Assembly: GCF_001027925.1 (NCBI RefSeq)
Contig: NZ_LECT01000052.1
Location: forward strand, 1 to 64,000
Source of the DNA: Rhodopirellula islandica
GTDB taxonomy: Bacteria; Planctomycetota; Planctomycetia; Pirellulales; Pirellulaceae
Length of the DNA: 64,000 nt
Direction: 5' to 3'
Shown here: piece by piece, positions 1 through 64,000 of the stretch
Layout of the letters: every line of letters starts with the position of its first letter
Numbering within the stretch: the stretch's first letter is position 1
The notes under the pieces: model-generated
What the model was told of the DNA's origin: nothing
Database searches by the model: none
What the model saw: the letters and a program-made list of their open reading frames with translations, nothing else
Made by a program: the position numbers and the translations under genes

Positions 1-117
1 TCGATGAAAGCGGATGCCGAACGAACCGGCCGCCACCACCACCGAGGCCAGGTCCAAGCCGCAGCCTGCTTCGGTTGAGCAGGCCCGAAGCAATCGCAGG
101 CCTTCATCGCGGCTCAT
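1..117 (-). CDS. Possible N-terminus of a gene cut by the left edge
   Basis: An ATG on the minus strand at 117 opens a frame of 39 codons that runs off the left end without a stop. It begins MSRDEGLRLLRACSTEAG and its codons are rich in G/C at the third position, as in neighbouring genes. No family is recognisable from so short a piece. The plus-strand frame over the same bases is low in complexity and looks like a shadow. The call rests only on codon character. Confidence 0.25.
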   Translation of the reverse strand, partial: MSRDEGLRLLRACSTEAGCGLDLASVVVAAGSFGIRFHR

Positions 118-127
118 GAGGCGATGG

Positions 128-155
128 AACAGTTGGGGACAACGGTTCGACTCTG
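128..155. repeat. Dispersed palindromic repeat (CAGTTG-CAACTG family), copy 1
   Basis: AACAGTTGGGGACAACGGTT followed by an ACTCTGA-like tail. The same element is near-identical at 39465-39494 and 51065-51107 and partial at 39210-39246. The core is an inverted repeat (ACAGTTG/CAACTGT). This copy has one arm mutated (CAACGGT). Confidence 0.6.
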
Positions 156-292
156 ATGCGCTCATTCCACCAGAATCACGAGGTCGACACCTCTCGGCAG
201 ACGATCGTTCCCGCGAATGCTCGTTGAAACCATGGGAGTCGTTCCCAATCAGCCATTGAAAATGCCGGAAGTCTCGCGACGCCAAAACCAAC

Positions 293-381
293 AAGGTGGC
301 TGGCACCTTATAGAAACAAGCAGAGAAATCAGAAGGTGGCTGGCACCTTATAAGAAGTGAGAAGGTGGCTGGCACCTTATA
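293..381. repeat. REP-like repeat, three copies of a GGTGGCTGGCACC core
   Basis: Three copies of AAGGTGGCTGGCACCTTATA lie at about 293-312, 333-352 and 362-381. Each is an imperfect palindrome (AAGGTG/CACCTT around GCTGG). The last two are followed by AGAAGTGA. A related core recurs at 3371-3438. The third copy supplies the stop codon of the small gene ending at 377. The arrangement resembles REP-type elements mobilised by RAYT transposases, but no such transposase is present in the window. Confidence 0.7.
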
Positions 382-649
382 AGAAGTGATAATTGATTGG
401 GGGTTTCCGTGCGTCGCCATCTTTGGTCGTCGGGCGAGAAAGAAGCTCACCGGCCGCATCCAACATCTCTTGGGTGGAATGATAGTCTTCCGAAAATCGC
501 TGCTTCTTCCACTCTTGTTGAATAGCCGCGTCGTTTGCACCAAAATGCCTGGCGTTGCTCAGGATGTAACGCAGGCCGAATGCCAGCGTGACACCTACAA
601 GCCAGAGGAACCATCGTTCGAATCGTCTGCGGCGAACACGATCAGACAT
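377..649 (-). CDS. Small membrane-anchored hypothetical protein
   Basis: A 90-residue protein if translation starts at the ATG at 649. It opens with a basic stretch (MSDRVRRRRFERW), followed by one hydrophobic segment (FLWLVGVTLAFGL, about residues 13-26) and a polar tail, so it is probably a single-pass inner-membrane protein with a positive-inside N-terminus. A longer frame reaching to 799 runs into the tail of the upstream propeller gene and is less likely. The last residues (YHFL) and the TAA stop come from a copy of the GGTGGCTGGCACC repeat, so the original C-terminus may have been changed. No family is recognised. Confidence 0.5.
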   Translation of the reverse strand: MSDRVRRRRFERWFLWLVGVTLAFGLRYILSNARHFGANDAAIQQEWKKQRFSEDYHSTQEMLDAAGELLSRPTTKDGDARKPPINYHFL

Positions 650-761
650 TGGGGGCAATTGAATGAGAGTTGCACCACAGAAAGGGGCCGGTACCTGACT
701 GGGTATCATTGCGGAAAAGTTTTTTTTTCCGACAGAGGGCCTCTGTCGGCTACGTGGTTGT

Positions 762-2078
762 TCAGGGTGCTTGGATCTTGAACAGGAACTCTTTTCCACG
801 AACGAAGATCGCGCCGTTGGAGACGGCGGGGCACGCGGAGGTCGCCATCTCTGGCACGTCGTTGGTCGCGTTGATCTCGGGTTCTCGTTGAGCCTTCACG
901 ACTGTTCCCAGTCCACTTTGGTTGAAGAAGTACAGACGATCGCCAGCGAGAATCGGCGACGCCAAGTAATCGCCGGAAATACGTTTCTTCCAAAGTTCCT
1001 CACCGTTGTTCACATCGATGCACGACAACACACCGTTGTCGGTGACCTGAAAGATGAGTCCATCGTGCTCAATCGCTTTGGCGAAACGAGGGTTGCCGCG
1101 TTCACGCACCCATTCGACGTGCGAGTCGGTGACGTCGCCTTGGGCGGACTCATCCAGCCGAACCGCGACAAGCTGCGCCCCACGGGAACCGGTGTTGATG
1201 ATCGCGAGCTTCTTTTCCGGCAACCACAACGGTCGGATGCCTGCGTTGTAACTCTTGTGTCGCAGCGTCCAGAGTTCTTTGCCGGTTTCCAGATCGTAGC
1301 TCTGCATCGCTCGAGCACCGACGGACAGAATTTGCGTTTGCTCGCCAACTTGGACAATCGCGGGTGTGCAGTAGGCTTTCCGCAGATCGCCGTCACGCAG
1401 TGGTTTCCCGTCATCACCGAGATCTTCGTAGTCAGTGCTGCGATCGGTCCGCCAGAGAGTCTTGCCGGTTTCCGCATCGAGTGCCGTCGTGTATTGCTGG
1501 TCGACGCCGTCAAAGGTCAACACCAATTTGTCACCATACAAAACTGGCGAGGAACCTGGTCCCCGAAAATGCTGGCACGGCAAATCGCGTCGTTGCCAAA
1601 TCACCTCAGCAGTCTTCGCATCCAGTTTCGCGGTCCCATAGCTACCGAAGTGAACGTAAACAGCGCCTGGCCCCAGCACACAACTTGGTGCCGCGTAGTT
1701 ATTGAATCCGACAGCACCTCCAAGTTCTTCAACCTCCTCGTTCTCAAACAGCAATCGGTCGTGGAGAATCTCGCCAGTTTGCTCATCGATCGCGATGACA
1801 AATTGCTGCTTCCCATCCGAGGTTGCTGTCGTCAGCCAAATCTTGCCCTCACCGATCACCGGCGACGAGTGACCTTCATCGTGCAAAGGAGCCTTCCAGG
1901 CAACGTTCTTGGTATCCGTCCAGTGAATCGGAAGCCGATCGGCATCCGCGTCAGCGACAACGCCATCCAGGGTCGGTCCATGTCGATCGGGCCACTGCGC
2001 CGAACCTTTCGGTGCCGAAATGACGAGCGATGCGGCGAAGACGATCGCAAAGAGAGAATTCAAAATCAATCGAGTCAT
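762..2078 (-). CDS. Secreted PQQ-type beta-propeller protein (BamB-like)
   Basis: A 438-residue protein starting at the ATG at 2078 (MTRLILNSLFAIVFAASLVI), which gives a clean Sec signal peptide. A longer frame to 2219 adds 47 residues with no signal-like character. The body has the repeated blades of the PQQ/BamB propeller: GEILHDRL, AEVIWQRRDL, GKTLWRTD, GKELWTLRHK and GEELWKKRISGDYLASP, spaced about 40-60 residues apart. Planctomycetes carry many such proteins, generally annotated as outer-membrane biogenesis BamB-like. No quinone-dehydrogenase catalytic signature was seen, so a binding or scaffold role in the periplasm is more likely than an enzyme. The upstream 247 bases to the next gene hold no other frame of note. 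Confidence 0.8.
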   Translation of the reverse strand: MTRLILNSLFAIVFAASLVISAPKGSAQWPDRHGPTLDGVVADADADRLPIHWTDTKNVAWKAPLHDEGHSSPVIGEGKIWLTTATSDGKQQFVIAIDEQTGEILHDRLLFENEEVEELGGAVGFNNYAAPSCVLGPGAVYVHFGSYGTAKLDAKTAEVIWQRRDLPCQHFRGPGSSPVLYGDKLVLTFDGVDQQYTTALDAETGKTLWRTDRSTDYEDLGDDGKPLRDGDLRKAYCTPAIVQVGEQTQILSVGARAMQSYDLETGKELWTLRHKSYNAGIRPLWLPEKKLAIINTGSRGAQLVAVRLDESAQGDVTDSHVEWVRERGNPRFAKAIEHDGLIFQVTDNGVLSCIDVNNGEELWKKRISGDYLASPILAGDRLYFFNQSGLGTVVKAQREPEINATNDVPEMATSACPAVSNGAIFVRGKEFLFKIQAP

Positions 2079-2325
2079 GACGGTCGCTTGCTCGAGACGC
2101 GGTGGGCAGAGGGAGGGAGGATCAACGCCAACATTGTAATCGACGTTTGACGCGAAGAGGATGTCGAGCGGCCTGCTCTCCACGGCAATCGCTCCCGAAA
2201 TGCTTGACGAGCTTCGCATCGAAATGCTTCACCGCGTCACCGACGCGATTTCGCTCGGAAACGGGGAATTGAATTCCGTTCCCGGAAACGGTCGCCTGCC
2301 TTGTGAAAGACGCGCCAACCGAGAA

Positions 2326-3245
2326 TCACTTTCGCTCCAACCTGTCCGTCGAAAATCCAGTTTCCGTGGCCAAGGCATGCAGTTCCTCATCCTTGAGCGC
2401 ACGATCATAAACGACCAAGCCCGCGATTCGCCCTCCGAAGAAGTTCCCCCATTCGTGATTGCGATCGACAGCCCCGACGGTGAATGCTTCTCCATCCGTG
2501 CCACCATCAAAAAGTCCTTTCTGGTAGCGGAATGGATTTGCGAGTGCCAGCGAATCCAAGTTGCCGTTGACGAACACGCTTGAGTGCTGGCCGTCGTATC
2601 GCATGGCAATGCACACCCACTGATTTTGCGGGATGACGGTGGCGCCAGTGCTGTAGGTGGTGCAGTATTCTCGTCCCGGGGTGGGGCCGACACATGCCCG
2701 TGAACTCGGTTGCGAATCGGGTGTCGAACCAGCACACCCTCCTCCTCCAAGTATGCCGCCTTGGCTCCGTCAACGAACAGGCAATACTGGCGTTTGCGAC
2801 GAGTCTCTCCCCAAACACCTGCGATCGCCTGCCAACTTTCTGTTGACTGACGCTTGATCCAGGCCACCACTGTCACTTCCGCCTCCGGCCCATGAATGTT
2901 CAGACGTCCCAGTTTTTCGCGAGGAATGCTGAACCACTGGCCTCGTTTGAGCTCCGCGGCATAGGGACCAAAGATTCCATCCTCGACGCGTTTGATCGGG
3001 CCATGTTGCTCGACCAGTTCAAAATCTCCACCCCGCCGCCGAGTCCCTGGGTCTTCCTGGAAATCCCAAAATGCAATTTGTCCTGGGAGTGCAGGTAGCG
3101 AACGAGACTGGGCCGCCGGGACGGTTCCCGTCTCGCCCCCCTCGTCCGCATGCACTGAATGGAGAGCGACAATAGGCAGCAAGCCAAACGCCAACGCGAA
3201 CAGGCGAAACAGAGCTTTGGAAACGTCGTGGGTTGAACTCTTCAT
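2326..3245 (-). pseudogene. Secreted LamG-domain (concanavalin-fold) protein, frameshifted
   Basis: Starting at the ATG at 3245, the frame encodes a signal peptide (MKSSTHDVSKALFRLFALAF) and the first part of a LamG/concanavalin-like lectin domain (LPGQIAFWDFQEDPGT, VTVVAWIKRQSTESWQAIAG, RQYCLFVDGAKAAYLEE). Near 2685-2697 the homologous reading jumps frame: after HGHVS the expected VGPTPGREYCTTYSTGATVI and then QNQWVCIAMRYDG are found in another frame, which runs on to GGRIAGLVVYDRALKDEELH and stops at 2326. One base lost (or two gained) restores a single domain protein of about 305 residues. The original frame instead continues as junk to 2229. This could be a true pseudogene or a sequencing error in a GC-rich run (CCCCACCCCGGG on the coding strand). 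Confidence 0.7.
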
Positions 3246-3370
3246 CAGACAAATCAATTGGAGTTGGCCAACGTCACCGAAACCAATTCGGCACGCATTC
3301 TTTGAGCCAAACGATCGTAACACGCGTCGCCCCAGTGCGTGCCCCAGTACCCGTTCACGTTCGACAACAA

Positions 3371-3438
3371 ACGAAAACAGGGTGGCTGGCACCATTCAGG
3401 CGGTTAACGAAAACAGGGTGGCTGGCACCATTCAGGCG
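3371..3438. repeat. Tandem 36-base repeat with GGTGGCTGGCACC core, two units
   Basis: Two tandem units with a period of 36 bases, each containing ACGAAAACAGGGTGGCTGGC followed by ACCATTCAGGCG. The core GGTGGCTGGCACC is the same as in the triplet at 293-381, but the flanks differ. It lies in the 273-base gap between the divergent LamG and hydrolase genes, close enough to overlap their promoters. Confidence 0.7.
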
Positions 3439-3518
3439 AAGGGAAACGCCAGGCCGGACTCCTGTCTGATAAAATCGGCCCGCACTGCGAACCGACATGC
3501 CAACCGGGAGACACCTTG

Positions 3519-5669
3519 ATGATCAACGCACTCTGTCTGATTCTGACGCTTCATGTTGTTGGGCCACCCGTCGTTGAGGATTTGAACGTTCTGGACGGCG
3601 GCAACCCCAACGGTCCAACTTGGATCGATTGGAACGATCCCGGACTGATGTTGGTGCATCATCTCAACGGCTTGACCCGCGAATGTTTGGCATCGCGTGA
3701 AGACGAAGTCGGCAAACTGAAAACAGCCGAGGAATGGAAGGCTCGCCAAATCAAGGTTCGGCAGACGCTCGATCAAATCCTCGGACCGTGGCCCGATCGA
3801 TCGCCATTGAATCCTCGAGTCACAGGCACACTGCAGAAAGACGGCTACCGAGTTGAAAAGATCGTCTTTGAGTCGATGCCCAATTTTTACGTGACGGGAG
3901 CACTCTTCATTCCGGAGGGACTCAAAGAACCGCGGCCTGCCATCTTGAAAGTCATTGGCCACTCTGCGTCTGCTTTCCGACGAGACCTCTATCAAAACGT
4001 CATCTTGAACCTGGTTCAAAAGGGGTTTGTGGTCTTCGCGATCGATCCGCTAGGACAAGGCGAACGATTGCAATACTTTGATCCTCAAACCGGGAAGTCG
4101 ACGGTCGGTTCCGCCACCAGAGAACACTCGCATGCTGGCGTGCAGTGTTTTTTGACGGGACAATCGATTGCTCGCTACTTCATCTGGGACGGCATCCGTG
4201 CGATCGACTACCTGACAACTCGGCCCGAAGTCGATCCAAATCGCATCGGTGTCACGGGATTGTCGGGAGGTGGCACGCAAAGCAGTTACATCGGGGCGGT
4301 GGACGAACGGGTTCTCGCCGTCGCACCGACCGGCTTCATCACCAGCATCAGTCGCCTACTGGGATCGATCGGGCCGCAAGATGCCGAACAAGTCTTCTAT
4401 CACGGGCCGATGCTGGGAATCGATCATGCCGATTTGCTGGAAGTCCGGGCTCCCAAACCGACGTTGCAAGTCACCACGACGCGAGACTTCTTCAGTATTC
4501 AGGGGGCTCGTGAAACGGCCGCCGAAGTGCATCGTGCCTTTCAAACCCTCGGTCATCCCGAGCGATTTGATCAAGTGGAAGATGACTTCGGACACGGATT
4601 CACGAAGCAGAACAACGAATCCACCTACGAGTTCTTCCAGACGTTTCTGGACCTGCCTGGTAGGGTGGAAGAACAGTCTTATCCGTTTTTGACGGAGGCG
4701 GAATTGACTGTCACGGAAACCGGTCAGGTTTCCACGGCGTTCGAAAGTGAGAACGTTTTCAGCATCAATCGGCGGGAGGCCAAACCGCTGCTGGAGAGAC
4801 TGAAAGAGAGCCGGCGAGATTTGGACCAGCATCTCCCGCAGGCGTTGAGCGAAGCGACAAGGTTGTCCGGCTATCGCAACCCCGAGGCGGCAGTGGCTCC
4901 GGTCTTCCGCGGCCAATACCAACGCGAAGGTTACCGGGTTGAGAAATGGGGAGTGCCGGGTGAAGGCGAAACCATCATTCCGACGTTGGTGTTTGCTCCC
5001 GATGAACCGGGCACTCGGCCGGCGATCATCTACGTGCACGGCGAGGGCAAGACGACGGATGCCGCGGCGGGTGGAACGATCGAAGAACTGGTGCGTCGCG
5101 GGTACGTGGTCGCGGCACCGGACCTGCTCGGATACGGCGAGACAACGTACAAGTTCCGGCAAGGGCACGCTCCCGTGCAACCATTCTTCAATGCGTTGAT
5201 GTCCGGCCGAAGCGTGGCGGGAATCAACGCAGGAGACGCCGTACGCGTCATGAATTTCTTGCAGGACCGAGACGACGTGAAACCAGACCAAATCGGTGCC
5301 ATCGCGATTGGTGATGTGGGGCCGGCGTTGTTACACGCGGCGGCGTTTGAACAGCAAATCCAATGGTTGGTGCTCGCGGATTCTCTGATGGATTACCAAA
5401 GCATCGTCAATCATGAACTGTACGACGTGAACGCCAACTCGTTGGTCGCTGGAGCTTTGACCGCCTACGACTTGCCCGATTTACTGGCGAGCATCACGCC
5501 ACGACGTGTCGCGGTTGTGCAGCCGCGAACGCACCAGCGAGAAACGGCCACAAGCGATCAGATCGCATCATCACTGGGCTTTGTCCAGAAACATGCGAAA
5601 GATCGGTTGCGCGTCGAAACGGAGACAACCGATCTTTTGGAATTGGTCCAGTGGTGTGTCGCTCCCTGA
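3519..5669 (+). CDS. Secreted two-domain alpha/beta hydrolase (acetyl-xylan-esterase-like)
   Basis: A 716-residue protein starting at the ATG at 3519, eight bases after GGGAG (3506-3510); a TTG three bases earlier is also possible. The N-terminus is weakly signal-like. The first domain (about residues 120-390) has the hydrolase nucleophile elbow in RIGVTGLSGGGTQSSYIGAV, a strand-turn QKGFVVFAIDPLGQGE, and a late acid/His region (VEDDFGHGFTKQN). A second domain (about residues 460-716) repeats the fold (PAIIYVHGEGKTTDA, RRGYVVAAPDLLGYGE), but its elbow reads GAIAIGDVGPALLH, with Asp where the Ser should be. The C-terminal copy is therefore probably not catalytic. The family includes planctomycete acetylesterases acting on plant or algal polysaccharide. 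The exact substrate is unknown. Confidence 0.75.
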   Translation: MINALCLILTLHVVGPPVVEDLNVLDGGNPNGPTWIDWNDPGLMLVHHLNGLTRECLASREDEVGKLKTAEEWKARQIKVRQTLDQILGPWPDRSPLNPRVTGTLQKDGYRVEKIVFESMPNFYVTGALFIPEGLKEPRPAILKVIGHSASAFRRDLYQNVILNLVQKGFVVFAIDPLGQGERLQYFDPQTGKSTVGSATREHSHAGVQCFLTGQSIARYFIWDGIRAIDYLTTRPEVDPNRIGVTGLSGGGTQSSYIGAVDERVLAVAPTGFITSISRLLGSIGPQDAEQVFYHGPMLGIDHADLLEVRAPKPTLQVTTTRDFFSIQGARETAAEVHRAFQTLGHPERFDQVEDDFGHGFTKQNNESTYEFFQTFLDLPGRVEEQSYPFLTEAELTVTETGQVSTAFESENVFSINRREAKPLLERLKESRRDLDQHLPQALSEATRLSGYRNPEAAVAPVFRGQYQREGYRVEKWGVPGEGETIIPTLVFAPDEPGTRPAIIYVHGEGKTTDAAAGGTIEELVRRGYVVAAPDLLGYGETTYKFRQGHAPVQPFFNALMSGRSVAGINAGDAVRVMNFLQDRDDVKPDQIGAIAIGDVGPALLHAAAFEQQIQWLVLADSLMDYQSIVNHELYDVNANSLVAGALTAYDLPDLLASITPRRVAVVQPRTHQRETATSDQIASSLGFVQKHAKDRLRVETETTDLLELVQWCVAP

Positions 5670-5691
5670 TGGTTGACTGAACGAACGCCAC

Positions 5692-5820
5692 TAGTGGTCT
5701 GTCAGGACTTGTTTTTAGGGTAGTGGACGAGGCCACGAGTCCTGAACTGGCGTAAAATCCAAGGACTCGTGGCCTCGTCCACTACGATCAACCCTAACTT
5801 TTAACTTTGACGGACCACTA
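5692..5820. mobile_element. MITE-like hairpin element, copy 1
   Basis: A 129-base element with no coding capacity. The ends are inverted: TAGTGGTCTGTCA on the left and TGACGGACCACTA on the right. Inside is a perfect 22-base inverted repeat beginning AGTGGACGAGGCCACGAGTC, separated by a ~20-base loop. The whole element could fold into one long hairpin. Both ends are TA, as would follow insertion with a TA target duplication. Other copies are at 14899, 23143 (reversed), 32895 and 33243. It lies between the convergent ends of the hydrolase and sulfatase genes. Confidence 0.75.
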
Positions 5821-5834
5821 GAACTCTCTTGCGA

Positions 5835-7631
5835 TCAATCCTGCGTCGTCAGGAAGACTTGGTGGACGCCAGCGCTGATGGAATCAGACAAGGTCACCGA
5901 GAGAGTATGCGGGCCTGCCGGTATCGTTGCTTCCATTACATGACCACGCCGTTCGCCCGGTGCGACATCGAAGGTGTGCGTCTCATCATTCAGGTGGAGC
6001 GTTGCGGTTCCGCCGCGATGATCTTTGTCGGTCAGGATCAATTCGACTTCGTAGCGTTTCTCCTCCGGAGCGTCCAACAACCAGAAGCCAGTGGAGTTCT
6101 TCGCCCAGGGACGACCGCTGGAGTGTCGCCAATCTTGCCGTGTCAAAACCGTTTGCGGTTCATGCTCGGTGCCGATGACGATCCGAGGCGGTGCGTAGTT
6201 GTCAGGACGAGTCGAGGAAACATCATCGAACCAATTGGAATAAGCCTCTTTGAGCCGCTGAACGATCTCAGGATGTTTGTCGGCAAGATCGTTTTGCTGC
6301 TTGGGGTCGTCTTCCAAGTTGTACAGTTCGAACTTGGGTTCGCCTTCAAAGCGTTCTTTGCCGAAGCCACTGGGGTGAACCAATTTCCACGGATGTTCGT
6401 GCATCGCAAAGTGATGAAATTTTTGCGGCACGTTGCCTCGGTGAGTTTGAAAGGCAATCGATCGCGTTTCCCACTGGGAGTCATCCATTTCGCCGGTGAG
6501 CAGAGGCAGAAAACTCTTGCCATCGAGTCCGGGCGATTCCGGAACCGCGACTCCACAAGCATCGAGCAACGTCGGCATCAAATCGATGTGAGCCAACATC
6601 ACGTCCGACGTATCACCCGGTTCCACTTTCGCGGGCCAATGAAACAACAATGGAGAACGAATGCCGCCGTCATCCACCTGTGTTTTGCTGCCTCGCATGT
6701 TGCCGACAAAGCGACGCGAATTGGGACCGTTGTCATTGAGGTAAAGCACAATCGTATTTTCGCGAATTCCGAGTTTGTCGAGTGATGCGAAAAGTTTGCC
6801 GACGTTTTGATCGATGTTGGTGATCATGGCAGAGATCCGAGCCAGTTTATCGAACTCAGCCACGCGGCGTTTGGCGGGAAGTTTGTTCACCAGGATCGGC
6901 GAGAAATCGATTTGCTTGTACTCTTGATAAAGTTCCTCCGGCACATCATGGAACGGGCCGTGCGGTGCGTTGGTTGCGATGTACGTGAAGAAGGGCTCGT
7001 TCGAGTCGGTTTGTTTGCGAGCGAAGTCAATCGCAGCGTCGAAGAAGATGTCGGTGCAGTAACCTTCCATTGCCACTTCGTCGCCGTTGTGAACCAGCGT
7101 TGGGTCGGTGTACTTGCCTTCGGCTCCAATGGGATCCGAAGGCTGCCCGATACCGCCGCCACGGTGAATCAAGCTCTCGTCGAAACCTTGGTCCATGGGA
7201 CGCATGGGGTAGTTATCGCCCAGATGCCATTTGCCAAAGATGCCGGTTTGGTAACCCGCTTTGCTGAGCCGTTCTGCCAGCGTGACTTCGTCCGGATCCA
7301 TCATCGCTCGACCAACATACGTGTCGATGCAACGCGTTCGGTAGTTGTATCGCCCCGTCATCAGACTGGCTCGAGTCGGGGCACACACGCTGCTGACATA
7401 GAACCGGCTCAAGTAGCCGCTCTGCATTCGCATTTGATCCAGCGAAGGCGTGCGAATGATCGGGTTGCCCATGAACCCGTAGTCACCGACTCCCTGGTCA
7501 TCGCTCATGATCACGATCACATTGGGACGATCTGCTGGGTTGGAATCGGCCGCTGAAGCCGCCGGAGATGGCAGGACCGAGCAAGCCAACAACACGACGC
7601 TTGCGGAGGCAAAAAGAGAGATGGTTTTCAT
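5835..7631 (-). CDS. Secreted sulfatase (arylsulfatase family)
   Basis: A 598-residue enzyme with a Sec signal peptide (MKTISLFASASVVLLACSVL, cleavage near ASAADS). The sulfatase metal-binding start (PNVIVIMSDDQGVGDYG, residues 37-52) is followed by the formylglycine motif C83-A-P-T-R87 in SSVCAPTRASLMTGRYNYRT, which matches the canonical CxPxR recognised by the formylglycine-generating enzyme. Further sulfatase landmarks are GKWHLGDNYPM, YLNDNGPNSRRFVGNMRGSK and LLDACGVAVPESPGLDGKSF. After the catalytic domain there is an extra C-terminal stretch of about 100 residues (GTEHEPQTVLTRQDW onward) typical of planctomycete sulfatases. The probable substrate is a sulfated algal polysaccharide, acting in the periplasm or outside the cell. 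A second sulfatase lies just upstream in the same direction. Confidence 0.92.
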   Translation of the reverse strand: MKTISLFASASVVLLACSVLPSPAASAADSNPADRPNVIVIMSDDQGVGDYGFMGNPIIRTPSLDQMRMQSGYLSRFYVSSVCAPTRASLMTGRYNYRTRCIDTYVGRAMMDPDEVTLAERLSKAGYQTGIFGKWHLGDNYPMRPMDQGFDESLIHRGGGIGQPSDPIGAEGKYTDPTLVHNGDEVAMEGYCTDIFFDAAIDFARKQTDSNEPFFTYIATNAPHGPFHDVPEELYQEYKQIDFSPILVNKLPAKRRVAEFDKLARISAMITNIDQNVGKLFASLDKLGIRENTIVLYLNDNGPNSRRFVGNMRGSKTQVDDGGIRSPLLFHWPAKVEPGDTSDVMLAHIDLMPTLLDACGVAVPESPGLDGKSFLPLLTGEMDDSQWETRSIAFQTHRGNVPQKFHHFAMHEHPWKLVHPSGFGKERFEGEPKFELYNLEDDPKQQNDLADKHPEIVQRLKEAYSNWFDDVSSTRPDNYAPPRIVIGTEHEPQTVLTRQDWRHSSGRPWAKNSTGFWLLDAPEEKRYEVELILTDKDHRGGTATLHLNDETHTFDVAPGERRGHVMEATIPAGPHTLSVTLSDSISAGVHQVFLTTQD

Positions 7632-7686
7632 ATGGGGACCTGGTGGAAATCAAAGGTGGGAGGCGTTGTTCAGAAGGGCGTCGAGT

Positions 7687-9126
7687 TCAGCGACTGCGGC
7701 CATCGTCGACGATCTGTTTCATGCGTTTCTGCAACCGCTGAACGATCTCAGGATGGTCTTGGTAAACGTTGCTGGTCTCGGCGGGGTCGTTTTTCAAATT
7801 GTAGAGCTGACCAGTTGGGCCACCGGACTGCGGCGGGATGCGTGATGGTTTGGAAAAGCCCCCTGACCCCAGTCCGGTGATCCATTTCCAATCGCCTTCG
7901 CGAATGGTCATCGTGGATTTGCTTCCAGCTCGCATCACGAATTCGGTTCTCTTTGTGCCTTGCTGGAATGGCTGTTGAAGCAACGCCGGCAAAAAACTGT
8001 GGCTGTCCGGTCCAGCGTCCTGGGGAAGTTCTGTCTTCCAGATATCGGCAAACGTGGCCATCAAATCGGTGAAGCAAACCAGATGATCCGTGCTGCTGGA
8101 TGCGTTGGCGTGACCTGGCCAGCGAACGATGAACGGCATCCGGTGCCCAGCCTCCCAGGCGTCGGCTTTCATCCCTCGAAAACCGCCGGCCGAATCATGC
8201 TGGAATCGTTCCGTGTCGTTCTCGTACCAGACCGGCCCATTGTCCGAGGTGAAGATGACGATGGTGTCTCGTTCCATGTCCTGCTGTTTCAGCGCATCCA
8301 GCACGCGTCCGATTTCGTGATCGACCATCATCACAAAATCGCCGTACGATCCCACTTGGCTCTTGCCAGCAAATTCAGGACTGGGCAACCAAGGAGTGTG
8401 GGGTGCGGGATAGGCGAGATAAAGCATCAATGGCGTCGCATCGTCAGCGTTTGGATGAGCTTCGATCGTGTCGATCGCCAAGTCCGTGAAGTGTGGCAAA
8501 ACATCGGACAGTTCCAGATCCGGAGCAATGCCGCCGGCTCGCCAAAACGCACCTTGAATCGGCGACCATCCTTCGCTGGCGTTGGCTTCGATGCGATCCG
8601 TCGGCGGATGCACCGCTTTCCGATCGTTGATGTAGAAGTAAGGCGGAATGTCGGTGGAGGCTCGGATGCCAAAGAAGTGGTCAAAGCCGCGGTCCACGGG
8701 GCCACCCAACAACGGACGGTCGTAGGTTTCGTTGGCACGCTCTTCAAATCCCAAGTGCCACTTGCCAATCATCGTGGACCGATACCCCTGCGATTTCGCA
8801 AGCGATGCCAGCGTGACTTGATCGGGTTCGATCAAAGGTTCACGGGGCCAAACGCTGACGTTGGTTCGGAACGGATAGCGTCCCGTCATCAGCCCATACC
8901 GTGACATGTGACACAGAGGTCCCGGTGCGTGGGCGTTGGTGAATCGCATCCCATCGCGAGCAAGCGAATCGATGTTCGGCGTTTCAATCTTGGAGTCGGG
9001 ATTGAAACATCCCGGGTCTCCATACCCCATGTCGTCCACCAAAATCACAACGACATTGGGACGTTCGGCAGCAAAGAGTACTGATGCAAAGAATGCAAAC
9101 GAAAGCGAAAGAATAGAGCGATTCAC
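7687..9126 (-). CDS. Secreted sulfatase with an atypical active-site motif
   Basis: A 479-residue protein if it begins at the GTG at 9126 (MNRSILSLSFAFFASVLFAA), which gives a clean signal peptide. Frames reaching further upstream run into a dispersed repeat at 9169-9194. The catalytic N-terminus is clear (RPNVVVILVDDMGYGDPGCF), as are KWHLGFEERANETYDRPLL and FTSDNGPVWYENDTERFQHD. The formylglycine segment reads PLCHMSRYGLMTGRYPFRT: C72-H-M-S-R76, with Met where the CxPxR motif has Pro. The rest of the motif (SRYGLMTGR) is normal, so conversion of C72 may still occur but is not assured. Its gene order with the sulfatase at 5835-7631 suggests use on the same substrate class. Confidence 0.9.
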   Translation of the reverse strand: MNRSILSLSFAFFASVLFAAERPNVVVILVDDMGYGDPGCFNPDSKIETPNIDSLARDGMRFTNAHAPGPLCHMSRYGLMTGRYPFRTNVSVWPREPLIEPDQVTLASLAKSQGYRSTMIGKWHLGFEERANETYDRPLLGGPVDRGFDHFFGIRASTDIPPYFYINDRKAVHPPTDRIEANASEGWSPIQGAFWRAGGIAPDLELSDVLPHFTDLAIDTIEAHPNADDATPLMLYLAYPAPHTPWLPSPEFAGKSQVGSYGDFVMMVDHEIGRVLDALKQQDMERDTIVIFTSDNGPVWYENDTERFQHDSAGGFRGMKADAWEAGHRMPFIVRWPGHANASSSTDHLVCFTDLMATFADIWKTELPQDAGPDSHSFLPALLQQPFQQGTKRTEFVMRAGSKSTMTIREGDWKWITGLGSGGFSKPSRIPPQSGGPTGQLYNLKNDPAETSNVYQDHPEIVQRLQKRMKQIVDDGRSR

Positions 9127-9168
9127 GAGATTGGTAGGTGGGAGGGAGGGAAGGTCTGCGATCCAAAT

Positions 9169-9194
9169 GAGCCGTTTGGGCGTTAGCCCCGGTT
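9169..9194. repeat. Dispersed repeat (GGGGCTAACGCCC family), copy 1, minus orientation
   Basis: GAGCCGTTTGGGCGTTAGCC and the following CCGGTT, the reverse complement of the plus-strand copies at 21979, 33183 and 39309. The core contains a GGGC...GCCC palindrome. It lies directly upstream of the sulfatase start and falsely extends that reading frame. Confidence 0.65.
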
Positions 9195-9258
9195 CCAAGC
9201 TGCAATCGCGGGTGACGCCGAGCCATCGATCAACAACCGAGAACTCGACGATCCCGAC

Positions 9259-10746
9259 TTAGAAGCTAGAAGCTTCAATCGCTTCTTTCAAAGCTTCGAT
9301 CGTTGGCGGTGACGGTTTGACGCTGCCGGGACGTTTGCCACCGGCGATGTCCAGCGGCGTCCACCCCCGTTTGTTCTTGTGGTTCCAAACATTGGGATCC
9401 GCGCCGACCGAAGTCAGCTTTCGAACCGCGGTCGGAAAGGTTCGCAGCGCGGCGCCGTGCATCGCGGTTTCTCGGTTGCGATCGACGACATTGGGATCGA
9501 TCCCGAGATCAACCAGCATCTCGATCGCTCGGTCCACCTCTGCGGGTGTGCCCGGTTCTTCGCCCACCGCGATCACCCCGACTCCTGCCGCAGCCATCAA
9601 CGCGGTGGTTCCGTCATCGTTGGGGATGGTGGGGTCGGCTCCGAGTTCCAGCAACAAATGCATCAGCTCAACGTCAGCACCGCGAGCGGCCAACAAGAAC
9701 GGCGTGGCGCCCTTGGGATTGAGGCGTTGGCCACGTGACTTGCCGTTTTTCAGTTGCAGATTCACGTCGGCACCCAGTTCCACCATTTGGCGGACAAAGT
9801 CCAAACTGTGAATGGATCCCGTGATGCGAGGTGCCGGGTCGCCTTCTGGGTTGTCGCCCAGTTCTGTTTTGCGAACCCAAGTGATCGCGTGCAGTGGAGC
9901 GTATTCGCTGCGTTGGTCGTTTGGATCGGCACCGCGACGGACCAAATCGCAAGCCAACTGAAGGTGCCCGCTTTCCATCGCGAACATCATCGCCGACATT
10001 CCGTTCCGCGGATTTCGGCCGCCGCTGCGTTTTGGTTTCGCGACGGTGTTGACGTCCAAACCCGAGTCGAGCAACCGCATCACCACCGCCGATTGTCCGT
10101 GTCGTGCCGCGAACATGAGTGCTGACAACCCGGACTGCTTCAGTGTTGTTTCAACGTTGCATCCCGCATCGATCAATGCGTCGACGGCATCCAGGTTGCC
10201 GGCCGCGGAGGCCCACATCAACGCGGTTTGCCCACGGGCTTCTTTGTCTTCCATGTCAGCTCCGGACTTGATCAGCGACCTGACCACATTCGCGTTGCCC
10301 TGTCGCGCCGCCAACATCAACGGCGATTCGCCGCCGCGTCGAGCCGCGTTTGCATCGGCGCCCGCGTCCAACAAGGCTCGCACCGCTCTGAGATTGCCAT
10401 ACTCACACGCCAGGCTCAGTGGCGTGACCTCATACAGCGTTCCTGCATCCACGTCCGCACCGGCAGCGACCAGTGCCGCGATACTGCGAACGTGATTGTG
10501 GTAGGCCGCCCAGTGCAACGCCGTCATCCCATCGGGTTGAGACGCATCGACGTTCACCCGATCGCCAGCCAACGATTCTCGAACCAAATCCCAACGTTGC
10601 TGTTCCGCCGCGGCAACCAACTGGTGATCGAGTGCTGATTCCTCGACGCCAGCAACCGCGGCCGCATCCCGATCGGATGGATCCGCCGCGACGACGCCAA
10701 GACAAACCAGGAGCGATCCAGCGATCGGCAAGATCATTCGCAACAT
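9259..10746 (-). CDS. Secreted ankyrin-repeat protein
   Basis: A 495-residue protein. The ATG at 10746 overlaps the stop of the upstream DUF1552 gene by one base (TGATG); a GTG three bases earlier is possible. A signal peptide (MILPIAGSLLVCLGVVAADP) is followed from about residue 65 by roughly ten ankyrin units, e.g. DGMTALHWAAYHNHVRSIAA, GGESPLMLAARQGNANVVRS, GQTALMWASAAGNLDAVDAL and GTTALMAAAGVGV. The C-terminal unit ends WTPLDIAGGKR. Ankyrin arrays bind proteins; here the signal peptide puts the array in the periplasm. Translational coupling to the DUF1552 gene, itself 35 bases after the PSD-type cytochrome-like gene, suggests one functional unit. The partner is unknown. Confidence 0.88.
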   Translation of the reverse strand: MLRMILPIAGSLLVCLGVVAADPSDRDAAAVAGVEESALDHQLVAAAEQQRWDLVRESLAGDRVNVDASQPDGMTALHWAAYHNHVRSIAALVAAGADVDAGTLYEVTPLSLACEYGNLRAVRALLDAGADANAARRGGESPLMLAARQGNANVVRSLIKSGADMEDKEARGQTALMWASAAGNLDAVDALIDAGCNVETTLKQSGLSALMFAARHGQSAVVMRLLDSGLDVNTVAKPKRSGGRNPRNGMSAMMFAMESGHLQLACDLVRRGADPNDQRSEYAPLHAITWVRKTELGDNPEGDPAPRITGSIHSLDFVRQMVELGADVNLQLKNGKSRGQRLNPKGATPFLLAARGADVELMHLLLELGADPTIPNDDGTTALMAAAGVGVIAVGEEPGTPAEVDRAIEMLVDLGIDPNVVDRNRETAMHGAALRTFPTAVRKLTSVGADPNVWNHKNKRGWTPLDIAGGKRPGSVKPSPPTIEALKEAIEASSF

Positions 10747-12086
10747 CACAGTGTCACCGGATCGAAGAGGTCATCGACCGTTCCCGTGCTGTCCGCGAAC
10801 GATTCCAAAGGCACACCGACTTTGTTGAGCAACGTCAGGTGCAGGTTCGACAGTGGCTCAGGGTCTTTGAACCGAAGGTGACGGTTGCCACACATGTTTT
10901 CGGCGGCACCACCAGCCACCAAGATCGGCAGATTGCTGTGGTCGTGCGCGTCCGGATCGCCCATGCCGCTTCCGTACATGTAGAGCGAATGATCGAGCAA
11001 TGTTCCGTCGCCTTCGGGGACTTCGTTCATCCGCTTGAGGAAGTCAGCGAACAAGGAAACATGGAACTGGTTGATCTTGGCAACCTTGGCCAGTTTCTCC
11101 GGATTGCGACCATGGTGAGTCACGGGGTGATGAGGATCAGGCACGCCGATCTCAGGATACGTTCGCGTGCTGGCCTCGCGAGCCAATTGGAAAGAAACGA
11201 CTCGAGTGATGTCGCCTTGGAAAGCGAGCAACTGCAGATCGAACATCAGCTTCGCGTGATCGGCGTACGCGGTCGGCACACCAACGGGGCGATCCAAATC
11301 GGGCAGCGGATTCTCCTCGCTGTTTTGTTCCGCCAACTGAATCCGGCGTTCGACTTCGCGAATGCTTTCGAGGTAACCATCGATCTTGTTGCGATCCGAG
11401 GCACCCACGCGATTCTTGATCCGCTTGATTTCCAAGTTGATCGAATCCAGCAGGCTGGCTCGTTTTTGCATCGCGGCTCGACGTTGCTCAGGAGTCCCGC
11501 CTTCGCCAAACAAGCTCTCAAACACGATTCGCGGGTGAGCTTCGGAAGGCAACGGCTGCGTCGGAGAAGCCCAAGACAAACTGTTCTGGTACACGCACGC
11601 GTAACCGTTGTCGCACTGGCCGACGGTGGACAGCAGGTCCATCGACAGTTCCAAAGAAGGCAACTGAGTGGTGGCCCCAATCTTCCGAGCCGCGACTTGA
11701 TCGACCGTGGTCCCGTTGTAGTAGTCACTGCTTTCGGTTCGCTTGGCTCGCGCCGCACTCAAAAACGCCGAGTTGGACGTCGCGTGGGAACCGGGATATG
11801 CGTTTTGCAAATCCGTGTTGGAGATCACGGTCAAGTGATCCTTCACGTCTTCCAGTGGCGACAAACTGGACGGCAATTCGTCGAGCGTTTCGCCTTCGGG
11901 AGTCCATTCGGCCGGGTTGTATCCCATCGGTATATAGATGTAACCGATGCGTTTGAGGCGACTGGGGGCGGCTGCCGTTGCCGCGGTTGCGGTCATCGCC
12001 GGGATCATCGCGTCCAGCAGTGGCAACGCGACGGCGGCACCGGTGCCTCGCAGCAGCGTTCGACGGGAAAGATGGGATCGTTTCAT
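10746..12086 (-). CDS. DUF1552 protein with Tat signal
   Basis: A 446-residue protein with a twin-arginine signal (MKRSHLSRRTLLRGTGAAVA). The mature part carries the DUF1552 landmarks of planctomycetes: RIGYIYIPMGYNPAEWTPEG, ISNTDLQNAYPGSHATSNSA, SLELSMDLLSTVGQCDNGYA and MYGSGMGDPDAHDHSNLPIL. The biochemical role of the family is not established. It is almost always encoded next to a DUF1587/1592/1588/1585 protein, as it is here (35 bases downstream of one). Tat export implies that it folds, perhaps with a cofactor, before crossing the membrane. Its stop overlaps the start of the ankyrin-repeat gene. Confidence 0.92.
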   Translation of the reverse strand: MKRSHLSRRTLLRGTGAAVALPLLDAMIPAMTATAATAAAPSRLKRIGYIYIPMGYNPAEWTPEGETLDELPSSLSPLEDVKDHLTVISNTDLQNAYPGSHATSNSAFLSAARAKRTESSDYYNGTTVDQVAARKIGATTQLPSLELSMDLLSTVGQCDNGYACVYQNSLSWASPTQPLPSEAHPRIVFESLFGEGGTPEQRRAAMQKRASLLDSINLEIKRIKNRVGASDRNKIDGYLESIREVERRIQLAEQNSEENPLPDLDRPVGVPTAYADHAKLMFDLQLLAFQGDITRVVSFQLAREASTRTYPEIGVPDPHHPVTHHGRNPEKLAKVAKINQFHVSLFADFLKRMNEVPEGDGTLLDHSLYMYGSGMGDPDAHDHSNLPILVAGGAAENMCGNRHLRFKDPEPLSNLHLTLLNKVGVPLESFADSTGTVDDLFDPVTL

Positions 12087-12121
12087 CGAGCTTCCAGTTT
12101 AGAAGTGGGCAGCGTGACGGA

Positions 12122-14791
12122 TCATCGGGATGAGTGGCGGTTGTTCGGTTCAGACGCGAGTTCTCGGTACCGAAACGGCTCGCTCAGAACGATGCCGTTG
12201 ACCAGAGAAGCCAGCGTGTAGTTGGACTGCGCCGCACCACGAACGATGCGGCGAATCGCCGGTCCATCGTGTGGCTCGACAGCTCGTCCGAGTGCGTATG
12301 TCATCAGTTTCTCAGAGACGGTTTGAGCAAAGATGTCCGGGCGAGCGACGATGCCGGCTTCCAGTTCATCGACCGATTGCAACTCGGTACCATCTGGGAG
12401 TTGGCCCGACGAATCGACATCCAGCGTGCCTTCAAATTGTCGCCAACGCCCGACCGCGTCAAAGTTTTCGAGTGCGAACCCAAGCGGATCGATCAAGTCA
12501 TGGCAACTCGCACAAGTCGGATTGGCTCGGTGCATGGCCAGCCTTTCCCGGACGGTCATCGCCGCGAGCGTGTCTTTCTCTTTCAAGTTGGGAACATTCG
12601 GCGGTGGTGGAGGAGCCGGAGTTCCGAAGATGTTTTCCATCACCCAGTTGCCGCGAATCGTTGGCGAAGTTCGTGTGGCGTACGAGGTGACCATCAGAAT
12701 GCTGCCGTGCCGCAAGATGCCGCCCCGGTGCGACTCCGGTGAAACTTTGACGCGGCGGAAATGGCTTCCGGCGACGCCTCGGATCCCGTAATGCGTGGCC
12801 AAACGTTCGTTCAAAAAGGTGTCTTGCGAAGCGATCAAATCGGTGACGCTTCGATCGTTCGTCAATACATCCTGAAACAACAACTGAGTCTCGCGTTGAA
12901 AAGATTGCCGAAGGTTGTCGTCGAAGTCGGGGAACAAACGCAGGTCAGGCGTGATCGAATCCAAGTTGCGTAACTGCAGCCACTGCGAAGCGAAATTCGT
13001 GACGAGCGAATTGGCACGAGGATCACCCAGCATTCTTGCGACTTGTCCGGCCAGCACGTCATCGTTTCGCAATTGCTTGGCGTCGGCGAGGTCCAACAAT
13101 TCTTCGTCGGGCAAACTGCTCCACAAGAACGACGCCAATCGAGACGCCAACTCATGATCCTTGACGGCGACAACATTCTTTTCTTGTGTTGCCGAGGCAT
13201 CCGGATCAACGGATTCAATCCGGAACAGGAAGTTTGGGTTGACGAGCAACGCGGTGAGAGCGGACTCGATGCCCTCATCAAAGTTGCCGGCTGAGAAACC
13301 GTCATCAAAAAAATCCATCAACAACGCCAGTTCCTCATCCGTGGCGGGACGGCGATAGGCTCGGCGAGCCAACCGTGTGAGGATCTTTTGGGCTTCGTCC
13401 CGGTCGTCGTTTTCGCCGGGCCAGTTCTCGCCGAAAATGGCTTGGCGGCTGATAGTGTTGCCGGGACCGTCAGGAGCAAACGGTCCCACGATCGAAACCT
13501 GATAGATCGCTGGCGTCAGTCGTGGATGGCGGTGTCGATTGAAGTTGGCATCGAAGGGCTGTCGTTTGCCCTCGGTCAGCGACGAGAAGGTCTTCGGAAA
13601 CGTGACTCCAATCGAATGCCGGCCGGCGTCGAAGTGCAGACGCTGCTTCAGGTGAGAATCCGAATGCGTGTAATCGGGACCGCCGTACTTGCCGGTCTTC
13701 TTGGGTGGATACACCTTGAACTGGTGCACTCGAGCACGATCGACCAGCACATCGATTTCGTGTTCGCGATGCAAACCCTCGACTTGTTCGTCTCGGTCGC
13801 GAGTCAACTTCAACTCGATTTCGTACTCACCCGTTTGCGGGAAGTGTTGATCGAACAACACACCGCCGCGGGTTCCAAACGGCAATCCTTCAACATGCTT
13901 TTCTTGCGAACGGTCGGCCGGCAACCGAATCGTCACTCCGGCGGGGCCGTTGCCCATGCCTCCGACGGCCACGCGAGCGATCTTTTGCGCGGCCGACACG
14001 TAGCGGTTCAGGTGAGTCGGAGAGAGTTCCTCGACGGTGATGTTGTCAAAACCGTGACTGGATTCGTCTTTGGGAAGGTAGTCCGATGCATCAATGGTCA
14101 CCGCCAGCAAATCACGGATCGCGTTCTGATACTCCACGCGGGTCATCCGCCGCATCGCTCCCACTCGGCCCGGACGTGGGAACCGCTGGGCGTGATGATC
14201 GAGAACAGAAACCAACGAGGCTGTTACTTGAGAGTAGGTTGCTTCGTCGGGTTGGCCGTAATCTGGCGGCGGCATCTGCCGGGTGTTGATGCGTCGAAGG
14301 ATCTGTTCCCACTCCGCCGTCGCAAAGTCAGGACGCGTGAACTGATCGGCACCGAAATCAAACGCCTGCAAATCCAATCCGGCTTCGGCATCGTTTCCCG
14401 TGTGACAATCCAAGCACTGATCGGAAACAAATTCGCGAATTTCCGAAAGGTCGTTCGATATCGCCCGTGTTTTCGGAACCGAATTGAATGGTGGCGAGGA
14501 TGCTCCCGCTTCATCCTGATGCGTGACTCGGCCCTTGTCCGATTCGTTTGGTCTCGACTCGGAAGTTGGAGGCACACCGTTCGGATCGTCCCCCAACGAG
14601 GTTTCGGTGATCGCCAATGTCAATGCGATGGCTAGGACAGATGCGAGACGAGGCAAAGGAGTTCTCTTGGGGAGGATCCAAGCGGATGAAACGAGAACAG
14701 GAATGACCGGCGAGTCGTCGGACGCACTCTGCTCGCCGTTTTTTTGGGACGAGGGAGCGACCGCACCCACGACCAAAAGTTCGCGGTCCAT
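12122..14791 (-). CDS. PSD-type planctomycete cytochrome-like protein (DUF1587/1592/1588/1585)
   Basis: A frame of up to 889 residues. The ATG at 14791 precedes the likely membrane or signal segment by about 45 residues (LPRLASVLAIALTLAITETS), so an internal non-ATG start near the VLVSSAW stretch may be real. A c-type heme site, CLDCH, lies in REFVSDQCLDCHTGNDAEAG, followed by INTRQMPPPDYGQP. DUF1587 shows as RRMTRVEYQNAIRDLLAV, DUF1592 as RLARRAYRRPATDEELALLM, DUF1588 around RHGSILMVTSYATRTSPTIR and CASCHDLIDPLGFALENFD, and DUF1585 at the C-terminus (KLMTYALGRAVEPHDGP). The second CxxCH (CASCH) may bind another heme. It is the first gene of an operon with DUF1552 and an ankyrin protein. The role is unproven, and surface or periplasmic redox work on polymers is commonly proposed. 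Confidence 0.9.
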   Translation of the reverse strand: MDRELLVVGAVAPSSQKNGEQSASDDSPVIPVLVSSAWILPKRTPLPRLASVLAIALTLAITETSLGDDPNGVPPTSESRPNESDKGRVTHQDEAGASSPPFNSVPKTRAISNDLSEIREFVSDQCLDCHTGNDAEAGLDLQAFDFGADQFTRPDFATAEWEQILRRINTRQMPPPDYGQPDEATYSQVTASLVSVLDHHAQRFPRPGRVGAMRRMTRVEYQNAIRDLLAVTIDASDYLPKDESSHGFDNITVEELSPTHLNRYVSAAQKIARVAVGGMGNGPAGVTIRLPADRSQEKHVEGLPFGTRGGVLFDQHFPQTGEYEIELKLTRDRDEQVEGLHREHEIDVLVDRARVHQFKVYPPKKTGKYGGPDYTHSDSHLKQRLHFDAGRHSIGVTFPKTFSSLTEGKRQPFDANFNRHRHPRLTPAIYQVSIVGPFAPDGPGNTISRQAIFGENWPGENDDRDEAQKILTRLARRAYRRPATDEELALLMDFFDDGFSAGNFDEGIESALTALLVNPNFLFRIESVDPDASATQEKNVVAVKDHELASRLASFLWSSLPDEELLDLADAKQLRNDDVLAGQVARMLGDPRANSLVTNFASQWLQLRNLDSITPDLRLFPDFDDNLRQSFQRETQLLFQDVLTNDRSVTDLIASQDTFLNERLATHYGIRGVAGSHFRRVKVSPESHRGGILRHGSILMVTSYATRTSPTIRGNWVMENIFGTPAPPPPPNVPNLKEKDTLAAMTVRERLAMHRANPTCASCHDLIDPLGFALENFDAVGRWRQFEGTLDVDSSGQLPDGTELQSVDELEAGIVARPDIFAQTVSEKLMTYALGRAVEPHDGPAIRRIVRGAAQSNYTLASLVNGIVLSEPFRYRELASEPNNRHSSR

Positions 14792-14898
14792 CCTACTCGA
14801 TTAGCCGGTCTGACGCACCCGGAAAGGGGTCGCATTGCCCCTTACCCGCGGCCATCAGGATCGCATCCCCCGTTACGTGTGGATACTTCGAAGTCCCT

Positions 14899-15026
14899 AC
14901 TGGTCTGTCTGGACTTGTTTTTAGGGTAGTGGACGAGGCCACGAGTCCTGAACTGGCGTCAAATCCAAGGACTCGTGGCCTCGTCCACTACGACCAACCC
15001 TAACTTTTAGCTTTGACAGACCACTA
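14899..15026. mobile_element. MITE-like hairpin element, copy 2
   Basis: The same element as at 5692-5820, with left end TACTGGTCTGTCTGG and right end TTTGACAGACCACTA, and the same 22-base internal inverted repeat. It lies between the start of the PSD-type gene and the end of the 1138-residue surface-protein gene, both on the minus strand. The rest of the gap 14792-15117 holds no credible gene. Confidence 0.75.
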
Positions 15027-15117
15027 CGCTCAGTTTTCTCAGATGCTGGCCCCAATAAACCGCTCGGACTGCAACGAGCATCGCCCGCGGCAGGCCGATT
15101 CTGGCACCCCGTTCTGC

Positions 15118-18100
15118 TTAGAAACCCAGGGCCGATCCAGCCAACTTCTTCGTCAGGTCTTGCACCAAACGATCGGTGTTCAGGCTCAGCCCGATCGTTT
15201 GGTTGTAGCCGTTGAAGCTGAAGTCGATCTCCGCGTGCACTCCAGCACTGACGTAGTTGGAGACATTGCCGGAGAGCAAAACGTGATTGACCTCCAGGCT
15301 ATTGGCGATCTCCAAGCCTCGCAGGACGTGTGCGTTGGCATCTTCGATTCCATTCAGAATCGCTTCCGCTGAATTGACGGCCAAGTTCCCGGCTGCCAAC
15401 AGAGCTTTGATTCGCAACACTTCGGGATTGGCTTCGACACCAACGTTGTCCAGCACCCAACCCGCCGAGTTGCGAATGGTGTTGTACGTTGCCGAAGTCG
15501 CGTGATACGTCACCACTTTCGCGGAGTAAACCGTTGCGGCGTATTTGTAGCTGGCGTACTTGGCAACTTCCTTTGCTTTGTAAGATGCGTAGTTGTACCA
15601 AGCCGCACGTTTGGTCGCGGACTGAGCACTTCGCCATGCGTTGTAGCGTGACTTGCGGACTCGGTACCAATAATCTTTGCTGGCTCGAGCACTGTCCACG
15701 ATGCTTTTGGCCGAATCCAGTTTCGACTGGATCTCGTCGATTTCTTCCTGTGCTTCCGCCTTCGCTTCGGTCAGTTCTGTGTTCAGTTTGTCCACGTTGC
15801 TTTTCGCAGCCGCCACCACCGCTTGAGCATTGTCGATCTTCGTTTGCACGCTCTTCGCCGCATCGAGCATCTCACCCGTGACCGCATTGGTGACGTTGTT
15901 GAACAGCGTCCCTTGAACGATCGCTTCGAACTGCATGCCGGAGTTGTCCACGGTGAATGTCACCGAAGCATCCAGCCCAGCAACGTCCACGTTCGCACTT
16001 CCAGTCAGCGAGAAGTCGCCATCTGATTGGATCATGCCTTCCAAGCTGACTTCCGCTCCCATCATCTCAGCCGAACCGGCAACGCGAAAATACGAGTCGC
16101 CCGTCGCGATGCGGATGTCAACGATGACGTCGCTTAGATCCACCGGCCCCAGTTCGATCTCGGGAATGTTCAAGCCAACTTCGAACGAGAGCGTTTCCAG
16201 GTCGACGACGAACTCACCAGCGGCGAGCAGTTCGCCGTCTTTGTAGAACTCGCCGCCAATCCCAAAGCCGTCTGTGATGCCGAGAGCCTCGTTGCCACCG
16301 TACGGAGCGAAGTTGATGTAAGCGTCTTGCATTTCAAAATCGCCTAGGGCATCGCTCGGGATGGGCTTCGCATCCGGATCGCCTGCTTGGGTCATCGTGT
16401 TGGCAAAAACAACGAGGTCCGTGCTCGCCAGCACATCAATGCTGCCGCGGAAGCCGACTTCCCATCCCGTCGTCCCGATGCCGACCAACCCAGCGACTTC
16501 GATCTCTTTGGCACCAATGCTGATGCCGGCTCCCAAGCCGATGAACATGCTTGCGCCAGCCGCACTCTCTTCGGCTTCCACGGTCATGACCACGTCTTCG
16601 AGATTCAAACCGGAGACGTCAAACGCATCGTCCCACCGGTCAATGCTGCCCGTGAGACTTGCGAAAACTTTCTCTTGGCTGATTGAGAACAGGCCTTCGA
16701 AGTCGACGTCCACGCTTCCCATGTCCATCGTCGCGTCCAAGGACAGGCTCATCCCCTCGGTTCCAGCGTCGAGCGTGACGTCGGCACCGCTGAGCGAAAA
16801 CCCGGAGATGCCCAGCAAGTTCTCAAGTTCCAATTCGCCCGGAGGAGAAAGGCTCACTGACACGCCACTCAAGCTGAAATCGATGTTTCCGATCACATCG
16901 ACGTAGCTCCCAAACAGCTCCAAGTCCGTGTCCAGCTCAATGTTGAATCCAGACTCGTCACCGTCGGTGGAATCGTGTGCGATCGACAACTTGGTGTCTC
17001 TCAGTTGCAACGCATCGATGCCAAACGCCCCGGCCCAATCTCCCGCAACGGTCCCTGACAAGTTCGTGCTGACTCCGTTGGGTGTGAACTGAATCAGGCC
17101 GCCGATGCCGACATAGGTACCGAACAGATCCATGTCCGCGTCGACATCAACATACAGTTCTTGCGATCCTTCTCGATCAGACGACGCCAGCACAGTCAAA
17201 CTGGCATCCTCCAAATCAAGGTCATCGAACCCAAAGGCATCGTCCCAGCGGGGAACGTTGCCTGTCATCACCACGTCGATGTTGTCCGGTGTGATCTCGA
17301 CACTTCCCGCCACTTCAACGTCCGTGTTTTCCACTCGCATGTCCGCCTGAACGCCAACCGCAACGCGATGGTCTTCTTTGCGATCCGTGGATGCGACGAC
17401 GTTCAAGTGAGCGTTGCTCAGCGAGAGTTGTTCGATTCCGAAAGCATTTGCCCAGTTTTCGACGGAGCCACCCAGTTGAGCGTCGATGCGTTCGGGGGAA
17501 ATGTCGAAAACGCCCGCGACGGCCACAAGAGTCGAATCGATCAACATGTCGGCGCCGATTTCGATGCGCAATTCGGAACCCGATTGCTCGTCAACGGAGC
17601 CGCTGATCGAAAGCTCGGCTTGTTGCAAATCCAAGTCATCGATGCCAAAGGCGTCGTCCCAGTTTTCAATGCTTCCGGTGAACGTTGCATCCACGGTCTC
17701 GGGAGCCAGATCAACGGTGCCGGCGATTCCGATCAAAGTGCCGTCGGTATCCAGGTGCGATTCGACGTGAACGTGGTAGGCATCTCCCGCCAACTCATCC
17801 GAACTGGTGTCGAGGACGATTTGCGTGTCTTTCAGTTCCAATCCAGCGACGCCAAACGCATCCGACCAAGAGTCCACGGATCCAGCGACGTGAACGTTGA
17901 CTCCTGATTCGCTGACCTCAACCGCGCCAGAGACGTCGATGAGTTGACCCGCGATTTTGGTTTGCCCGTTCAGTTCGACTTGCAAGCTGATTTGGTCGTC
18001 GGAGTCAAACTGGGGCACCGCATCCAGATCGCTCAGGTCCAAATCGAAACCTTCGACCCCGAGTGCGTTTTCCCAGACACCCTCCATTTGTGAACCGTAG

Positions 18101-18534
18101 ATCCAATCCAGACCTTCGCCGCCATCCATCACCGCGGTTGCTTGGTCGGAGAACAGGAAGTCATTTCCGGACTCACCAAACAGGCTGACAGGGATCTCGG
18201 ACTGATAGCTGAACAAGACATCGTCGCCGTCGCCGCCCGCAACTTCGATGCGAGAAGCCTCCGCGAACGGGCGACCTTCCAATTCAGATTGAATCGTGTC
18301 GCCCGCAAAGACTCGGGTTCCGGAGACGTCATTTTGCACGGCGATGAAATCGTTGCCGTCTGTCCCTCGGACTTGCAGCGTGTCACCGAGCCAGGAAAAG
18401 TCCGCCGCCATCAATTCGCGAGATTGCAGTGCTTCCATTGAGAGCACGCGTTCACGACGTCGGTTCTTCTTGCCGCGGCGATTCTTCCTGTTTTTTGACG
18501 TGCCACGCAATTTTGTTTCGATGAAGTTCGTCAT
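15118..18534 (-). CDS. Large repeat surface protein with LEPR-XLL-like N-terminus
   Basis: A 1138-residue protein with no cysteine seen. Residues 1-45 are strongly basic and then read VLSMEALQSRELMAADFSWL, which fits the LEPR-XLL type of N-terminus on large planctomycete surface proteins; there is no standard hydrophobic signal core. Residues 55-147 resemble RTX/hemolysin calcium-binding units (GGDGDDVLF, GESGNDFLF, DGGEGLDWIYG). From about 160 to 700 come seven or eight repeats of ~70 residues, each with a GSVxxWxDAFGIxxLxL core (e.g. GSIENWDDAFGIDDLDL, GSVENWANAFGIEQLSL). A heptad-rich coiled coil (about 880-950) leads into a Tyr/Lys/Ala/Arg-rich stretch (YASYKAKEVAKYASYKYAAT). The repeats match no family I recognise. 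A secreted adhesive or matrix role is likely. Confidence 0.8.
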   Translation of the reverse strand: MTNFIETKLRGTSKNRKNRRGKKNRRRERVLSMEALQSRELMAADFSWLGDTLQVRGTDGNDFIAVQNDVSGTRVFAGDTIQSELEGRPFAEASRIEVAGGDGDDVLFSYQSEIPVSLFGESGNDFLFSDQATAVMDGGEGLDWIYGSQMEGVWENALGVEGFDLDLSDLDAVPQFDSDDQISLQVELNGQTKIAGQLIDVSGAVEVSESGVNVHVAGSVDSWSDAFGVAGLELKDTQIVLDTSSDELAGDAYHVHVESHLDTDGTLIGIAGTVDLAPETVDATFTGSIENWDDAFGIDDLDLQQAELSISGSVDEQSGSELRIEIGADMLIDSTLVAVAGVFDISPERIDAQLGGSVENWANAFGIEQLSLSNAHLNVVASTDRKEDHRVAVGVQADMRVENTDVEVAGSVEITPDNIDVVMTGNVPRWDDAFGFDDLDLEDASLTVLASSDREGSQELYVDVDADMDLFGTYVGIGGLIQFTPNGVSTNLSGTVAGDWAGAFGIDALQLRDTKLSIAHDSTDGDESGFNIELDTDLELFGSYVDVIGNIDFSLSGVSVSLSPPGELELENLLGISGFSLSGADVTLDAGTEGMSLSLDATMDMGSVDVDFEGLFSISQEKVFASLTGSIDRWDDAFDVSGLNLEDVVMTVEAEESAAGASMFIGLGAGISIGAKEIEVAGLVGIGTTGWEVGFRGSIDVLASTDLVVFANTMTQAGDPDAKPIPSDALGDFEMQDAYINFAPYGGNEALGITDGFGIGGEFYKDGELLAAGEFVVDLETLSFEVGLNIPEIELGPVDLSDVIVDIRIATGDSYFRVAGSAEMMGAEVSLEGMIQSDGDFSLTGSANVDVAGLDASVTFTVDNSGMQFEAIVQGTLFNNVTNAVTGEMLDAAKSVQTKIDNAQAVVAAAKSNVDKLNTELTEAKAEAQEEIDEIQSKLDSAKSIVDSARASKDYWYRVRKSRYNAWRSAQSATKRAAWYNYASYKAKEVAKYASYKYAATVYSAKVVTYHATSATYNTIRNSAGWVLDNVGVEANPEVLRIKALLAAGNLAVNSAEAILNGIEDANAHVLRGLEIANSLEVNHVLLSGNVSNYVSAGVHAEIDFSFNGYNQTIGLSLNTDRLVQDLTKKLAGSALGF

Positions 18535-18855
18535 GGGATCGTCTTTTCACAGCCAGGGTCTGATGCGATGGAGGGCCTGATTCGCAATCAGCGAAAGCCC
18601 GGAACAGACGAACCTGCGTGAAAACCCCAAGGATCCCCTCACGGTTTTTCAAAGAATCTAAATGAGTCCGATGGGTCAAGCGATTGAGCCATGAGATGGC
18701 GATTTTCGCCGTTCGAAATCGGTGCATCGGTTTGTTATTCAGTGAGTTTCGCGCATCCAAAGTGGGTCAGTACTCTCGCCAGTATTTGATGCAAGCACTG
18801 AGGTTCGCACCGGTCTGCCGCACGTCAAATAGGGACCATCGAACATCCGCTGTCC

Positions 18856-18892
18856 TGCTCGATGGCCACGTGTTCACATCGAGCATTTTTGT
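18856..18892 (+). terminator. Hairpin with T-run in the leader of the Pmp-like gene
   Basis: A 9-base stem, TGCTCGATG (18856-18864) with CATCGAGCA (18877-18885), and a 12-base loop, followed directly by TTTTTGTTT. It has the form of an intrinsic terminator on the plus strand and sits about 80 bases before the Pmp-like start codon. No plus-strand gene lies upstream for it to end, so it may act as an attenuator of the Pmp-like gene or be chance. The rest of the 436-base divergent gap (18535-18970) shows no gene. Confidence 0.35.
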
Positions 18893-18970
18893 TTGACTTG
18901 TGAAACCCTGCCCGATAGGTTCGTCCAGATGGTTGTCCCCACACCCCTCTTTGCACGAGATCGGATTCAC

Positions 18971-21004
18971 ATGCAGATTTCGAAGATGATGCAGCGACGT
19001 TTCAAGGCTCGCGGTTCGAAGCAAAACGTCAAACGGCGTCGCAAATTGAAACTCGAAGCGATGGAAGAGCGAAGGTTGTTGGCAGTCGTCGTTGATACTT
19101 TCAGCGACAGCATCGATCCAAACGATGGAGTCACAAGCATCCGCGAAGCGATCAACTTGGCGGCGAACACATCCGGCGATGATCTTGTGCAGGTACCAGC
19201 CGGTACCTATTACCTGAATAGCCCGTTGAATATCAATGATGCCAGCGGTCAGCTCGATCTGCAGAGTGTTGGTGGCGTTGCGACACTTGATGCGAGCCAG
19301 GCCACCGTCGCAGACAAGCGTGCGATTGATGTCTCAGCAATCAGTCACGCTGCAGTTGCAGGTTTCAAGCTGACCGGCGGCTCAGCCGGTGTGGGCGGTG
19401 CCGTTTTCAATCAAGGTGAACTTGAGATTCTGGATTCTGTTTTGACTGACAATGCCGCAACCTATGCGGGCGGTGCCATTTTCAATACTGGTGCTCTGAG
19501 TGTGAAAGACTCGGTCCTCAAAAACAACATTGCTTCTCAAGGAGACGGAGGCGGAATCCGGACGATCCCGAACTCCTCGGTTGAGATCATCGACTCGACA
19601 TTGAAAGACAATGCTGCCGGCTTCAACGCTGGAGCCATCTTTGCCGAAGATGCAATGTTGTCGATCGTCGATAGTCAAATTGAGGACAACGACTCGGGGA
19701 GCGCCGGTGGCGGAGTTTATGCCGAACGAGGGTCGAGTCTGTCCGTACTCGATTCAAGAATTGTCAACAATTCGGCCAGGTATGGGGGAGGCGGAGTCTT
19801 TGTGTATGACAGCGACGTATCGGTCGACGGATCCGCTCTGACCGGGAACGAAACCCTTGAGGAAAGTGGTGGAGCGATTTCGCTGCGTGGCCAAAGCACC
19901 GCGACAATTCTTGATAGCAACTTGAGCAACAACACTTCCGCGATCGATGGCGGTGCCGTTTTCGTCAATTACAGCAGCGTGACAATCGTTGATAGCCGAG
20001 TTAACCAGAACGAATCCGGCAGTGCCGGTGGAGGTGTCTACGCTGAGGATTTGTCAACAGTGGATATCCAGAACACCATGATCAAGTTCAATGAAACTCG
20101 ATACATCGGTGGTGCGATTTTTGTCTATGCCGTTGATCTCACAATCGATGACAGCCGAATCTTGGGAAACTCTGTCTGGGAGCTTGACGCTGGGGGCCTA
20201 GCGGTTCTCGGAAACTCCACACTCCAAATGACCGACAGCCGAGTTGCTGCGAATCATGCTCCCAACAACGCTGGTGGAATCATGATCGAGAACAGCGTTG
20301 CGTCCATCGATCAGACCGACATTGCAAGCAACGTCTCGCAAAGCGGAGGAGGCGGCATTTACATCCACAATTACTCGAGCGTCGAAATGTCCGACAGTTT
20401 GATTGTTGATAATTCCACGTACTACGCAGGCGGCGGCCTCTTTAGCTTCGATAGTTCACTCGAAATGGGAGACAGTCGCGTCATCGAGAACACCGTTGTC
20501 TATGGCGATGGTGGAGGCGCAAGTATCCTTGGCGGCTCGACTGCGCAAATCATAGACACCAAGTTCAAGAACAACGAAACGGCTAGGCATGGTGGTGGGA
20601 TCTTCTTTGATGGCGCCACACTTGACTTGCTCGATAGCCGAGTCGACAGCAACAGTGCCGGAACATACGGCGGCGGCTTGGCGATCATGGGCGGGCAAGC
20701 AACAATCGTTGATTCCGTCCTCAATAACAACATCAGCTCCTACCGTGGTGGAGCGATCTACAATGAAGGTTCGTCTGAGATTGTCAACTCGAACCTAATG
20801 TTCAATCAAGCGAACTTGCATGGAGGCGCGGTATTCAATGCAGCCACCGGCGTGATCGATATTTCGGATTCGTTTTTCAAGGCGAATGAGACAATCTACA
20901 GCCGCCTGGGAACAGCGATCTACAACGACGAAGGTGGCATCTTAGTTTTGGATGCCGCCACGACGTTCAAGGATCAACGCTTCATCGCCATCTATTACGC
21001 GTAG
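18971..21004 (+). CDS. Pmp-like right-handed beta-helix surface protein
   Basis: A 677-residue protein if it starts at the ATG at 18971 (MQISKMMQRRFKARGSKQNV); the longer frame from 18893 has no supporting features. The basic N-terminus ends LKLEAMEERRLLAVVV, a LEPR-XLL-like export motif. Next comes the TSIREAINLAAN segment typical of chlamydial polymorphic-membrane-protein-like (CSLREA) proteins, then at least a dozen parallel beta-helix turns marked by GGA or GGG and short N-rich loops (GGAIFNTGALSVKDSVLKNN, GGGVYAERGSSLSVLDSRI, GGAIYNEGSSEIVNSNL). There is no C-terminal autotransporter barrel, cell-wall motif or PEP-CTERM-like tail; it ends LDAATTFKDQRFIAIYYA. It is divergent from the 1138-residue surface protein, which has the same type of N-terminus. 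An extracellular adhesin or scaffold is likely. Confidence 0.82.
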   Translation: MQISKMMQRRFKARGSKQNVKRRRKLKLEAMEERRLLAVVVDTFSDSIDPNDGVTSIREAINLAANTSGDDLVQVPAGTYYLNSPLNINDASGQLDLQSVGGVATLDASQATVADKRAIDVSAISHAAVAGFKLTGGSAGVGGAVFNQGELEILDSVLTDNAATYAGGAIFNTGALSVKDSVLKNNIASQGDGGGIRTIPNSSVEIIDSTLKDNAAGFNAGAIFAEDAMLSIVDSQIEDNDSGSAGGGVYAERGSSLSVLDSRIVNNSARYGGGGVFVYDSDVSVDGSALTGNETLEESGGAISLRGQSTATILDSNLSNNTSAIDGGAVFVNYSSVTIVDSRVNQNESGSAGGGVYAEDLSTVDIQNTMIKFNETRYIGGAIFVYAVDLTIDDSRILGNSVWELDAGGLAVLGNSTLQMTDSRVAANHAPNNAGGIMIENSVASIDQTDIASNVSQSGGGGIYIHNYSSVEMSDSLIVDNSTYYAGGGLFSFDSSLEMGDSRVIENTVVYGDGGGASILGGSTAQIIDTKFKNNETARHGGGIFFDGATLDLLDSRVDSNSAGTYGGGLAIMGGQATIVDSVLNNNISSYRGGAIYNEGSSEIVNSNLMFNQANLHGGAVFNAATGVIDISDSFFKANETIYSRLGTAIYNDEGGILVLDAATTFKDQRFIAIYYA

Positions 21005-21030
21005 TCCGATTTGGATCGCTAGCGATGGTT

Positions 21031-21070
21031 CCAACAACAAGCGGCGGAGTGATCGCCGCTGTTGGATTTA
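21031..21070 (+). terminator. Possible terminator hairpin after the Pmp-like gene
   Basis: CCAACA...GCGGCG pairs with CGCCGC TGTTGG around a GAGTGAT loop, 27 bases after the stop, followed only by ATTTA. The stem is strong but the T-run is weak. The downstream gene is convergent, so the hairpin could serve both strands. Confidence 0.4.
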
Positions 21071-21128
21071 GACGATGCTGGAGCGGTTGTCTTGAAAGAC
21101 GGCGCTCTTTTGTAGTCCAAAGAATGAA

Positions 21129-21788
21129 CTAGTCGTCCAGTGGCATGACTTCCGATTTTCGGATGTGGACGATGCTGCCCGGGTCGTGTTGCTGGAATGC
21201 GAAGTGGCCGGGGCCGTAGGTCTTTTCAAAGTCCATGTATTCGTACAGTTCGTTGCCATCGACGGTGATCTTGATGCGAGTCATGTCGCGTCCGCGCCAG
21301 TTGTCGTCTTTGACTTCGATCTCGTAGGTGAACCAGGTGTCTGGTTTGACCAGTTCCGGGTAAACGTGGCAGAAACCGTACAGCGAACCGGTGCGGATTG
21401 GGTCGCTATGCGTGCTGTCGACTTGGGCTTCGTAACCATCCATGAAACCGGGTTTGCGTGTCGTGCGAAAGTAAACTCCCGAGTTGCCGCCGTCATTGAT
21501 TTTGACTTCCGCGCGGTAGCGGAAATTCTTGTACGGGCCCGATGTGTTGACCAACATCGACACACCACCAGTGCCTTTGATCACGCCGTCAACCACTTCC
21601 CACTTGCTGTCGTCTCGTCCGACTTTCTCCCAGCCTTCCAGCGATTCACCATCGAACAGAGTTGTCCACTTGGCCGACTCGTCGCCTTTCGCGTCGTCTT
21701 CCCCTGAAACGCTGAGGCCTGCAAAAGAGACGCACAGTGCAAGGGCGAGCCCCATCGGATAGCGGAGCGAATGAACAAGGTTCTTCAT
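21129..21788 (-). CDS. Secreted DUF1080 (3-keto-disaccharide hydrolase-like) protein
   Basis: A 219-residue protein from the ATG at 21788, with a signal peptide (YPMGLALALCVSFAGLSVSG). The longer frame to 21893 adds only non-signal residues. The DUF1080 concanavalin-type fold is clear: WTTLFDGESLEGWEKVG, WEVVDGVIKGTGGVSMLV, NFRYRAEVKINDGGNSGVYF, DGYEAQVDSTHSDP, and WFTYEIEVKDDNWRGRDMTR near the C-terminal half. Some members hydrolyse 3-keto-glycosides; many planctomycete paralogues are uncharacterised. It stands alone, with no dehydrogenase partner nearby, so the substrate cannot be named. It acts in the periplasm. Confidence 0.87.
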   Translation of the reverse strand: MKNLVHSLRYPMGLALALCVSFAGLSVSGEDDAKGDESAKWTTLFDGESLEGWEKVGRDDSKWEVVDGVIKGTGGVSMLVNTSGPYKNFRYRAEVKINDGGNSGVYFRTTRKPGFMDGYEAQVDSTHSDPIRTGSLYGFCHVYPELVKPDTWFTYEIEVKDDNWRGRDMTRIKITVDGNELYEYMDFEKTYGPGHFAFQQHDPGSIVHIRKSEVMPLDD

Positions 21789-21978
21789 GTTGTTTCTCTG
21801 ATGTGACTGAGTTGGATAGGCGACTTGCCTGAGACGCGTTGTCGAGCAGGCCGATGTCGAACGATTAAAACTACCGCGGTTGCGTTTGTCCATAGACAGA
21901 GGGGCGAACGCGAGGCAAGCATGCGGAATTCATTCGGGAAAGTGTTGATTCCGAGGGCTCTTGGCGGTACTTGGGGAC

Positions 21979-22009
21979 AACCGGGGCTAACGCCCAAACG
22001 GCTCACATG
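21979..22009. repeat. Dispersed repeat (GGGGCTAACGCCC family), copy 2
   Basis: AACCGGGGCTAACGCCCAAA followed by CGGCTCACATG. It lies in the 324-base gap between the DUF1080 gene and the small Cys-rich gene; no gene was seen in the rest of that gap. Confidence 0.65.
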
Positions 22010-22112
22010 TTTTTTCTCGAAGCTTGCTGACAAGCAACTTCGCGATGTTCCGTTGGATTTTTTGTCAGACGCAGATTCCGACAGATCTTCCGCGGACATG
22101 CGAGCAGCAACT

Positions 22113-22280
22113 TCAGTCGTTGGCCGGTGGCTCAGTGACTTTTTCCAATGGTTTGCCGCAGCAGCGAAATTCCGGTTCGCAGCCCTCGCAGTCACAGCCC
22201 TTGGTCACATGAATCTCCATCTGGCAGTTCACGCATCGATAAATGTCGCCGACTTGAGGTGAGTCTTTTGAAACGGACAT
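22113..22280 (-). CDS. Small Cys-rich metal-binding protein (desulforedoxin-like)
   Basis: A 55-residue protein starting at the ATG at 22280, with GGAGA shortly upstream on the coding strand. It has a CxxC pair (YRCVNCQMEIHV), then CDCEGC, then a CC pair (FRCCGKPLEKV), giving seven cysteines. The CxxC...CCG arrangement is that of desulforedoxin or rubredoxin-type iron or zinc knuckles, such as the N-terminal domain of desulfoferrodoxin; the extra CDCEGC insert is unusual. The role is unknown. It may be cytoplasmic metal storage, a zinc ribbon or an electron carrier. A longer frame reaching 22916 is antisense to the ExoD gene and is not credible. Confidence 0.6.
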   Translation of the reverse strand: MSVSKDSPQVGDIYRCVNCQMEIHVTKGCDCEGCEPEFRCCGKPLEKVTEPPAND

Positions 22281-22532
22281 AGAGGTCTCCTTGGAGAAAG
22301 TGTTTCGATCCTGATCGATTCTCGACCAGCTTTTCGAAAGACACCCCAGCGATTTCCGCGCCAAGCAGATGTTCAGGGTGTCCGCCTCGTGATCAATGAG
22401 CGTCGGCATGAAGCCAAAATCCGAAGTTGCCGAAAGCGTGCGGCAGAGCGAACGGCGTCTTGGTTCACGGTTTGCACGGACAGCCTGGTTCAAGAGCCCT
22501 TTCAAATCACAATTGCTTTCAAAGGATTGGAG

Positions 22533-23126
22533 ATGAGTACCGATCACAACGCCCCCATTGAACAAATCATCCATCAGATCGATGAAGTCGCCGAGAACAA
22601 CGAACAAGTGAAATTCGGCCAGGTCATGGACGCTGTTGGACGAAAGTCGTTCGCCTCGTTGCTGCTGATTGTGGGCGCGATCATGGTGTTGCCTGGCCCC
22701 GCAGATATTCCGGGCGTCCCCGTGTTGCTGGGTTTGCTGGTGGTCATCCTGTGCGGCCAAATGCTGGCTGATGCCGACCACGTTTGGATCCCTGGTTGGA
22801 TGGAACGATGGGAGATCGGTCAAAGCAAAGTCCAGAAAATGTTGGACTGGTTGCGGAAGCCTGCTTCCTGGATCGACAGCATGACCGCTCAGCGATGGAC
22901 TTGGATGATGAATCACGCCACGATCAGCACGCTGGCGGTGGCCGCGATTCTGGTGGCGATGAGCACGCCGGTTTTGGAATTCATTCCATTCAGCGCCAAC
23001 TTGGCCGGAGGAGCCATTTTCGCGTTCGCGTTGTCGATCCTGGCTCGCGATGGTTTGCTAGCGGGAGTTGCTGTCTGCATCGCGCTGGCCACGTTTGGCT
23101 TGGTGGGATACCAGTTGCTTGGGTGA
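22533..23126 (+). CDS. exoD: ExoD-family membrane protein
   Basis: A 197-residue protein starting at the ATG at 22533 (MSTDHNAPIEQIIHQIDEVA), preceded by AAAGGATTGGAG. The N-terminal soluble part (VKFGQVMDAVGRKSFASLLL) leads into hydrophobic segments with the ExoD hallmark LPGPADIPGVPVLLGLLVV and further helices near residues 130-150 and 160-195. ExoD proteins are linked to exopolysaccharide synthesis and alkaline tolerance in Rhizobium; the mechanism is not known. There is no exopolysaccharide cluster beside it. An earlier start at 22389 would add 48 residues with no support. Confidence 0.85.
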   Translation: MSTDHNAPIEQIIHQIDEVAENNEQVKFGQVMDAVGRKSFASLLLIVGAIMVLPGPADIPGVPVLLGLLVVILCGQMLADADHVWIPGWMERWEIGQSKVQKMLDWLRKPASWIDSMTAQRWTWMMNHATISTLAVAAILVAMSTPVLEFIPFSANLAGGAIFAFALSILARDGLLAGVAVCIALATFGLVGYQLLG

Positions 23127-23142
23127 GTCACCTTTGCCAGTC

Positions 23143-23272
23143 CAGTGGTTTGTCAAAGTAAAAAAGTTAGGGTTGTTCGTAGTGGACGAGGCCACGAGTC
23201 CTTGGTTTTGAAGCCAGTCCAGGACTCGTCGTCTCGTCCACTACCCTAAAAATAAGTCGAGACAGACTACTA
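23143..23272. mobile_element. MITE-like hairpin element, copy 3, reversed
   Basis: The same family as at 5692 but in the opposite orientation, as shown by the AAGTTAGGGTTG arm on the left and CCCTAAAAATAAGTC on the right. The ends are more diverged (CAGTGGTTTGTCA; GACAGACTACTA) and the internal inverted repeat has mismatches (CGTCGTCTCG). It lies directly after the ExoD stop. The 225 bases from here to 23497 hold no gene. Confidence 0.7.
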
Positions 23273-23497
23273 CCACGCCGTGGCGTCTGGACGCTGGCCA
23301 CGCTGATTCACTCTTCCTCCGGCCGGAACCACCTTCGCAGAAAAAGTTTGCTTTCTTTTTGCCGCTGATGTCGATCGTCGACAGACGAAATCGACTATCT
23401 AAGAGTCACCGCCAAATCCACTGGGTTGGGAAGGTGATTCATTCGGTTCACGTGAACATTTTTCGAGTGAAGCAAACATCCCGATGGAGGAACATCA

Positions 23498-24376
23498 ATG
23501 CGAGTCATGGTGATAGTGAAGGCGTCCGAAAGTTCAGAAGCGGGGAAGATGCCCGACGAGAAATTGCTGACCGACATGGGGAACTTCAACGAAGAACTGG
23601 TCGAAGCCGGGATCATGAAAGCCGGTGAAGGATTGAAGCCGAGCTCCCAGGGAGTTCGCGTCCACTTTCAAGGAAGCGACCGGACGGTGACGGACGGACC
23701 ATTCGCGGAAACGAAAGAACTGATCGCTGGCTATTGGATCTGGGAAGTCAGTTCGATGAGCGAAGCGATCGATTGGGTGCGGCGTTGTCCGAATCCGATG
23801 ATGGAAGACTCGGACATTGAGATTCGTCCGATCTTTGAGATGGCAGATTTCGGCGACGAGATGACGCCGGAGTTGCGAAAGCAGGAAGCTGCCATTGAGC
23901 GAAAAACGCAGGACGACGCGGAAGCCGACGTACGACGAATGGTTCATCAATGGAACACGGCTTTGGAAGCTCGCGACTACGATGGTTTGGTTGCCAACTA
24001 CACCGAAACCTCTGTGCTGTACGGGGGCATTCCACCGTACCAGACCGTTGGGGCACAGAACATTCGCAAGCTTTGGGAAGGTTGCTTGCCGCACTTTCCT
24101 GAATTCAAATCGGTTCACCAAAATCTGACGTTCGAGGTCGGCGACGATGTCGCTTTCCTTCATGGCTTGCATCAATTCCAAACCTCTCCGGCGGATCATC
24201 CCGCCGGGCAATCTTGGATGAGAGTGACGACTTGTTTTCGGAAAATGCACGGGCAGTGGAAGGTGTTGCACGAACACGTGTCGTTGCCCTTCAATCCGAT
24301 GACCAACGAGGCATGGAAGATCAAAGATCCCGCTGTTTTAGATGAGCCCTCGTATGGTGCAGATGCCTGCACTTGA
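23498..24376 (+). CDS. YCII (DGPF) domain fused to a SnoaL-like domain
   Basis: A 292-residue protein from an ATG seven bases after a strong GGAGG (23486-23490). The first ~125 residues are a YCII-related domain with the VTDGPFAETKELIAGYWIW signature. Residues ~140-285 form a SnoaL/ketosteroid-isomerase-like domain (VRRMVHQWNTALEARDYDGL, ANYTETSVLYGGIPPYQTVG, WMRVTTCFRKMHGQWKVLHE). DGPF-type YCII proteins are typical genomic partners of ECF42 sigma factors, and one is encoded 2 kb away on the other strand. The enzymatic function is unknown; the SnoaL part suggests small-molecule binding. It forms a same-strand series with a DUF1579 and a double-YCII gene. Confidence 0.85.
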   Translation: MRVMVIVKASESSEAGKMPDEKLLTDMGNFNEELVEAGIMKAGEGLKPSSQGVRVHFQGSDRTVTDGPFAETKELIAGYWIWEVSSMSEAIDWVRRCPNPMMEDSDIEIRPIFEMADFGDEMTPELRKQEAAIERKTQDDAEADVRRMVHQWNTALEARDYDGLVANYTETSVLYGGIPPYQTVGAQNIRKLWEGCLPHFPEFKSVHQNLTFEVGDDVAFLHGLHQFQTSPADHPAGQSWMRVTTCFRKMHGQWKVLHEHVSLPFNPMTNEAWKIKDPAVLDEPSYGADACT

Positions 24377-24467
24377 GAACCGACGATCGTGACGCAGCGA
24401 GTCCGCGTTGCGATGGTTTGAATGGTTGTTTTTGTTTGCCACACCTCCTTCAACATTGAGTCTGTTT

Positions 24468-24941
24468 ATGTTTGCCAAACCACAATCCGAGCATCAATGG
24501 CTCGAGCAAATCCTCGGCGAATGGGAATTCGACCACGACTGCAAAATGCCGGACGGATCCACCACGACCACGCACGGCAAAATGTCTTGCCGATCACTGG
24601 GAGGCATGTGGGTGATTTGCGAGAGCGGCGGTGAATCTGCCGAAGGCGAACCTTGGTCGTCAATCATGACGCTGGGGTTCGACACAGCCGACGGTCACTA
24701 CGTCGGGACCTTTGTAGGATCCATGATGTCGAACATTTGGCCGTACGAAGGCTGCTTGGACGAGTCCGGCCAAAAGTTGCTGCTGAGCTCGCGTGGTCCT
24801 GCTTTCGACGGGGCAGGAAAAGCGAACTATCGAGACACGATTCACATCCTCGATAAAGACACGTGGATGATGACCAGCGAACTGCAAGACGAAAACGGTC
24901 AGTGGATTGAGTTCATGAGTGGCAAGCACACACGTTGCTAG
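24468..24941 (+). CDS. DUF1579 protein
   Basis: A 157-residue protein from the ATG at 24468 (MFAKPQSEHQWLEQILGEWE). An earlier start at 24408 gives a hydrophobic but unconvincing leader. The DUF1579 pattern is clear: WLEQILGEWEFDHDC, KMSCRSLGGMWVICE, SIMTLGFDTADGHYVGTFVG, MMSNIWPYEGCLDESGQ and WMMTSELQDENGQW. This is a lipocalin-like beta-barrel family of unknown function, often found with YCII genes and ECF42 sigma factors. Here it lies between two YCII genes, with gaps of 91 and 49 bases. Confidence 0.82.
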   Translation: MFAKPQSEHQWLEQILGEWEFDHDCKMPDGSTTTTHGKMSCRSLGGMWVICESGGESAEGEPWSSIMTLGFDTADGHYVGTFVGSMMSNIWPYEGCLDESGQKLLLSSRGPAFDGAGKANYRDTIHILDKDTWMMTSELQDENGQWIEFMSGKHTRC

Positions 24942-24990
24942 CGGGTTGTTGACTTGACGCACACACATTCAAGCGAAGTGAGAGAATGAC

Positions 24991-25752
24991 ATGAAATACA
25001 TATTGATGATTTACGGGGCGGAGGAAGGTTGGACGGAAGACGAGCGTGAACGCTGCATGCTGGATTCGATGGCGATCTGCGATGAGTTGGCGGTGGAGGG
25101 CAAATGGCTGGATTCTTCGCCGCTTCATTCCGTCACCACGGCAACCAGTGTTCGTGTGAGAGAAGGCAAGTGCGAAGTGACGGACGGTCCGTTCGCAGAG
25201 ACGACCGAGCAGTTGGGTGGGTACTACATCATCGATGTGCCCTCGCGCGACGAAGCGGTCGCGATCGCGCGTCGGTTGCCACCAGCAAAGAAGGGAACCG
25301 TTCAGATTCGTCCCTTGCTGCCAGTTCCAATGCCGATGCCATCGTTGAGCGAGGATTTGATTTCGCTGCGAACGAAGGAGAGCAATGCCGGGAAAGACTA
25401 CATCGTTCTGCTTTACGCTGCCGAAGGAGCCTGGCCACCGGAAGAACATTCGGCCGCGTTGGAGGAATCCATTCGTCTGTGCCATGAACTGCACGAACAA
25501 GGCTGCTATCGAGATGCGGCACCGTTGCAGTCGCCGACGACCGCGACATGCGTGCGGGTGCGCGACGGCATTCAGGAGGTTGTCGACGGTCCGTTTCCGG
25601 AAACCAAGGAACAACTCGGCGGCTACTTCTTGATCCACGTCGCGGATCTGGATCAAGCGATCGCGGTCGCGTCGAGGATCCCGGGGGCCAGACGAGGCAC
25701 GGCGGAGATTCGGCCATTGTTTCCGCTGCCGGTGCCACATCGGTCGGGTTGA
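24991..25752 (+). CDS. Double YCII (DGPF) domain protein
   Basis: A 253-residue protein made of two YCII domains in tandem. Each has the same order of motifs: MKYILMIYGAEEGWTEDE then VTDGPFAETTEQLGGYYIID, and YIVLLYAAEGAWPPEE then VVDGPFPETKEQLGGYFLIH. The linker (about residues 112-137) is Pro/Met-rich. Most DGPF proteins have one domain, so this is an internal duplication or fusion. It is the third gene in the plus-strand cluster and faces the ECF42 sigma factor gene, with 274 bases between. Confidence 0.88.
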   Translation: MKYILMIYGAEEGWTEDERERCMLDSMAICDELAVEGKWLDSSPLHSVTTATSVRVREGKCEVTDGPFAETTEQLGGYYIIDVPSRDEAVAIARRLPPAKKGTVQIRPLLPVPMPMPSLSEDLISLRTKESNAGKDYIVLLYAAEGAWPPEEHSAALEESIRLCHELHEQGCYRDAAPLQSPTTATCVRVRDGIQEVVDGPFPETKEQLGGYFLIHVADLDQAIAVASRIPGARRGTAEIRPLFPLPVPHRSG

Positions 25753-25826
25753 GTTCGGCTCGTTGCGACAGTTCAAGCGTGCGTGGTGGGACGAGTGATC
25801 GAAGGCGGTTATGAGAGTTGTGTGTG

Positions 25827-25996
25827 GGAACCGGGGTCTATCGCCCAATGGCACTTGCTTTAGAACCAATCGAGGGGATTTTGTTAGCGAAACGGCGCAA
25901 GTCGTCTGGTAAATCGTGGGTGTTTTCCGGCGTGTCACCGGACGGCTCGCGCCGTTCCGCTACAAAGTAGATCGCATTCGGCTATCGCCCAACGGC
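25827..25996. repeat. Degenerate repeat cluster between YCII and ECF42 genes
   Basis: GGGAACCGGGGTCTATCGCC (25827 on) is a decayed member of the GGGGCTAACGCCC family, and CGGCTATCGCCCAACGGCTG (25979 on) is another piece. Between them, TTAGCGAAACGGCGCAAG (about 25884) pairs with CTCGCGCCGTTCCGCTA (about 25944), a long imperfect hairpin. TTAGCGAAACGGCTC recurs alone at about 33382. No gene is seen here. Confidence 0.45.
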
Positions 25997-26026
25997 TGAT
26001 GTAGGCGTTGATTCTCGGATGCGTGA

Positions 26027-27286
26027 TCAACTGCCGAGGGCGCCTTTTAGGATTGCCAGCTTCTGACTCAAGAATCTTTGTTCCGGGGCATTCATTGCTA
26101 GCGAGAGTGCTTGTTCGAACGCTTGAATGGCGTCTTCCGGCTTGCCCATCCTTCGCAGCAATTCGCCTCGCGCGGAGTGGGCCAAGTAATGATCGCGAAG
26201 ATGGCCGGCATCGAGAATTGCTTCGATTTGCTGCAAGCCTTCCGCTGGCGTGTCTCGCATTGCAATGGCGACGGCGCGATTGAGTTCGACGACCGGCGAG
26301 GGCTGGATTCGCAGCAACACGTCGTACAGCGCAACGATCTGTGACCAGTCGGTCTCACTGGCTCGTTCGGCTTCGGCATGCACGGCCGAGATTGCTGCCT
26401 GAATCGTGTAGGTTCCAATCCGCCGAGTACGGAGCGAACTCTGCAACAACTGACTGCCTTCTTCGATCAAGTTCCGGTCCCACAAAGAACGATCTTGATC
26501 CTCCAGCAAAACGATGTCGCCGTCTTCATTCACTCGTGCGTTGCGACGCGACTCGTGCAACAACATCAACGCGAGCAAACCTGCGACTTCGGGATCGGGC
26601 AGGAGTTCCAACAACAGCCGAGCCAACCGGATGGCTTCGGCTGACAGATCGGTTCGCAGGAGTGAGTCGCCGCTCGAGGCGGAATAACCTTCGTTGAACA
26701 CCAAATAAATGACGGACAACACCGCGTCCAAACGCGAAGGCAGCTCGGACAGTGTCGGGATCGAAAATGGGATCCCCGCGTCGCGAATTTTGGCTTTGCC
26801 ACGGACGATCCGCTGAGCCAACGTGGACGGGGCGGTTAAGAACGCTCTCGCAATTTCCTCGGTCGTCATCCCACAAACTTCTCGCAAGGTCAGCGGGACC
26901 TGGACTTTTTGGTCGATCGCAGGGTGGCAGCACGCGAAGATGAGTCTCAATCGATCGTCCTGAATGTCCTGCTCGGCGACCGCATGGTTGGCGGATTCAA
27001 TTTGGTCGATTCGCCGAACCAGTTCCGGTTGCAAATCATCGAAGCGTCGTCGGCGGCGAATGCGATCGACTGCCTTGAAACGCCCCGTCGATATCAACCA
27101 AGCCGCTGGGTTGTCCGGAATTCCATCGTGGCCCCACTTCTCCATCGCGGCGGCGAAGGCGTCGTGCATCGCTTCTTCCGCCAAGTCAAAATCGCCCAAA
27201 ACCCGAACCAGCGTCGCGAAAACTTTTCTCGACTCGGTTCGGTAGATGCGATCGATTTGGTTGGAGACTGCTTGGGCGGAGCTCAT
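26027..27286 (-). CDS. ECF sigma factor, ECF42 (DGPF-associated) type
   Basis: A 419-residue protein from the ATG at 27286 (MSSAQAVSNQIDRIYRTESR). Region 2 (FATLVRVLGDFDLAEEAMHD, AWLISTGRFKAVDRIRRRRR) and region 4 (LRLIFACCHPAIDQKVQVPL, LREVCGMTTEEIARAFLTAP) give the sigma factor. The following ~230 residues are the long C-terminal extension of the ECF42 group, with LVFNEGYSASSGDSLLRTDL and TPR-like helices (YDVLLRIQPSPVVELNRAVA). ECF42 factors have no classical anti-sigma factor, and this extension is thought to control them. The neighbouring YCII and DUF1579 genes fit the known context. An earlier start at 27358 is less likely. Confidence 0.9.
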   Translation of the reverse strand: MSSAQAVSNQIDRIYRTESRKVFATLVRVLGDFDLAEEAMHDAFAAAMEKWGHDGIPDNPAAWLISTGRFKAVDRIRRRRRFDDLQPELVRRIDQIESANHAVAEQDIQDDRLRLIFACCHPAIDQKVQVPLTLREVCGMTTEEIARAFLTAPSTLAQRIVRGKAKIRDAGIPFSIPTLSELPSRLDAVLSVIYLVFNEGYSASSGDSLLRTDLSAEAIRLARLLLELLPDPEVAGLLALMLLHESRRNARVNEDGDIVLLEDQDRSLWDRNLIEEGSQLLQSSLRTRRIGTYTIQAAISAVHAEAERASETDWSQIVALYDVLLRIQPSPVVELNRAVAIAMRDTPAEGLQQIEAILDAGHLRDHYLAHSARGELLRRMGKPEDAIQAFEQALSLAMNAPEQRFLSQKLAILKGALGS

Positions 27287-27418
27287 CGGCGGCGGGACTT
27301 GCCGTCCTTCCGGTGTCACGGGGCAAAGCGATGAGCATAGTCCAAACGCGTGTTTCAACGCGAGATCGTCCGCGGGCTTGAAACCTCATCGCAGCCAGTT
27401 GTTTCCTAGAAGATTCGA

Positions 27419-27661
27419 CTACGGGTTGGTCTCAACTGGTTCGCGATCGATGCTGGCGTCGATATTTCCTGCCGCACGGTCGATTGCGTTGGCGGCACCG
27501 TCAGCAGCATCTTTGGTTGTCTCGACGAGGGACGATGTGTCTTGCTTCATTTTATCCGTGTCGACTCGAACCGATGGATCGCCATCGTCCGATGTGAATC
27601 GCAACCAACCAACGACCGCCATCAGCAGAACGATTGCGACAACGAAAATGAGGGCACGCAT
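27419..27661 (-). CDS. Small single-pass membrane protein
   Basis: An 80-residue protein from the ATG at 27661, with one N-terminal membrane helix (MRALIFVVAIVLLMAVVGWL) and an acidic, Ala-rich tail (SLVETTKDAADGAANAIDRA) that is probably helical and periplasmic. The weak SD-like AGAGAAA precedes the start. A longer frame to 27880 adds 73 residues without features. No family is recognised. It lies between the ECF42 gene and the divergent GH13 gene. Confidence 0.55.
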   Translation of the reverse strand: MRALIFVVAIVLLMAVVGWLRFTSDDGDPSVRVDTDKMKQDTSSLVETTKDAADGAANAIDRAAGNIDASIDREPVETNP

Positions 27662-27977
27662 GGGATTTCTCTTGGTGAGGTAGGATGGCTGGCCCGCCGA
27701 GGCTTTCTCGGTGGCCGATTTTGATTCAGTTTGGAGTGCGACGTGACGACGGACCGCCACGCTCGAGGTTCGATGCCAATGCAAGCGGCATACCAGCATC
27801 CGAATCCGCGGATGCGATCGATTCCGTTCCGAGGAAGTGACGCGGTTGCGAAGACGTGGCACGAGAATTGCCATCTCCAATCCGGCTCGAGAAAATTGGC
27901 TCCGGTTGAGTCGTGCGATGTTTGATTCGCTGCACCGGACAGTTGCTCAGCGTTTGATCGTCATTGAAGGGCGTGAG

Positions 27978-29804
27978 ATGGGACAGACTGCGTTGTTGGA
28001 TGGAATGGAAGATAAGGCGGCTGAACCGTCGCAAGTCACCAAGTCAGGAATGGGGGCCATCGTTCACGACGACGGAGTTGCCTTCCGAGTTTGGGCACCC
28101 AACGCGGATCGCGTGAGCGTGATCGGTACATTCAACGACTGGCAATCAGAAGCCACGCCGCTGAAGCGAGAAGAGCACGGGACTTGGTACGTCGACGTTG
28201 CCAAGGCGAAAGCGGGTGACGAATATAAATACAGAATCACCCGAGGCGACAAATCCTTTGATCGCATTGACCCGTACGCCCGCGAAGTCACCAACTCCAT
28301 CGGCAACGCGGTCGTCTACAAAGACACATTCGATTGGAAGCATCCGACCTTTCACCGGCCAGCACAGAATGAGTTGGTGATCTACGAGATGCACATCGGA
28401 ACGTTTCATCGAGACGATCCCGATCAACCGGGGACGTTCTCCGATGCGGTTGCGAAGTTCAAGCATCTCAAAGAGCTTGGAATCAACGCGATCCAGATCA
28501 TGCCAGTCGCCGAGTTCGCTGGCGATTTGTCGTGGGGATACAACCCAGCGCACATCTTCGCGGTTGAGCAGGCTTATGGTGGTCCGGACGCGTTGAAAGC
28601 GTTTGTCGACGCAGCACATCAAGCTGGTTTTGCGGTGATCATCGACGTCGTCTACAACCACTTTGGCCCCAGCGATTTGGATTTGTGGCAGTTCGACGGT
28701 TGGAGTGAGAACGACAAGGGCGGCATCTACTTCTATCAAGACCATCGCTCCAACACGCCTTGGGGCGACACGCGACCCGACTACGGTCGCGGCGAAGTTC
28801 GCCAGTTCATCCACGACAACGCAATGATGTGGATGCGGGAATACCATGCTGATGGTTTGCGGTATGACATGACCGCCTACATTCGCACGGTCTCCGGTAT
28901 CGGCAACGACGACATCGCGGAAGGCTGGGGATTGATGCAGTGGATCAACCGCGATTTGCGAAACGAGTTCCCGGGGTGTTACTTGATCGCGGAAGATTTG
29001 CAGACCAACAACTGGTTGACCAAGACGGAAGATCAAGGCGGTGCGGGCTTCACAACCCAGTGGGACGCGGCCTTTGTCCACCCGATCCGTACCGCGGTGC
29101 AAGAAATCGACGATGCACATCGAGACATGTGGGCGGTGCGAGACGCGTTGTGTCATCGATACAACGGCGACGCTTTCCAACGAGTCGTGTACAGCGAATC
29201 GCATGATGAAGTCGCCAACGGCAAGTCTCGCGTTCCCAGCGAGATCGATGCGGAGGATCCTGAAAGCCGGTTTGCAAAGAAACGAACAATCCTGGCAGCG
29301 GCTTTGGCGCTAACTGCACCGGGAGTTCCGATGTTGTTTCAAGGCCAAGAGATGTTGGAAGACGACTGGTTCGAAGACACAGATCCGCTCGAGTGGGAAC
29401 GGACTCGCCGCCTTCGAGGAATCAAACGTCTGTTCCGTGATCTCATTCAATTGCGATTGAACAAAGACGGTTTTTCAAAAGGATTGACGGGGCAACACAT
29501 CGTGATGCATCACGTCAATGAAAATGACAAGGTCGTCGCGTTCGTGCGGCGGGCTGAGGATCCTCAAGACGACGTTTTGGTGCTGGCCAACTTTGCCAAT
29601 CGTTCTTGGGATCAATACGAAATCGGTTTTCCCGATTCAGGCGATTGGCAATTGAAACTGAACACCGATTGGTCGGGCTACGATCAAGACTTCGACGATC
29701 ACCCGGTTGAACATGTCGATGCGACGGACCAACCGTACGACGGTTTGGCAGCGAGAGCCGAAGTTTCGTTCGGTGCCTACGCGGTTTTGATCTACACGCG
29801 CTGA
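27978..29804 (+). CDS. GH13 alpha-glucan branching-type enzyme
   Basis: A 608-residue enzyme if it begins at the ATG at 27978, seven bases after GAAGGG; a GTG at 27837 would add 47 residues. An N-terminal CBM48/early-set domain (VAFRVWAPNADRVSVIGTFN, about 34-110) precedes the GH13 barrel. Catalytic residues by motif: nucleophile D297 in ADGLRYDMTA, acid/base E339 in CYLIAEDLQ, and D410 in VVYSESHDEVANG. The IDVVYNHFGPSD loop is also present. The family is the branching-enzyme/trehalohydrolase side of GH13. Domain order fits a 1,4-alpha-glucan branching enzyme (GlgB-like), though it is shorter than classical GlgB (~730), so the exact reaction is uncertain. There is no signal peptide; it acts in the cytoplasm. 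Confidence 0.85.
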   Translation: MGQTALLDGMEDKAAEPSQVTKSGMGAIVHDDGVAFRVWAPNADRVSVIGTFNDWQSEATPLKREEHGTWYVDVAKAKAGDEYKYRITRGDKSFDRIDPYAREVTNSIGNAVVYKDTFDWKHPTFHRPAQNELVIYEMHIGTFHRDDPDQPGTFSDAVAKFKHLKELGINAIQIMPVAEFAGDLSWGYNPAHIFAVEQAYGGPDALKAFVDAAHQAGFAVIIDVVYNHFGPSDLDLWQFDGWSENDKGGIYFYQDHRSNTPWGDTRPDYGRGEVRQFIHDNAMMWMREYHADGLRYDMTAYIRTVSGIGNDDIAEGWGLMQWINRDLRNEFPGCYLIAEDLQTNNWLTKTEDQGGAGFTTQWDAAFVHPIRTAVQEIDDAHRDMWAVRDALCHRYNGDAFQRVVYSESHDEVANGKSRVPSEIDAEDPESRFAKKRTILAAALALTAPGVPMLFQGQEMLEDDWFEDTDPLEWERTRRLRGIKRLFRDLIQLRLNKDGFSKGLTGQHIVMHHVNENDKVVAFVRRAEDPQDDVLVLANFANRSWDQYEIGFPDSGDWQLKLNTDWSGYDQDFDDHPVEHVDATDQPYDGLAARAEVSFGAYAVLIYTR

Positions 29805-29995
29805 GCCATCCCGGCAGATCGGCTTCGTGCCGCGTTTTCTGGCGTCGTGTCTGGTTGGGTTTCTGAACCAGGAACCTTTCACGAAGAATTGAAATTTCGG
29901 GGAAGGTTGAGGGGCATTGAGGGACGTGGTTCAGGCGGACGCGAGGGAAAGGGCCCTTGCAGGGACGCTGGGTGGTGCCTCGCTCACCGGCTTGT

Positions 29996-30092
29996 CGATT
30001 GAGTCGTCAATGTAGGATGGGCACTCTTGCCCCGTCACAGTTGCGGATGTCGGCCAAGAGTGGCCAACCGACAGCAACATCGACAACCCGTC
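29996..30092. repeat. Dispersed repeat (GATGGGCACTCTTGCCC family), copy 1
   Basis: TGTAGGATGGGCACTCTTGC starts at 30011 and CGGCCAAGAGTGGCCAACCG follows at about 30051. CACTCTTG and CAAGAGTG form the two arms of a hairpin. The same sequence opens both copies of the long repeat at 41050 and 41640. The 519-base gap 29805-30323 between the GH13 gene and the tRNA holds nothing else I can support. Confidence 0.6.
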
Positions 30093-30323
30093 ACGCTACG
30101 GATTTCCATTGTCGGGCTTGCTGGAACGGGGGGAAACCGCTGACGTTGCCCAAAATGGGGAGCGTCGATAGACTGTCGCTGCACGGCCCGAACACACCAT
30201 TCGGGCCGTGTTCCGCCTTGCCAACTCGACCATGGTTTCACTCCATCTGTCGCGTTGGTTTGCATTCGCTGGCTCCTTTTGCCAAGCCGAACGCTGTGCC
30301 CATCCAACGCACAAGCCGCACTC

Positions 30324-30397
<74 letters not shown>

Positions 30398-30695
30398 CTT
30401 CTTGCGTTTGGATTTCTCTGCCTCCGTGGTGCCATGGCGGCTCGCCCGACGCTTCTGATCTGGCTCTCACGACCATTCCAGACCGCAAAATCGGAATTTG
30501 TTCCTTGGCGATCCTGGCACCTCAGGTCTCCCCGAACAGGATTCCTTTCTCCTCTCTTGAGAGGGGAACGTAGGTTTGCGTGCGACCGCAGAACTGCGGG
30601 TCAGCCTGTCATCCGTGGATGATTCGCGTTCGACGTTTTCTTGGCGAACCGGTCCCGCGTGAATCGAGACACTCAATGGAAAGCGCACCCAATCC

Positions 30696-31088
30696 TTGCC
30701 AGTTCGCAAAACGACCATCCTCGCCGCAACTCACCAAACACTGAAAAACATCGCGGTCGAGAGTTTGATTGCTTCTTGGTTGATGCACGATGGCTGGCAG
30801 GTTTTCAGGCCGATGCTGGACCATGCGCACAAAACAGATCTATTGATTTCAGACGGCCCCCATTTCCATCGCATTCAAGTGAAAACGTTCGAGAAAAAAA
30901 AGGGACAGGAATTCACCAACTGCTGGTCTCCTTGCCCGGTCGATTACGTCGTCTTCATGGTTCGCAATGGCAACTGGGGCGTGATCACGCCCGGCTTCAC
31001 TGAAAAGCGAAGGCCGATCGATCACAAGGAACACCGCAAATTCGAGAAGAAGAAGCGTGACTTCTTGTGTGCGTTTCATCAGATCTGA
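30696..31088 (+). CDS. Small PD-(D/E)XK-like nuclease-fold protein
   Basis: A 130-residue protein whose frame begins at a TTG at 30696; the true start is uncertain. The core HQTLKNIAVESLIASWLMHD then GWQVFRPMLDHAHKTDLLI then FHRIQVKTFE has the helix-E / D / QxK order of PD-(D/E)XK nucleases (E in VES, D in KTDLL, Q-V-K). The following DYVVFMVRNGNWGVITPG strand fits the same family (PF11645-like). Such proteins include intron-type homing endonucleases and repair or restriction nucleases. It stands 298 bases downstream of tRNA-Arg with no methylase or other partner. Confidence 0.6.
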   Translation: MPVRKTTILAATHQTLKNIAVESLIASWLMHDGWQVFRPMLDHAHKTDLLISDGPHFHRIQVKTFEKKKGQEFTNCWSPCPVDYVVFMVRNGNWGVITPGFTEKRRPIDHKEHRKFEKKKRDFLCAFHQI

Positions 31089-31246
31089 CCGGATGGGGGC
31101 GATCTGGTTGTGAAGGTTGTTTTCGATGCCTGGCGCCATTCGAGTTTCCACAGGCAGTGGCCCCGTCGAATCGCCAGAAGGCTCCCTGCCCGAAACCCCG
31201 AGATTGACTAGCATGGTGCACCGAGAGTTGTTCACGGGAATCCAAA

Positions 31247-32482
31247 ATGACGCCCGTTGCCAGTCAAATCCATTGCCCTCCAAAGATATTTATCGTGCCG
31301 TACACCCGATTTTTCATCTGCTCCGTCTTTGCGTTACTCGCCGGAATTCCAATGAATGGAATGGCCCACGAAGGTCACGACCATGGCGATGCCGCCGAGA
31401 CATCCACGGAATCCGCCGCTGCGTTTGACCCAACCGCTCCAACGAACAAGTTCCAAGCGAACGGCAAAACGTATCGTTGGGAACACCGGGCTGATCTTGG
31501 CAAGCAATCCGAAGACATGTTCAACGCCGCAAAAGGCGGTCTGCACAACAACGCCGACCGGGATTTGCTGACGGGTGAGATCGTGACCGTGGTTGCCAAG
31601 CACGGGCTGGTGACGCTTGATCCCAAGTTGAAAGAATGGACTTTGGTCGACGACCAAGACGCAGTGTTCTCCGGCGGCATGAACGCTCACGGAACCGATT
31701 GTTTCGTACTGGACGGCGAATCGCACTGGGCGTTCGCATCGACGAACACCCAACAAGTGTTCGTGACCAAACGCGGGAAAGTTCTTGCGACTCTGTCTCA
31801 GCCCAAGGGAGACGAATTCGACAACCCAACCGTCAACGAATACTTCCAGGCTGGCGGACGATTCACTCCTTGTGATGTGGTCTTTCTACCTGAAGCCAAG
31901 CGTTTGGTGGTTGTCATCGGATACGCTCCCGGCGACTTTGCGTTGTCAGCCGAATTGGTGGACGGCCAGTGGCAATGGGGCGGCCCGGCATGGGGCGGAC
32001 GAGAAGGCAACGGTGGCATGCTGAACACCGGCCATGGTGTGCAAATTGCCACCGAAGGCGGGCGTGAAATCGTTGAAATTGCTTCTCGTTCTCACGGACG
32101 CATTTTCTCGTTCACACCCAATGGAGCACAAATCCGAACACCGGGTGCTGACAAGGATTACTTCATCCAACTGCCCAAGGGTTCGAACCCTTGCAACCTC
32201 TTCAATGTGGGCGACAACATGTTTTTGCCGCTGTTGAACTCACTGCCCAAGACCAATGGATCGGCGCCCGTGTTGGTGTTGGAAAACGGCAAACCAGCCG
32301 GTGCCCTGGTGCCCGCGACCTACGACACATTGAACTTGATGCAGCACATGCACGGATTTTGCCCTGTCGAAATCGATGGCAAACTGTTCGGCATTGTCTT
32401 GTCATGGCGTAACGGTGGCGAGAATGCAAATGGCAAACCCAACGACGGTCAAATCGCGATTTTCGAAGCCGTCGAAGAGTAA
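31247..32482 (+). CDS. Secreted hypothetical protein with His-rich N-terminus
   Basis: A frame of 411 residues. A signal peptide (RFFICSVFALLAGIPMNGMA) is followed by a short His/Asp cluster (HEGHDHGDAAE) that looks metal-binding. The start may be the ATG at 31247 or a GTG shortly before PYTRFF. The rest has several short repeats with a propeller flavour (EIVTVVAKHGLVTLDPKLKE, WAFASTNTQQVFVTKRGKVL, DKDYFIQLPKGSNPCNLFNV), but no family is certain. Such HxxHDH stretches are found in zinc-handling proteins. The neighbour 61 bases downstream is a small membrane protein. Confidence 0.6.
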   Translation: MTPVASQIHCPPKIFIVPYTRFFICSVFALLAGIPMNGMAHEGHDHGDAAETSTESAAAFDPTAPTNKFQANGKTYRWEHRADLGKQSEDMFNAAKGGLHNNADRDLLTGEIVTVVAKHGLVTLDPKLKEWTLVDDQDAVFSGGMNAHGTDCFVLDGESHWAFASTNTQQVFVTKRGKVLATLSQPKGDEFDNPTVNEYFQAGGRFTPCDVVFLPEAKRLVVVIGYAPGDFALSAELVDGQWQWGGPAWGGREGNGGMLNTGHGVQIATEGGREIVEIASRSHGRIFSFTPNGAQIRTPGADKDYFIQLPKGSNPCNLFNVGDNMFLPLLNSLPKTNGSAPVLVLENGKPAGALVPATYDTLNLMQHMHGFCPVEIDGKLFGIVLSWRNGGENANGKPNDGQIAIFEAVEE

Positions 32483-32543
32483 GTCTGTCCTCTTAGCAGT
32501 GGACGTTTTCGTATCGCAGTCGCGGATTTGATGGATCGATGTC

Positions 32544-32897
32544 ATGACCAGCTACCAACCGTTTTTGATCTGGTTGCTGTTTGCGTTGATCTCAATTCCG
32601 CTGGCGGGGGTGGCTTGGAGTACTCGGAAGCAGTCGCGTGAACTGATGGCGACGACCGACTTCACTCCCAAGACAACTTACGAAGGTCCGTTGGTCGAAG
32701 ATGATGATGGGACCCGTTCGCAAACCCTCACCGTATCGACGGTGACGTCGGTTTCGGCCTGGCAAGTCGTTCGGCTGGGGCCGTTCGCCATCGTGGTGCA
32801 CGCCCGGGAGTGGGCGGCCAATGCGGTTCTGCTGGCGATCGTTCTGATGGGAATTGGTTTGGCTGGGTTGCTGCACTTCCCCACCCAATCCCCCTAG
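32544..32897 (+). CDS. Small two-helix membrane protein, stop inside a MITE-like element
   Basis: A 117-residue protein with hydrophobic segments near residues 6-25 (FLIWLLFALISIPLAGVAWS) and 92-110 (AVLLAIVLMGIGLAGLLHF), joined by a polar middle. No family is recognised. The ATG at 32544 follows the previous gene by 61 bases. The stop TAG (32895-32897) is the first three bases of a MITE-like element, so the C-terminus may have been trimmed by the insertion, or the element landed exactly at the stop. Confidence 0.5.
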   Translation: MTSYQPFLIWLLFALISIPLAGVAWSTRKQSRELMATTDFTPKTTYEGPLVEDDDGTRSQTLTVSTVTSVSAWQVVRLGPFAIVVHAREWAANAVLLAIVLMGIGLAGLLHFPTQSP

Positions 32898-33036
32898 TGG
32901 TCTGTCACGACTTGTTTTTAGGGTAGTGAACGAGCTTTTAGGCTAGTGGACGAGGCCACGAGTCCCGAACTGGCGTCAAATCCAAGGACTCGTGGCCTCG
33001 TCCACTACGATCAACCCTCACTTTTAGCTGTGACAG
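32895..33036. mobile_element. MITE-like hairpin element, copy 4, with internal partial duplication
   Basis: The same family as at 5692, but the left arm is duplicated in part (TAGGGTAGTGAACGAG then TAGGCTAGTGGACGAG), and the right end stops at TGTGACAG, lacking ACCACTA. The longer form and missing end suggest a decayed or rearranged copy. The fifth copy lies 206 bases further on. Confidence 0.7.
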
Positions 33037-33182
33037 CTTTCCGAAGCGGCCAGCGCCCAAAATCTCGAGTGATCCAGCCTGACAAGGAAGCGTCAGTCAG
33101 CAAGCGTCCGGCATAGAGCAGGTCAGCAAGAGTCTTTCGGCATTTGAGATATTTTGGTACGCGTTGTGGCTCCCACGTACAA

Positions 33183-33213
33183 CCGGGGCTAACGCCCAAA
33201 CGGCTCACATGAT
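33183..33213. repeat. Dispersed repeat (GGGGCTAACGCCC family), copy 3
   Basis: AACCGGGGCTAACGCCCAAA followed by CGGCTCACATG. The similarity to the copy at 39309 continues downstream (GATCATTCCTGCCG), so the unit is longer than its core. It lies between two MITE-like copies in the 523-base gap 32898-33420, which holds no gene. Confidence 0.65.
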
Positions 33214-33242
33214 TATGCCCGATCATTCCTGCCGTCCGGCAC

Positions 33243-33372
33243 TAGTGTTCTGTCAAGACTTGTTTTTAGGGTAGTGGGACGAGGCCACGAGTCCTGAACT
33301 GGCGTCAAATTCAAGGACTCGTGGCCTCGTCCACTACGATCAACCCTCACTTTTAGCTGTGACAGACCACTA
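33243..33372. mobile_element. MITE-like hairpin element, copy 5
   Basis: A full element: left TAGTGTTCTGTCA, right TGTGACAGACCACTA, with the 22-base internal inverted repeat intact apart from one extra G (AGTGGGACGAGG). The ends are bounded by TA. It sits 48 bases before the lipoprotein gene at 33421. Confidence 0.75.
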
Positions 33373-33420
33373 GGATCATGTTTTAGCGAAACGGCTCCCA
33401 CCTTCCCCTTGGATGTTCTC

Positions 33421-33873
33421 ATGCAAAGAAGACACTTCCTTTCGATCTCTGCCATGACGGCCGCTGCCTCGGTGACCGGTTGTGGTTCAGGCGAGGTGAC
33501 GAAGCCGATTGTCGCTTCAGCGGAGCGTGTGGCATCGGAGGTCGAAGAAGCCGTCGAAGAAACTTCGACCGAAAACTTGGAACGCTATCGCGTTGCCTTG
33601 CGAGGCTACGAAATCGTGTCGGGAATGATTGGCCCACGAGTGTTCTTCTTGCCATATCCTGGGATGCGAATTCTTTCCGTGGTGATCGTGGCCACCACGG
33701 TTTCTGCGAAGTTGGCGATCAAGTACATCGACACCGAATTGATTCAGCGACAGTTTGAAGAAGAGCTGACCGACGAAGAACGCTCGCTGGTCGAGTCCGA
33801 TGGCCACGTCCGATTTGAAACTGAAAGCGGTGTCTCAGAGACGGTCATGCTGGGACCGAGCGAGTACGTCTGA
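33421..33873 (+). CDS. Putative lipoprotein
   Basis: A 150-residue protein from the ATG at 33421. The N-terminus has a twin-arginine-like pair and a lipobox (MQRRHFLSISAMTAAASVTG then C21), so it is probably a Tat- or Sec-exported lipoprotein. A Glu-rich segment follows (ASEVEEAVEETSTENLERYR), then a hydrophobic stretch (MRILSVVIVATTVSAKLAIK, about 80-100) and an acidic tail. No family is recognised. The next two plus-strand genes also encode small membrane proteins, with gaps of 51 and 146 bases. Confidence 0.5.
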   Translation: MQRRHFLSISAMTAAASVTGCGSGEVTKPIVASAERVASEVEEAVEETSTENLERYRVALRGYEIVSGMIGPRVFFLPYPGMRILSVVIVATTVSAKLAIKYIDTELIQRQFEEELTDEERSLVESDGHVRFETESGVSETVMLGPSEYV

Positions 33874-33924
33874 GTTCCATTCATCGACCACCGGAAATCC
33901 CTGAGCTCAGCATCGGAGCCAATC

Positions 33925-34221
33925 TTGAAAGCCCCCCGCCCCACCATCACTCTCTGGTTCAATGTTCTGCTGATTTTGTACTCGGCGGGGACGGGGTTCA
34001 TCACGTTCGCGTTTTCGGACAAAGCCCAGAACGTTCCCATCCAAGGCTTGGTGCTCACATCGTTGATCGATTTTGTTCGCTACCTGATCATGATGTTCAT
34101 TTCCGCATGGTTCATTCGCGAATTCTGGAATCGCTTGGTCGCGGATTTGTTCACCGTGCGTCTGATCGCCTATCGCGAGGCCATCACCATGGTCGTCCTC
34201 TTGGGTTTGTTCGGTTTGTGA
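33925..34221 (+). CDS. Small integral membrane protein
   Basis: A 98-residue protein starting with TTG at 33925. Three hydrophobic segments can be seen (LWFNVLLILYSAGTGFITFA, LVLTSLIDFVRYLIMMFISA, AITMVVLLGLFGL). Charged residues between them (FIREFWNRLVADLFTVR) suggest cytoplasmic loops. No family is recognised, and no other start in this frame gives a better N-terminus. Confidence 0.45.
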   Translation: MKAPRPTITLWFNVLLILYSAGTGFITFAFSDKAQNVPIQGLVLTSLIDFVRYLIMMFISAWFIREFWNRLVADLFTVRLIAYREAITMVVLLGLFGL

Positions 34222-34367
34222 TCGAACATCAATGCATTGACGACGGGCAATTTGACTCGTCCCAGTCGGGGCAATAAGATCCTGTGATCGCTTCCCTTTC
34301 GTGACCATGGTCGACGAAGTGCCTTCGGCGAACTTTCCAGTCCATTTGTTTGTTGGAGAATTCAGCC

Positions 34368-34874
34368 ATGCACCTTTCTGTCGGTATCCCTGAGCTCATC
34401 GTGCCCTTCGTTCTCGGGCTTCTTTCACTGCTTTTGCGGTGGCGTCGGAGCAAGCATCTGCAAACGGCGGCGATTGCCTTTGCCTGTTCCTGCGGTGCGA
34501 CCTTGCTATCGCCCGCGGACCTCGCATCAACGTTGATCTTCACCATCGCGTTCTTTCTGTGTTTCCAACTTGGCACGCGTTCCAAGCATCCGGTGAAGAC
34601 AGACGAGACGATGGAAAAGGACGTCGACCAATCACAATCGAGCTGGACGAATCCGCTTCGATTGGGAGCCGTGGTGGCTGCTCTTGGAGTCGCCGTCTTC
34701 GCATTCGGACAAATGCAACTCTGGCAGCAGGCGACCGAACCGCTGGCCCATCACGTTTTCCGAGCATGGGCAACCAGTTGGATTGGAACCATGCTGCTTG
34801 TACTGTCAGCTACTTGGTGGGGCTACCATTTCGCGAACCGACAAGTGCTGGGTAAGAAGGACGTCTCCAGTTGA
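34368..34874 (+). CDS. Integral membrane protein of unknown function
   Basis: A 168-residue protein from the ATG at 34368 (MHLSVGIPELIVPFVLGLLS). Four hydrophobic segments lie near residues 8-23, 34-63, 96-115 and 135-152, with a charged loop (RSKHPVKTDETMEKDVDQSQ) in the middle. The ATG 18 bases earlier is possible. No family is recognised. Confidence 0.5.
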   Translation: MHLSVGIPELIVPFVLGLLSLLLRWRRSKHLQTAAIAFACSCGATLLSPADLASTLIFTIAFFLCFQLGTRSKHPVKTDETMEKDVDQSQSSWTNPLRLGAVVAALGVAVFAFGQMQLWQQATEPLAHHVFRAWATSWIGTMLLVLSATWWGYHFANRQVLGKKDVSS

Positions 34875-35114
34875 CCGAAATGGGAAACGCGTGAGAAACG
34901 AATGACGCAATGGACGAGGCGACGAGCTGTTGATTGCTCGCAGTTCTTTTACGCCGGAGGCGTTGCAGCAGGTAGCCGGCGGTCGAGCGAAGCGAACACC
35001 GCCGGAGACGCGGTGAAAGACTCCCTGGCCGACCCCGAAGGTGGTCGCACATCGGCCAGATTGAATTCTGCGACGCCCTATCGGGGTCGAAACGCGATGG
35101 TGTCTTCCCATGAT

Positions 35115-35140
35115 CCGTAGGTGCGCTACGCGACCTACGG
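35115..35140. repeat. Palindrome in the 34875-35271 gap
   Basis: CCGTAGGT (35115-35122) pairs with ACCTACGG (35133-35140) around a GC-rich centre that is itself near-palindromic. The 397-base gap also holds CCGGCGGTCGAGCGAAGC-type GC-rich sequence and no credible gene. Confidence 0.45.
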
Positions 35141-35271
35141 CTACCGTCTTAAATCCCTCACGGGATAGGATTCTCACTTGTGGGCAATCGACACCTTGCT
35201 GATTTGTCCACTAAACATTCGCCAGTCCCTCGCACATGTTTCCTCTTCCAAGACCTTCCAACGGAACCCAC

Positions 35272-35874
35272 ATGAGTTCATCTCCCAATCCAAACGACTA
35301 CCTGGGGCATTGCGAGGACATTGATGCTGACCATCCAGACATCATCGAACGCGCCCAAAAATTGGCGGGTGCGTCGATCGAAGAGACCGCGAAAAACTGC
35401 TTTGAGTTTGTGCGTGATTCGATCCAGCACACGGGAGACGAAGAGCGAAATCCGGTGACGTGCCGAGCTTCGGATGTGCTGTGGCATGGGATCGGATACT
35501 GCTACGCCAAGAGCCATTTGCTGTGTGCCTTCTTGCGTGCCAATCAGATTCCCGCGGGGCTTTGTTATCAGCGTCTCTCCATCGAAGGCGACGGAGCTCC
35601 GTTTTGCTTGCACGGGCTCAACGCGGTCCATTTGCCCGACCATGGTTGGTATCGGATCGACGCTCGCGGAAACAAACCCGGTGTGGACGCTCAATTCATT
35701 CCTCCCCGAGAACAGTTGGCGTTTGCAACTGACATGGCAGGAGAACGGGACCTGGATGAGATTTGGCAGACGCCACATCCTGCCGTGATCGAATGCCTGC
35801 GGAGACATGAAGACTGGCTGGAATTGTCGCAAGATTTGCCCGATCAAGATTTGCCCGATATCGAAGAACGGTGA
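35272..35874 (+). CDS. Transglutaminase-like protein
   Basis: A 200-residue protein from the ATG at 35272. It has the transglutaminase/cysteine-peptidase core: C77 in WHGIGYCYAKSHLLCAFLRA, H114 in FCLHGLNAVHLPDHGWYRI and D130 in RIDARGN. The region before it (IEETAKNCFEFVRDSIQHTG) matches the usual entry helix of bacterial transglutaminase-like proteins. No signal peptide is seen, so it is probably cytoplasmic. Bacterial members are mostly peptidases or amidases with unknown substrates. The C-terminus has a small acidic repeat (LPDQDLPDIEER). It stands alone. Confidence 0.8.
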   Translation: MSSSPNPNDYLGHCEDIDADHPDIIERAQKLAGASIEETAKNCFEFVRDSIQHTGDEERNPVTCRASDVLWHGIGYCYAKSHLLCAFLRANQIPAGLCYQRLSIEGDGAPFCLHGLNAVHLPDHGWYRIDARGNKPGVDAQFIPPREQLAFATDMAGERDLDEIWQTPHPAVIECLRRHEDWLELSQDLPDQDLPDIEER

Positions 35875-36001
35875 ATGGCGTGCTGGAAACAGTACAATGG
35901 ACGGTGCGGTCTTCGTTTCGGCGGTTGCAAAGATTGAGCCTGAACGACGTCGACGGCATTCGGATTTCATTTCAAACGTCCAAACTGAGCGGGGATTCCA
36001 C

Positions 36002-36292
36002 ATGCCAAATCCTTTCAAAACACGTGTGCAGTGCATCGCATTCCTTGGTGTTTGTGTGGCGGTCGGTTTCAGTTGTGCTGCCTCGATAGCAGTCGCGGAA
36101 ATCTTCATGCCTGAGAACGCAGCCGGGCAACAAGGCGTGGCCACTTTCTATCGGACCTTCACACCGATGGCGGTCGTGTGGACCTTGCTTGGCATTTGGG
36201 CCCACGCCTGCATGCCTCCTCGCGTTTGCGGACCGGATGACACGGAATCGAGAGAGGGGGCCGGCCCCTTGCCGCAAACCGCAACGCGCTGA
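36002..36292 (+). CDS. Small two-helix membrane protein
   Basis: A 96-residue protein from the ATG at 36002 (MPNPFKTRVQCIAFLGVCVA). Hydrophobic segments lie at about 10-33 and 54-69 (TPMAVVWTLLGIWAHACM), and the tail is polar. The upstream extension in this frame (from 35807) overlaps the transglutaminase gene and is not likely. No family is recognised. Confidence 0.45.
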   Translation: MPNPFKTRVQCIAFLGVCVAVGFSCAASIAVAEIFMPENAAGQQGVATFYRTFTPMAVVWTLLGIWAHACMPPRVCGPDDTESREGAGPLPQTATR

Positions 36293-36493
36293 TGGCCCGC
36301 ACTGGCTTGCTTCAGGGGATCTGAACGGACTCCTTGGATTTCAATTGATTGATTTGGCGGTGGATGGAGATACTCTGAACAGCCATGCTTCGAATTCGGC
36401 TGTGTGCCGCCTCTGTTGGAACCGCACCCTAAAGCCGACGAAAAGCATCCCGCCAATTACTGTCGTCCCGCATCGCCCTGAGAGAATGGCATC

Positions 36494-37747
36494 ATGAAGT
36501 GTTTGTTTGATCTGATGACCCGAGCCGTCATCGTCACGTTCTGCGTGAGCCTTGCGTCCAACTCAATTTTGGCCCAAGACACTCCTGAGAAGGCCGCTCA
36601 GCCTGAGACAAAGAAGACGACGGACGACACAGACGAGGTCACCGTCAAAGTGCAAGGGACGTTCGAGTCGACTCAAAGCTGGGAACTGAGCCACGGGTTG
36701 GATCAGTTTGGTGAACTTGAAATCAAGAAAATCCTTCCGCATGGCACCGAAGTCAAAGAAGGCCAGACCGTCATTTGGTTCGACACCGAATCGATCGACA
36801 AAAAACTGTCCGCCGCCGAGATTGACATTCGCTTGGCCAGAATTGCTGCCGACGACGAACAGTTTGCTCATGATCAATTCGTTGCCGCTCAAAAACTCGA
36901 TCGCCAAGATGCAGAGCGGGCACGTCAGGCTGCCAAGCAGGCCTATGACAACTACATGCAATTCGATCGCGATCGAAAAATCAAAAGTGCTGAATTCGAC
37001 ATCAAGATGTCCCAAGCCTCACTGGACAACGCGGCCGAGGAACTGAAGCAACTTCAGCAAATGTACGACGCCGACGACTTGACCGAGGAATCCGAGGAGA
37101 TCGTTCTCAAACGCGCCAAGCAGTCCGTCGAGTCCGCTCAGTTTCGATTGGAAAGCACCGAGATTCGTTCCAATCGAACCCTGAAACAATCCATTCCCGC
37201 CGAAGAAGCGCGAACCGAGGCCACCTGGGAACGCGCCCAAATGGCGTACGAGAAAACCCTTCGCAATCTCGAGAGTGCGAAAAAGAAACGCGACCTGGAA
37301 CGCCGCAAGGCCGCGGATGCCTTGTCCGAAAAGGAAACGGACTTCGAAGAACTCCGCGAACAACGCAAGTCGATTGTCATCCAGGCTCCCGGCAAAGGGA
37401 TCCTGCTGTATGGAGAACTGAATCGAGGCGCACTCAATGCCAAGCCGAGCCCGATCAAGGTGGGGTCGAAAGTCTCCACCGATCAGGTCATCGCCACCGT
37501 GGTTCAGCCAAACAAGATGCGAATTCGCTTGACGCTGAGCGAGGCTGATCTGGCCGGCATTCAAGTGGGCGACTCATGCGTTATCAAGCCAGCGATTGCC
37601 CCGAAGGAGGAGGTCAAGGGCAGCATTGATTCGATCGCATCGGTGCCGTTCATGGGAACGAAGTTTGATGCAACAGTGAAGATCACAGGCAAATTGCCCG
37701 AAGCGGTGAAACCGACGATGACCGCGACCGTTGAGTTGACGAAATGA
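36494..37747 (+). CDS. HlyD-like periplasmic adaptor protein
   Basis: A 417-residue protein with a signal peptide (AVIVTFCVSLASNSILAQD). A lipoyl-like half-motif (ELEIKKILPHGTEVKEGQTV) opens a long charged coiled coil (about residues 105-295, e.g. ELKQLQQMYDADDLTEESEE, LESAKKKRDLERRKAADAL). It closes with APGKGILLYGELNR, and a beta-barrel follows (KMRIRLTLSEADLAGIQVGD). This is the hairpin layout of membrane fusion proteins of RND or ABC exporters, although no transporter gene is nearby. The next gene, 25 bases on, encodes a terpene-cyclase-fold protein, so the two are probably co-transcribed. Confidence 0.72.
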   Translation: MKCLFDLMTRAVIVTFCVSLASNSILAQDTPEKAAQPETKKTTDDTDEVTVKVQGTFESTQSWELSHGLDQFGELEIKKILPHGTEVKEGQTVIWFDTESIDKKLSAAEIDIRLARIAADDEQFAHDQFVAAQKLDRQDAERARQAAKQAYDNYMQFDRDRKIKSAEFDIKMSQASLDNAAEELKQLQQMYDADDLTEESEEIVLKRAKQSVESAQFRLESTEIRSNRTLKQSIPAEEARTEATWERAQMAYEKTLRNLESAKKKRDLERRKAADALSEKETDFEELREQRKSIVIQAPGKGILLYGELNRGALNAKPSPIKVGSKVSTDQVIATVVQPNKMRIRLTLSEADLAGIQVGDSCVIKPAIAPKEEVKGSIDSIASVPFMGTKFDATVKITGKLPEAVKPTMTATVELTK

Positions 37748-37772
37748 TCGTGATCATCCTCGGGAAAATGCT

Positions 37773-39062
37773 ATGAATATCAAGCAAACGGATCGCCCGG
37801 TCGCGACGACCAGGATTGCTCTGCGAGTTCGCCATTTGTCGCTTCGCGTCGTCTTGATGCTGAGTGCCTTGTGTCTGTTGGCACACAGCGAGACATTGCC
37901 AGCGGAAGACGTGGCTGCGGTGAAGCCCTTTGATTTGTCACGCACTCCGGTGCCGCCAGAAATCGACGCCCCCACCGAATCGGAAATCCGCGCCGCGATC
38001 GTTCGCGGGGTGCAGTTCATGCTCGATGACCAGAACCCGAACGGTTCCTGGGGATCACCCACGCGGACGAAAGGCCTGAACATTTACGCCCCGACGCCCG
38101 GAGCCCACCATGCGTTCCGAGCCGCGACCACGTCGCTGGGAATCGCGGGGTTGATCGACACACTGGAACACCTGCCTGAGAACACACCGGAAAAAAATCT
38201 ACGGGCGCAAGTCCGCGATTCAGTCGAACGAGCTGAGACGTGGCTGTACCGCGAATTGCCGAAATTACGACGAGCAGATGGTTCGGCCATGTACAACGTC
38301 TGGGGTCATGGCTATTCGATCCAAGCACTCGTGCGGTTGCATGGTTGGCACAAAGGCGATGCGGATCGCCAAGCGAGCATCGTCAGCCTGATCGAAGACC
38401 AATTCGAAATGCTGCAGCGTTACGAATCGGTCGACGGCGGCTGGGGCTATTACGACTTCCGCTACCAAGCCGACCAACCAACCTCCTCGTCGACCAGCTT
38501 TGTCAACGGTGCCGTGTTGGTGGCACTCAAGGAAGCCGATTCCATCGGGGTGACTCCGCCAAAACGCATGGTGGATCGCGCCGTCGCAGCTTTGGGCCGA
38601 CAACAGAAACCCGACTTCAGCTACTTGTACAGCGAAGACTCTCAGTACCGACCGATGCGAGAGATCAACCGCCCCGGCGGGAGTCTCGGTCGGTCCCAGT
38701 GCTGCAATGCAGCAATGCGATTGTGGGGCGATTCCCAAATCACCGACGACGTCGTGAAGGTCTGGCTGTGTCGACTCTATCTGCGCAACGGCTGGCTCGA
38801 CATCGGCCGCAAGCGGCCGGTTCCCCACGAAGCTTGGATGCAGGTGGCTGGCTACTTCTACTACTTTGGTCACTACTACGCCGCAGTGGGAATGGACTTG
38901 TTGCCCGAAGAGGAACGTGCGCCGTATCAGTCGATGTTGGCCAAGCTGATGCTCGACCGTCAAGAATCCGATGGCTCGTGGTGGGACTACCCGCTGTACG
39001 ACTACCATCAACCGTATGGCACCGGGTTTGTCCTGATGACGCTGGACGCCTGCTTGCCGTGA
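37773..39062 (+). CDS. Secreted terpene-cyclase/prenyltransferase-fold protein
   Basis: A 429-residue protein with a signal-like segment (RVVLMLSALCLLAHSETLPA). The mature region has QW-type repeats of the squalene-hopene cyclase/prenyltransferase alpha-alpha barrel (FMLDDQNPNGSWGSP, YESVDGGWGYYDF, MLDRQESDGSWWDYPLYDY). The DxDD catalytic motif of cyclases was not seen, and export argues against terpene synthesis. Planctomycetes have several such secreted proteins of unknown role. It follows an HlyD-like gene closely, suggesting a shared operon. Confidence 0.75.
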   Translation: MNIKQTDRPVATTRIALRVRHLSLRVVLMLSALCLLAHSETLPAEDVAAVKPFDLSRTPVPPEIDAPTESEIRAAIVRGVQFMLDDQNPNGSWGSPTRTKGLNIYAPTPGAHHAFRAATTSLGIAGLIDTLEHLPENTPEKNLRAQVRDSVERAETWLYRELPKLRRADGSAMYNVWGHGYSIQALVRLHGWHKGDADRQASIVSLIEDQFEMLQRYESVDGGWGYYDFRYQADQPTSSSTSFVNGAVLVALKEADSIGVTPPKRMVDRAVAALGRQQKPDFSYLYSEDSQYRPMREINRPGGSLGRSQCCNAAMRLWGDSQITDDVVKVWLCRLYLRNGWLDIGRKRPVPHEAWMQVAGYFYYFGHYYAAVGMDLLPEEERAPYQSMLAKLMLDRQESDGSWWDYPLYDYHQPYGTGFVLMTLDACLP

Positions 39063-39119
39063 ACGCGAAAAAGCCCAAGCGTTCGACCACGAGAAAGTTC
39101 AAACGCAGTGGAGGAGGCG

Positions 39120-39494
39120 ACCGGCGCGTTCTCACCCCTCTGCGACTCCGCGTCTCTCCGCCTCTGCGTCCCATTTCAATCGCGATCGCATCAGTCCTCT
39201 CGATGCGTTGAAGCTGGCACGCAAACAGTGGAGAACAACTGTTCAAAGCAGGTACGCAGGAGTCATGGGGTATGTGAGCCGTTGGCGTTCGCCACGGTTT
39301 TCACGCACAACCGGGGCTAACGCCCAAACGGCTCACATGGTTGTGCTTGATCATTCCTGCCGACTTTTGTTCCGTGTGCGAAACCCAACGCTTCAGCGCC
39401 CGCCTCCACCCAATCCAAACTCAAACAGTTCGAAACAGACCTTGGGTCGGTACCTTGCGAGACGGAACAGTTGAGGACAACTGTTCTACTCTGA
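39120..39494. repeat. Cluster of three dispersed repeats in the gap before phoD
   Basis: The 545-base gap 39063-39607 contains several elements. A CTCCGCCTCTGCGTCCCATT / TCAATCGCGATCGCATCAG stretch (about 39155-39195) has a close copy at about 51010-51050. GAAGCTGGCACGCAAACAGT (39210 on) carries the CAGTTG-type palindrome in decayed form. A GGGGCTAACGCCC element lies at 39309-39339. A second CAGTTG element, GAACAGTTGAGGACAACTGT, lies at 39465-39494. The same order (TCAATCGC..., GCTGGCACGCAAACAG) recurs at 50999-51135, so these may form one composite unit. No gene is seen here. Confidence 0.6.
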
Positions 39495-39607
39495 CGATGC
39501 CGGAGCGGCTTGATTCGGCCCACTGGCATTCTCGCGCATCCGGCTGTGATAACATGGTTGCCCCACCTTGAAACGGGCCACGCCAGACTCTCTCCCAGAA
39601 CGCCACC

Positions 39608-41020
39608 ATGAAGAGAATGTTGTCCGGGATCCTCCTTGCGATCCTTCCTGCCGCAACGGTTTCCCTCGCCAAACCACCGATCCCAACGCCCCGCGAAACG
39701 CCGGTGGTGGGCGACATGGACCACTACTTCCTCGAGTCCATGTACGACCTCAAGGAGTCGGACGCTGGGTTGCAACACGTGGTCGATTCACCTGCGTTTC
39801 GTGAGTTGGTGGCGAAGCATGACCTCAAGCTTCTGGGCGGCCCCATGTTGGGCTGCGTCACCGATCACAGTGCCCGGATCTGGGTCCGGACAACGCAACC
39901 CGCCAGCGTGCAAGTCGTGATGGATGGGCAGTCCAGCGAAGTCGTCCAAACCTCGGCGGAGATGGACTACTCGGCACTCCTGGACCTCGGAAATCTGCAG
40001 CCTTCGACGTCGTACACCTACGACGTTTTGGTCGATGGACAAAGCGTTTTCGCCGACCAGCAACCAACCTTCCAGACTTATCCGTCCAAGGACGAGAAGG
40101 CAACGTTCAGCGTCGCGTTTGGCGGCGGAGCCCGCTACAACCCGCCGAAGGAAAAGATCTGGGATGTGATTGCGGGGCGTTCGCCGGAAGCGATCCTGTT
40201 GCTCGGTGACAATGTCTACATCGACCAACCCAAGTCGCGCACGAAGCAGCGTGTGCACTACTACCGTCGGCAACTGCGACCTGAGTTTCAACGCCTGACC
40301 GCGTCGACGTCGGTGTACGCGGTCTACGACGATCACGATTTGGGCGTGGATGACTCCTCGGGTGGCCCCCGCAAATTCAAACCGAGTTGGAAATTCGAAT
40401 CCTGGAAAGTCTTCCGTGAAAACTGGAACAACCCATCGTACGGGGGCGGCGATGAACTTCCCGGTTGCTGGTTTGATTTCTCGATTGGGGACGTCGACTT
40501 CTTCATGCTCGACAATCGCTACTATCGATCGTTTGAAGACGGGACGATGCTGGGCCCGGAACAAAAGGAATGGTTGTTGGCGAAGTTGAAAGCATCGGAT
40601 GCCACGTTCAAAGTTCTCGCTTCAGGGACGCTGTGGACGGAGCACGCTGACAAAGGCGGGAAAGATTCTTGGTGGGGCGTGAAGGAAGAACGCAACGAAA
40701 TCTTTGACTTCATCGACCAAGAGAAAATCGGCGGCGTGATTCTGCTGTCGGCTGATCGACACCGCACCGACGTGTACAAGATCGAGCGTCCCAACGGCTA
40801 CGACTTGTTCGAGTTCGAGACGTCGAAGATGACGAACGATCACACGCATCCCACCAAAGAAAAAGCCGTCTTCTCTTACAACGAAGGCAACTTCTTTGGG
40901 ATGTTGCGATTTGATTTGGAGAAGGCCGATCCAGAAATGGCGTTCCAGTGCATCACAATGGAAGACCAAAAGGTCTATGAGATGACGTTGAAACGCAGCC
41001 AACTGCAGGCGGCAGAGTGA
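39608..41020 (+). CDS. phoD: PhoD-family alkaline phosphatase-like phosphoesterase
   Basis: A 470-residue protein with a signal peptide (MKRMLSGILLAILPAATVSL). The early Fn3-like strand region (GGPMLGCVTDHSARIWVRTT, LQPSTSYTYDVLVDGQSV) precedes the PhoD metal-binding core: ILLLGDNVYIDQPKSRT, VYAVYDDHDLGVDDSSGG, KVLASGTLWTEHADKGGK and GVILLSADRHRTDVYKIER. PhoD enzymes are Ca/Fe phosphodiesterases and phosphomonoesterases acting outside the cell during phosphate shortage. A clear Pho box could not be identified by eye. It is monocistronic, with repeat-rich sequence on both sides. Confidence 0.87.
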   Translation: MKRMLSGILLAILPAATVSLAKPPIPTPRETPVVGDMDHYFLESMYDLKESDAGLQHVVDSPAFRELVAKHDLKLLGGPMLGCVTDHSARIWVRTTQPASVQVVMDGQSSEVVQTSAEMDYSALLDLGNLQPSTSYTYDVLVDGQSVFADQQPTFQTYPSKDEKATFSVAFGGGARYNPPKEKIWDVIAGRSPEAILLLGDNVYIDQPKSRTKQRVHYYRRQLRPEFQRLTASTSVYAVYDDHDLGVDDSSGGPRKFKPSWKFESWKVFRENWNNPSYGGGDELPGCWFDFSIGDVDFFMLDNRYYRSFEDGTMLGPEQKEWLLAKLKASDATFKVLASGTLWTEHADKGGKDSWWGVKEERNEIFDFIDQEKIGGVILLSADRHRTDVYKIERPNGYDLFEFETSKMTNDHTHPTKEKAVFSYNEGNFFGMLRFDLEKADPEMAFQCITMEDQKVYEMTLKRSQLQAAE

Positions 41021-41049
41021 CGCGACGAAATTCGATCGTTTCAATCGGT

Positions 41050-41548
41050 CTCGTCAATTGAGTCGTCCACGACGTTTCAACGAATGTAGGATGGGCACTC
41101 TTGCCCGTCAGAGTGGCGGACGTCAGCCAAGAGTGGCCAACCGACAGCAAATTCCACAAACCGGTCAGCAAGGCCGACGCAGAATGCCCGACGCCGGCCC
41201 CGTCCGGGGCGAGGATCGCCGCCATGATGCACGTTCGGTACGAGCCCCGTCATCGCCTCCACCGCCCAGATTTTGAAATTTACAATTTACAATTTCACTT
41301 TTTCAATCCATCCCCCATCGCATCCCTCGCCACCTGTCGCCGCTTCGCGGCTTGTCGAGCGAGACTGTGACACCCAAGACCTCGGGTTGAAAACCCGAGG
41401 CTAACAACTGTCACCGCTCCGCGGTTGTTAAAACACCGAACACCCACAACCAGTCGCGGAGCGACGGAAGCCGGAAGCCTTGGGTTTTCAACCCAAGGTC
41501 ACACACCAACGACACACAAGTCCTCAAGTCGCGGAGCGACGACAGTTG
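41050..41548. repeat. Long direct repeat, copy A
   Basis: A ~500-base unit repeated at 41640-42138 with an exact period of 590 bases and few differences. In order it contains a GATGGGCACTCTTGCCC hairpin element, GCCGGCCCCGTCCGGGGCG, a TTTGAAATTTACAATTTACA stretch, the perfect hairpin CCTCGGGTT/AACCCGAGG (41380-41400), CGCTCCGCGG/CGCGGAGCG inverted pieces, and the hairpin CCTTGGGTT/AACCCAAGG (41478-41498). No coding frame is shared in a way that suggests a gene. Confidence 0.85.
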
Positions 41549-41639
41549 ATTGCAGCCCCGCCACCGAACGACCCACCGGTTCGCATCCTCGTACGATGGG
41601 CTTCCAAGCCCGTCGAAATGAAACCCCAACACGTCACGG

Positions 41640-42138
41640 CTCGTCGATTGAGTCGTCCACGACGTTCTAACGCCTTTAGGATGGGCACTCTTGCCCGTCT
41701 GATTGGCGGATGTCGGCCAAGAGTGGCCAACCGACGGCAAATTCGACAAACCGGTCAGCGAGGCCCACGCAGAATGCCCGACGCCGGCCCCGTCCGGGGC
41801 GAGGATCGCCGCCATGATGCTCCTTCGGTACGAGCCCCGTCATCGCCTCCACCGCCAAGATTTTGAAATTTACAATTTACAATTTCACTTTTTCAATCCT
41901 TCCCCCATCGCAACCCTCGCCACCTGTCGCCGCTCCGCGGCTTGTCGAGCGAGATCGTGACACCGAAGACCTCGGGTTGAAAACCCGAGGCTAACAACTG
42001 TCACCGCTCCGCGGTTGCTAGAACACCGAACCCCCACAACCAGTCGCGGAGCGACGGAAGCCGGAAGCCTTGGGTTTTCAACCCAAGGTCACACACCAAC
42101 GACACACAAGTCCTCAAGTCGCGGAGCGACGACAGTTG
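41640..42138. repeat. Long direct repeat, copy B
   Basis: The second copy of the unit at 41050-41548. The hairpins are at 41970-41990 and 42068-42088. The ~91-base spacer (41549-41639) is unique. Sequence differences are scattered point changes (e.g. CTCCGCGG for CTTCGCGG), which suggests the duplication is recent but not brand new, or is kept similar by recombination. Confidence 0.85.
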
Positions 42139-42195
42139 TTCGCCCCGTCGCTGAATGATCCCCGGTTTGTGCCGGTCGTTGGTCTGCTGTTGATT

Positions 42196-42999
42196 TCAGA
42201 TCGAACGAAACCACTTGTGTCCGCTTGATCTCAGCAGCAACACGTACAGCATCGCGAACAGATAGAAACCGATGAAGGTGCCGCTGACGATCATCGCTTG
42301 CTCGTCGGCGTTGCCGCTTTCCATGTCCACGATCAACAGGACCACAAAGGGTTGGCCGATGAAAATCGGAATCAGCCCAAAGATCCAGGCCCATTGGCGG
42401 CTCAACAGTGTGAGTAAAAGCAGTGTCCAACCGACGGCGAGACTGAGAACCAGCGTGATCATCCCTTGGGACAAATCCATCCAGATACCGGCGATTTTGA
42501 AAAGCACATTGGCGACCGCGATCGTGAACGCCATCCCCAGAATCTGCCGGATGTTGCGTTGGCCGGTCGGAGGAGTCTTCCCTCGATGAATGGGACGCCG
42601 AAACCATTGCCAAATTAGAAATGGCCCCAAGCATGAAAGGCCGGCCACAAGCATCAACTGCGTCGCGATCGATGGCATGGCCAGCCACGCCAATGCAATC
42701 ACGATCGCATCGACGAGCAGGAAGCACCCCACGCCCATTTGACAACGTCGTGTACGCCTTCTGGAACGGCCTTCGGCAGGCACATGAATCAGCGAGCACC
42801 AAGTGCCCAACGCAGCCCAACTCGCGGTGAGTCCACCAAGTGAACACGCCAGAAACAACTGGTTCTCGTCCGCTAAATCCTCCAGATCCTGCAACCCGCC
42901 GAAGCTTGCCGCAACAATCGAGAGAACGACCGACCAAACCAAGCACCATCCCAACAGCACCCCATCGACTGGATCCTCCTCCGGCAACGAGTCATTCAT
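42196..42999 (-). CDS. Integral membrane protein, last gene of the pseudopilus operon
   Basis: A 267-residue protein with about seven hydrophobic segments (e.g. VLLGWCLVWSVVLSIVAASF, MITLVLSLAVGWTLLLLTLL, AWIFGLIPIFIGQPFVVLLI). Its ATG (42999) overlaps the stop of the DUF1559 gene by four bases, so it is translationally coupled to the operon. No prepilin-peptidase motif was seen, so it does not look like PilD. Its function is unknown, but its place suggests a membrane component or an accessory of the machine. Confidence 0.65.
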   Translation of the reverse strand: MNDSLPEEDPVDGVLLGWCLVWSVVLSIVAASFGGLQDLEDLADENQLFLACSLGGLTASWAALGTWCSLIHVPAEGRSRRRTRRCQMGVGCFLLVDAIVIALAWLAMPSIATQLMLVAGLSCLGPFLIWQWFRRPIHRGKTPPTGQRNIRQILGMAFTIAVANVLFKIAGIWMDLSQGMITLVLSLAVGWTLLLLTLLSRQWAWIFGLIPIFIGQPFVVLLIVDMESGNADEQAMIVSGTFIGFYLFAMLYVLLLRSSGHKWFRSI

Positions 43000-43889
43000 T
43001 CCAAACTCTGCTCGCGAAGCGACTCGATCGATTGAAACTGCAGGGGCAATTCACCGTCACGACGGTCGGCCATTTGCTGCAAGATCCGCGGGTCGGTTTG
43101 CGCCGACTGGAAACGAACTTCGCCAGATCCAAACAAAAAGTGGACACCGCCGGGATGGCGGCTGCCGACCGAACCCACCGCCGATGCAGGTGGTTTGGCA
43201 AAGCGATCGTCGACGGTTTGGATTCCCCCACCAACATTCCGCAGCGTGGCGCGGGTCCCGCTCAACCATCCCAGATCATCGAGTGGCAACAACTTCTCTG
43301 AAACGAAGGCGGTGTTCGCCAATCCATCCGTCACATCGTCACGCGTGATCGCGACGTTGAGAAGGAAGACGCCATGGTCGCTCTCATCGATGGATTTTTC
43401 AGTCGGATGGTGCAACCCAACATAACTGCTGGCGTTGTCCGGCGTTCTCGCGGCAGATGGACACTGAACATGCGGGACACTCAATGCCAACACAGGCCGA
43501 TTGGCCTCGTCGTAAACACTGACCGAACGAAGGATGCGATCACCAATGACGGGTTGGTCCATCAAGTCCATCAACCGCCCTAACCAATTGTGATGGTTCC
43601 CCACCGCGGTGCTGGCGATTGGTCCGGCGATCCCATCGTTTGGATCCAAGACCGTTCCCACGGGAAAGTGCATCCAACGATCGTGATAGCTTTGGATTGC
43701 CAAACCAATCGGGAGCATTTTCGATTGGCAGGACGCACGCCGGGACGTTTCGCGAATCGATTGGAGCGCCGGAGTGAGCATCCCAACCAGGACCCCGATG
43801 ATCGCGATCGTGACCAGCAATTCGACCAAGGTGAAGCCGTGCTTTGTGCTGCCGAAACAAGCGAGAGGTTTTGACTGGCGAACGTTCAT
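42996..43889 (-). CDS. DUF1559 pseudopilin-like protein
   Basis: A 297-residue protein with a type IV prepilin-type start: a short basic leader, then HGFTLVELLVTIAIIGVLVG. The DUF1559 body has LQSIRETSRRASCQSKMLPI, GLAIQSYHDRWMHFPVGTVL and the C-terminal HPGGVHFLFGSGEVRF. DUF1559 proteins are abundant in planctomycetes and are thought to be pseudopilins (GspG/GspH-like) with a large extracellular domain. The DUF1559 body is shorter than usual. It overlaps both neighbours by four bases. Confidence 0.88.
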   Translation of the reverse strand: MNVRQSKPLACFGSTKHGFTLVELLVTIAIIGVLVGMLTPALQSIRETSRRASCQSKMLPIGLAIQSYHDRWMHFPVGTVLDPNDGIAGPIASTAVGNHHNWLGRLMDLMDQPVIGDRILRSVSVYDEANRPVLALSVPHVQCPSAARTPDNASSYVGLHHPTEKSIDESDHGVFLLNVAITRDDVTDGLANTAFVSEKLLPLDDLGWLSGTRATLRNVGGGIQTVDDRFAKPPASAVGSVGSRHPGGVHFLFGSGEVRFQSAQTDPRILQQMADRRDGELPLQFQSIESLREQSLE

Positions 43890-44272
43890 GAGTTGCCTCG
43901 TTGTAGACGTCGGATCGACATGCCAGGCCGGTTGTTGCGAACCAAAGTGGCTTCGATTTGGTTGGGTGGTTCACTGGAGGTGATGACTTTCACATCGATC
44001 CAAACTCCGGCGTCTTCGTCAACAGGCAGCCGAAGGTCGGATTCGAGCTCGTCGCCCAGCGTCTGAGCGGTCCGGATCGCGGATTCGAGCAACGCGACGG
44101 ATTGATGATGCAGGTCATGTCGTCGTGATTGGGTGGCTCGTCCTCCCGTCGCGATGGCGAACGTTCCAACCAACAAGGCCAGCGCGAGCACCAACCCCAT
44201 GGCGGCCAAACCGCGGCGAATTGGCAAAGGATGTCGGCGATGAATCCGGCGACGGGCGTGTGTCAAAATCAA
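43886..44272 (-). CDS. Minor pseudopilin-like protein (GspK/PilX-like)
   Basis: A 128-residue protein. A basic leader (ARRRIHRRHPLPIRRGL) is followed by a hydrophobic helix (AAMGLVLALALLVGTFAIAT), resembling the GspK or PilX N-terminus, where cleavage follows Gly. The rest is a short alpha/beta domain (HDLHHQSVALLESAIRTAQT, VWIDVKVITSSEPPNQIEAT). GspK is usually ~300 residues, so this is a small version or a different minor pilin. Four-base overlaps on both sides couple it to the operon. Confidence 0.6.
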   Translation of the reverse strand: MILTHARRRIHRRHPLPIRRGLAAMGLVLALALLVGTFAIATGGRATQSRRHDLHHQSVALLESAIRTAQTLGDELESDLRLPVDEDAGVWIDVKVITSSEPPNQIEATLVRNNRPGMSIRRLQRGNS

Positions 44273-44778
44273 GGGGACATCCTCGGGGCGGCTAGGATTT
44301 GAATCGGTTCCGTGGGGCGGTCAGGCAGTGCAACGGTTAGCTCGACGAGCGATGCTTCTCGATCGGAGTCGGCATCATCCTCCGATAGCAGTTGCAGTTG
44401 AAGTTGGACCTGCGAACGTTCACTGATCAGGTAGCGGTCGGATGCAATCAACGAATCGTTAATCGATTGGGCAGTGGACTCAACGGTGCGAGCGAAAGCG
44501 GGTTCGGAACCGAAGTCGTACACGATTCGTGAATCGGAATCGCTGAAGTCGAGGATCAACTGCGCCCCCTCCACTTCGACTTGGTTGGCATCCGCAACAT
44601 CCCGCCGGATGTCATTCGCCAATCGTCGAATCTCTTGCCGGTCGAGCGCGGCCGTCGTTGCGTGCTGGCTGCTGGTGCGCATCAACGACACCAACCCCAA
44701 CGTCCCGCCCAGCATGGCGATGACGAGGGCCAGCGTGACCAGCGTTTCAATCAGGGTGAAGCCGTGTCGATGATTCAT
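44269..44778 (-). CDS. Minor pseudopilin (GspJ-like)
   Basis: A 169-residue protein from the ATG at 44778 (MNHRHGFTLIETLVTLALVI), a classic type IV prepilin leader with cleavage before Phe. The downstream part (DRQEIRRLANDIRRDVADAN, RSQVQLQLQLLSEDDADSDR) is similar in layout to GspJ. The start overlaps the stop of the upstream pilin gene by four bases. A start seven codons earlier is possible but less likely. Confidence 0.72.
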   Translation of the reverse strand: MNHRHGFTLIETLVTLALVIAMLGGTLGLVSLMRTSSQHATTAALDRQEIRRLANDIRRDVADANQVEVEGAQLILDFSDSDSRIVYDFGSEPAFARTVESTAQSINDSLIASDRYLISERSQVQLQLQLLSEDDADSDREASLVELTVALPDRPTEPIQILAAPRMSP

Positions 44779-45158
44779 TCGTTCGGCTCCATTCGCCACA
44801 CATGATGCTGCAGCGTTTGCGAATGGACGGTGGTTTGGATCGTCAAATGCAAACCGTCTCGGGAATCCGTTTCAAAGGGCTCCATTTGGATCTGAACACT
44901 GGAATCCGGGTCACGTTGCTCGACGACGCCCGCCAAGTCTTCGTAGGGAATCAATGACAATCGTTGGGCTTCATTTTCAATCGCAAGCTGGCGTTCCAAA
45001 CGATCGGTGGAGACACGATCGAACGCTCGTCCACTGTGATGCATTTGCACCGCGAACCCAGTCGAAATGGCGAGGAACGCAACCCCAGCCATGGTTTCCA
45101 TCAACGTGAAACCATGGTGTGCGTTCGTGCGTGATCGGTTGGAAGAAGCCGCTCTCAT
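44775..45158 (-). CDS. Minor pseudopilin (GspI-like)
   Basis: A 127-residue protein with the prepilin signature HHGFTLMETMAGVAFLAIST, where Glu+5 is present. The size and position next to the GspJ-like gene fit GspI. It starts four bases after the upstream GspF-like stop and overlaps the next gene by four bases. Confidence 0.72.
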   Translation of the reverse strand: MRAASSNRSRTNAHHGFTLMETMAGVAFLAISTGFAVQMHHSGRAFDRVSTDRLERQLAIENEAQRLSLIPYEDLAGVVEQRDPDSSVQIQMEPFETDSRDGLHLTIQTTVHSQTLQHHVWRMEPNE

Positions 45159-45162
45159 TCGT

Positions 45163-46422
45163 TCAACTGAGTGCTTGGGTGAGGGTGGTCAGAAACAAAA
45201 ACACAGCCATGATGTGGGCCATCACGTAGACTCCCACCAAGACGGTCCCCAGCGGGACCAACCACGACATGCGAAGTTTCCATCGTAACGATCGACGACG
45301 CGTGAGATTGTCAACCAATTGATTGATCGCGGAGGGCAGATGATGGTTGCCGGCGGCGCTGGTCAGCCATGTTTGCTCTTTTGAAGTGACCACTCGCGAA
45401 CGGTGGAGAGCATCCGGCAAGGTGGTGCCATTTTCGATCAACCGGGATGCCTTGCGGCATCGATTCCGAATCCAAGGAACCCGAGAGGATTGCGACGCAA
45501 GCGACAACAACTCTGGTTCGGCGTTCCCGGCACGAATGCCGATGGCCAGCGACCGCAGAATCTCGCAACGCCAGCGTTCGATCGCGTCTTTCCCAAACCA
45601 AGGGATCCAGCGGATCAACCAGGTCGGTTGCCAACGAATTAGGATCGCCATCAAGAACCAGATTGAAAGGACGATCATCATCGCTTCATAGACCGTCGTG
45701 ATCGTTTGCAGCACACCACCGAAACTCGATCGCGTACTGACGAACTCGTCCCCAAATTCATCAAACAGTTCGATCAAGTTTGACCGAAACAAGCTTCCCA
45801 TGCCCCATGCCAAGAACATGGTGGCAAGCAAGTAAATGAATTGTTCGGCAATGATGGGGGCGGACGCCGGAGTGGTGGCGTCGATGTCTTCGAATCGCGA
45901 CGTTTCTTTCGCGGACGCGGCAGTCGATTGCGGCTGGGCATGCTGGATCGCCGCCAGCGTGTCGGCGGAAACCGGCAGTTTGGATCGCCGGACGGCTTTG
46001 ACCAACGACTCGCCTCGCATCAATCGGGCAGAGAATGATTTGGCTTGGCAGGCGATGCGGCTGGTCGAACCATTGGCGAGCGATTCCGCCAAGACGGGGT
46101 AGGACGCGCGTGTGCCCGCCGCCAATCGCATCCAACGATTCAGCGATTCCGCTTCGTCAAGGTAAGTCCAACGCCGGGCAACCAACAGCGTCCCCATCAG
46201 CATGGCCAACAACACGAAGGTGACGGGATGAGGCGCTGAAATTGCCAACGCCACCACGCAAGCCAACCAAAACAACCATTCAAAGAACGCAAAAATACGA
46301 ACCGTTTTCGGGCGGAACTGCGAGGCTGGTTTTGCGATCAGATTCCGCTTGATGGTCCGCAAGGTCGCAGCGAACAGTCCGCAGACGATGGCAATGCCGA
46401 TGAAAATGAATTGATGTGACAC
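45163..46422 (-). CDS. GspF-like inner-membrane protein, third of three
   Basis: A 419-residue protein. It opens with two or three membrane helices (FIFIGIAIVCGLFAATLRTI, FFEWLFWLACVVALAISAP). The later half carries T2SF-like helices and the typical alpha-helical cytoplasmic bundle (WRCEILRSLAIGIRAGNAEP, GTTLPDALHRSRVVTSKEQT) ending with a strong C-terminal helix (VLVGVYVMAHIMAVFLFLTT). GspF is normally a single protein of ~400 residues with two T2SF domains; here three separate genes share its features. It begins six bases after the upstream stop. Confidence 0.68.
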   Translation of the reverse strand: MSHQFIFIGIAIVCGLFAATLRTIKRNLIAKPASQFRPKTVRIFAFFEWLFWLACVVALAISAPHPVTFVLLAMLMGTLLVARRWTYLDEAESLNRWMRLAAGTRASYPVLAESLANGSTSRIACQAKSFSARLMRGESLVKAVRRSKLPVSADTLAAIQHAQPQSTAASAKETSRFEDIDATTPASAPIIAEQFIYLLATMFLAWGMGSLFRSNLIELFDEFGDEFVSTRSSFGGVLQTITTVYEAMMIVLSIWFLMAILIRWQPTWLIRWIPWFGKDAIERWRCEILRSLAIGIRAGNAEPELLSLASQSSRVPWIRNRCRKASRLIENGTTLPDALHRSRVVTSKEQTWLTSAAGNHHLPSAINQLVDNLTRRRSLRWKLRMSWLVPLGTVLVGVYVMAHIMAVFLFLTTLTQALS

Positions 46423-46428
46423 TGCTTC

Positions 46429-47235
46429 TCACCACCATCCAAAGTAGGTCAGGCCTTCGATCACCGAGACAATGGCTGTGTTCGCAGCCAAAATCGCGAA
46501 ACCCGCCGTCAACACTGCCCCAATCAGTCCGATCCGAAACAGATGTCTGACACTGCGTTGGGATCTGGACTCAATCAGAGAATGACTGTCCGAGGCCGCC
46601 TGATACCACATACGAATGGTTTCCTCCCGCGACAATTGACCTTGTCCGAGTGCCGTCACGGCTGCCAACGGATGATCCTTGATCGGCGGGTGACTCAGGG
46701 CATGTTCCCAAGACTGTCCGGCATCGAGCTGCAGAGCCGAATGAGCGGCCCAGTTCCGAAGCGGAGTGAAACGCGCTTCCTGGGCGGCGAACCGAAACGC
46801 ATCTCCGTAGGTTTGCGACCCAACCACGGACCGGTAAATCGATTCGCAAAAATCCGCCAGAGCAATCGTTTGTATCGCTCGTCCGACACCAGGGATCTTC
46901 GCCGCAACCACTGAAAGGAAAACGGGCAAACGACCTTGCAAAGAAAGCAGAACCAACAACCATCCCGCCAATGCGATCACCGCCGCCCCCGCATAGATCC
47001 ACATCAGGGTGTACATCCAAGTGACCACGAATTCTTCCTCTTCCCAACCGACGTAGTAGACCGCTCCTTCGCAAATCTGTGCGACCGCGAAAAGTAGAAA
47101 CGCTCCGACTGCCAACGCCGCCAGCAGGTACAGCAGGCTGAGTGTGGCAGCTCGAGCGAGGCTGGAACGCCCGTTGTCACGGATGGCAGCCCAGGTCTCC
47201 ACTTCGGCTTGGTCGGCAATGCTCCAGGAATTCAT
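46429..47235 (-). CDS. GspF-like inner-membrane protein, second of three
   Basis: A 268-residue protein from the ATG at 47235, which overlaps the upstream stop by four bases; a longer frame to 47352 is antisense noise. Hydrophobic segments lie at about 29-52 and 72-100, and near the C-terminus (IGLIGAVLTAGFAILAANTA). The cytoplasmic middle resembles one T2SF domain (LADFCESIYRSVVGSQTYGD, SREETIRMWYQAASDSHSLI). It probably supplies one half of a GspF-type platform. Confidence 0.68.
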   Translation of the reverse strand: MNSWSIADQAEVETWAAIRDNGRSSLARAATLSLLYLLAALAVGAFLLFAVAQICEGAVYYVGWEEEEFVVTWMYTLMWIYAGAAVIALAGWLLVLLSLQGRLPVFLSVVAAKIPGVGRAIQTIALADFCESIYRSVVGSQTYGDAFRFAAQEARFTPLRNWAAHSALQLDAGQSWEHALSHPPIKDHPLAAVTALGQGQLSREETIRMWYQAASDSHSLIESRSQRSVRHLFRIGLIGAVLTAGFAILAANTAIVSVIEGLTYFGWW

Positions 47236-48287
47236 CGGGGGACCTCCCCGATGGCATGGAGCAGTGGCGAAATCGCGGCCTGCAACAAAACAATGATGAT
47301 GGCAATCATCAGGATCCAAGCGATCCAGTGAGGAACGTTCTGCAGCCACCAAGTTTGCTGTTGATTCGCTCTTTGTTCGTGCAGTTCACTGAGTTTGCGC
47401 AAGTCATGGGCGATCGCTTGCGGATCGCGTTTTCCAGCCACCAAGTCCACGACGCACTCCTTGATAGGAGCGGGAGCCTGCTGAGGAATCTCGAGCGAGT
47501 GCTCGGAGGTAGCGCCACGGCGAACGTTGGTGGCGACGGCCTTCCAGCCTCCCGGTGCTCCGGAAGCAGCGACTTCTGCGGCGCACTCGATCGCTCGAGC
47601 GGTGTCGATTTTCGCGTCAGGGATCTCGATTTGAATGGCCAACCATCGACAGAACGTCGCCAGGACGCGAGAGGGCTGGGCTCGTCGAATCGAACGTCTG
47701 ATTCCCCAGTGAATCCAAACGGCAAAGCACGCCAGGATACAAATCACAACCACGGCGGCGAGGGCATAGTTCTGCGCAAATGTCTGGCAGATTTCTGTGA
47801 CGGAAGGAGCAAAGGGCGATGGAATGGGTTCCGATTCCGATATCGCTATCAAGATCCATGGCAACACGAAGAACGCCACGACCGAAGCGACCAACATGTT
47901 GAGAAGCGGGTTGATCGCAGCCAACCAAACGTGTCGTCGTTGGTCCTCGCGTTGCCGTATCAAGCGAACCGTTTCGTGAATGGGCAGCGTCGATCCCGTT
48001 TCCGCCATGATCTGCATGGCGATTCGAATGGACGTTTGGTAGGGCAACGACAGCGAAGCCATGGCGACCGAAGGAGACTGACCTTGTTCGATTCGCGCAC
48101 GAACGAAATCCGCTGCACGACCGAGACGCCCGAGCGCCACGTCATTCAATCCAGCCAATCCTGATACGAGCGAACGTCCAGAGTTGGCCATCGCGGAAAC
48201 TTCCTCCAACAACATCGCGAGTGACTCGTCGTTGAGTTGGATCGAGTCGGCGGTGGAGGCAGGCGTTGGAGCGGGGCCGCTGGTCAT
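47232..48287 (-). CDS. GspF-like inner-membrane protein, first of three
   Basis: A 351-residue protein from the ATG at 48287, overlapping the ATPase stop by four bases; the longer frame to 48530 is antisense to the ATPase gene. The T2SF domain reads LAMLLEEVSAMANSGRSLVS, RARIEQGQSPSVAMASLSLP and YQTSIRIAMQIMAETGSTLP. Membrane helices follow (MLVASVVAFFVLPWILIAIS and near 230), and a C-terminal helix (WIAWILMIAIIIVLLQAAIS). It is directly coupled to the ATPase, as GspF follows GspE in classical operons. Confidence 0.72.
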   Translation of the reverse strand: MTSGPAPTPASTADSIQLNDESLAMLLEEVSAMANSGRSLVSGLAGLNDVALGRLGRAADFVRARIEQGQSPSVAMASLSLPYQTSIRIAMQIMAETGSTLPIHETVRLIRQREDQRRHVWLAAINPLLNMLVASVVAFFVLPWILIAISESEPIPSPFAPSVTEICQTFAQNYALAAVVVICILACFAVWIHWGIRRSIRRAQPSRVLATFCRWLAIQIEIPDAKIDTARAIECAAEVAASGAPGGWKAVATNVRRGATSEHSLEIPQQAPAPIKECVVDLVAGKRDPQAIAHDLRKLSELHEQRANQQQTWWLQNVPHWIAWILMIAIIIVLLQAAISPLLHAIGEVPR

Positions 48288-49489
48288 GAACGGTGTCCCA
48301 AAACGCGGAACACTTCTTCTCGATCCGTCACACCCGCTTCGATCAAGCGTTCGGCTTGGGCTCGCAGGGAATCGATGCCCGCGTCTTCGATGATTCGATC
48401 CAGCTCGGATGCGGGAAGCTGATTGGCCAACGCGTCGAAGATGGCCCATCCACATTGGGAATCGTTCAGCTCCACGATTTGAGCGATCGGAATCCGCCCG
48501 GCGTAGCCCGCTCCGTGACACTGATGGCAATCACGGTTTGCGTCGGCATGGCAGGCATCACATCGTCGCCGCAGCAGGCGTTGGCACATCACGCCACGCA
48601 GCCCACTTTGAATCGCGAACGTTGGCAGGTTCATTTGCACCAACCGACGCAAAGTTCCTCCCACGGTTCCCGCATGAATCGACGAGAAACAAAGGTGACC
48701 TGTCATCGACGCTGCCAGCACAGCCTCGGCGGTTTCCACATCGCGGATTTCGCTGACCAGCAACACCTCCGCGTCCTGGCGAACAGCGGCCCGCATGGCG
48801 GACGCCAACGTCAAACCGCTGCTGGACTGCAGCTGGCTTTGACTGATCGAGTCGATCACCGATTCGATCGGGTCTTCGATCGTCAACACACTGCGTCGGA
48901 AGTCCCCGCTGGCGATGTGTGACAGGCAAGCGTACAGAGTCGTCGTCTTCCCGCTTCCCGCAGGACCGGCCACCAACAACCAACCGTCGCGAGCGTTGCA
49001 AATTGTTTGCAGACGAATCCGAGTGTTTTCATCGAGACCAAGTTCATGCAATTGCCGAACGTTTTCGCGGTCTTCCATGATTCGAATGGCAGCCCGATTG
49101 CCATGCACGGTCGGGAAGACACCCAAACGCATTTCACGTTCGGTGTCGCTTGCGTTGCGATCTGCGTCACCACTTCGCCATCGCAGCGGACCTTCTTGGG
49201 GCACGCCCATTCGATAGGACGGCAATCCCGCGAGCGCCATCAGTCGTGCCACCGGATCGCTTTCTTCGCTTCTCGGAAACGACTCGACCGTTTGCAGAAC
49301 GCCATCGATTCGAAAGGAGATCTCCCATGACTCCGCGCGAGGCTGAAGGTGCACGTCGCTGGCACCGCGCTGAATCGCGGAGGTCAAGCAGTTCTGGATC
49401 ACTTCGGTGGCGAAGTTCGGATCCATGGGGGACAGACGAGACGCGGGGCTGATCACCGATGAAAGTTCTCCTGCGAAAATCTTGGGCAC
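48284..49489 (-). CDS. GspE/PilB-like secretion ATPase
   Basis: A 401-residue ATPase. There is no long N1 domain: the N2-like part (GASDVHLQPRAESWEISFRI) comes right after ~40 residues. The core has Walker A (GWLLVAGPAGSGKTTTLYAC), an Asp box (VLTIEDPIE), a Walker-B-like SEIRDVETAEAVLAASMTGH (SEIRD instead of the usual GEIRD) and a His box (LCFSSIHAGTVGG). A tetracysteine zinc motif follows (CDACHADANRDCHQCHGAGY). This is the motor of the operon, cytoplasmic and membrane-associated. It is the first gene, with a 130-base divergent promoter region shared with the DUF1559 gene at 49620. Confidence 0.9.
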   Translation of the reverse strand: MPKIFAGELSSVISPASRLSPMDPNFATEVIQNCLTSAIQRGASDVHLQPRAESWEISFRIDGVLQTVESFPRSEESDPVARLMALAGLPSYRMGVPQEGPLRWRSGDADRNASDTEREMRLGVFPTVHGNRAAIRIMEDRENVRQLHELGLDENTRIRLQTICNARDGWLLVAGPAGSGKTTTLYACLSHIASGDFRRSVLTIEDPIESVIDSISQSQLQSSSGLTLASAMRAAVRQDAEVLLVSEIRDVETAEAVLAASMTGHLCFSSIHAGTVGGTLRRLVQMNLPTFAIQSGLRGVMCQRLLRRRCDACHADANRDCHQCHGAGYAGRIPIAQIVELNDSQCGWAIFDALANQLPASELDRIIEDAGIDSLRAQAERLIEAGVTDREEVFRVLGHRS

Positions 49490-49619
49490 GAAACCGCCAC
49501 GCGCCGCGGAACGTTAGACTAGCGGATTCCCCCGAGGGAAGTATGCGATGAGCCTAAAAAGTTTCGAACAAAACGACAGGCTGGAAGCCGATCCCACTTT
49601 CTATCTGTGCGAGGATGAC

Positions 49620-50894
49620 ATGACGCGATCACAACGTCGAAACGGATTCACGCTGTTGGAGTTGCTTGTTGTGACGGGCGTCATCGGGATCTTGATCGCG
49701 CTGTTGTTGCCAGCGGTGCAAGCGGCACGAGAGGCAGCCAGACGGATGAGTTGTTCCAACAATTTCGGTCAGATCGCTTTGGGCGTGGCGCAGTACCACG
49801 ATGCGTTCGGGCATCTGCCGCCGCATGGAACGGGGACCTTCAACAACGCCAATGATCCGCTGACAACGAATCAGTTTCGATTGAGCTTTCTGGTTTCCAT
49901 CACACCCTTCGTTGGCCAGGTTCCTCTCTGGGAAGCGATCAACGAAAGCCATGAGGGTGATCCGCCGCAGGGTGACAGCAATGAGGGAGAGAACTACTAC
50001 TCTGGATATGACTATGACGAGATGGAGTTCTACGACGAGATGGACTTCGGAGACCTGGGCGAGGGCGAAGTGCGACACACCTACCCGCCCATGGGCCCCG
50101 CACCTTCCATCTCCGCCTACGAACCGTGGCGGAATGAGGTGGGGACATTTCGTTGTCCGTCCGATCCGGGAATAGGACTCCCTGCACTCGGACGCACGAA
50201 CTACGCCGCGTGTCTTGGCGACGCGATCCAAGGGTTGGACGAAGGCTTGTGGATACACGACGGAACCGCTTGGTCACCCAGTGGCAAATTGCAAATGGAA
50301 GCGACCGGTCGCGGCATGTTCGTGCCACGCATGATCACCTCTTACGACGACGTGAGGGACGGATTGTCCTCGACGATCATGTTGGGTGAGATCTGCACCG
50401 ACTTGGGCGACAAAGACATCCGAACGTTTCCTTCGTTGAACAATGGTTGGGGCGGTGGCGTGCTGGATGACGCGGGGATGTGCAGGTCACAGCAAGATGT
50501 AGACCGGCCCATGTTTTGGGATGTTTCAGCGGGTTCGGCTCAGCTTTCATCCAACCAAGCTCAGGGGCGTGGTTTCCGCTGGGCCGACGCACTGCCGTTG
50601 ATGACTGGATTCAACACAACGCTGCCTCCCAATGCAGCACTATGTTTTGGAGGGGACGAAACCACGATTGGAACATTGACGATGAGCAGCCGTCACCAGG
50701 GTGGCGCGCATGTCGCGATGGCGGACGGCGCGATCAAGTTCATCACCGACTCGATCGACGCCGGTTACGAAATCCCCTCGGTCATTCTTGGCGGAGAAGG
50801 CGAGCAGGCTCCAGGGAATCCCAGCAACTTTGGATTGTGGGGTGCACTCGGCACTCGCGATCAAGGTGAATTGATTGACACTGGTTTTTATTGA
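49620..50894 (+). CDS. DUF1559 pseudopilin-like protein
   Basis: A 424-residue protein from the ATG at 49620 ([20 protein letters not shown]), a prepilin-type leader; the frame start at 49548 adds 24 unlikely residues. The DUF1559 signature is complete: [50 protein letters not shown] and the C-terminal [21 protein letters not shown] Tyr/Glu/Asp-rich insert ([20 protein letters not shown]) is unusual. It is divergent from the pseudopilus operon and probably supplies a major pseudopilin to it. Confidence 0.9.
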
Positions 50895-50998
50895 CACTGA
50901 TTTTTGACGCAAGAGATGAACTGACGAGTCAACGCGTCGAGAAGCCAGAAGGCCATCGGCCAACCCAATCCTGTTTCTTTCCATCGCAGGGGCAATGT

Positions 50999-51135
50999 CC
51001 CTGACGATTCTCCGCCTTTGCGTCCAATTTCAATCGCAATCGCATTAAGCCTTTCGAAGCTTCGAAGCTGGCACGCAAACAGTTGGGGACAACTGTTCTA
51101 CTCTGAACTGCCGGAGCGGCACCGAAGCGGCTTGA
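50999..51135. repeat. Composite dispersed repeat (copy of the 39120-39246 unit)
   Basis: GATTCTCCGCCTTTGCGTCC and TCAATCGCAATCGCATTAAG, followed by GAAGCTGGCACGCAAACAG and the full palindrome ACAGTTGGGGACAACTGT with its TCTACTCTGA tail (51065-51107). It fills most of the 251-base gap between the DUF1559 and YpfJ-type genes. Confidence 0.6.
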
Positions 51136-51145
51136 TCGTGGCACT

Positions 51146-51997
51146 CTAAAGCTGGTCGGTTTGGAAGGTGTCGCCTTGGTTCAGGTCGCCGGTTTGCAGG
51201 CCCTTGGTGAACCAACGCAGACGCTGTTCGCTGGTGCCGTGGTTGAACGTTTCGGGTTGGACATAACCTCGACTGCGTTTTTGCAGCGTGTCGTCGCCGA
51301 TGGCGCGCGCGGCCGTCATCGCTTCTTCGATGTCACCGTCTTCGATGATGCGGTATTTCTTTTCCGCATGGTGCAGCATCACGCCGGCGAAGAAGTCGGC
51401 TTGCAGTTCCAACTTGACTGAATACTTGTTGTATTCCACTTCCGGAACCCGTTGCCGAATTTGATCCAGTTGATCGGTGTAGCCAAGCAGGTTTTGGACG
51501 TGGTGGCCGACTTCGTGAGCGACCACATACGCTTGGGCAAAATCCCCCGGTGCACCGAGTTGGCGAGCGAGCTGGCCAAAGAAAGAGGTGTCCAGGTAAA
51601 CCTTTTCATCCGCCGGGCAATAGAACGGTCCCGTGCCGCTGCTGGCCATGCCGCATCCACTGTTGACTTGGTCTTTGAACAGCACCAGTGTCGGTTTCTT
51701 GTATTCGCGGCCGGCCTGGGCAAACAGATCCGTCCAGACGTCTTCGGTGTCGGCGAAGACGGTGCTGACAAATTCACCGGCTTCGATTTCTTGCGGTGTC
51801 AGCTCGACCTCGCCACCAGCACCACCCGGGGCAGGTTGCTGGGCGGCTTGTTGCAGGAACTGCTGAGGGTTGCCGCCCAGCAAGCCGATGATGATCGCGA
51901 TCACGATCACGCCGATCCCACCGCCAACGACCGCGCCACCGCCACTGGTCCGACGATCTTCCACATTGTCACTTTGTCGTCGTCCACGCCAACGCAT
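51146..51997 (-). CDS. YpfJ-type neutral zinc metallopeptidase
   Basis: A 283-residue protein with the YpfJ/KPN_02809 family layout: a basic N-terminus (MRWRGRRQSDNVEDRR), one membrane helix (VVGGGIGVIVIAIIIGLLGG), then a zincin domain. The active site is HEVGHH (residues 161-166) in YVVAHEVGHHVQNLLGY. SGTGPFYCPADEKVYLDTSF and LQADFFAGVMLHH also match the family. It is a membrane-anchored periplasmic peptidase of unknown substrate and is not in an operon. Confidence 0.9.
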   Translation of the reverse strand: MRWRGRRQSDNVEDRRTSGGGAVVGGGIGVIVIAIIIGLLGGNPQQFLQQAAQQPAPGGAGGEVELTPQEIEAGEFVSTVFADTEDVWTDLFAQAGREYKKPTLVLFKDQVNSGCGMASSGTGPFYCPADEKVYLDTSFFGQLARQLGAPGDFAQAYVVAHEVGHHVQNLLGYTDQLDQIRQRVPEVEYNKYSVKLELQADFFAGVMLHHAEKKYRIIEDGDIEEAMTAARAIGDDTLQKRSRGYVQPETFNHGTSEQRLRWFTKGLQTGDLNQGDTFQTDQL

Positions 51998-52376
51998 GCC
52001 GCACCTGTTGTTTGATTCGTTTTTTAGAAAAGAGCTGGGCGTCGACCCGAACGGGGACGCCGTTCAAATTGTCACACAATTGTTCAGGTGAGAAAAGCGT
52101 CGGGGGGCGAAGTGTGGCCCGGATTGAAAATCATCCGTCCGGCTGCGAACCAGCTCGGAGGTGATGGTCCAAGTCCATGAAATGGGGGTCAGCGGAAACG
52201 CCCACTCTGCGTTGGATTGTCGCAAAAGCGGTTGTGACCTAGGTTTGGCGTGAGAATCAGCTTTTGGGTGGTCAAATGAGACACATTGCCCCCTCAGCTG
52301 GCTGTTCCTGGATCGCGAATGGGCACCTTCACGGTAAGATGAACAGCCTCATCAGCCCTCTTTTCAATTCGCCAAT
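51998..52376. other. Gene-free divergent gap
   Basis: 379 bases between the divergent YpfJ-type gene and the YgfZ gene. It contains a short GC-rich inverted piece (GGCGTCGACCCGAACGGGGA, then CGCC, near 52040). Nothing else I can support was seen: no gene, tRNA or dispersed repeat. Confidence 0.5.
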
Positions 52377-53405
52377 ATGCCATCTTCTTCGTTGCTGATC
52401 CGTTTGCCCGCCTTGTCCGTTGTGGATTTGGTCGGTGCAGACGCCACCGCGATCCTGCACAACTTGACCACCAACGATGTCAAAAAGCTGACCTCTGAAA
52501 GTCCGAACCGCTTCGGATTGGAGACGTTCATCACGAATGTTCGCGGCAAGTGCTTGGGCCACGTCGTCGCCTTTGCCACTGAAAACGGGTACCGAATGAT
52601 CGGATCCCCTGGCGTCATCGCAACCGCGGATAGCGTCAGCAGCATGCGGCAATCGCAAGCCATCGCCGAGCACGCCGACCGCTACACGATCCGCGAAGAC
52701 GCGGCGCCGGTGATTCGCGACGAAGACCTGGCCGCTTGGATGGTCATCGATGGCAACGAAGAACCGGCCCAGACGACTCCGTCGCCACGCATGACGACCC
52801 AAGACGGCATCGATTCGTATCGCTTGCCTTGGGTGAAGTCCGGCACGTTGTTCTTGCTGCCCGTGGAAACCGCCCCGGAACACCCCTCGGTGATTGCCGA
52901 ACGATTGGGAGTGGAGTCCGATTCGTTGGTTGCGGGGGACGAAAACGATTTCCACGCTCATCGTCTTGCGGCCGGGTTCCCTTGGTTTGGAATCGATCTG
53001 ACGGACGCTCATTTGCCTCAGGAAGCCGACCGAGAGACGCAAACGATCAGCTTCACCAAAGGCTGTTACTTAGGGCAGGAAACGGTCGCTCGCTTGGACG
53101 CACTGGGGCAAGTTCAGAAGAAACTGGTGCGTTGGAAGCTGTCTGGATTGCCAGCGGGGACCCAGCCCGAGGCGGACGACAAACTTCGTGCTCAAGACGC
53201 GGCCGCGGATGCCAAACCGGTGGGGCGAATCACCAGTGTGGGACGCATCAACGATCAAGGGGAAGGTTTGGCCATGGGATATGCTCGCCGCAGCCACTTT
53301 GAGGCGGGATCCGTTTTGGCGGGTTCGAGATTGGCGGAAGATGTGGGCGAAGTGACCTACACCGCAGAAGTGTTGCCGCCAGTGCGAGGAGAATCGCCAG
53401 AATGA
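52377..53405 (+). CDS. ygfZ: YgfZ/GcvT-like folate-binding protein
   Basis: A 342-residue protein with the YgfZ signature KGCYLGQETVARLDALGQ (residues 228-245), whose K-G-C-Y-x-G-Q-E includes the functional Cys230. The N-terminal half (LVGADATAILHNLTTNDVKK, ETFITNVRGKCLGHVVAFAT) is the GcvT-like folate-binding fold. YgfZ is needed for maintenance of some Fe-S enzymes, such as MiaB. It is slightly longer than E. coli YgfZ (326). Its last four bases overlap the start of the ECF sigma factor gene (ATGA), an unusual coupling. Confidence 0.92.
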   Translation: MPSSSLLIRLPALSVVDLVGADATAILHNLTTNDVKKLTSESPNRFGLETFITNVRGKCLGHVVAFATENGYRMIGSPGVIATADSVSSMRQSQAIAEHADRYTIREDAAPVIRDEDLAAWMVIDGNEEPAQTTPSPRMTTQDGIDSYRLPWVKSGTLFLLPVETAPEHPSVIAERLGVESDSLVAGDENDFHAHRLAAGFPWFGIDLTDAHLPQEADRETQTISFTKGCYLGQETVARLDALGQVQKKLVRWKLSGLPAGTQPEADDKLRAQDAAADAKPVGRITSVGRINDQGEGLAMGYARRSHFEAGSVLAGSRLAEDVGEVTYTAEVLPPVRGESPE

Positions 53406-54046
53406 ACGATTTGACGCTCGAAGAGTTCGCCGATTTGCTGGAACTCGTTCGGCAAGGCGACGACGATGCCACCGCCGTTCTATGGGAACGCTACTTCCAA
53501 CCCCTCGTTCGGCTGGCAGGAACCAGATTGCCCAAGAACCTTCGGCGGTCTGGCGACGAAGAAGACATTGCGCTTTCGGCGTTCCATAGTTTCATTGCGG
53601 GGGTTCGGCGAGAAAAGTTCCCTGATTTGTCAGGCCCGGATAATCTCTGGGGACTGCTGATCACGTTGACCAGTCGCAAGGTGAACGCTCATTTGCGTCG
53701 TCAAACGCGACAAAAACGGGGTGGCGGCCAGGTTCGAGGTGAGTCAGTCTTTCTGGACGCTTCGGGGGATTCCGGTCGTGCAGGGTTGGAGCAGTTCGCC
53801 GGACGAGGCGAATCCGACAACGCCCCGCCCGACTTGAGACTGGAACTGGCCGAGGCATGTGAGAAATTATTGGATGATCTACCGGACGAGCAATTGCGGG
53901 AAATCGCAGTGATGCGAATGGACGGTTTTTTGGTAGATGAGATCGCGACCAAACTGGGCGTGAGCAAGCGAGCGGTCGAACGACGCCTGCAATTGATACG
54001 AAAAACATGGACGGAAGCGGCGGAGTCCGTGCCGGACCAAACATAG
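53402..54046 (+). CDS. ECF-type sigma factor
   Basis: A 214-residue sigma factor. The N-terminal sigma-2-like part (AVLWERYFQPLVRLAGTRLP, DEEDIALSAFHSFIAGVRRE, FPDLSGPDNLWGLLITLTSR) is followed by a long Gly/Ser-rich linker and sigma-4 with an HTH (LLDDLPDEQLREIAVMRMDG, LVDEIATKLGVSKRAVERRL). This pattern fits planctomycete ECF factors that pair with Ser/Thr kinases. It overlaps YgfZ by four bases and is followed after 62 bases by a kinase gene on the same strand, so a kinase may control it. Confidence 0.9.
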   Translation: MNDLTLEEFADLLELVRQGDDDATAVLWERYFQPLVRLAGTRLPKNLRRSGDEEDIALSAFHSFIAGVRREKFPDLSGPDNLWGLLITLTSRKVNAHLRRQTRQKRGGGQVRGESVFLDASGDSGRAGLEQFAGRGESDNAPPDLRLELAEACEKLLDDLPDEQLREIAVMRMDGFLVDEIATKLGVSKRAVERRLQLIRKTWTEAAESVPDQT

Positions 54047-54108
54047 AAGCGTTGCCAAGCTCCTCGCACACACGCTTCGATCAGAGCACACTACGGAAGT
54101 GATTCCCG

Positions 54109-57069
54109 ATGAATTTGAGTGATCTGCCTGCCCGCGAATTAGCCCGCCTCGACGCGGTGTGCTTGGAATATGAGTCCGCTCTTCGGCAAATCGCGGATGG
54201 AGAACCAGCAACCTCCGATTTGGTCAGCATTCAATCGCTTGTCGAACGACATGGCGGTGAGCACGCCGATCTGCTGCGTTCCGAATTGGAAGCGATTCGA
54301 GCCGAGATCGACGGGAACCTGGGTATCCACGGTGATTCAGGGGAGCTGACGCAGGTCCTGGCGTCTTCCAATGACACGCCGTCGCATAACCTGGCATTGC
54401 TGAACACACCCGCCCTGGAAGCGAACGGGACCTCCAACGGCTTTGGATCGCCTGCCTCGGCGGAAGAACGCGTCCAAAAGGCCTTGGCGAAGGCATCGTC
54501 CAACGACCCGGTCGATTCACTGCCGCCGATGGGCACCGAAATCGGCCCGTACCGCTTGGATGGAGTTCTGGGACGTGGCGGGATGGGCGTGGTGTACCGT
54601 GCCACCGACACCCGACTGGAACGCAGCGTCGCCGTCAAAATGCTCTCGACCAACGGGCATCCCACCTTGGTCGAAAGATTTCAACGCGAGGCCAAGGCCG
54701 TGGCTTCGTTGACCCACCCTAACATCGTCGAACTGTTCGATGTCGGGGTGCACGATGGGATGCCCTACGCCGTGATGGAGCATCTGCGTGGCGAGACACT
54801 GATGCGACGGATGGAACAGCGGCGAACGGATGTGGCACCGGTCACCACGCAAATGGTCCGGGTCTGGGGCAGGCAACTGGCCGAAGCCCTGGCAACCTCT
54901 CACGCGGCCGGAGTGATTCACCGCGATTTGAAACCCGAAAACGTGATGTTGGTTGGACGTCGCAGTGGTTCTCCCACGCCGTCAGCAGCGACCACCAACA
55001 CGATCAGCAGTCATTCCCTGGCGACACAGCCTTCGAGCGAAAACTCCTTGCCATCGGTCAAACTCTTTGACTTTGGGTTGTCGCGTGTCGGTCGCGCTGT
55101 GTTTGGCCCTGGGGAATCGGATCCTGAGAATCAACACGACGACGCCAGCAATGACGAAGATGACGCGAAAACCCGTGCGGGCATGATCCTGGGGACGCCA
55201 GGTTACATGGCGCCCGAACAGGCTCGCGGCGAAACGGTCACGCCTGCCGCGGACGTGTTCTCGCTCGGGTGCGTGTTGTTCGAAGCGTTCTACGGACGCC
55301 CCGCCTTCACCGGAAAATCACCGGCTAGCCGTTACGCAGCGGTTTTGGAGAAGACTCCCTTGCCTGATCCTGGCCGCCGTCGCGACGACATCGCGCTGGC
55401 AGATTTGATCATGGCGATGATGCGAAAAACTCCTGCAGAACGTCCCACGGCGGCGACGGTGGTCACCGCGCTTTCGAGTGGCGGTGCAACCATGCCGCCT
55501 CAGGAGGGCGAGACGCTGGCATTGCCAATGGACGGCGTGTCGCTCACGCAGCCGATTCACATGGCTGGCGGCATTTCTCGTCGTCGGTTCGCTGAAATGG
55601 TCGGCGGAAGTTTCGCGGGCGCGTTGGTTGGGATGTCTGGACTGAGCGGCAACTGGAGCAAGTTGAACCAGATTCGCTCGATTGGCGTGCTCAGCTTCAC
55701 TCCCGCCACACAACCTGAATCGACCGCGCAGGTTGATCCTCAACCCGCCGGCGGACGCATGCTGCAACGCGGTGAACTGTTGGCTGGCTTGGTCGCCAAT
55801 GAACTGAGCCGCTTGGAAGGGTTGTCGGTACCCAAGTATGTGCCGATGACCGCCAGCTTCCCCGATCAATATCGCGATGCGGCATCGAGACTCGAAGTGG
55901 ATGCCTTGGTCGCCGGCACCTTCACCGAGGCAACGGGCGCTCAAGGCGGTGTGATGGATGTCAATGTCCAAATCATTTGTGCCGAAACCGGCACGCAGAT
56001 TTGGGGCAAAGTCATTCGCACCACCGCGGGCGACAACCTGATTGAACAAACCGACCTCGCCCGGCAAGTCGCGACCGCGATCAATCGGAGCTTGCTCGAA
56101 CATCCCGGCGAATCCAAACCGCGTGACCCGGGCGCCTTCACCTGTTTGCTCAAAGGACGAACTCAAGCCGACCCGGACAGCATCGACGGAATGCGTTCGG
56201 CACTGAAGTGCTTCGACAGTGCGCTTCGAGAAGACCCCAATTACGCACCCGCACACGCGGGAAAAGGCCTGACATCGTTGACCCTGGCAGGCCGCGTTGG
56301 CGACGAAGAGGCTCAAGAGTTGATCATCCAAGCCCGGCAATCCGTTCAGATCGCATTGGAAATCGATACATCAAACGTGGAAGCTCGCTTGGCGTCGGCG
56401 ATGTTGATGTATCAGAGTCTCGGCGATCTGATGCCAGCTCGCGATATTCTGCGTGGTTTGGCGAACGAGACGAGAAACTCATGGCAAGTGCACCACCAAC
56501 TCGGCTGGGTCGAATTGATGTTGTACGAGGAGATGGCCGGTGTTCGTTCCCTTCGCATTGCCGCGTCGATGCACCCTTCTTCCAAGTTGTTGCAGTCGGA
56601 CTTGGCACGTGCCCAGTGGTTCATTGCAAACAAGACTCGCGCGGTCAATGAAGCCAAGGCCGTGATGCCCAAGAGCGACGGGGACAAAATCGGTCCCGAG
56701 AGTTTCACTCGTGGTCTGCTGATTGATTTATACGAACACAGCAGCGACTTCAAATCCGCGGCGGACTTGGATCCAGAACTCAAGTGGACTGCAACCGACG
56801 GTGCTGATCGCTACTGGGAACAACGCGAGACGCGTTTGCAAACGCTCCCGTATGGTCCCTACGGGCCTTCCTTGAACGAAACCATTCTGCAGCTCCGCCG
56901 CACCGATGTTCCAACGCGAGAACCGGCCGAGCAACGATTGGCGAGACTGCTTCAAACCCGCAGCCCGATGCTGCCGTTGCTGTTGATCAAACACCCGCAA
57001 TTCGATTCCATGCGGACGCTGCCAGCGGCTGGTGAAGCGTTCCCGGTGCTGAACCCACGCAACATCTGA
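54109..57069 (+). CDS. Ser/Thr protein kinase with TPR-like repeats
   Basis: A 986-residue protein. The kinase domain (about 145-460) has the P-loop VLGRGGMGVVYRATD (153-167), catalytic Lys177 (VAVKML), HRDLKPEN with Asp273, DFG Asp321 and the APE motif at 368-370. A ~40-residue insert separates the catalytic loop from DFG, and an acidic insert (DPENQHDDASNDEDDAK) sits in the activation loop. Near residue 490 there is a Tat-signal-like segment (GISRRRFAEMVGGSFAGALV), then a TolB-like N-terminal part (GVLSFTPATQPEST, LAGLVANELSRLEGLSVPKY) and TPR-like repeats (GMRSALKCFDSALREDPNYA) to the C-terminus. It probably partners the ECF sigma factor 62 bases upstream. Confidence 0.92.
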   Translation: MNLSDLPARELARLDAVCLEYESALRQIADGEPATSDLVSIQSLVERHGGEHADLLRSELEAIRAEIDGNLGIHGDSGELTQVLASSNDTPSHNLALLNTPALEANGTSNGFGSPASAEERVQKALAKASSNDPVDSLPPMGTEIGPYRLDGVLGRGGMGVVYRATDTRLERSVAVKMLSTNGHPTLVERFQREAKAVASLTHPNIVELFDVGVHDGMPYAVMEHLRGETLMRRMEQRRTDVAPVTTQMVRVWGRQLAEALATSHAAGVIHRDLKPENVMLVGRRSGSPTPSAATTNTISSHSLATQPSSENSLPSVKLFDFGLSRVGRAVFGPGESDPENQHDDASNDEDDAKTRAGMILGTPGYMAPEQARGETVTPAADVFSLGCVLFEAFYGRPAFTGKSPASRYAAVLEKTPLPDPGRRRDDIALADLIMAMMRKTPAERPTAATVVTALSSGGATMPPQEGETLALPMDGVSLTQPIHMAGGISRRRFAEMVGGSFAGALVGMSGLSGNWSKLNQIRSIGVLSFTPATQPESTAQVDPQPAGGRMLQRGELLAGLVANELSRLEGLSVPKYVPMTASFPDQYRDAASRLEVDALVAGTFTEATGAQGGVMDVNVQIICAETGTQIWGKVIRTTAGDNLIEQTDLARQVATAINRSLLEHPGESKPRDPGAFTCLLKGRTQADPDSIDGMRSALKCFDSALREDPNYAPAHAGKGLTSLTLAGRVGDEEAQELIIQARQSVQIALEIDTSNVEARLASAMLMYQSLGDLMPARDILRGLANETRNSWQVHHQLGWVELMLYEEMAGVRSLRIAASMHPSSKLLQSDLARAQWFIANKTRAVNEAKAVMPKSDGDKIGPESFTRGLLIDLYEHSSDFKSAADLDPELKWTATDGADRYWEQRETRLQTLPYGPYGPSLNETILQLRRTDVPTREPAEQRLARLLQTRSPMLPLLLIKHPQFDSMRTLPAAGEAFPVLNPRNI

Positions 57070-57125
57070 ACCGTGATTCAGGACTGGAAACAGGCTCCAT
57101 TCCTGCTTCCTGCTGCAACAACAGC

Positions 57126-59327
57126 TCAGTTCGTGGCCTCGGCGGCTTCCGCCAGAGCGTTTTGGAACCAGCGTTTCAGTCGCGTGGCGATGGGAGCTTG
57201 ATGCCAACCGAAATGCGCTTCCAAACGCATCCCTGCTGGCACGCGTTGGGCCTCGGTTGCCGACAGTTTCAGGACGCCTCGAAAATGCGGTTGCAGCAAT
57301 CGCATCGCATCGATCGTTGCCTCTCCTAAACGATCATCACTCGAGGATACCGCCGAGGACTCATCCTTCATGCGAACCGCCAGTGGTCCCCCGTGAGTGG
57401 CGGCCAACGATGCGTTGGGCACTCGGTCGGATGCTCGTGGCTGAAGTTGATCGAGCGTGCCCCAAAACGTCTGCCGTCCAGCCGAAACCAACCGCACCGG
57501 TTCCCCGATTTGCTGTCGTACGTCTTCGACCTGAGACTGATTGATCACCGCCAAGACTTCTTTGTCCGTCGGCGTCGCAACCACCATCAGCACATCACCT
57601 TCGTTCACGTACGTGTTGAGTTTTGACAGCAAATCCTCGGCGATCACGCATCCCGATTGAACGGCCCGAACCTGCAACTGATCGGACTGCTTTCGAAGCG
57701 TTTGCAGTTTGTCCGAGATCGCTTGGCGATTGTCCAACAAAATCAGCCGCTCGGATTCCTCTCGTGACTCGATCGCTTTGCGAAGCCGGATGTCATTTTG
57801 CTGCTGTGCAATTCCCAACTCCGCGACTCGCTGCAGCAGCTCGCGGTTCTCGATGACCGCCAACCGGTCGCCCGCCTGAACCTGGTCTCCCGCGTTCACC
57901 AACAGTTCCACCAGGAACCCTTCCGCACCGACTCGCACGGCCGACTCCGGACGATACTGAACCACCACCGGAACTCGAACCGATGAGGGCACTGGCATCG
58001 CGACCAACATCCATCCGAGCATCCCCACTGCCAACGAACCAAGCCCCGCGCCGCGGCACACCTGAAGCGGGTGCGTGCGCCACAGCGTCCGCGTCGATTG
58101 CAACCAAGTCACAAACGGTTTGCCCCACCACATCCATCCTCCCAACACCGACAGCAAAACCCCTGCACCACCGAGCATTGTCGACGCCGCGATGCCCAGC
58201 GACACGCAGACGAGCACCCGCCAAGCGACCGCGCACCATCCGTAAACGAACACGGCCGTCCGTCGCCAACCCGTGTGGGAGCGAACCCAAGTGGCATCCC
58301 CCAAAAACCAACGCCGCAAGAACTGGCGCACCGATTGGTTGGCTTCGGTGGCCAAGTTGGGAACGTCCATCCCATCCGAAAGCATGAAGTAGCCATCGAA
58401 TCGCATCAGCACGTTGGCATTGAACAAAACCGTCGAAAGTCCCGCCGTGAGAATCACATGGTGACACCACCAGCGGATCATCTCGCTCTCACAGAACACC
58501 CATCCCACGATCGCAAAGGAAGCGACAACGCCTTCGACAAACATGCCTGCCGAAGCAACTCCGATTCGCGACCAACGCGACGACAATCGCCAACAACTGG
58601 AGACATCAACGTAGGCCAGCGGTGTCATCAGCACCCAAACCACACCGGCTTCTCGCACCGTCCCGCCCGCGCGGTGACAGGCAATCGCATGCCCCAGCTC
58701 ATGCACCAGTTTCAGCCCGATCGCCGTGAGCAACAACCAAGCCCAGTTGGACGGATCAAAGATCGACGCCGCCCCGGCAAGAAATTCCGACCACCGCGTC
58801 GTCAGCCCAAACAACGCCGCGACGATGAACAACACCCCGACCACCAACATCGGCGTTGAGAACAGAAACCCCAGAGCGAGTGAAAGCGGCAACAGCAACT
58901 TCGCCGCACCCGGAACCGGTGTTTTGATCCAAAAAGGATTCCACCGCATCAGTGATTGGGCCTTGGATTCGCTGGAATTTGACGTCTGACCGGAACGCCC
59001 CCTGCGAGGTGGCGGTGCATCGGCAAAGTGAGCCAATTGATGATCGATCAGCCAACGAGCGATCGACTCACATTGGGAAGACGAGGGAGCAGCACGTCCC
59101 ATCTTCGCGGTGACCAACCCGCAGGCTTGCGCGATCGTACGATGCCCGTCGAGCGCAGACAGAAACGTGTACTCGGGCAGTCCCACGCGAAAGAATTCAT
59201 GTGTGGCGGGAATTTCAATCCGATAGATCGGCTCCCCCGTTTCGCGGACGGGCCAGACCTTCACGTCACTCGCAATGCGAATCGGTTGTTGCTGCCAGTC
59301 GATGGTTCCGGGGTCACGCTGCGTCAT
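57126..59327 (-). CDS. M50-type membrane metallopeptidase with PqqD-like N-terminus and HlyD-like C-terminus
   Basis: A 733-residue protein from the ATG at 59327, overlapping the upstream stop by one base (TGATG). Residues ~18-100 resemble a PqqD/RRE-type winged helix (RVGLPEYTFLSALDGHRTIA, then CESIARWLIDHQ). The M50 core follows, with the zinc motif HELGHA (209-214) in LKLVHELGHAIACHRAGG and the second metal site FDGYF around D311 in NANVLMRFDGYFMLSD. About ten membrane helices lie between ~140 and ~460. The C-terminus carries a lipoyl/HlyD adaptor (GAEGFLVELLVNAGDQVQAG, RLILLDNRQAISDKLQTLRK). This fused layout is the 'putative peptide zinc metalloprotease' group linked to export operons. 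It is the last gene of the TolC-SecA-HlyD operon and probably matures or escorts the exported substrate. Confidence 0.85.
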   Translation of the reverse strand: MTQRDPGTIDWQQQPIRIASDVKVWPVRETGEPIYRIEIPATHEFFRVGLPEYTFLSALDGHRTIAQACGLVTAKMGRAAPSSSQCESIARWLIDHQLAHFADAPPPRRGRSGQTSNSSESKAQSLMRWNPFWIKTPVPGAAKLLLPLSLALGFLFSTPMLVVGVLFIVAALFGLTTRWSEFLAGAASIFDPSNWAWLLLTAIGLKLVHELGHAIACHRAGGTVREAGVVWVLMTPLAYVDVSSCWRLSSRWSRIGVASAGMFVEGVVASFAIVGWVFCESEMIRWWCHHVILTAGLSTVLFNANVLMRFDGYFMLSDGMDVPNLATEANQSVRQFLRRWFLGDATWVRSHTGWRRTAVFVYGWCAVAWRVLVCVSLGIAASTMLGGAGVLLSVLGGWMWWGKPFVTWLQSTRTLWRTHPLQVCRGAGLGSLAVGMLGWMLVAMPVPSSVRVPVVVQYRPESAVRVGAEGFLVELLVNAGDQVQAGDRLAVIENRELLQRVAELGIAQQQNDIRLRKAIESREESERLILLDNRQAISDKLQTLRKQSDQLQVRAVQSGCVIAEDLLSKLNTYVNEGDVLMVVATPTDKEVLAVINQSQVEDVRQQIGEPVRLVSAGRQTFWGTLDQLQPRASDRVPNASLAATHGGPLAVRMKDESSAVSSSDDRLGEATIDAMRLLQPHFRGVLKLSATEAQRVPAGMRLEAHFGWHQAPIATRLKRWFQNALAEAAEATN

Positions 59328-60760
59328 CAGACACCCAACCAGCGAAGCAGCAGGTTCCACGGACGATGAAAGACGATCCATCCGATCGGACGCTTGTTCC
59401 CATAGATCGTCGCGCGGCCCTTCATGCCGGGTCGCAGCAAACCGTCTTGATCATCCACCGTGACCTCCGCCAGAAACACATTCTCGGAATCACGCAGGGT
59501 CGCCGCAGGGTGGATTCGCGTGATCGCACCGTGCATGACTCGGTCTGGCATCGCATGCGTGTGGATCTGCGTTCGCATTCCAGCACCAACGTAGGCGATG
59601 TCTTTTTCCGGGACTTCGATCTCGACCTTCATCGCACCGACCGGCGCGATTTCAAACAATGTTTCACCGCGAGTCAGGGGAGCGCCTTCGGATTGCTTCC
59701 AATCACCACTGACGATGATCCCATCGATCGGGCTGCGGATTTCCAGGTTGTTTTTGCGATGGTTCAGCAGTTCCGTTTGCGTCTTCAACCGATCGGCTTC
59801 GAACGCCGCAATCTGGCTCTTGCCAAAGTCGTGTGTCGCCATCGACCCGCGTCGTTCCTGGTCGGCTTGGCCGTGCAACGCTCGCAACCCAGCCAGCTCG
59901 TATTCCAATTCGCGAGGGTTGATCTTCGCCAATAATTCGCCAGCCTTGACGGTGTCACCCGGACGCACCAAGCACTCCTGCAGCGGGCCATCAAAAGGAG
60001 CGGCGATGAAGCGTCGTTGGACCGGTTGCAATTGCACGTTCGTGCGAATGTTGTGGTGAGCGGGCAGGAACATCAACAGGATGACCGCTGCGACGACACA
60101 CACGGTGGCCCGTTGCCAGGTGGCACGGAACGAGCGAATCCCACGCACCAAGGACGCTTCCACACCGGTGGGCTGCAGTCGCTGAATGCTTTGAAGTTTG
60201 CTGCTTAACAACGGACCGAACGCTTCCAAAATCGAAGCCGCGGAGGGTTCATGCGGGTCCAGCACCAACAACACACCAAGATTCTCACCCGCCGTGTCGG
60301 CCAACGGGCAAGCCATCAAATTCCCGGATCCGATCGTCTTCAGCCATTGTCGCATCGCCATCGTGCCGGGCGACGATGCCACCTCGGTCGCGGCGACTTG
60401 GCTCAGTCCGTCTCCCAAACAAGCTTCTTCCGCGGCGGCCAGAGCTTCTCGCTGCTGTGTTTCCCCGTGCGATGAAGATGAAGACGATTCGACCGCGAAT
60501 TTGACACCGTTGCAAGCGTGATCGCTGATGCACTTCAATCCAGCACCAGGACGATTTCGCCAGCACAAAACAGCGCCCTCGGCCTGCAACCACTGGCTCA
60601 ACAAACGCGTGGCGATGGAGCCCGCTTCTTCGAATTCGTGACACCTGTCGAGCGTGGATTGCAGCTCAATCGCCGCCGCCAAAGTTTCGGCGCGACGCTG
60701 CAAATCGTGATGCGAGTCACGATCGAGCGAGTCGGGGGAATGGGTCGTGGCAGGGAACAC
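59327..60760 (-). CDS. GAF-domain HlyD-family membrane fusion protein
   Basis: A 477-residue protein starting three bases after the upstream HlyD gene. Residues ~25-190 form a GAF-like domain (TLDRCHEFEEAGSIATRLLS, MACPLADTAGENLGVLLVLD), cytoplasmic. A membrane helix (WQRATVCVVAAVILLMFLPA, about 216-235) is followed by the periplasmic adaptor: first lipoyl half (AAPFDGPLQECLVRPGDTVK), helical hairpin (ELAGLRALHGQADQERRGSM), second lipoyl half (EIRSPIDGIIVSGDWKQSEG) and beta-barrel (VEIEVPEKDIAYVGAGMRTQ). GAF domains bind small ligands such as cyclic nucleotides, so export may be ligand-gated. Its stop overlaps the M50 start by one base. Confidence 0.87.
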   Translation of the reverse strand: MFPATTHSPDSLDRDSHHDLQRRAETLAAAIELQSTLDRCHEFEEAGSIATRLLSQWLQAEGAVLCWRNRPGAGLKCISDHACNGVKFAVESSSSSSHGETQQREALAAAEEACLGDGLSQVAATEVASSPGTMAMRQWLKTIGSGNLMACPLADTAGENLGVLLVLDPHEPSAASILEAFGPLLSSKLQSIQRLQPTGVEASLVRGIRSFRATWQRATVCVVAAVILLMFLPAHHNIRTNVQLQPVQRRFIAAPFDGPLQECLVRPGDTVKAGELLAKINPRELEYELAGLRALHGQADQERRGSMATHDFGKSQIAAFEADRLKTQTELLNHRKNNLEIRSPIDGIIVSGDWKQSEGAPLTRGETLFEIAPVGAMKVEIEVPEKDIAYVGAGMRTQIHTHAMPDRVMHGAITRIHPAATLRDSENVFLAEVTVDDQDGLLRPGMKGRATIYGNKRPIGWIVFHRPWNLLLRWLGV

Positions 60761-60763
60761 GTG

Positions 60764-61681
60764 CTAGCGCACCGCAGGCGAAAGGGAAAGCGGTGCGTCG
60801 CTGACTCGGGTCCGTTTCGATTCGATCGATCGCGCCGACGCTTCCAAATCCAACCAGCAAACCACTCCACTGCGTAGGTCTCTGCTTTCGTTGTCCAAGA
60901 CCACTCGAACGCGGACCGTTCCCGACTCGGCGTTGGCAACCGGCGAAATGTGTTCGAGCGTTCCCAGCACTGCGCGGCGAGCCCCACCGACGCGAACAAC
61001 AACGGTTTGCCCTTCGGACAAGCGATCGACCCGTCGCAACGGGACGGAAAAGATGGCTTTCAGGCGATCGAGTTGCACCAATTGCAACAGCACCGGATCG
61101 GTTGGCGAAACAAACTCCCCCGCTTCCTTGGCAAACGAGACCACGACCCCATCCGCTGGTGCCTGAATCCGTCGTTGTTCCAACTGACAGATCACACGCT
61201 GGTGTTCCAACGCACGAACGCTCAACTCCTCCGTGACGCTTTGCAATCTCGCCAAGGCTTGTCGGTGATCGTTTTCGGCGCGTTCCAGCTCACGTGGCGT
61301 GGCATTGCCTTGCGTGAACAACCGGCGATAGCTTTGGACTTGTTGTTCACGAATGCCCACTTCGGCTTCCGCGGCCGTCTTGCCGCCAACGGCATCTTTC
61401 GCCGCTCGTGACACCTCCAGTGTTTTGCGCAACAACGCGTCCTCCAGTTGAGCCAACAGCTGACCTTCCTTGACCTCGTCGCCTTCACGAACTTTCAGTT
61501 CGGTGATCACGCCCATCTCGGATGAGGAGACGCTGATCCGGCGATAGGGTTCGGTGAAGGCTTCGTACTCATCCGCTGAGACGGTGTTCACGTAGCCGGT
61601 CCCCAGGGCTCCTGAATCCAACCAGCCCAAGCACTGCACACTCACCAAGACGCAAAGCGTCGCTATCCATTTGTGGTTCAT
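60764..61681 (-). CDS. HlyD-family periplasmic adaptor
   Basis: A 305-residue protein with an N-terminal signal or anchor (WIATLCVLVSVQCLGWLDSG). The adaptor layout is complete: SSSEMGVITELKVREGDEVK (first lipoyl half, about 52-71), a coiled-coil hairpin (REQQVQSYRRLFTQGNATPR, RELERAENDHRQALARLQSV), APADGVVVSFAKEAGEFVSP (second lipoyl half) and a barrel (RLKAIFSVPLRRVDRLSEGQ, LGTLEHISPVANAESGTVRV). It overlaps the SecA-like stop by four bases (ATGA). As an RND/MFP-type adaptor it would link an inner-membrane motor to the TolC-like duct. Confidence 0.88.
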   Translation of the reverse strand: MNHKWIATLCVLVSVQCLGWLDSGALGTGYVNTVSADEYEAFTEPYRRISVSSSEMGVITELKVREGDEVKEGQLLAQLEDALLRKTLEVSRAAKDAVGGKTAAEAEVGIREQQVQSYRRLFTQGNATPRELERAENDHRQALARLQSVTEELSVRALEHQRVICQLEQRRIQAPADGVVVSFAKEAGEFVSPTDPVLLQLVQLDRLKAIFSVPLRRVDRLSEGQTVVVRVGGARRAVLGTLEHISPVANAESGTVRVRVVLDNESRDLRSGVVCWLDLEASARSIESKRTRVSDAPLSLSPAVR

Positions 61682-63705
61682 TGTCCTGCATCCAATGCAT
61701 GAAGTTGTGGGGCCGGATCACGGTTTGATTGAGCCTTGCGAACCAATCCGCGATCGCGTTCGTCCGCTTCCAGCAATTGCCGTCGGGCCGCAGCGGCCCG
61801 TTTGGCTTGCCGCTGTTGGATCGAGGCGATCTGGGAATCCACGGAAAGTGTTTCCATTTGGTCAGTCGCGATGGCACGCCGAATCGCTCGACCAACCCAC
61901 GGGGCGGATTGGCTGACCAAATCATCTTCGGCCGACAAAAATGGCCGGCAACTGCCCGAGTCACCGCAGCGAGCACAACGGCCGATCAGCTGCCGATCGA
62001 CACGTGCCGAACGATGGTGCTCCGCCACGATCACGTGCAATCCGCCTTTGGCTGCCACATCGGGATGCAGCCGAATGTCCGTTCCGCGACCGGCCAAGTT
62101 GGTCGCGACCGTGATCGCGTGTGGTTGGCCCGCGCGGGCGATCACCTCGGCTTCCTCGGTGTTTTGCAAGCCGTTGAGCAACTCACAGGAGAGGCCTTGC
62201 CGACGAATTTCCTCCGCAACGCAGTGGCTGGTCGCGATGTCCAGCGTGCCGACCAGAACGCAACGCCCCGCGTCGGTCATTCGGCGAGCTTCCCGGGCGA
62301 TGGCAGCCACCTTTTCCTTGAACGTGTTGGTCACGTGGGTTGGGTGAACCACTCGTTGAGACGGCAGGCGAGGTGGCACCGTTTGCACATGCAAGCCATA
62401 GACCGACTTCAGCTCTTCCCGACAATCCCCCGCGGTTCCAGTGACTCCCGCCAAGTAGTCATACGAACGATAGAAACGCTGCCGGGTGATCTTCGCCAGT
62501 GCTTCGCTTTCACGCTGGATCGGCAACTCTTCTTTGGCCTCGATCGCTTGTTGCAAACCGCCGGACCAGGTTCGATCTTCATATATTCGGCCCGTGGATT
62601 GATCGACGATCCGAACGGATTGTTCGTCGATCACATAGTCCATTTCGCGACGGAGCGAATGCTTGGCCTGCAACGACAACTCGACGTATTCGTGCCAAGG
62701 CCGCCGCAGCGAAGCATCCGACCAATCTTCCAATGATTGGTAGGCGAGATCCAATCCCATGTCTGTCAGCTCAATCAGTTGACCGGTTGTTCGAAAGTCA
62801 ACCCCTTCCCGGAGTGATTCCGCGACTGAGCGGGCATGTCGATGGACCGCGGCGTCCTCCGCCTCACCCGGCCGAGTGCCTGACAGCAACAAAGGTGACA
62901 ATGCGTCATCAATCAGGACATGATCGATCTCGTCGACCAAAGCGACCGCGAGCCCACGTTGCAATCGTGCGTTGGTGGACGTCGTCGCACTCAGTCGGTT
63001 CAAGAGACCGGTGCCGGGACGCTGGCGAGCGGCCGTGTCCATGGCCAACTGGTCGCGAAGGTAGTCAAATCCAAACGCGTGCCCCGGCCCATAGGTCACA
63101 TCGGCACGATACGCCGCCTGGCTCTGTTCCGGTGAGACGTCTTCGGGCAAGCAACGGGACTCGACGCCCAGCAACGCCCACGTTTCACGCAGCTCCTCAT
63201 GATCCCGCTTGGCCAAGTACGCGTTGGGCGTTGCCACATGCACTCCTCGCCCCGGCAACGCGGCGATCAACGAAGCCACAAACAAAGCGTACGTTTTGCC
63301 TTCGCCGGTCTGCATTTCAGCAACGCCGCCCCGACGAGACATCCAGCCAGCCGAAACGATCAACCCAGCCCGCAATTGGACTTCAAACAATTCAATGCCG
63401 TGGGTTTGCTCCACGGCATCAAAGGCCAACACCAACGCGTCGACCAAACACTGTTCCCAGATCGCATCGTGTTGTCGCGATTTGCCGCGTGGATCACTGG
63501 CCAAATGTTGCACAAGACGAGTTCGCTGTGTCTGCCATCGACACGCCAAATCGCCGCGTGAACACTTCCGTCGTTCACTCAACTGGTCGCCGACGACTTG
63601 CAGAATCGTTTCGATTTCCATCGCTGGTCGTCCGGGCAACCAAGAGTGACCGGAGGCCGAAGTCAAAGCAGATCGCCAGTGGGTGGCCGCATTGAGAACG
63701 CTCAT
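61678..63705 (-). CDS. SecA-like ATPase lacking the C-terminal scaffold, wing and zinc domains
   Basis: A 675-residue protein from the ATG at 63705, overlapping the TolC-like stop by four bases. The SecA motor is clear: Walker A MQTGEGKT (131-138), FGFDYLRDQLAM (211-222), DEAD-box-type VDEIDHVLIDDALSPLLLSG (257-276), the cross-linking (PPXD) region with DYVIDEQSVRIVDQSTGRIY and WSGGLQQAIEAKEELPIQ, LAGVTGTA, CVLVGTLDIATSH, VATNLAGRGTDI (533-544) and motif VI QLIGRCARCGDSG (572-584; housekeeping SecA has QLRGRSGRQGDPG). After this only ~90 residues remain, enough for the start of the scaffold helix (IQQRQAKRAAAARRQLLEAD). The two-helix finger, wing and zinc C-terminus are missing. It is therefore a SecA paralogue, not the housekeeping copy, and probably energises export in this operon. 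Confidence 0.9.
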   Translation of the reverse strand: MSVLNAATHWRSALTSASGHSWLPGRPAMEIETILQVVGDQLSERRKCSRGDLACRWQTQRTRLVQHLASDPRGKSRQHDAIWEQCLVDALVLAFDAVEQTHGIELFEVQLRAGLIVSAGWMSRRGGVAEMQTGEGKTYALFVASLIAALPGRGVHVATPNAYLAKRDHEELRETWALLGVESRCLPEDVSPEQSQAAYRADVTYGPGHAFGFDYLRDQLAMDTAARQRPGTGLLNRLSATTSTNARLQRGLAVALVDEIDHVLIDDALSPLLLSGTRPGEAEDAAVHRHARSVAESLREGVDFRTTGQLIELTDMGLDLAYQSLEDWSDASLRRPWHEYVELSLQAKHSLRREMDYVIDEQSVRIVDQSTGRIYEDRTWSGGLQQAIEAKEELPIQRESEALAKITRQRFYRSYDYLAGVTGTAGDCREELKSVYGLHVQTVPPRLPSQRVVHPTHVTNTFKEKVAAIAREARRMTDAGRCVLVGTLDIATSHCVAEEIRRQGLSCELLNGLQNTEEAEVIARAGQPHAITVATNLAGRGTDIRLHPDVAAKGGLHVIVAEHHRSARVDRQLIGRCARCGDSGSCRPFLSAEDDLVSQSAPWVGRAIRRAIATDQMETLSVDSQIASIQQRQAKRAAAARRQLLEADERDRGLVRKAQSNRDPAPQLHALDAGQ

Positions 63706-64000
63706 GGCAGGCTCCATTCCGGAACTGTTGGCAGCGTGAGTTGTTCGCCATCAATCATCCCGCCAAACGGTTCTGGCTCCGCTGGAATGAGCGTCGGTGT
63801 GTTGCTCAGAACAGGAGAAACATCCGCCACATCACACACCAACAGCACGCCCATGGCTTTGCGAAGCATGACCCATGAGAGAGCATGTGCAACTTGAGCT
63901 CGAACGAGACCACGTTCTTCGTCGGCCAAACGCTCTTGTGCATCGAGCAAATTCTCGATCAGCAAAATCGCGTTTTCATTCGGATCCGGCAGGTGAATCC
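63702..64000 (-). CDS. TolC-family outer-membrane protein, C-terminus only
   Basis: The frame is open from the right edge of the window to a stop at 63702-63704. The visible residues end a long helix (AILLIENLLDAQERLADEER then GLVRAQVAHALSWVMLRKAM) followed by a Pro-rich tail (LPTVPEWSLP). The LLDAQ-RLA--ER-LVRAQ pattern is that of the last coiled-coil helix of TolC-type outer-membrane channels, just before the short C-terminal tail. The rest of the gene lies beyond the window. Its stop overlaps the SecA-like start (ATGA), so it heads the coupled operon or is inside a longer one. Confidence 0.7.
   Translation of the reverse strand, partial: IHLPDPNENAILLIENLLDAQERLADEERGLVRAQVAHALSWVMLRKAMGVLLVCDVADVSPVLSNTPTLIPAEPEPFGGMIDGEQLTLPTVPEWSLP

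Follow-up and report, generated by a model that had tools for sequence, protein, structure and literature searches.

The window analysed here (the whole stretch of 64,000 nucleotides from contig NZ_LECT01000052.1 of Rhodopirellula islandica) ends in an operon of five genes on the minus strand, which encode a TolC-like channel, a SecA-like ATPase, a HlyD adaptor, a second and longer HlyD adaptor (GAF-HlyD), and an M50-HlyD protein (Table 1). This arrangement, described in the initial annotation as five genes joined by 4-base, 3-base and 1-base junctions, was borne out in full. The TolC-like and SecA-like genes share an ATGA overlap when the latter begins at M5 (63705, its probable start), the SecA-like and HlyD genes share another ATGA overlap, a 3-nt gap separates the two HlyD genes, and the longer of these meets the M50-HlyD gene in a TGATG with a 1-base overlap, when M50-HlyD begins at M19 (59327, its probable start). 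As had been supposed, a set such as this would span the cell envelope.

Table 1. Genes of the operon, with positions counted from the first letter of the window.
Feature	Position	Strand	Description
TolC-like outer-membrane channel gene	63702..65927	(-)	741 aa; OEP domain 2e-17
TolC-like C-terminal part inside window	63702..64000	(-)	rest of gene outside window
Truncated SecA-like ATPase	61678..63717	(-)	679 aa; DEAD, preprotein-binding and P-loop domains; without wing/scaffold and two-helix finger
HlyD/RND-type periplasmic adaptor	60764..61681	(-)	305 aa; RND_mfp 135.1 bits, cut-off 94.9
Longer HlyD adaptor (extended N-terminal region)	59327..60760	(-)	477 aa; one hydrophobic segment; GAF in some relatives
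M50-HlyD protein	57126..59381	(-)	751 aa; small N-terminal domain, membrane-embedded M50 metalloprotease, C-terminal adaptor domain

A search for the same five-gene order in other genomes, as the initial annotation had suggested, found it in Rhodopirellula europaea 6C (locus L050), where all five proteins are 78-82% identical to those of the window, as well as on contig C17 of the R. islandica genome and in loci L049, L051, L052 and L096, so that the gene set is not a product of chance.

Beyond position 64000, the contig continues for 9.3 kb. Of the open reading frames (ORFs) listed there, all 150 aa or longer, the two large ones are the TolC-like gene, continued from the window, and then a giant repeat gene. 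Neither the operon nor these ORFs up to the contig end showed a recognisable ABC or RND gene (of the ORFs, the two large ones were searched against families), which agrees with the earlier statement that no such pump is encoded. The giant gene is a candidate for the substrate, which had gone unnoticed because it lies beyond 64000.

The giant cargo candidate and its association with the exporter

The giant gene is divergent from the TolC-like gene and encodes at least 2413 aa (the contig end cuts it), with a degenerate LEPR-XLL motif, a DUF4347 domain (PF14252; 172.7 bits, cut-off 24.6) and cadherin repeats, and a hydropathy scan, at the threshold applied, showed its first 300 residues to be free of hydrophobic segments. 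The LEPR-8K model (NF012209), which is just 24 positions long, scores 14.4 bits on this protein, below the cut-off of 17, and 30.3 bits on the giant of contig C53 of the same genome, which passes; the counterparts of the first giant in R. europaea and K23_9 carry LEPMVLF and LEPRILF in the corresponding position.

In R. islandica, three of the four DUF4347 genes adjoin exporters of this type. For example, the exporter of contig C53, with no SecA-like gene between its genes, adjoins a DUF4347 giant. Among the loci compared, the exporter of L061, also without a SecA-like gene, adjoins such a giant too, and in Uabimicrobium a LEPR giant of 5819 aa has the SecA-like gene on one side and the HlyD, TolC, GAF-HlyD and M50 genes on the other.

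Across the phylum, M50-HlyD is found in 35 of the 38 genomes with LEPR-XLL, versus 67 of the 294 genomes overall (Fisher 2.7e-23), although the kinship of genomes inflates tests of this association. Among the LEPR matches listed, 107 were taken in and 34, nearly all weaker, were left out, one of which (G034) is, by eye, some 12 kb away from M50-HlyD. When "strong" DUF4347 domains are taken as those of 90 bits, a limit set after seeing a gap between 93.5 and 60.5 bits, M50-HlyD is present in all ten genomes that have them, and 12 of the 16 domains lie at most 20 kb from it; when all 25 domains over the cut-off are taken, 12 lie within 20 kb, and five of the 19 genomes lack M50-HlyD.

A LEPR-like N-terminal motif was found in 17 of 50 SecA loci (including L120, a contig-end piece, L124, an intermediate, and L125, with a canonical-like SecA) versus two of 40 control loci, a comparison that leans towards the SecA loci, given that the pattern was written after viewing them. 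The curated LEPR-8K test of the phylum genomes is free of this fault. In a further set of 11 M50-HlyD genomes, found by a different route, 9 have LEPR-XLL over the cut-off, the carriers including three Verrucomicrobia and a Sulfitobacter, versus 1 of 14 control genomes.

One other reading of the locus is a small-molecule efflux pump, with its ABC or RND subunit encoded elsewhere, in which the linkage to giants would come from the clustering of surface genes or from shared ancestry. The shorter HlyD adaptor does exceed the RND_mfp cut-off and related genomes have many genes in common, but the giant genes are adjacent, and not merely in the same genome, in many families, and a tightly coupled SecA-like gene would be unexpected in such a pump, which makes this reading very improbable.

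The His and Cys residues of the DUF4347 domain are invariant in 3/3 sequences. The domain has no sequence match in the PDB, and the best Foldseek match of the predicted cargo domain is Tce1 (PA0256, PDB 9qpe; E 2.8e-4, TM-score 0.47-0.52), which also has paired His and Cys, with CED-3 at rank 9 and legumain at rank 22 among many Rossmann-like matches. According to PMC8262886, PA0256 itself holds DUF4347. In the cargo, by contrast, the domain follows a LEPR-like tag and stands close to the N-terminal end of a giant repeat protein. The modelled domain may resemble the fold of clan CD-like cysteine proteases, an alpha/beta fold with paired His and Cys, and so the cargo might process itself.

The SecA-like and M50-HlyD proteins

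The ATPase motifs of the SecA-like protein are intact, and the chain stops 91 residues after motif VI; solved SecA chains align to it only as far as residue 653. SecA_SW, which is present in canonical SecA, gave no match in four SecA-like proteins at E values up to 1, nor were the canonical wing/scaffold and two-helix finger found. The SecA-like proteins are uniformly truncated and form a separate branch.

The gene is linked to the other exporter genes across distant families, and is close to M50-HlyD in 26 genomes. Of 107 M50-HlyD places (the entered rows of the phylum search and four from the R. islandica genome), at least 30 have a SecA-like gene within 6 kb, and at 77 none of the 60 SecA rows compared (a selection from the SecA matches listed, plus G000) lies within this distance. 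Conversely, among the matches listed, 36 genomes at least have a short SecA-like gene (G073, G147, G222 and G058, at contig ends or uncertain, were left out), of which 35 have M50-HlyD, the exception being G071, and 14 are without LEPR-XLL over the cut-off; in G002 and G004, outside the 36 since their frames looked long, the SecA-like gene nonetheless adjoins M50-HlyD.

The SecA-like gene is, then, an optional part of the exporter. The view of a SecA-like protein as the only motor stands in that the ATPase motifs are kept and the linkage reaches distant families, but not as a necessity, given the 77 places and contig C53; its conservation with the other four genes, the lack of which was named beforehand as a refutation, is seen in distant families, but at most M50-HlyD places none of the SecA rows compared lies close by. 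The idea of a machine in constant need of this protein is weakened by the loci that do without the gene.

The M50-HlyD protein of the window scores 21.2 bits against the Pfam M50 model, below the cut-off of 27.2, and its zinc-site motifs (HExxH and DG) are intact. Its M50 part is nearest to the daptide (14/14) and YydH/LiaK (13/14) peptide-maturation proteases (NF041824, NF058609). Residues 35-411, which cover the M50 region and the greater part of the N-terminal domain, match NF041824, but the protein adds a C-terminal adaptor domain and is far below the curated cut-off (130.3 versus 300 bits). This kinship favours a machine for small peptides or RiPP-like products, with the giants as chance or co-regulated neighbours, which is nevertheless improbable, given the low scores and an association with giants that recurs over the phylum.

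As regards the PqqD-like N-terminus proposed in the initial annotation, the fusion of M50 to an adaptor stood, while PqqD found no match by Pfam or PDB sequence search, and a profile comparison that held only two PqqD sequences was negative. The AlphaFold model of residues 34-119 has a strand-strand-strand-helix-helix-helix topology compatible with PqqD, which makes PqqD a possibility at the level of the fold. The handling of substrate by PqqD and the gating by a GAF ligand found little or no support in the sequences: GAF (PF01590) was found by Pfam in 4 of 13 aligned second-adaptor proteins, and the window protein is not among them.

A possible export pathway

The TolC channel, the two HlyD proteins, the M50 protein with its adaptor, the SecA-like protein with intact motifs and the linkage of M50-HlyD to LEPR-XLL/DUF4347 giants are all seen in the sequences. 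For a dedicated exporter of giant surface proteins with an N-terminal LEPR-XLL-type tag and no classical signal peptide, these data suggest an even chance. In such an exporter, M50-HlyD would sit in the inner membrane, where it would recognise the tag and perhaps cut it, as its nearest curated relatives do with peptide leaders. Where the locus encodes one, the SecA-like ATPase would bind the unfolded chain and feed or push it into M50-HlyD, the HlyD adaptors would bridge to TolC, and DUF4347, at the N-terminal end of the cargo, may then work as a cysteine protease.

On the other hand, the TolC, HlyD, GAF-HlyD and M50-HlyD proteins may export the LEPR-XLL giants while the SecA-like protein serves in the cytoplasm for targeting or unfolding, in which case the energy would be supplied by the proton motive force, by canonical SecA or by some other ATPase. 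This is possible, if rather doubtful: the exporters of C53 and L061 adjoin DUF4347 giants without a SecA-like gene in the locus, and the finger, wing and scaffold are missing, but no other motor gene was seen in the loci, the proximity to M50-HlyD and the kept motifs speak for a motor, and C53 could rely on a SecA-like protein encoded elsewhere, for example the one of contig C26. The best reading of the sequences has the SecA-like protein as motor or feeder in a subset of the exporters.

More tentatively, and with distinctly less confidence than the exporter itself, LEPR-XLL could be the targeting tag of a separate pathway for giant surface proteins in PVC bacteria and some Proteobacteria. In this pathway M50-HlyD would read and clip the tag in the inner membrane, a SecA paralogue devoid of finger, wing and scaffold would drive the chain through M50-HlyD without SecY, HlyD and TolC would export it, and a DUF4347 cysteine protease within the cargo would trim the N-terminus. 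As cargo, the giants would unite an orphan motif (LEPR-XLL) and an orphan domain (DUF4347) in one pathway, and if a SecA so shortened does move protein, with no wing, finger or SecY, it would reveal what parts of the motor chain movement requires.

Comparison with known systems

Giant repeat adhesins are a common cargo of type I secretion, which also has HlyD and TolC parts. The signal by which type I cargo is recognised is C-terminal (PMC5018854), whereas here the putative tag is N-terminal and no ABC transporter was recognised in the locus. In Gram-positive bacteria, the SecA2/SecY2 route, an accessory Sec system, dedicates a SecA paralogue to large repeat adhesins (PMC6973325). Here the SecA-like protein is without wing and scaffold, its partners are HlyD, TolC and M50, and a single SecY was found in each of 15/15 genomes, with no second SecY among them. 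By analogy, the exporter would be a Gram-negative counterpart of this route for giant repeat adhesins, without the second SecY.

The closest precedent is the module of Kamneva, Poudel & Ward 2015 (PMC4452313), in the same phyla, in which a secondary, truncated SecA_DEAD without wing/scaffold (SecA_SW) is encoded with HlyD, GAF-HlyD, M50-HlyD and sometimes TolC (OEP), and for which ATPase activity was proposed for SecA_DEAD and the membrane part for M50, the role of the module being called unknown. The five-gene set is therefore not new, contrary to the initial annotation, because the same module, with nearly the same roles given to its parts, was already published. That proposal had candidates for the ATPase, membrane and channel but left the cargo unnamed (its main text is without giant, adhesin, cadherin, PqqD or cargo), and the LEPR-XLL/DUF4347 giants would supply a specific cargo class. 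What is new in comparison with the 2015 work is these giants, the sister loci without SecA, the conservation of the protease site and the fold of DUF4347.

The putative export module and its shortened SecA-like protein

The operon's five minus-strand genes encode a TolC-like protein, a SecA-like ATPase, an HlyD adaptor, a second adaptor (GAF-HlyD) and a membrane M50 metalloprotease with a C-terminal adaptor domain (M50-HlyD). This module is real and conserved, and was already described by Kamneva, Poudel & Ward in 2015 (PMC4452313, available sections); no further paper treating it was recognised among the open-access papers searched, preprints aside. The gene set is as initially annotated, and the junctions read on the DNA agree, with ATGA overlaps at TolC/SecA and SecA/HlyD, a 3-nt gap between HlyD and GAF-HlyD, and TGATG between GAF-HlyD and M50. 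Pfam and NCBIfam models place SecA_DEAD, P-loop_SecA and SecA_PP_bind domains in the SecA-like protein, HlyD domains in three of the proteins, OEP in the TolC-like protein, and a below-cut-off M50 match in M50-HlyD. For the GAF domain attributed to the second adaptor, PF01590 has no match in the window protein and matches 4 of 13 aligned proteins. The PqqD-like region claimed for the M50 protein has no sequence match, although in the protein's AlphaFold model (mean pLDDT 79.5, pTM 0.51) residues 34-119 form three strands and three helices.

Features by genome and position
Genome	Location	Strand	Feature
R. islandica	C52 (window) 53402-57069	+	Sigma-factor-like gene, then 986-aa protein-kinase-like gene (labels assigned by eye); convergent with operon
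R. islandica	C52:57126-65927	-	Operon; TolC gene extends beyond the window to 65927
R. islandica	C52:66102-73341 (L006:2102-9341)	+	Giant gene, divergent from operon
R. islandica	C26 (L039:8205-10391)		Third SecA-like gene of the genome; no exporter genes close by
G071 (phylum draw)	L097:8685-10598		Short SecA-like gene; neighbours unlike exporter genes
R. europaea 6C	L050:10001-12255		M50-HlyD in two frames (490 + 258 aa): frameshift or assembly error
G037 (phylum draw)	C403:11063-16563		Tandem of three DUF4347 domains, each in its own frame; M50-HlyD gene less than 12 kb away

Compared with the canonical SecA of R. islandica, the SecA-like protein, a possible motor of the module, retains the residues of Walker A, the DEAD box and motif VI and ends where the scaffold helix begins in the former; the best solved SecA chain covers its residues 84-653. 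Among 80 SecA-homologue rows from the loci collected, 58 (56 genes) end 66-92 residues past motif VI and 19 (15 genes) at least 298 residues past it, the others being a contig-end piece, an intermediate (207 residues) and one row without motif VI. GEGKT is present in 57 of the 58 short rows. A FastTree phylogeny of 71 sequences, from which 9 rows were left out as fragments or for lack of motif VI, separated 55 short forms from 15 canonical ones plus the intermediate with a support of 1.0; the C26 protein clusters with L132 as well as L082, L113 and L126.

M50-HlyD was found in 67 of the 294 genomes of the phylum draw (E up to 1e-20), including 35 of the 36 listed short-SecA genomes, the exception being G071, which has no match at E 1e-20. 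Of 107 places with M50-HlyD, at least 30, spread over 26 genomes, lie within 6 kb of a SecA row, a lower bound from the 60 SecA rows entered. These counts indicate that genomes with the SecA-like gene nearly always own the exporter, while the exporter often lacks an adjoining SecA-like gene, as on contig C53 of R. islandica. The five-gene order occurs twice in this genome (C52 and C17), in 4 of 18 related loci (L049-L052) and in L096; other orders are common, e.g., GAF-HlyD, M50-HlyD, SecA. The closest named locus among those found is that of Rhodopirellula europaea 6C (L050), where the sigma-factor-like and kinase-like pair also adjoins the operon. Four further M50-HlyD loci with adaptors in R. 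islandica (C44, C43, C16 and C1; L041-L044), with neither a SecA-like gene nor a DUF4347 giant in the stretch viewed, are perhaps exporters of other cargo.

Giant proteins as candidate cargo

The new part is a proposed cargo, for which giant proteins marked by an N-terminal LEPR-XLL motif (profile LEPR-8K, NF012209) or by DUF4347 (PF14252) are, judging from sequence, well-supported candidates. On C52 (73341 bases, of which the window covers 1-64000), the giant starts with MSKWTKHWWQ, a start backed by its R. europaea counterpart, and remains open for at least 2413 residues until cut by the contig end. It contains STLEPMVLFSA, in which LEPMVLFSA is a degenerate LEPR-XLL (14.4 bits, below the LEPR-8K cut-off of 17), DUF4347, LDL-receptor-B and cadherin repeats, and a below-cut-off CSLREA-like stretch; no 19-residue window within residues 1-300 exceeds the hydropathy threshold used. 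A 3135-aa DUF4347 giant lies upstream of TolC on the same strand of C17, and C53 bears a 9420-aa LEPR-XLL/DUF4347 frame divergent from TolC-HlyD-GAF-HlyD-M50; the genome's fourth DUF4347 gene (C43) has no exporter close by. LEPR-XLL is also carried by a Vibrio protein of about 8000 residues, according to the available portion of PMC10868602.

Across the phylum draw, LEPR-8K exceeds its cut-off in 38 genomes, 35 of them with M50-HlyD (Fisher 2.7e-23), and each of the 10 genomes with strong DUF4347 also has M50-HlyD (2.2e-7), both p-values being too good because the genomes are related. DUF4347 above cut-off accompanies M50-HlyD in 14 of 19 genomes. M50-HlyD is no more than 20 kb away from 12 of the 16 strong DUF4347 domains, including the three of the G037 tandem. 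Of the others, one is on C43 of R. islandica and three are at most 5.2 kb from where their contig starts, which puts part of their surroundings out of view. Ten of the 107 LEPR hits entered have M50-HlyD within 25 kb, against about 2.0 expected. Counting against the link, LEPR-8K is above cut-off in only 22 of the 36 short-SecA genomes. Tagged neighbours also occur at some SecA-like genes around which M50-HlyD was not detected (e.g., L110, L111 and L114-L118).

Among the genomes reached via related loci, LEPR-8K exceeds its cut-off in 9 of 11, against 1 of 14 controls; this set includes Uabimicrobium, also in the phylum draw (G107), whose giant is flanked by the SecA-like gene on one side and the remaining exporter genes on the other. 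The two exceptions are one Planctomycetota genome and a Pseudomonas genome, whose locus has a 1791-aa frame with cadherin/Ig repeats as its neighbour. A LEPR-like N-terminal motif was found at 17 of 50 SecA loci (26 ORFs out of 436; 12 genera by their labels), compared with 2 of 40 control loci (2 ORFs out of 400), using a pattern composed after viewing the same case loci and thus leaning towards them.

Possible processing and a comparable route

In the DUF4347 model, built from three sequences (mean pLDDT 74.5), strands alternate with helices; an invariant His follows one strand, and an invariant Cys follows another strand further along. The sole Foldseek match at E up to 0.001 was Tce1 (TM-scores 0.47 and 0.52), followed among many Rossmann-like matches by a caspase at rank 9 and legumain at rank 22. 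Searching the PDB with a sequence profile gave no match. In the available parts of two papers, DUF4347 is assigned to PA0256 (PMC8262886), and Tce1 is identified as PA0256, a putative cysteine protease with a His-Cys pair that can be superposed on the one in the protease domain of a clostridial toxin (PMC13323088). A putative protease role for DUF4347 is plausible.

HExxH and a downstream Asp-Gly are conserved in all 14 M50-HlyD sequences, the C-terminal part is similar to adaptor structures, and two peptide-maturation proteases (daptide, 14/14; YydH/LiaK, 13/14) are among the curated models that most members match, the window protein scoring below cut-off in both. Together, these features suggest that M50-HlyD may process the leader of its substrate, and we infer that the LEPR-XLL region would be the site.

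Finally, by established knowledge and the accessible part of PMC6973325, the module would resemble the SecA2/SecY2 route of giant adhesins.
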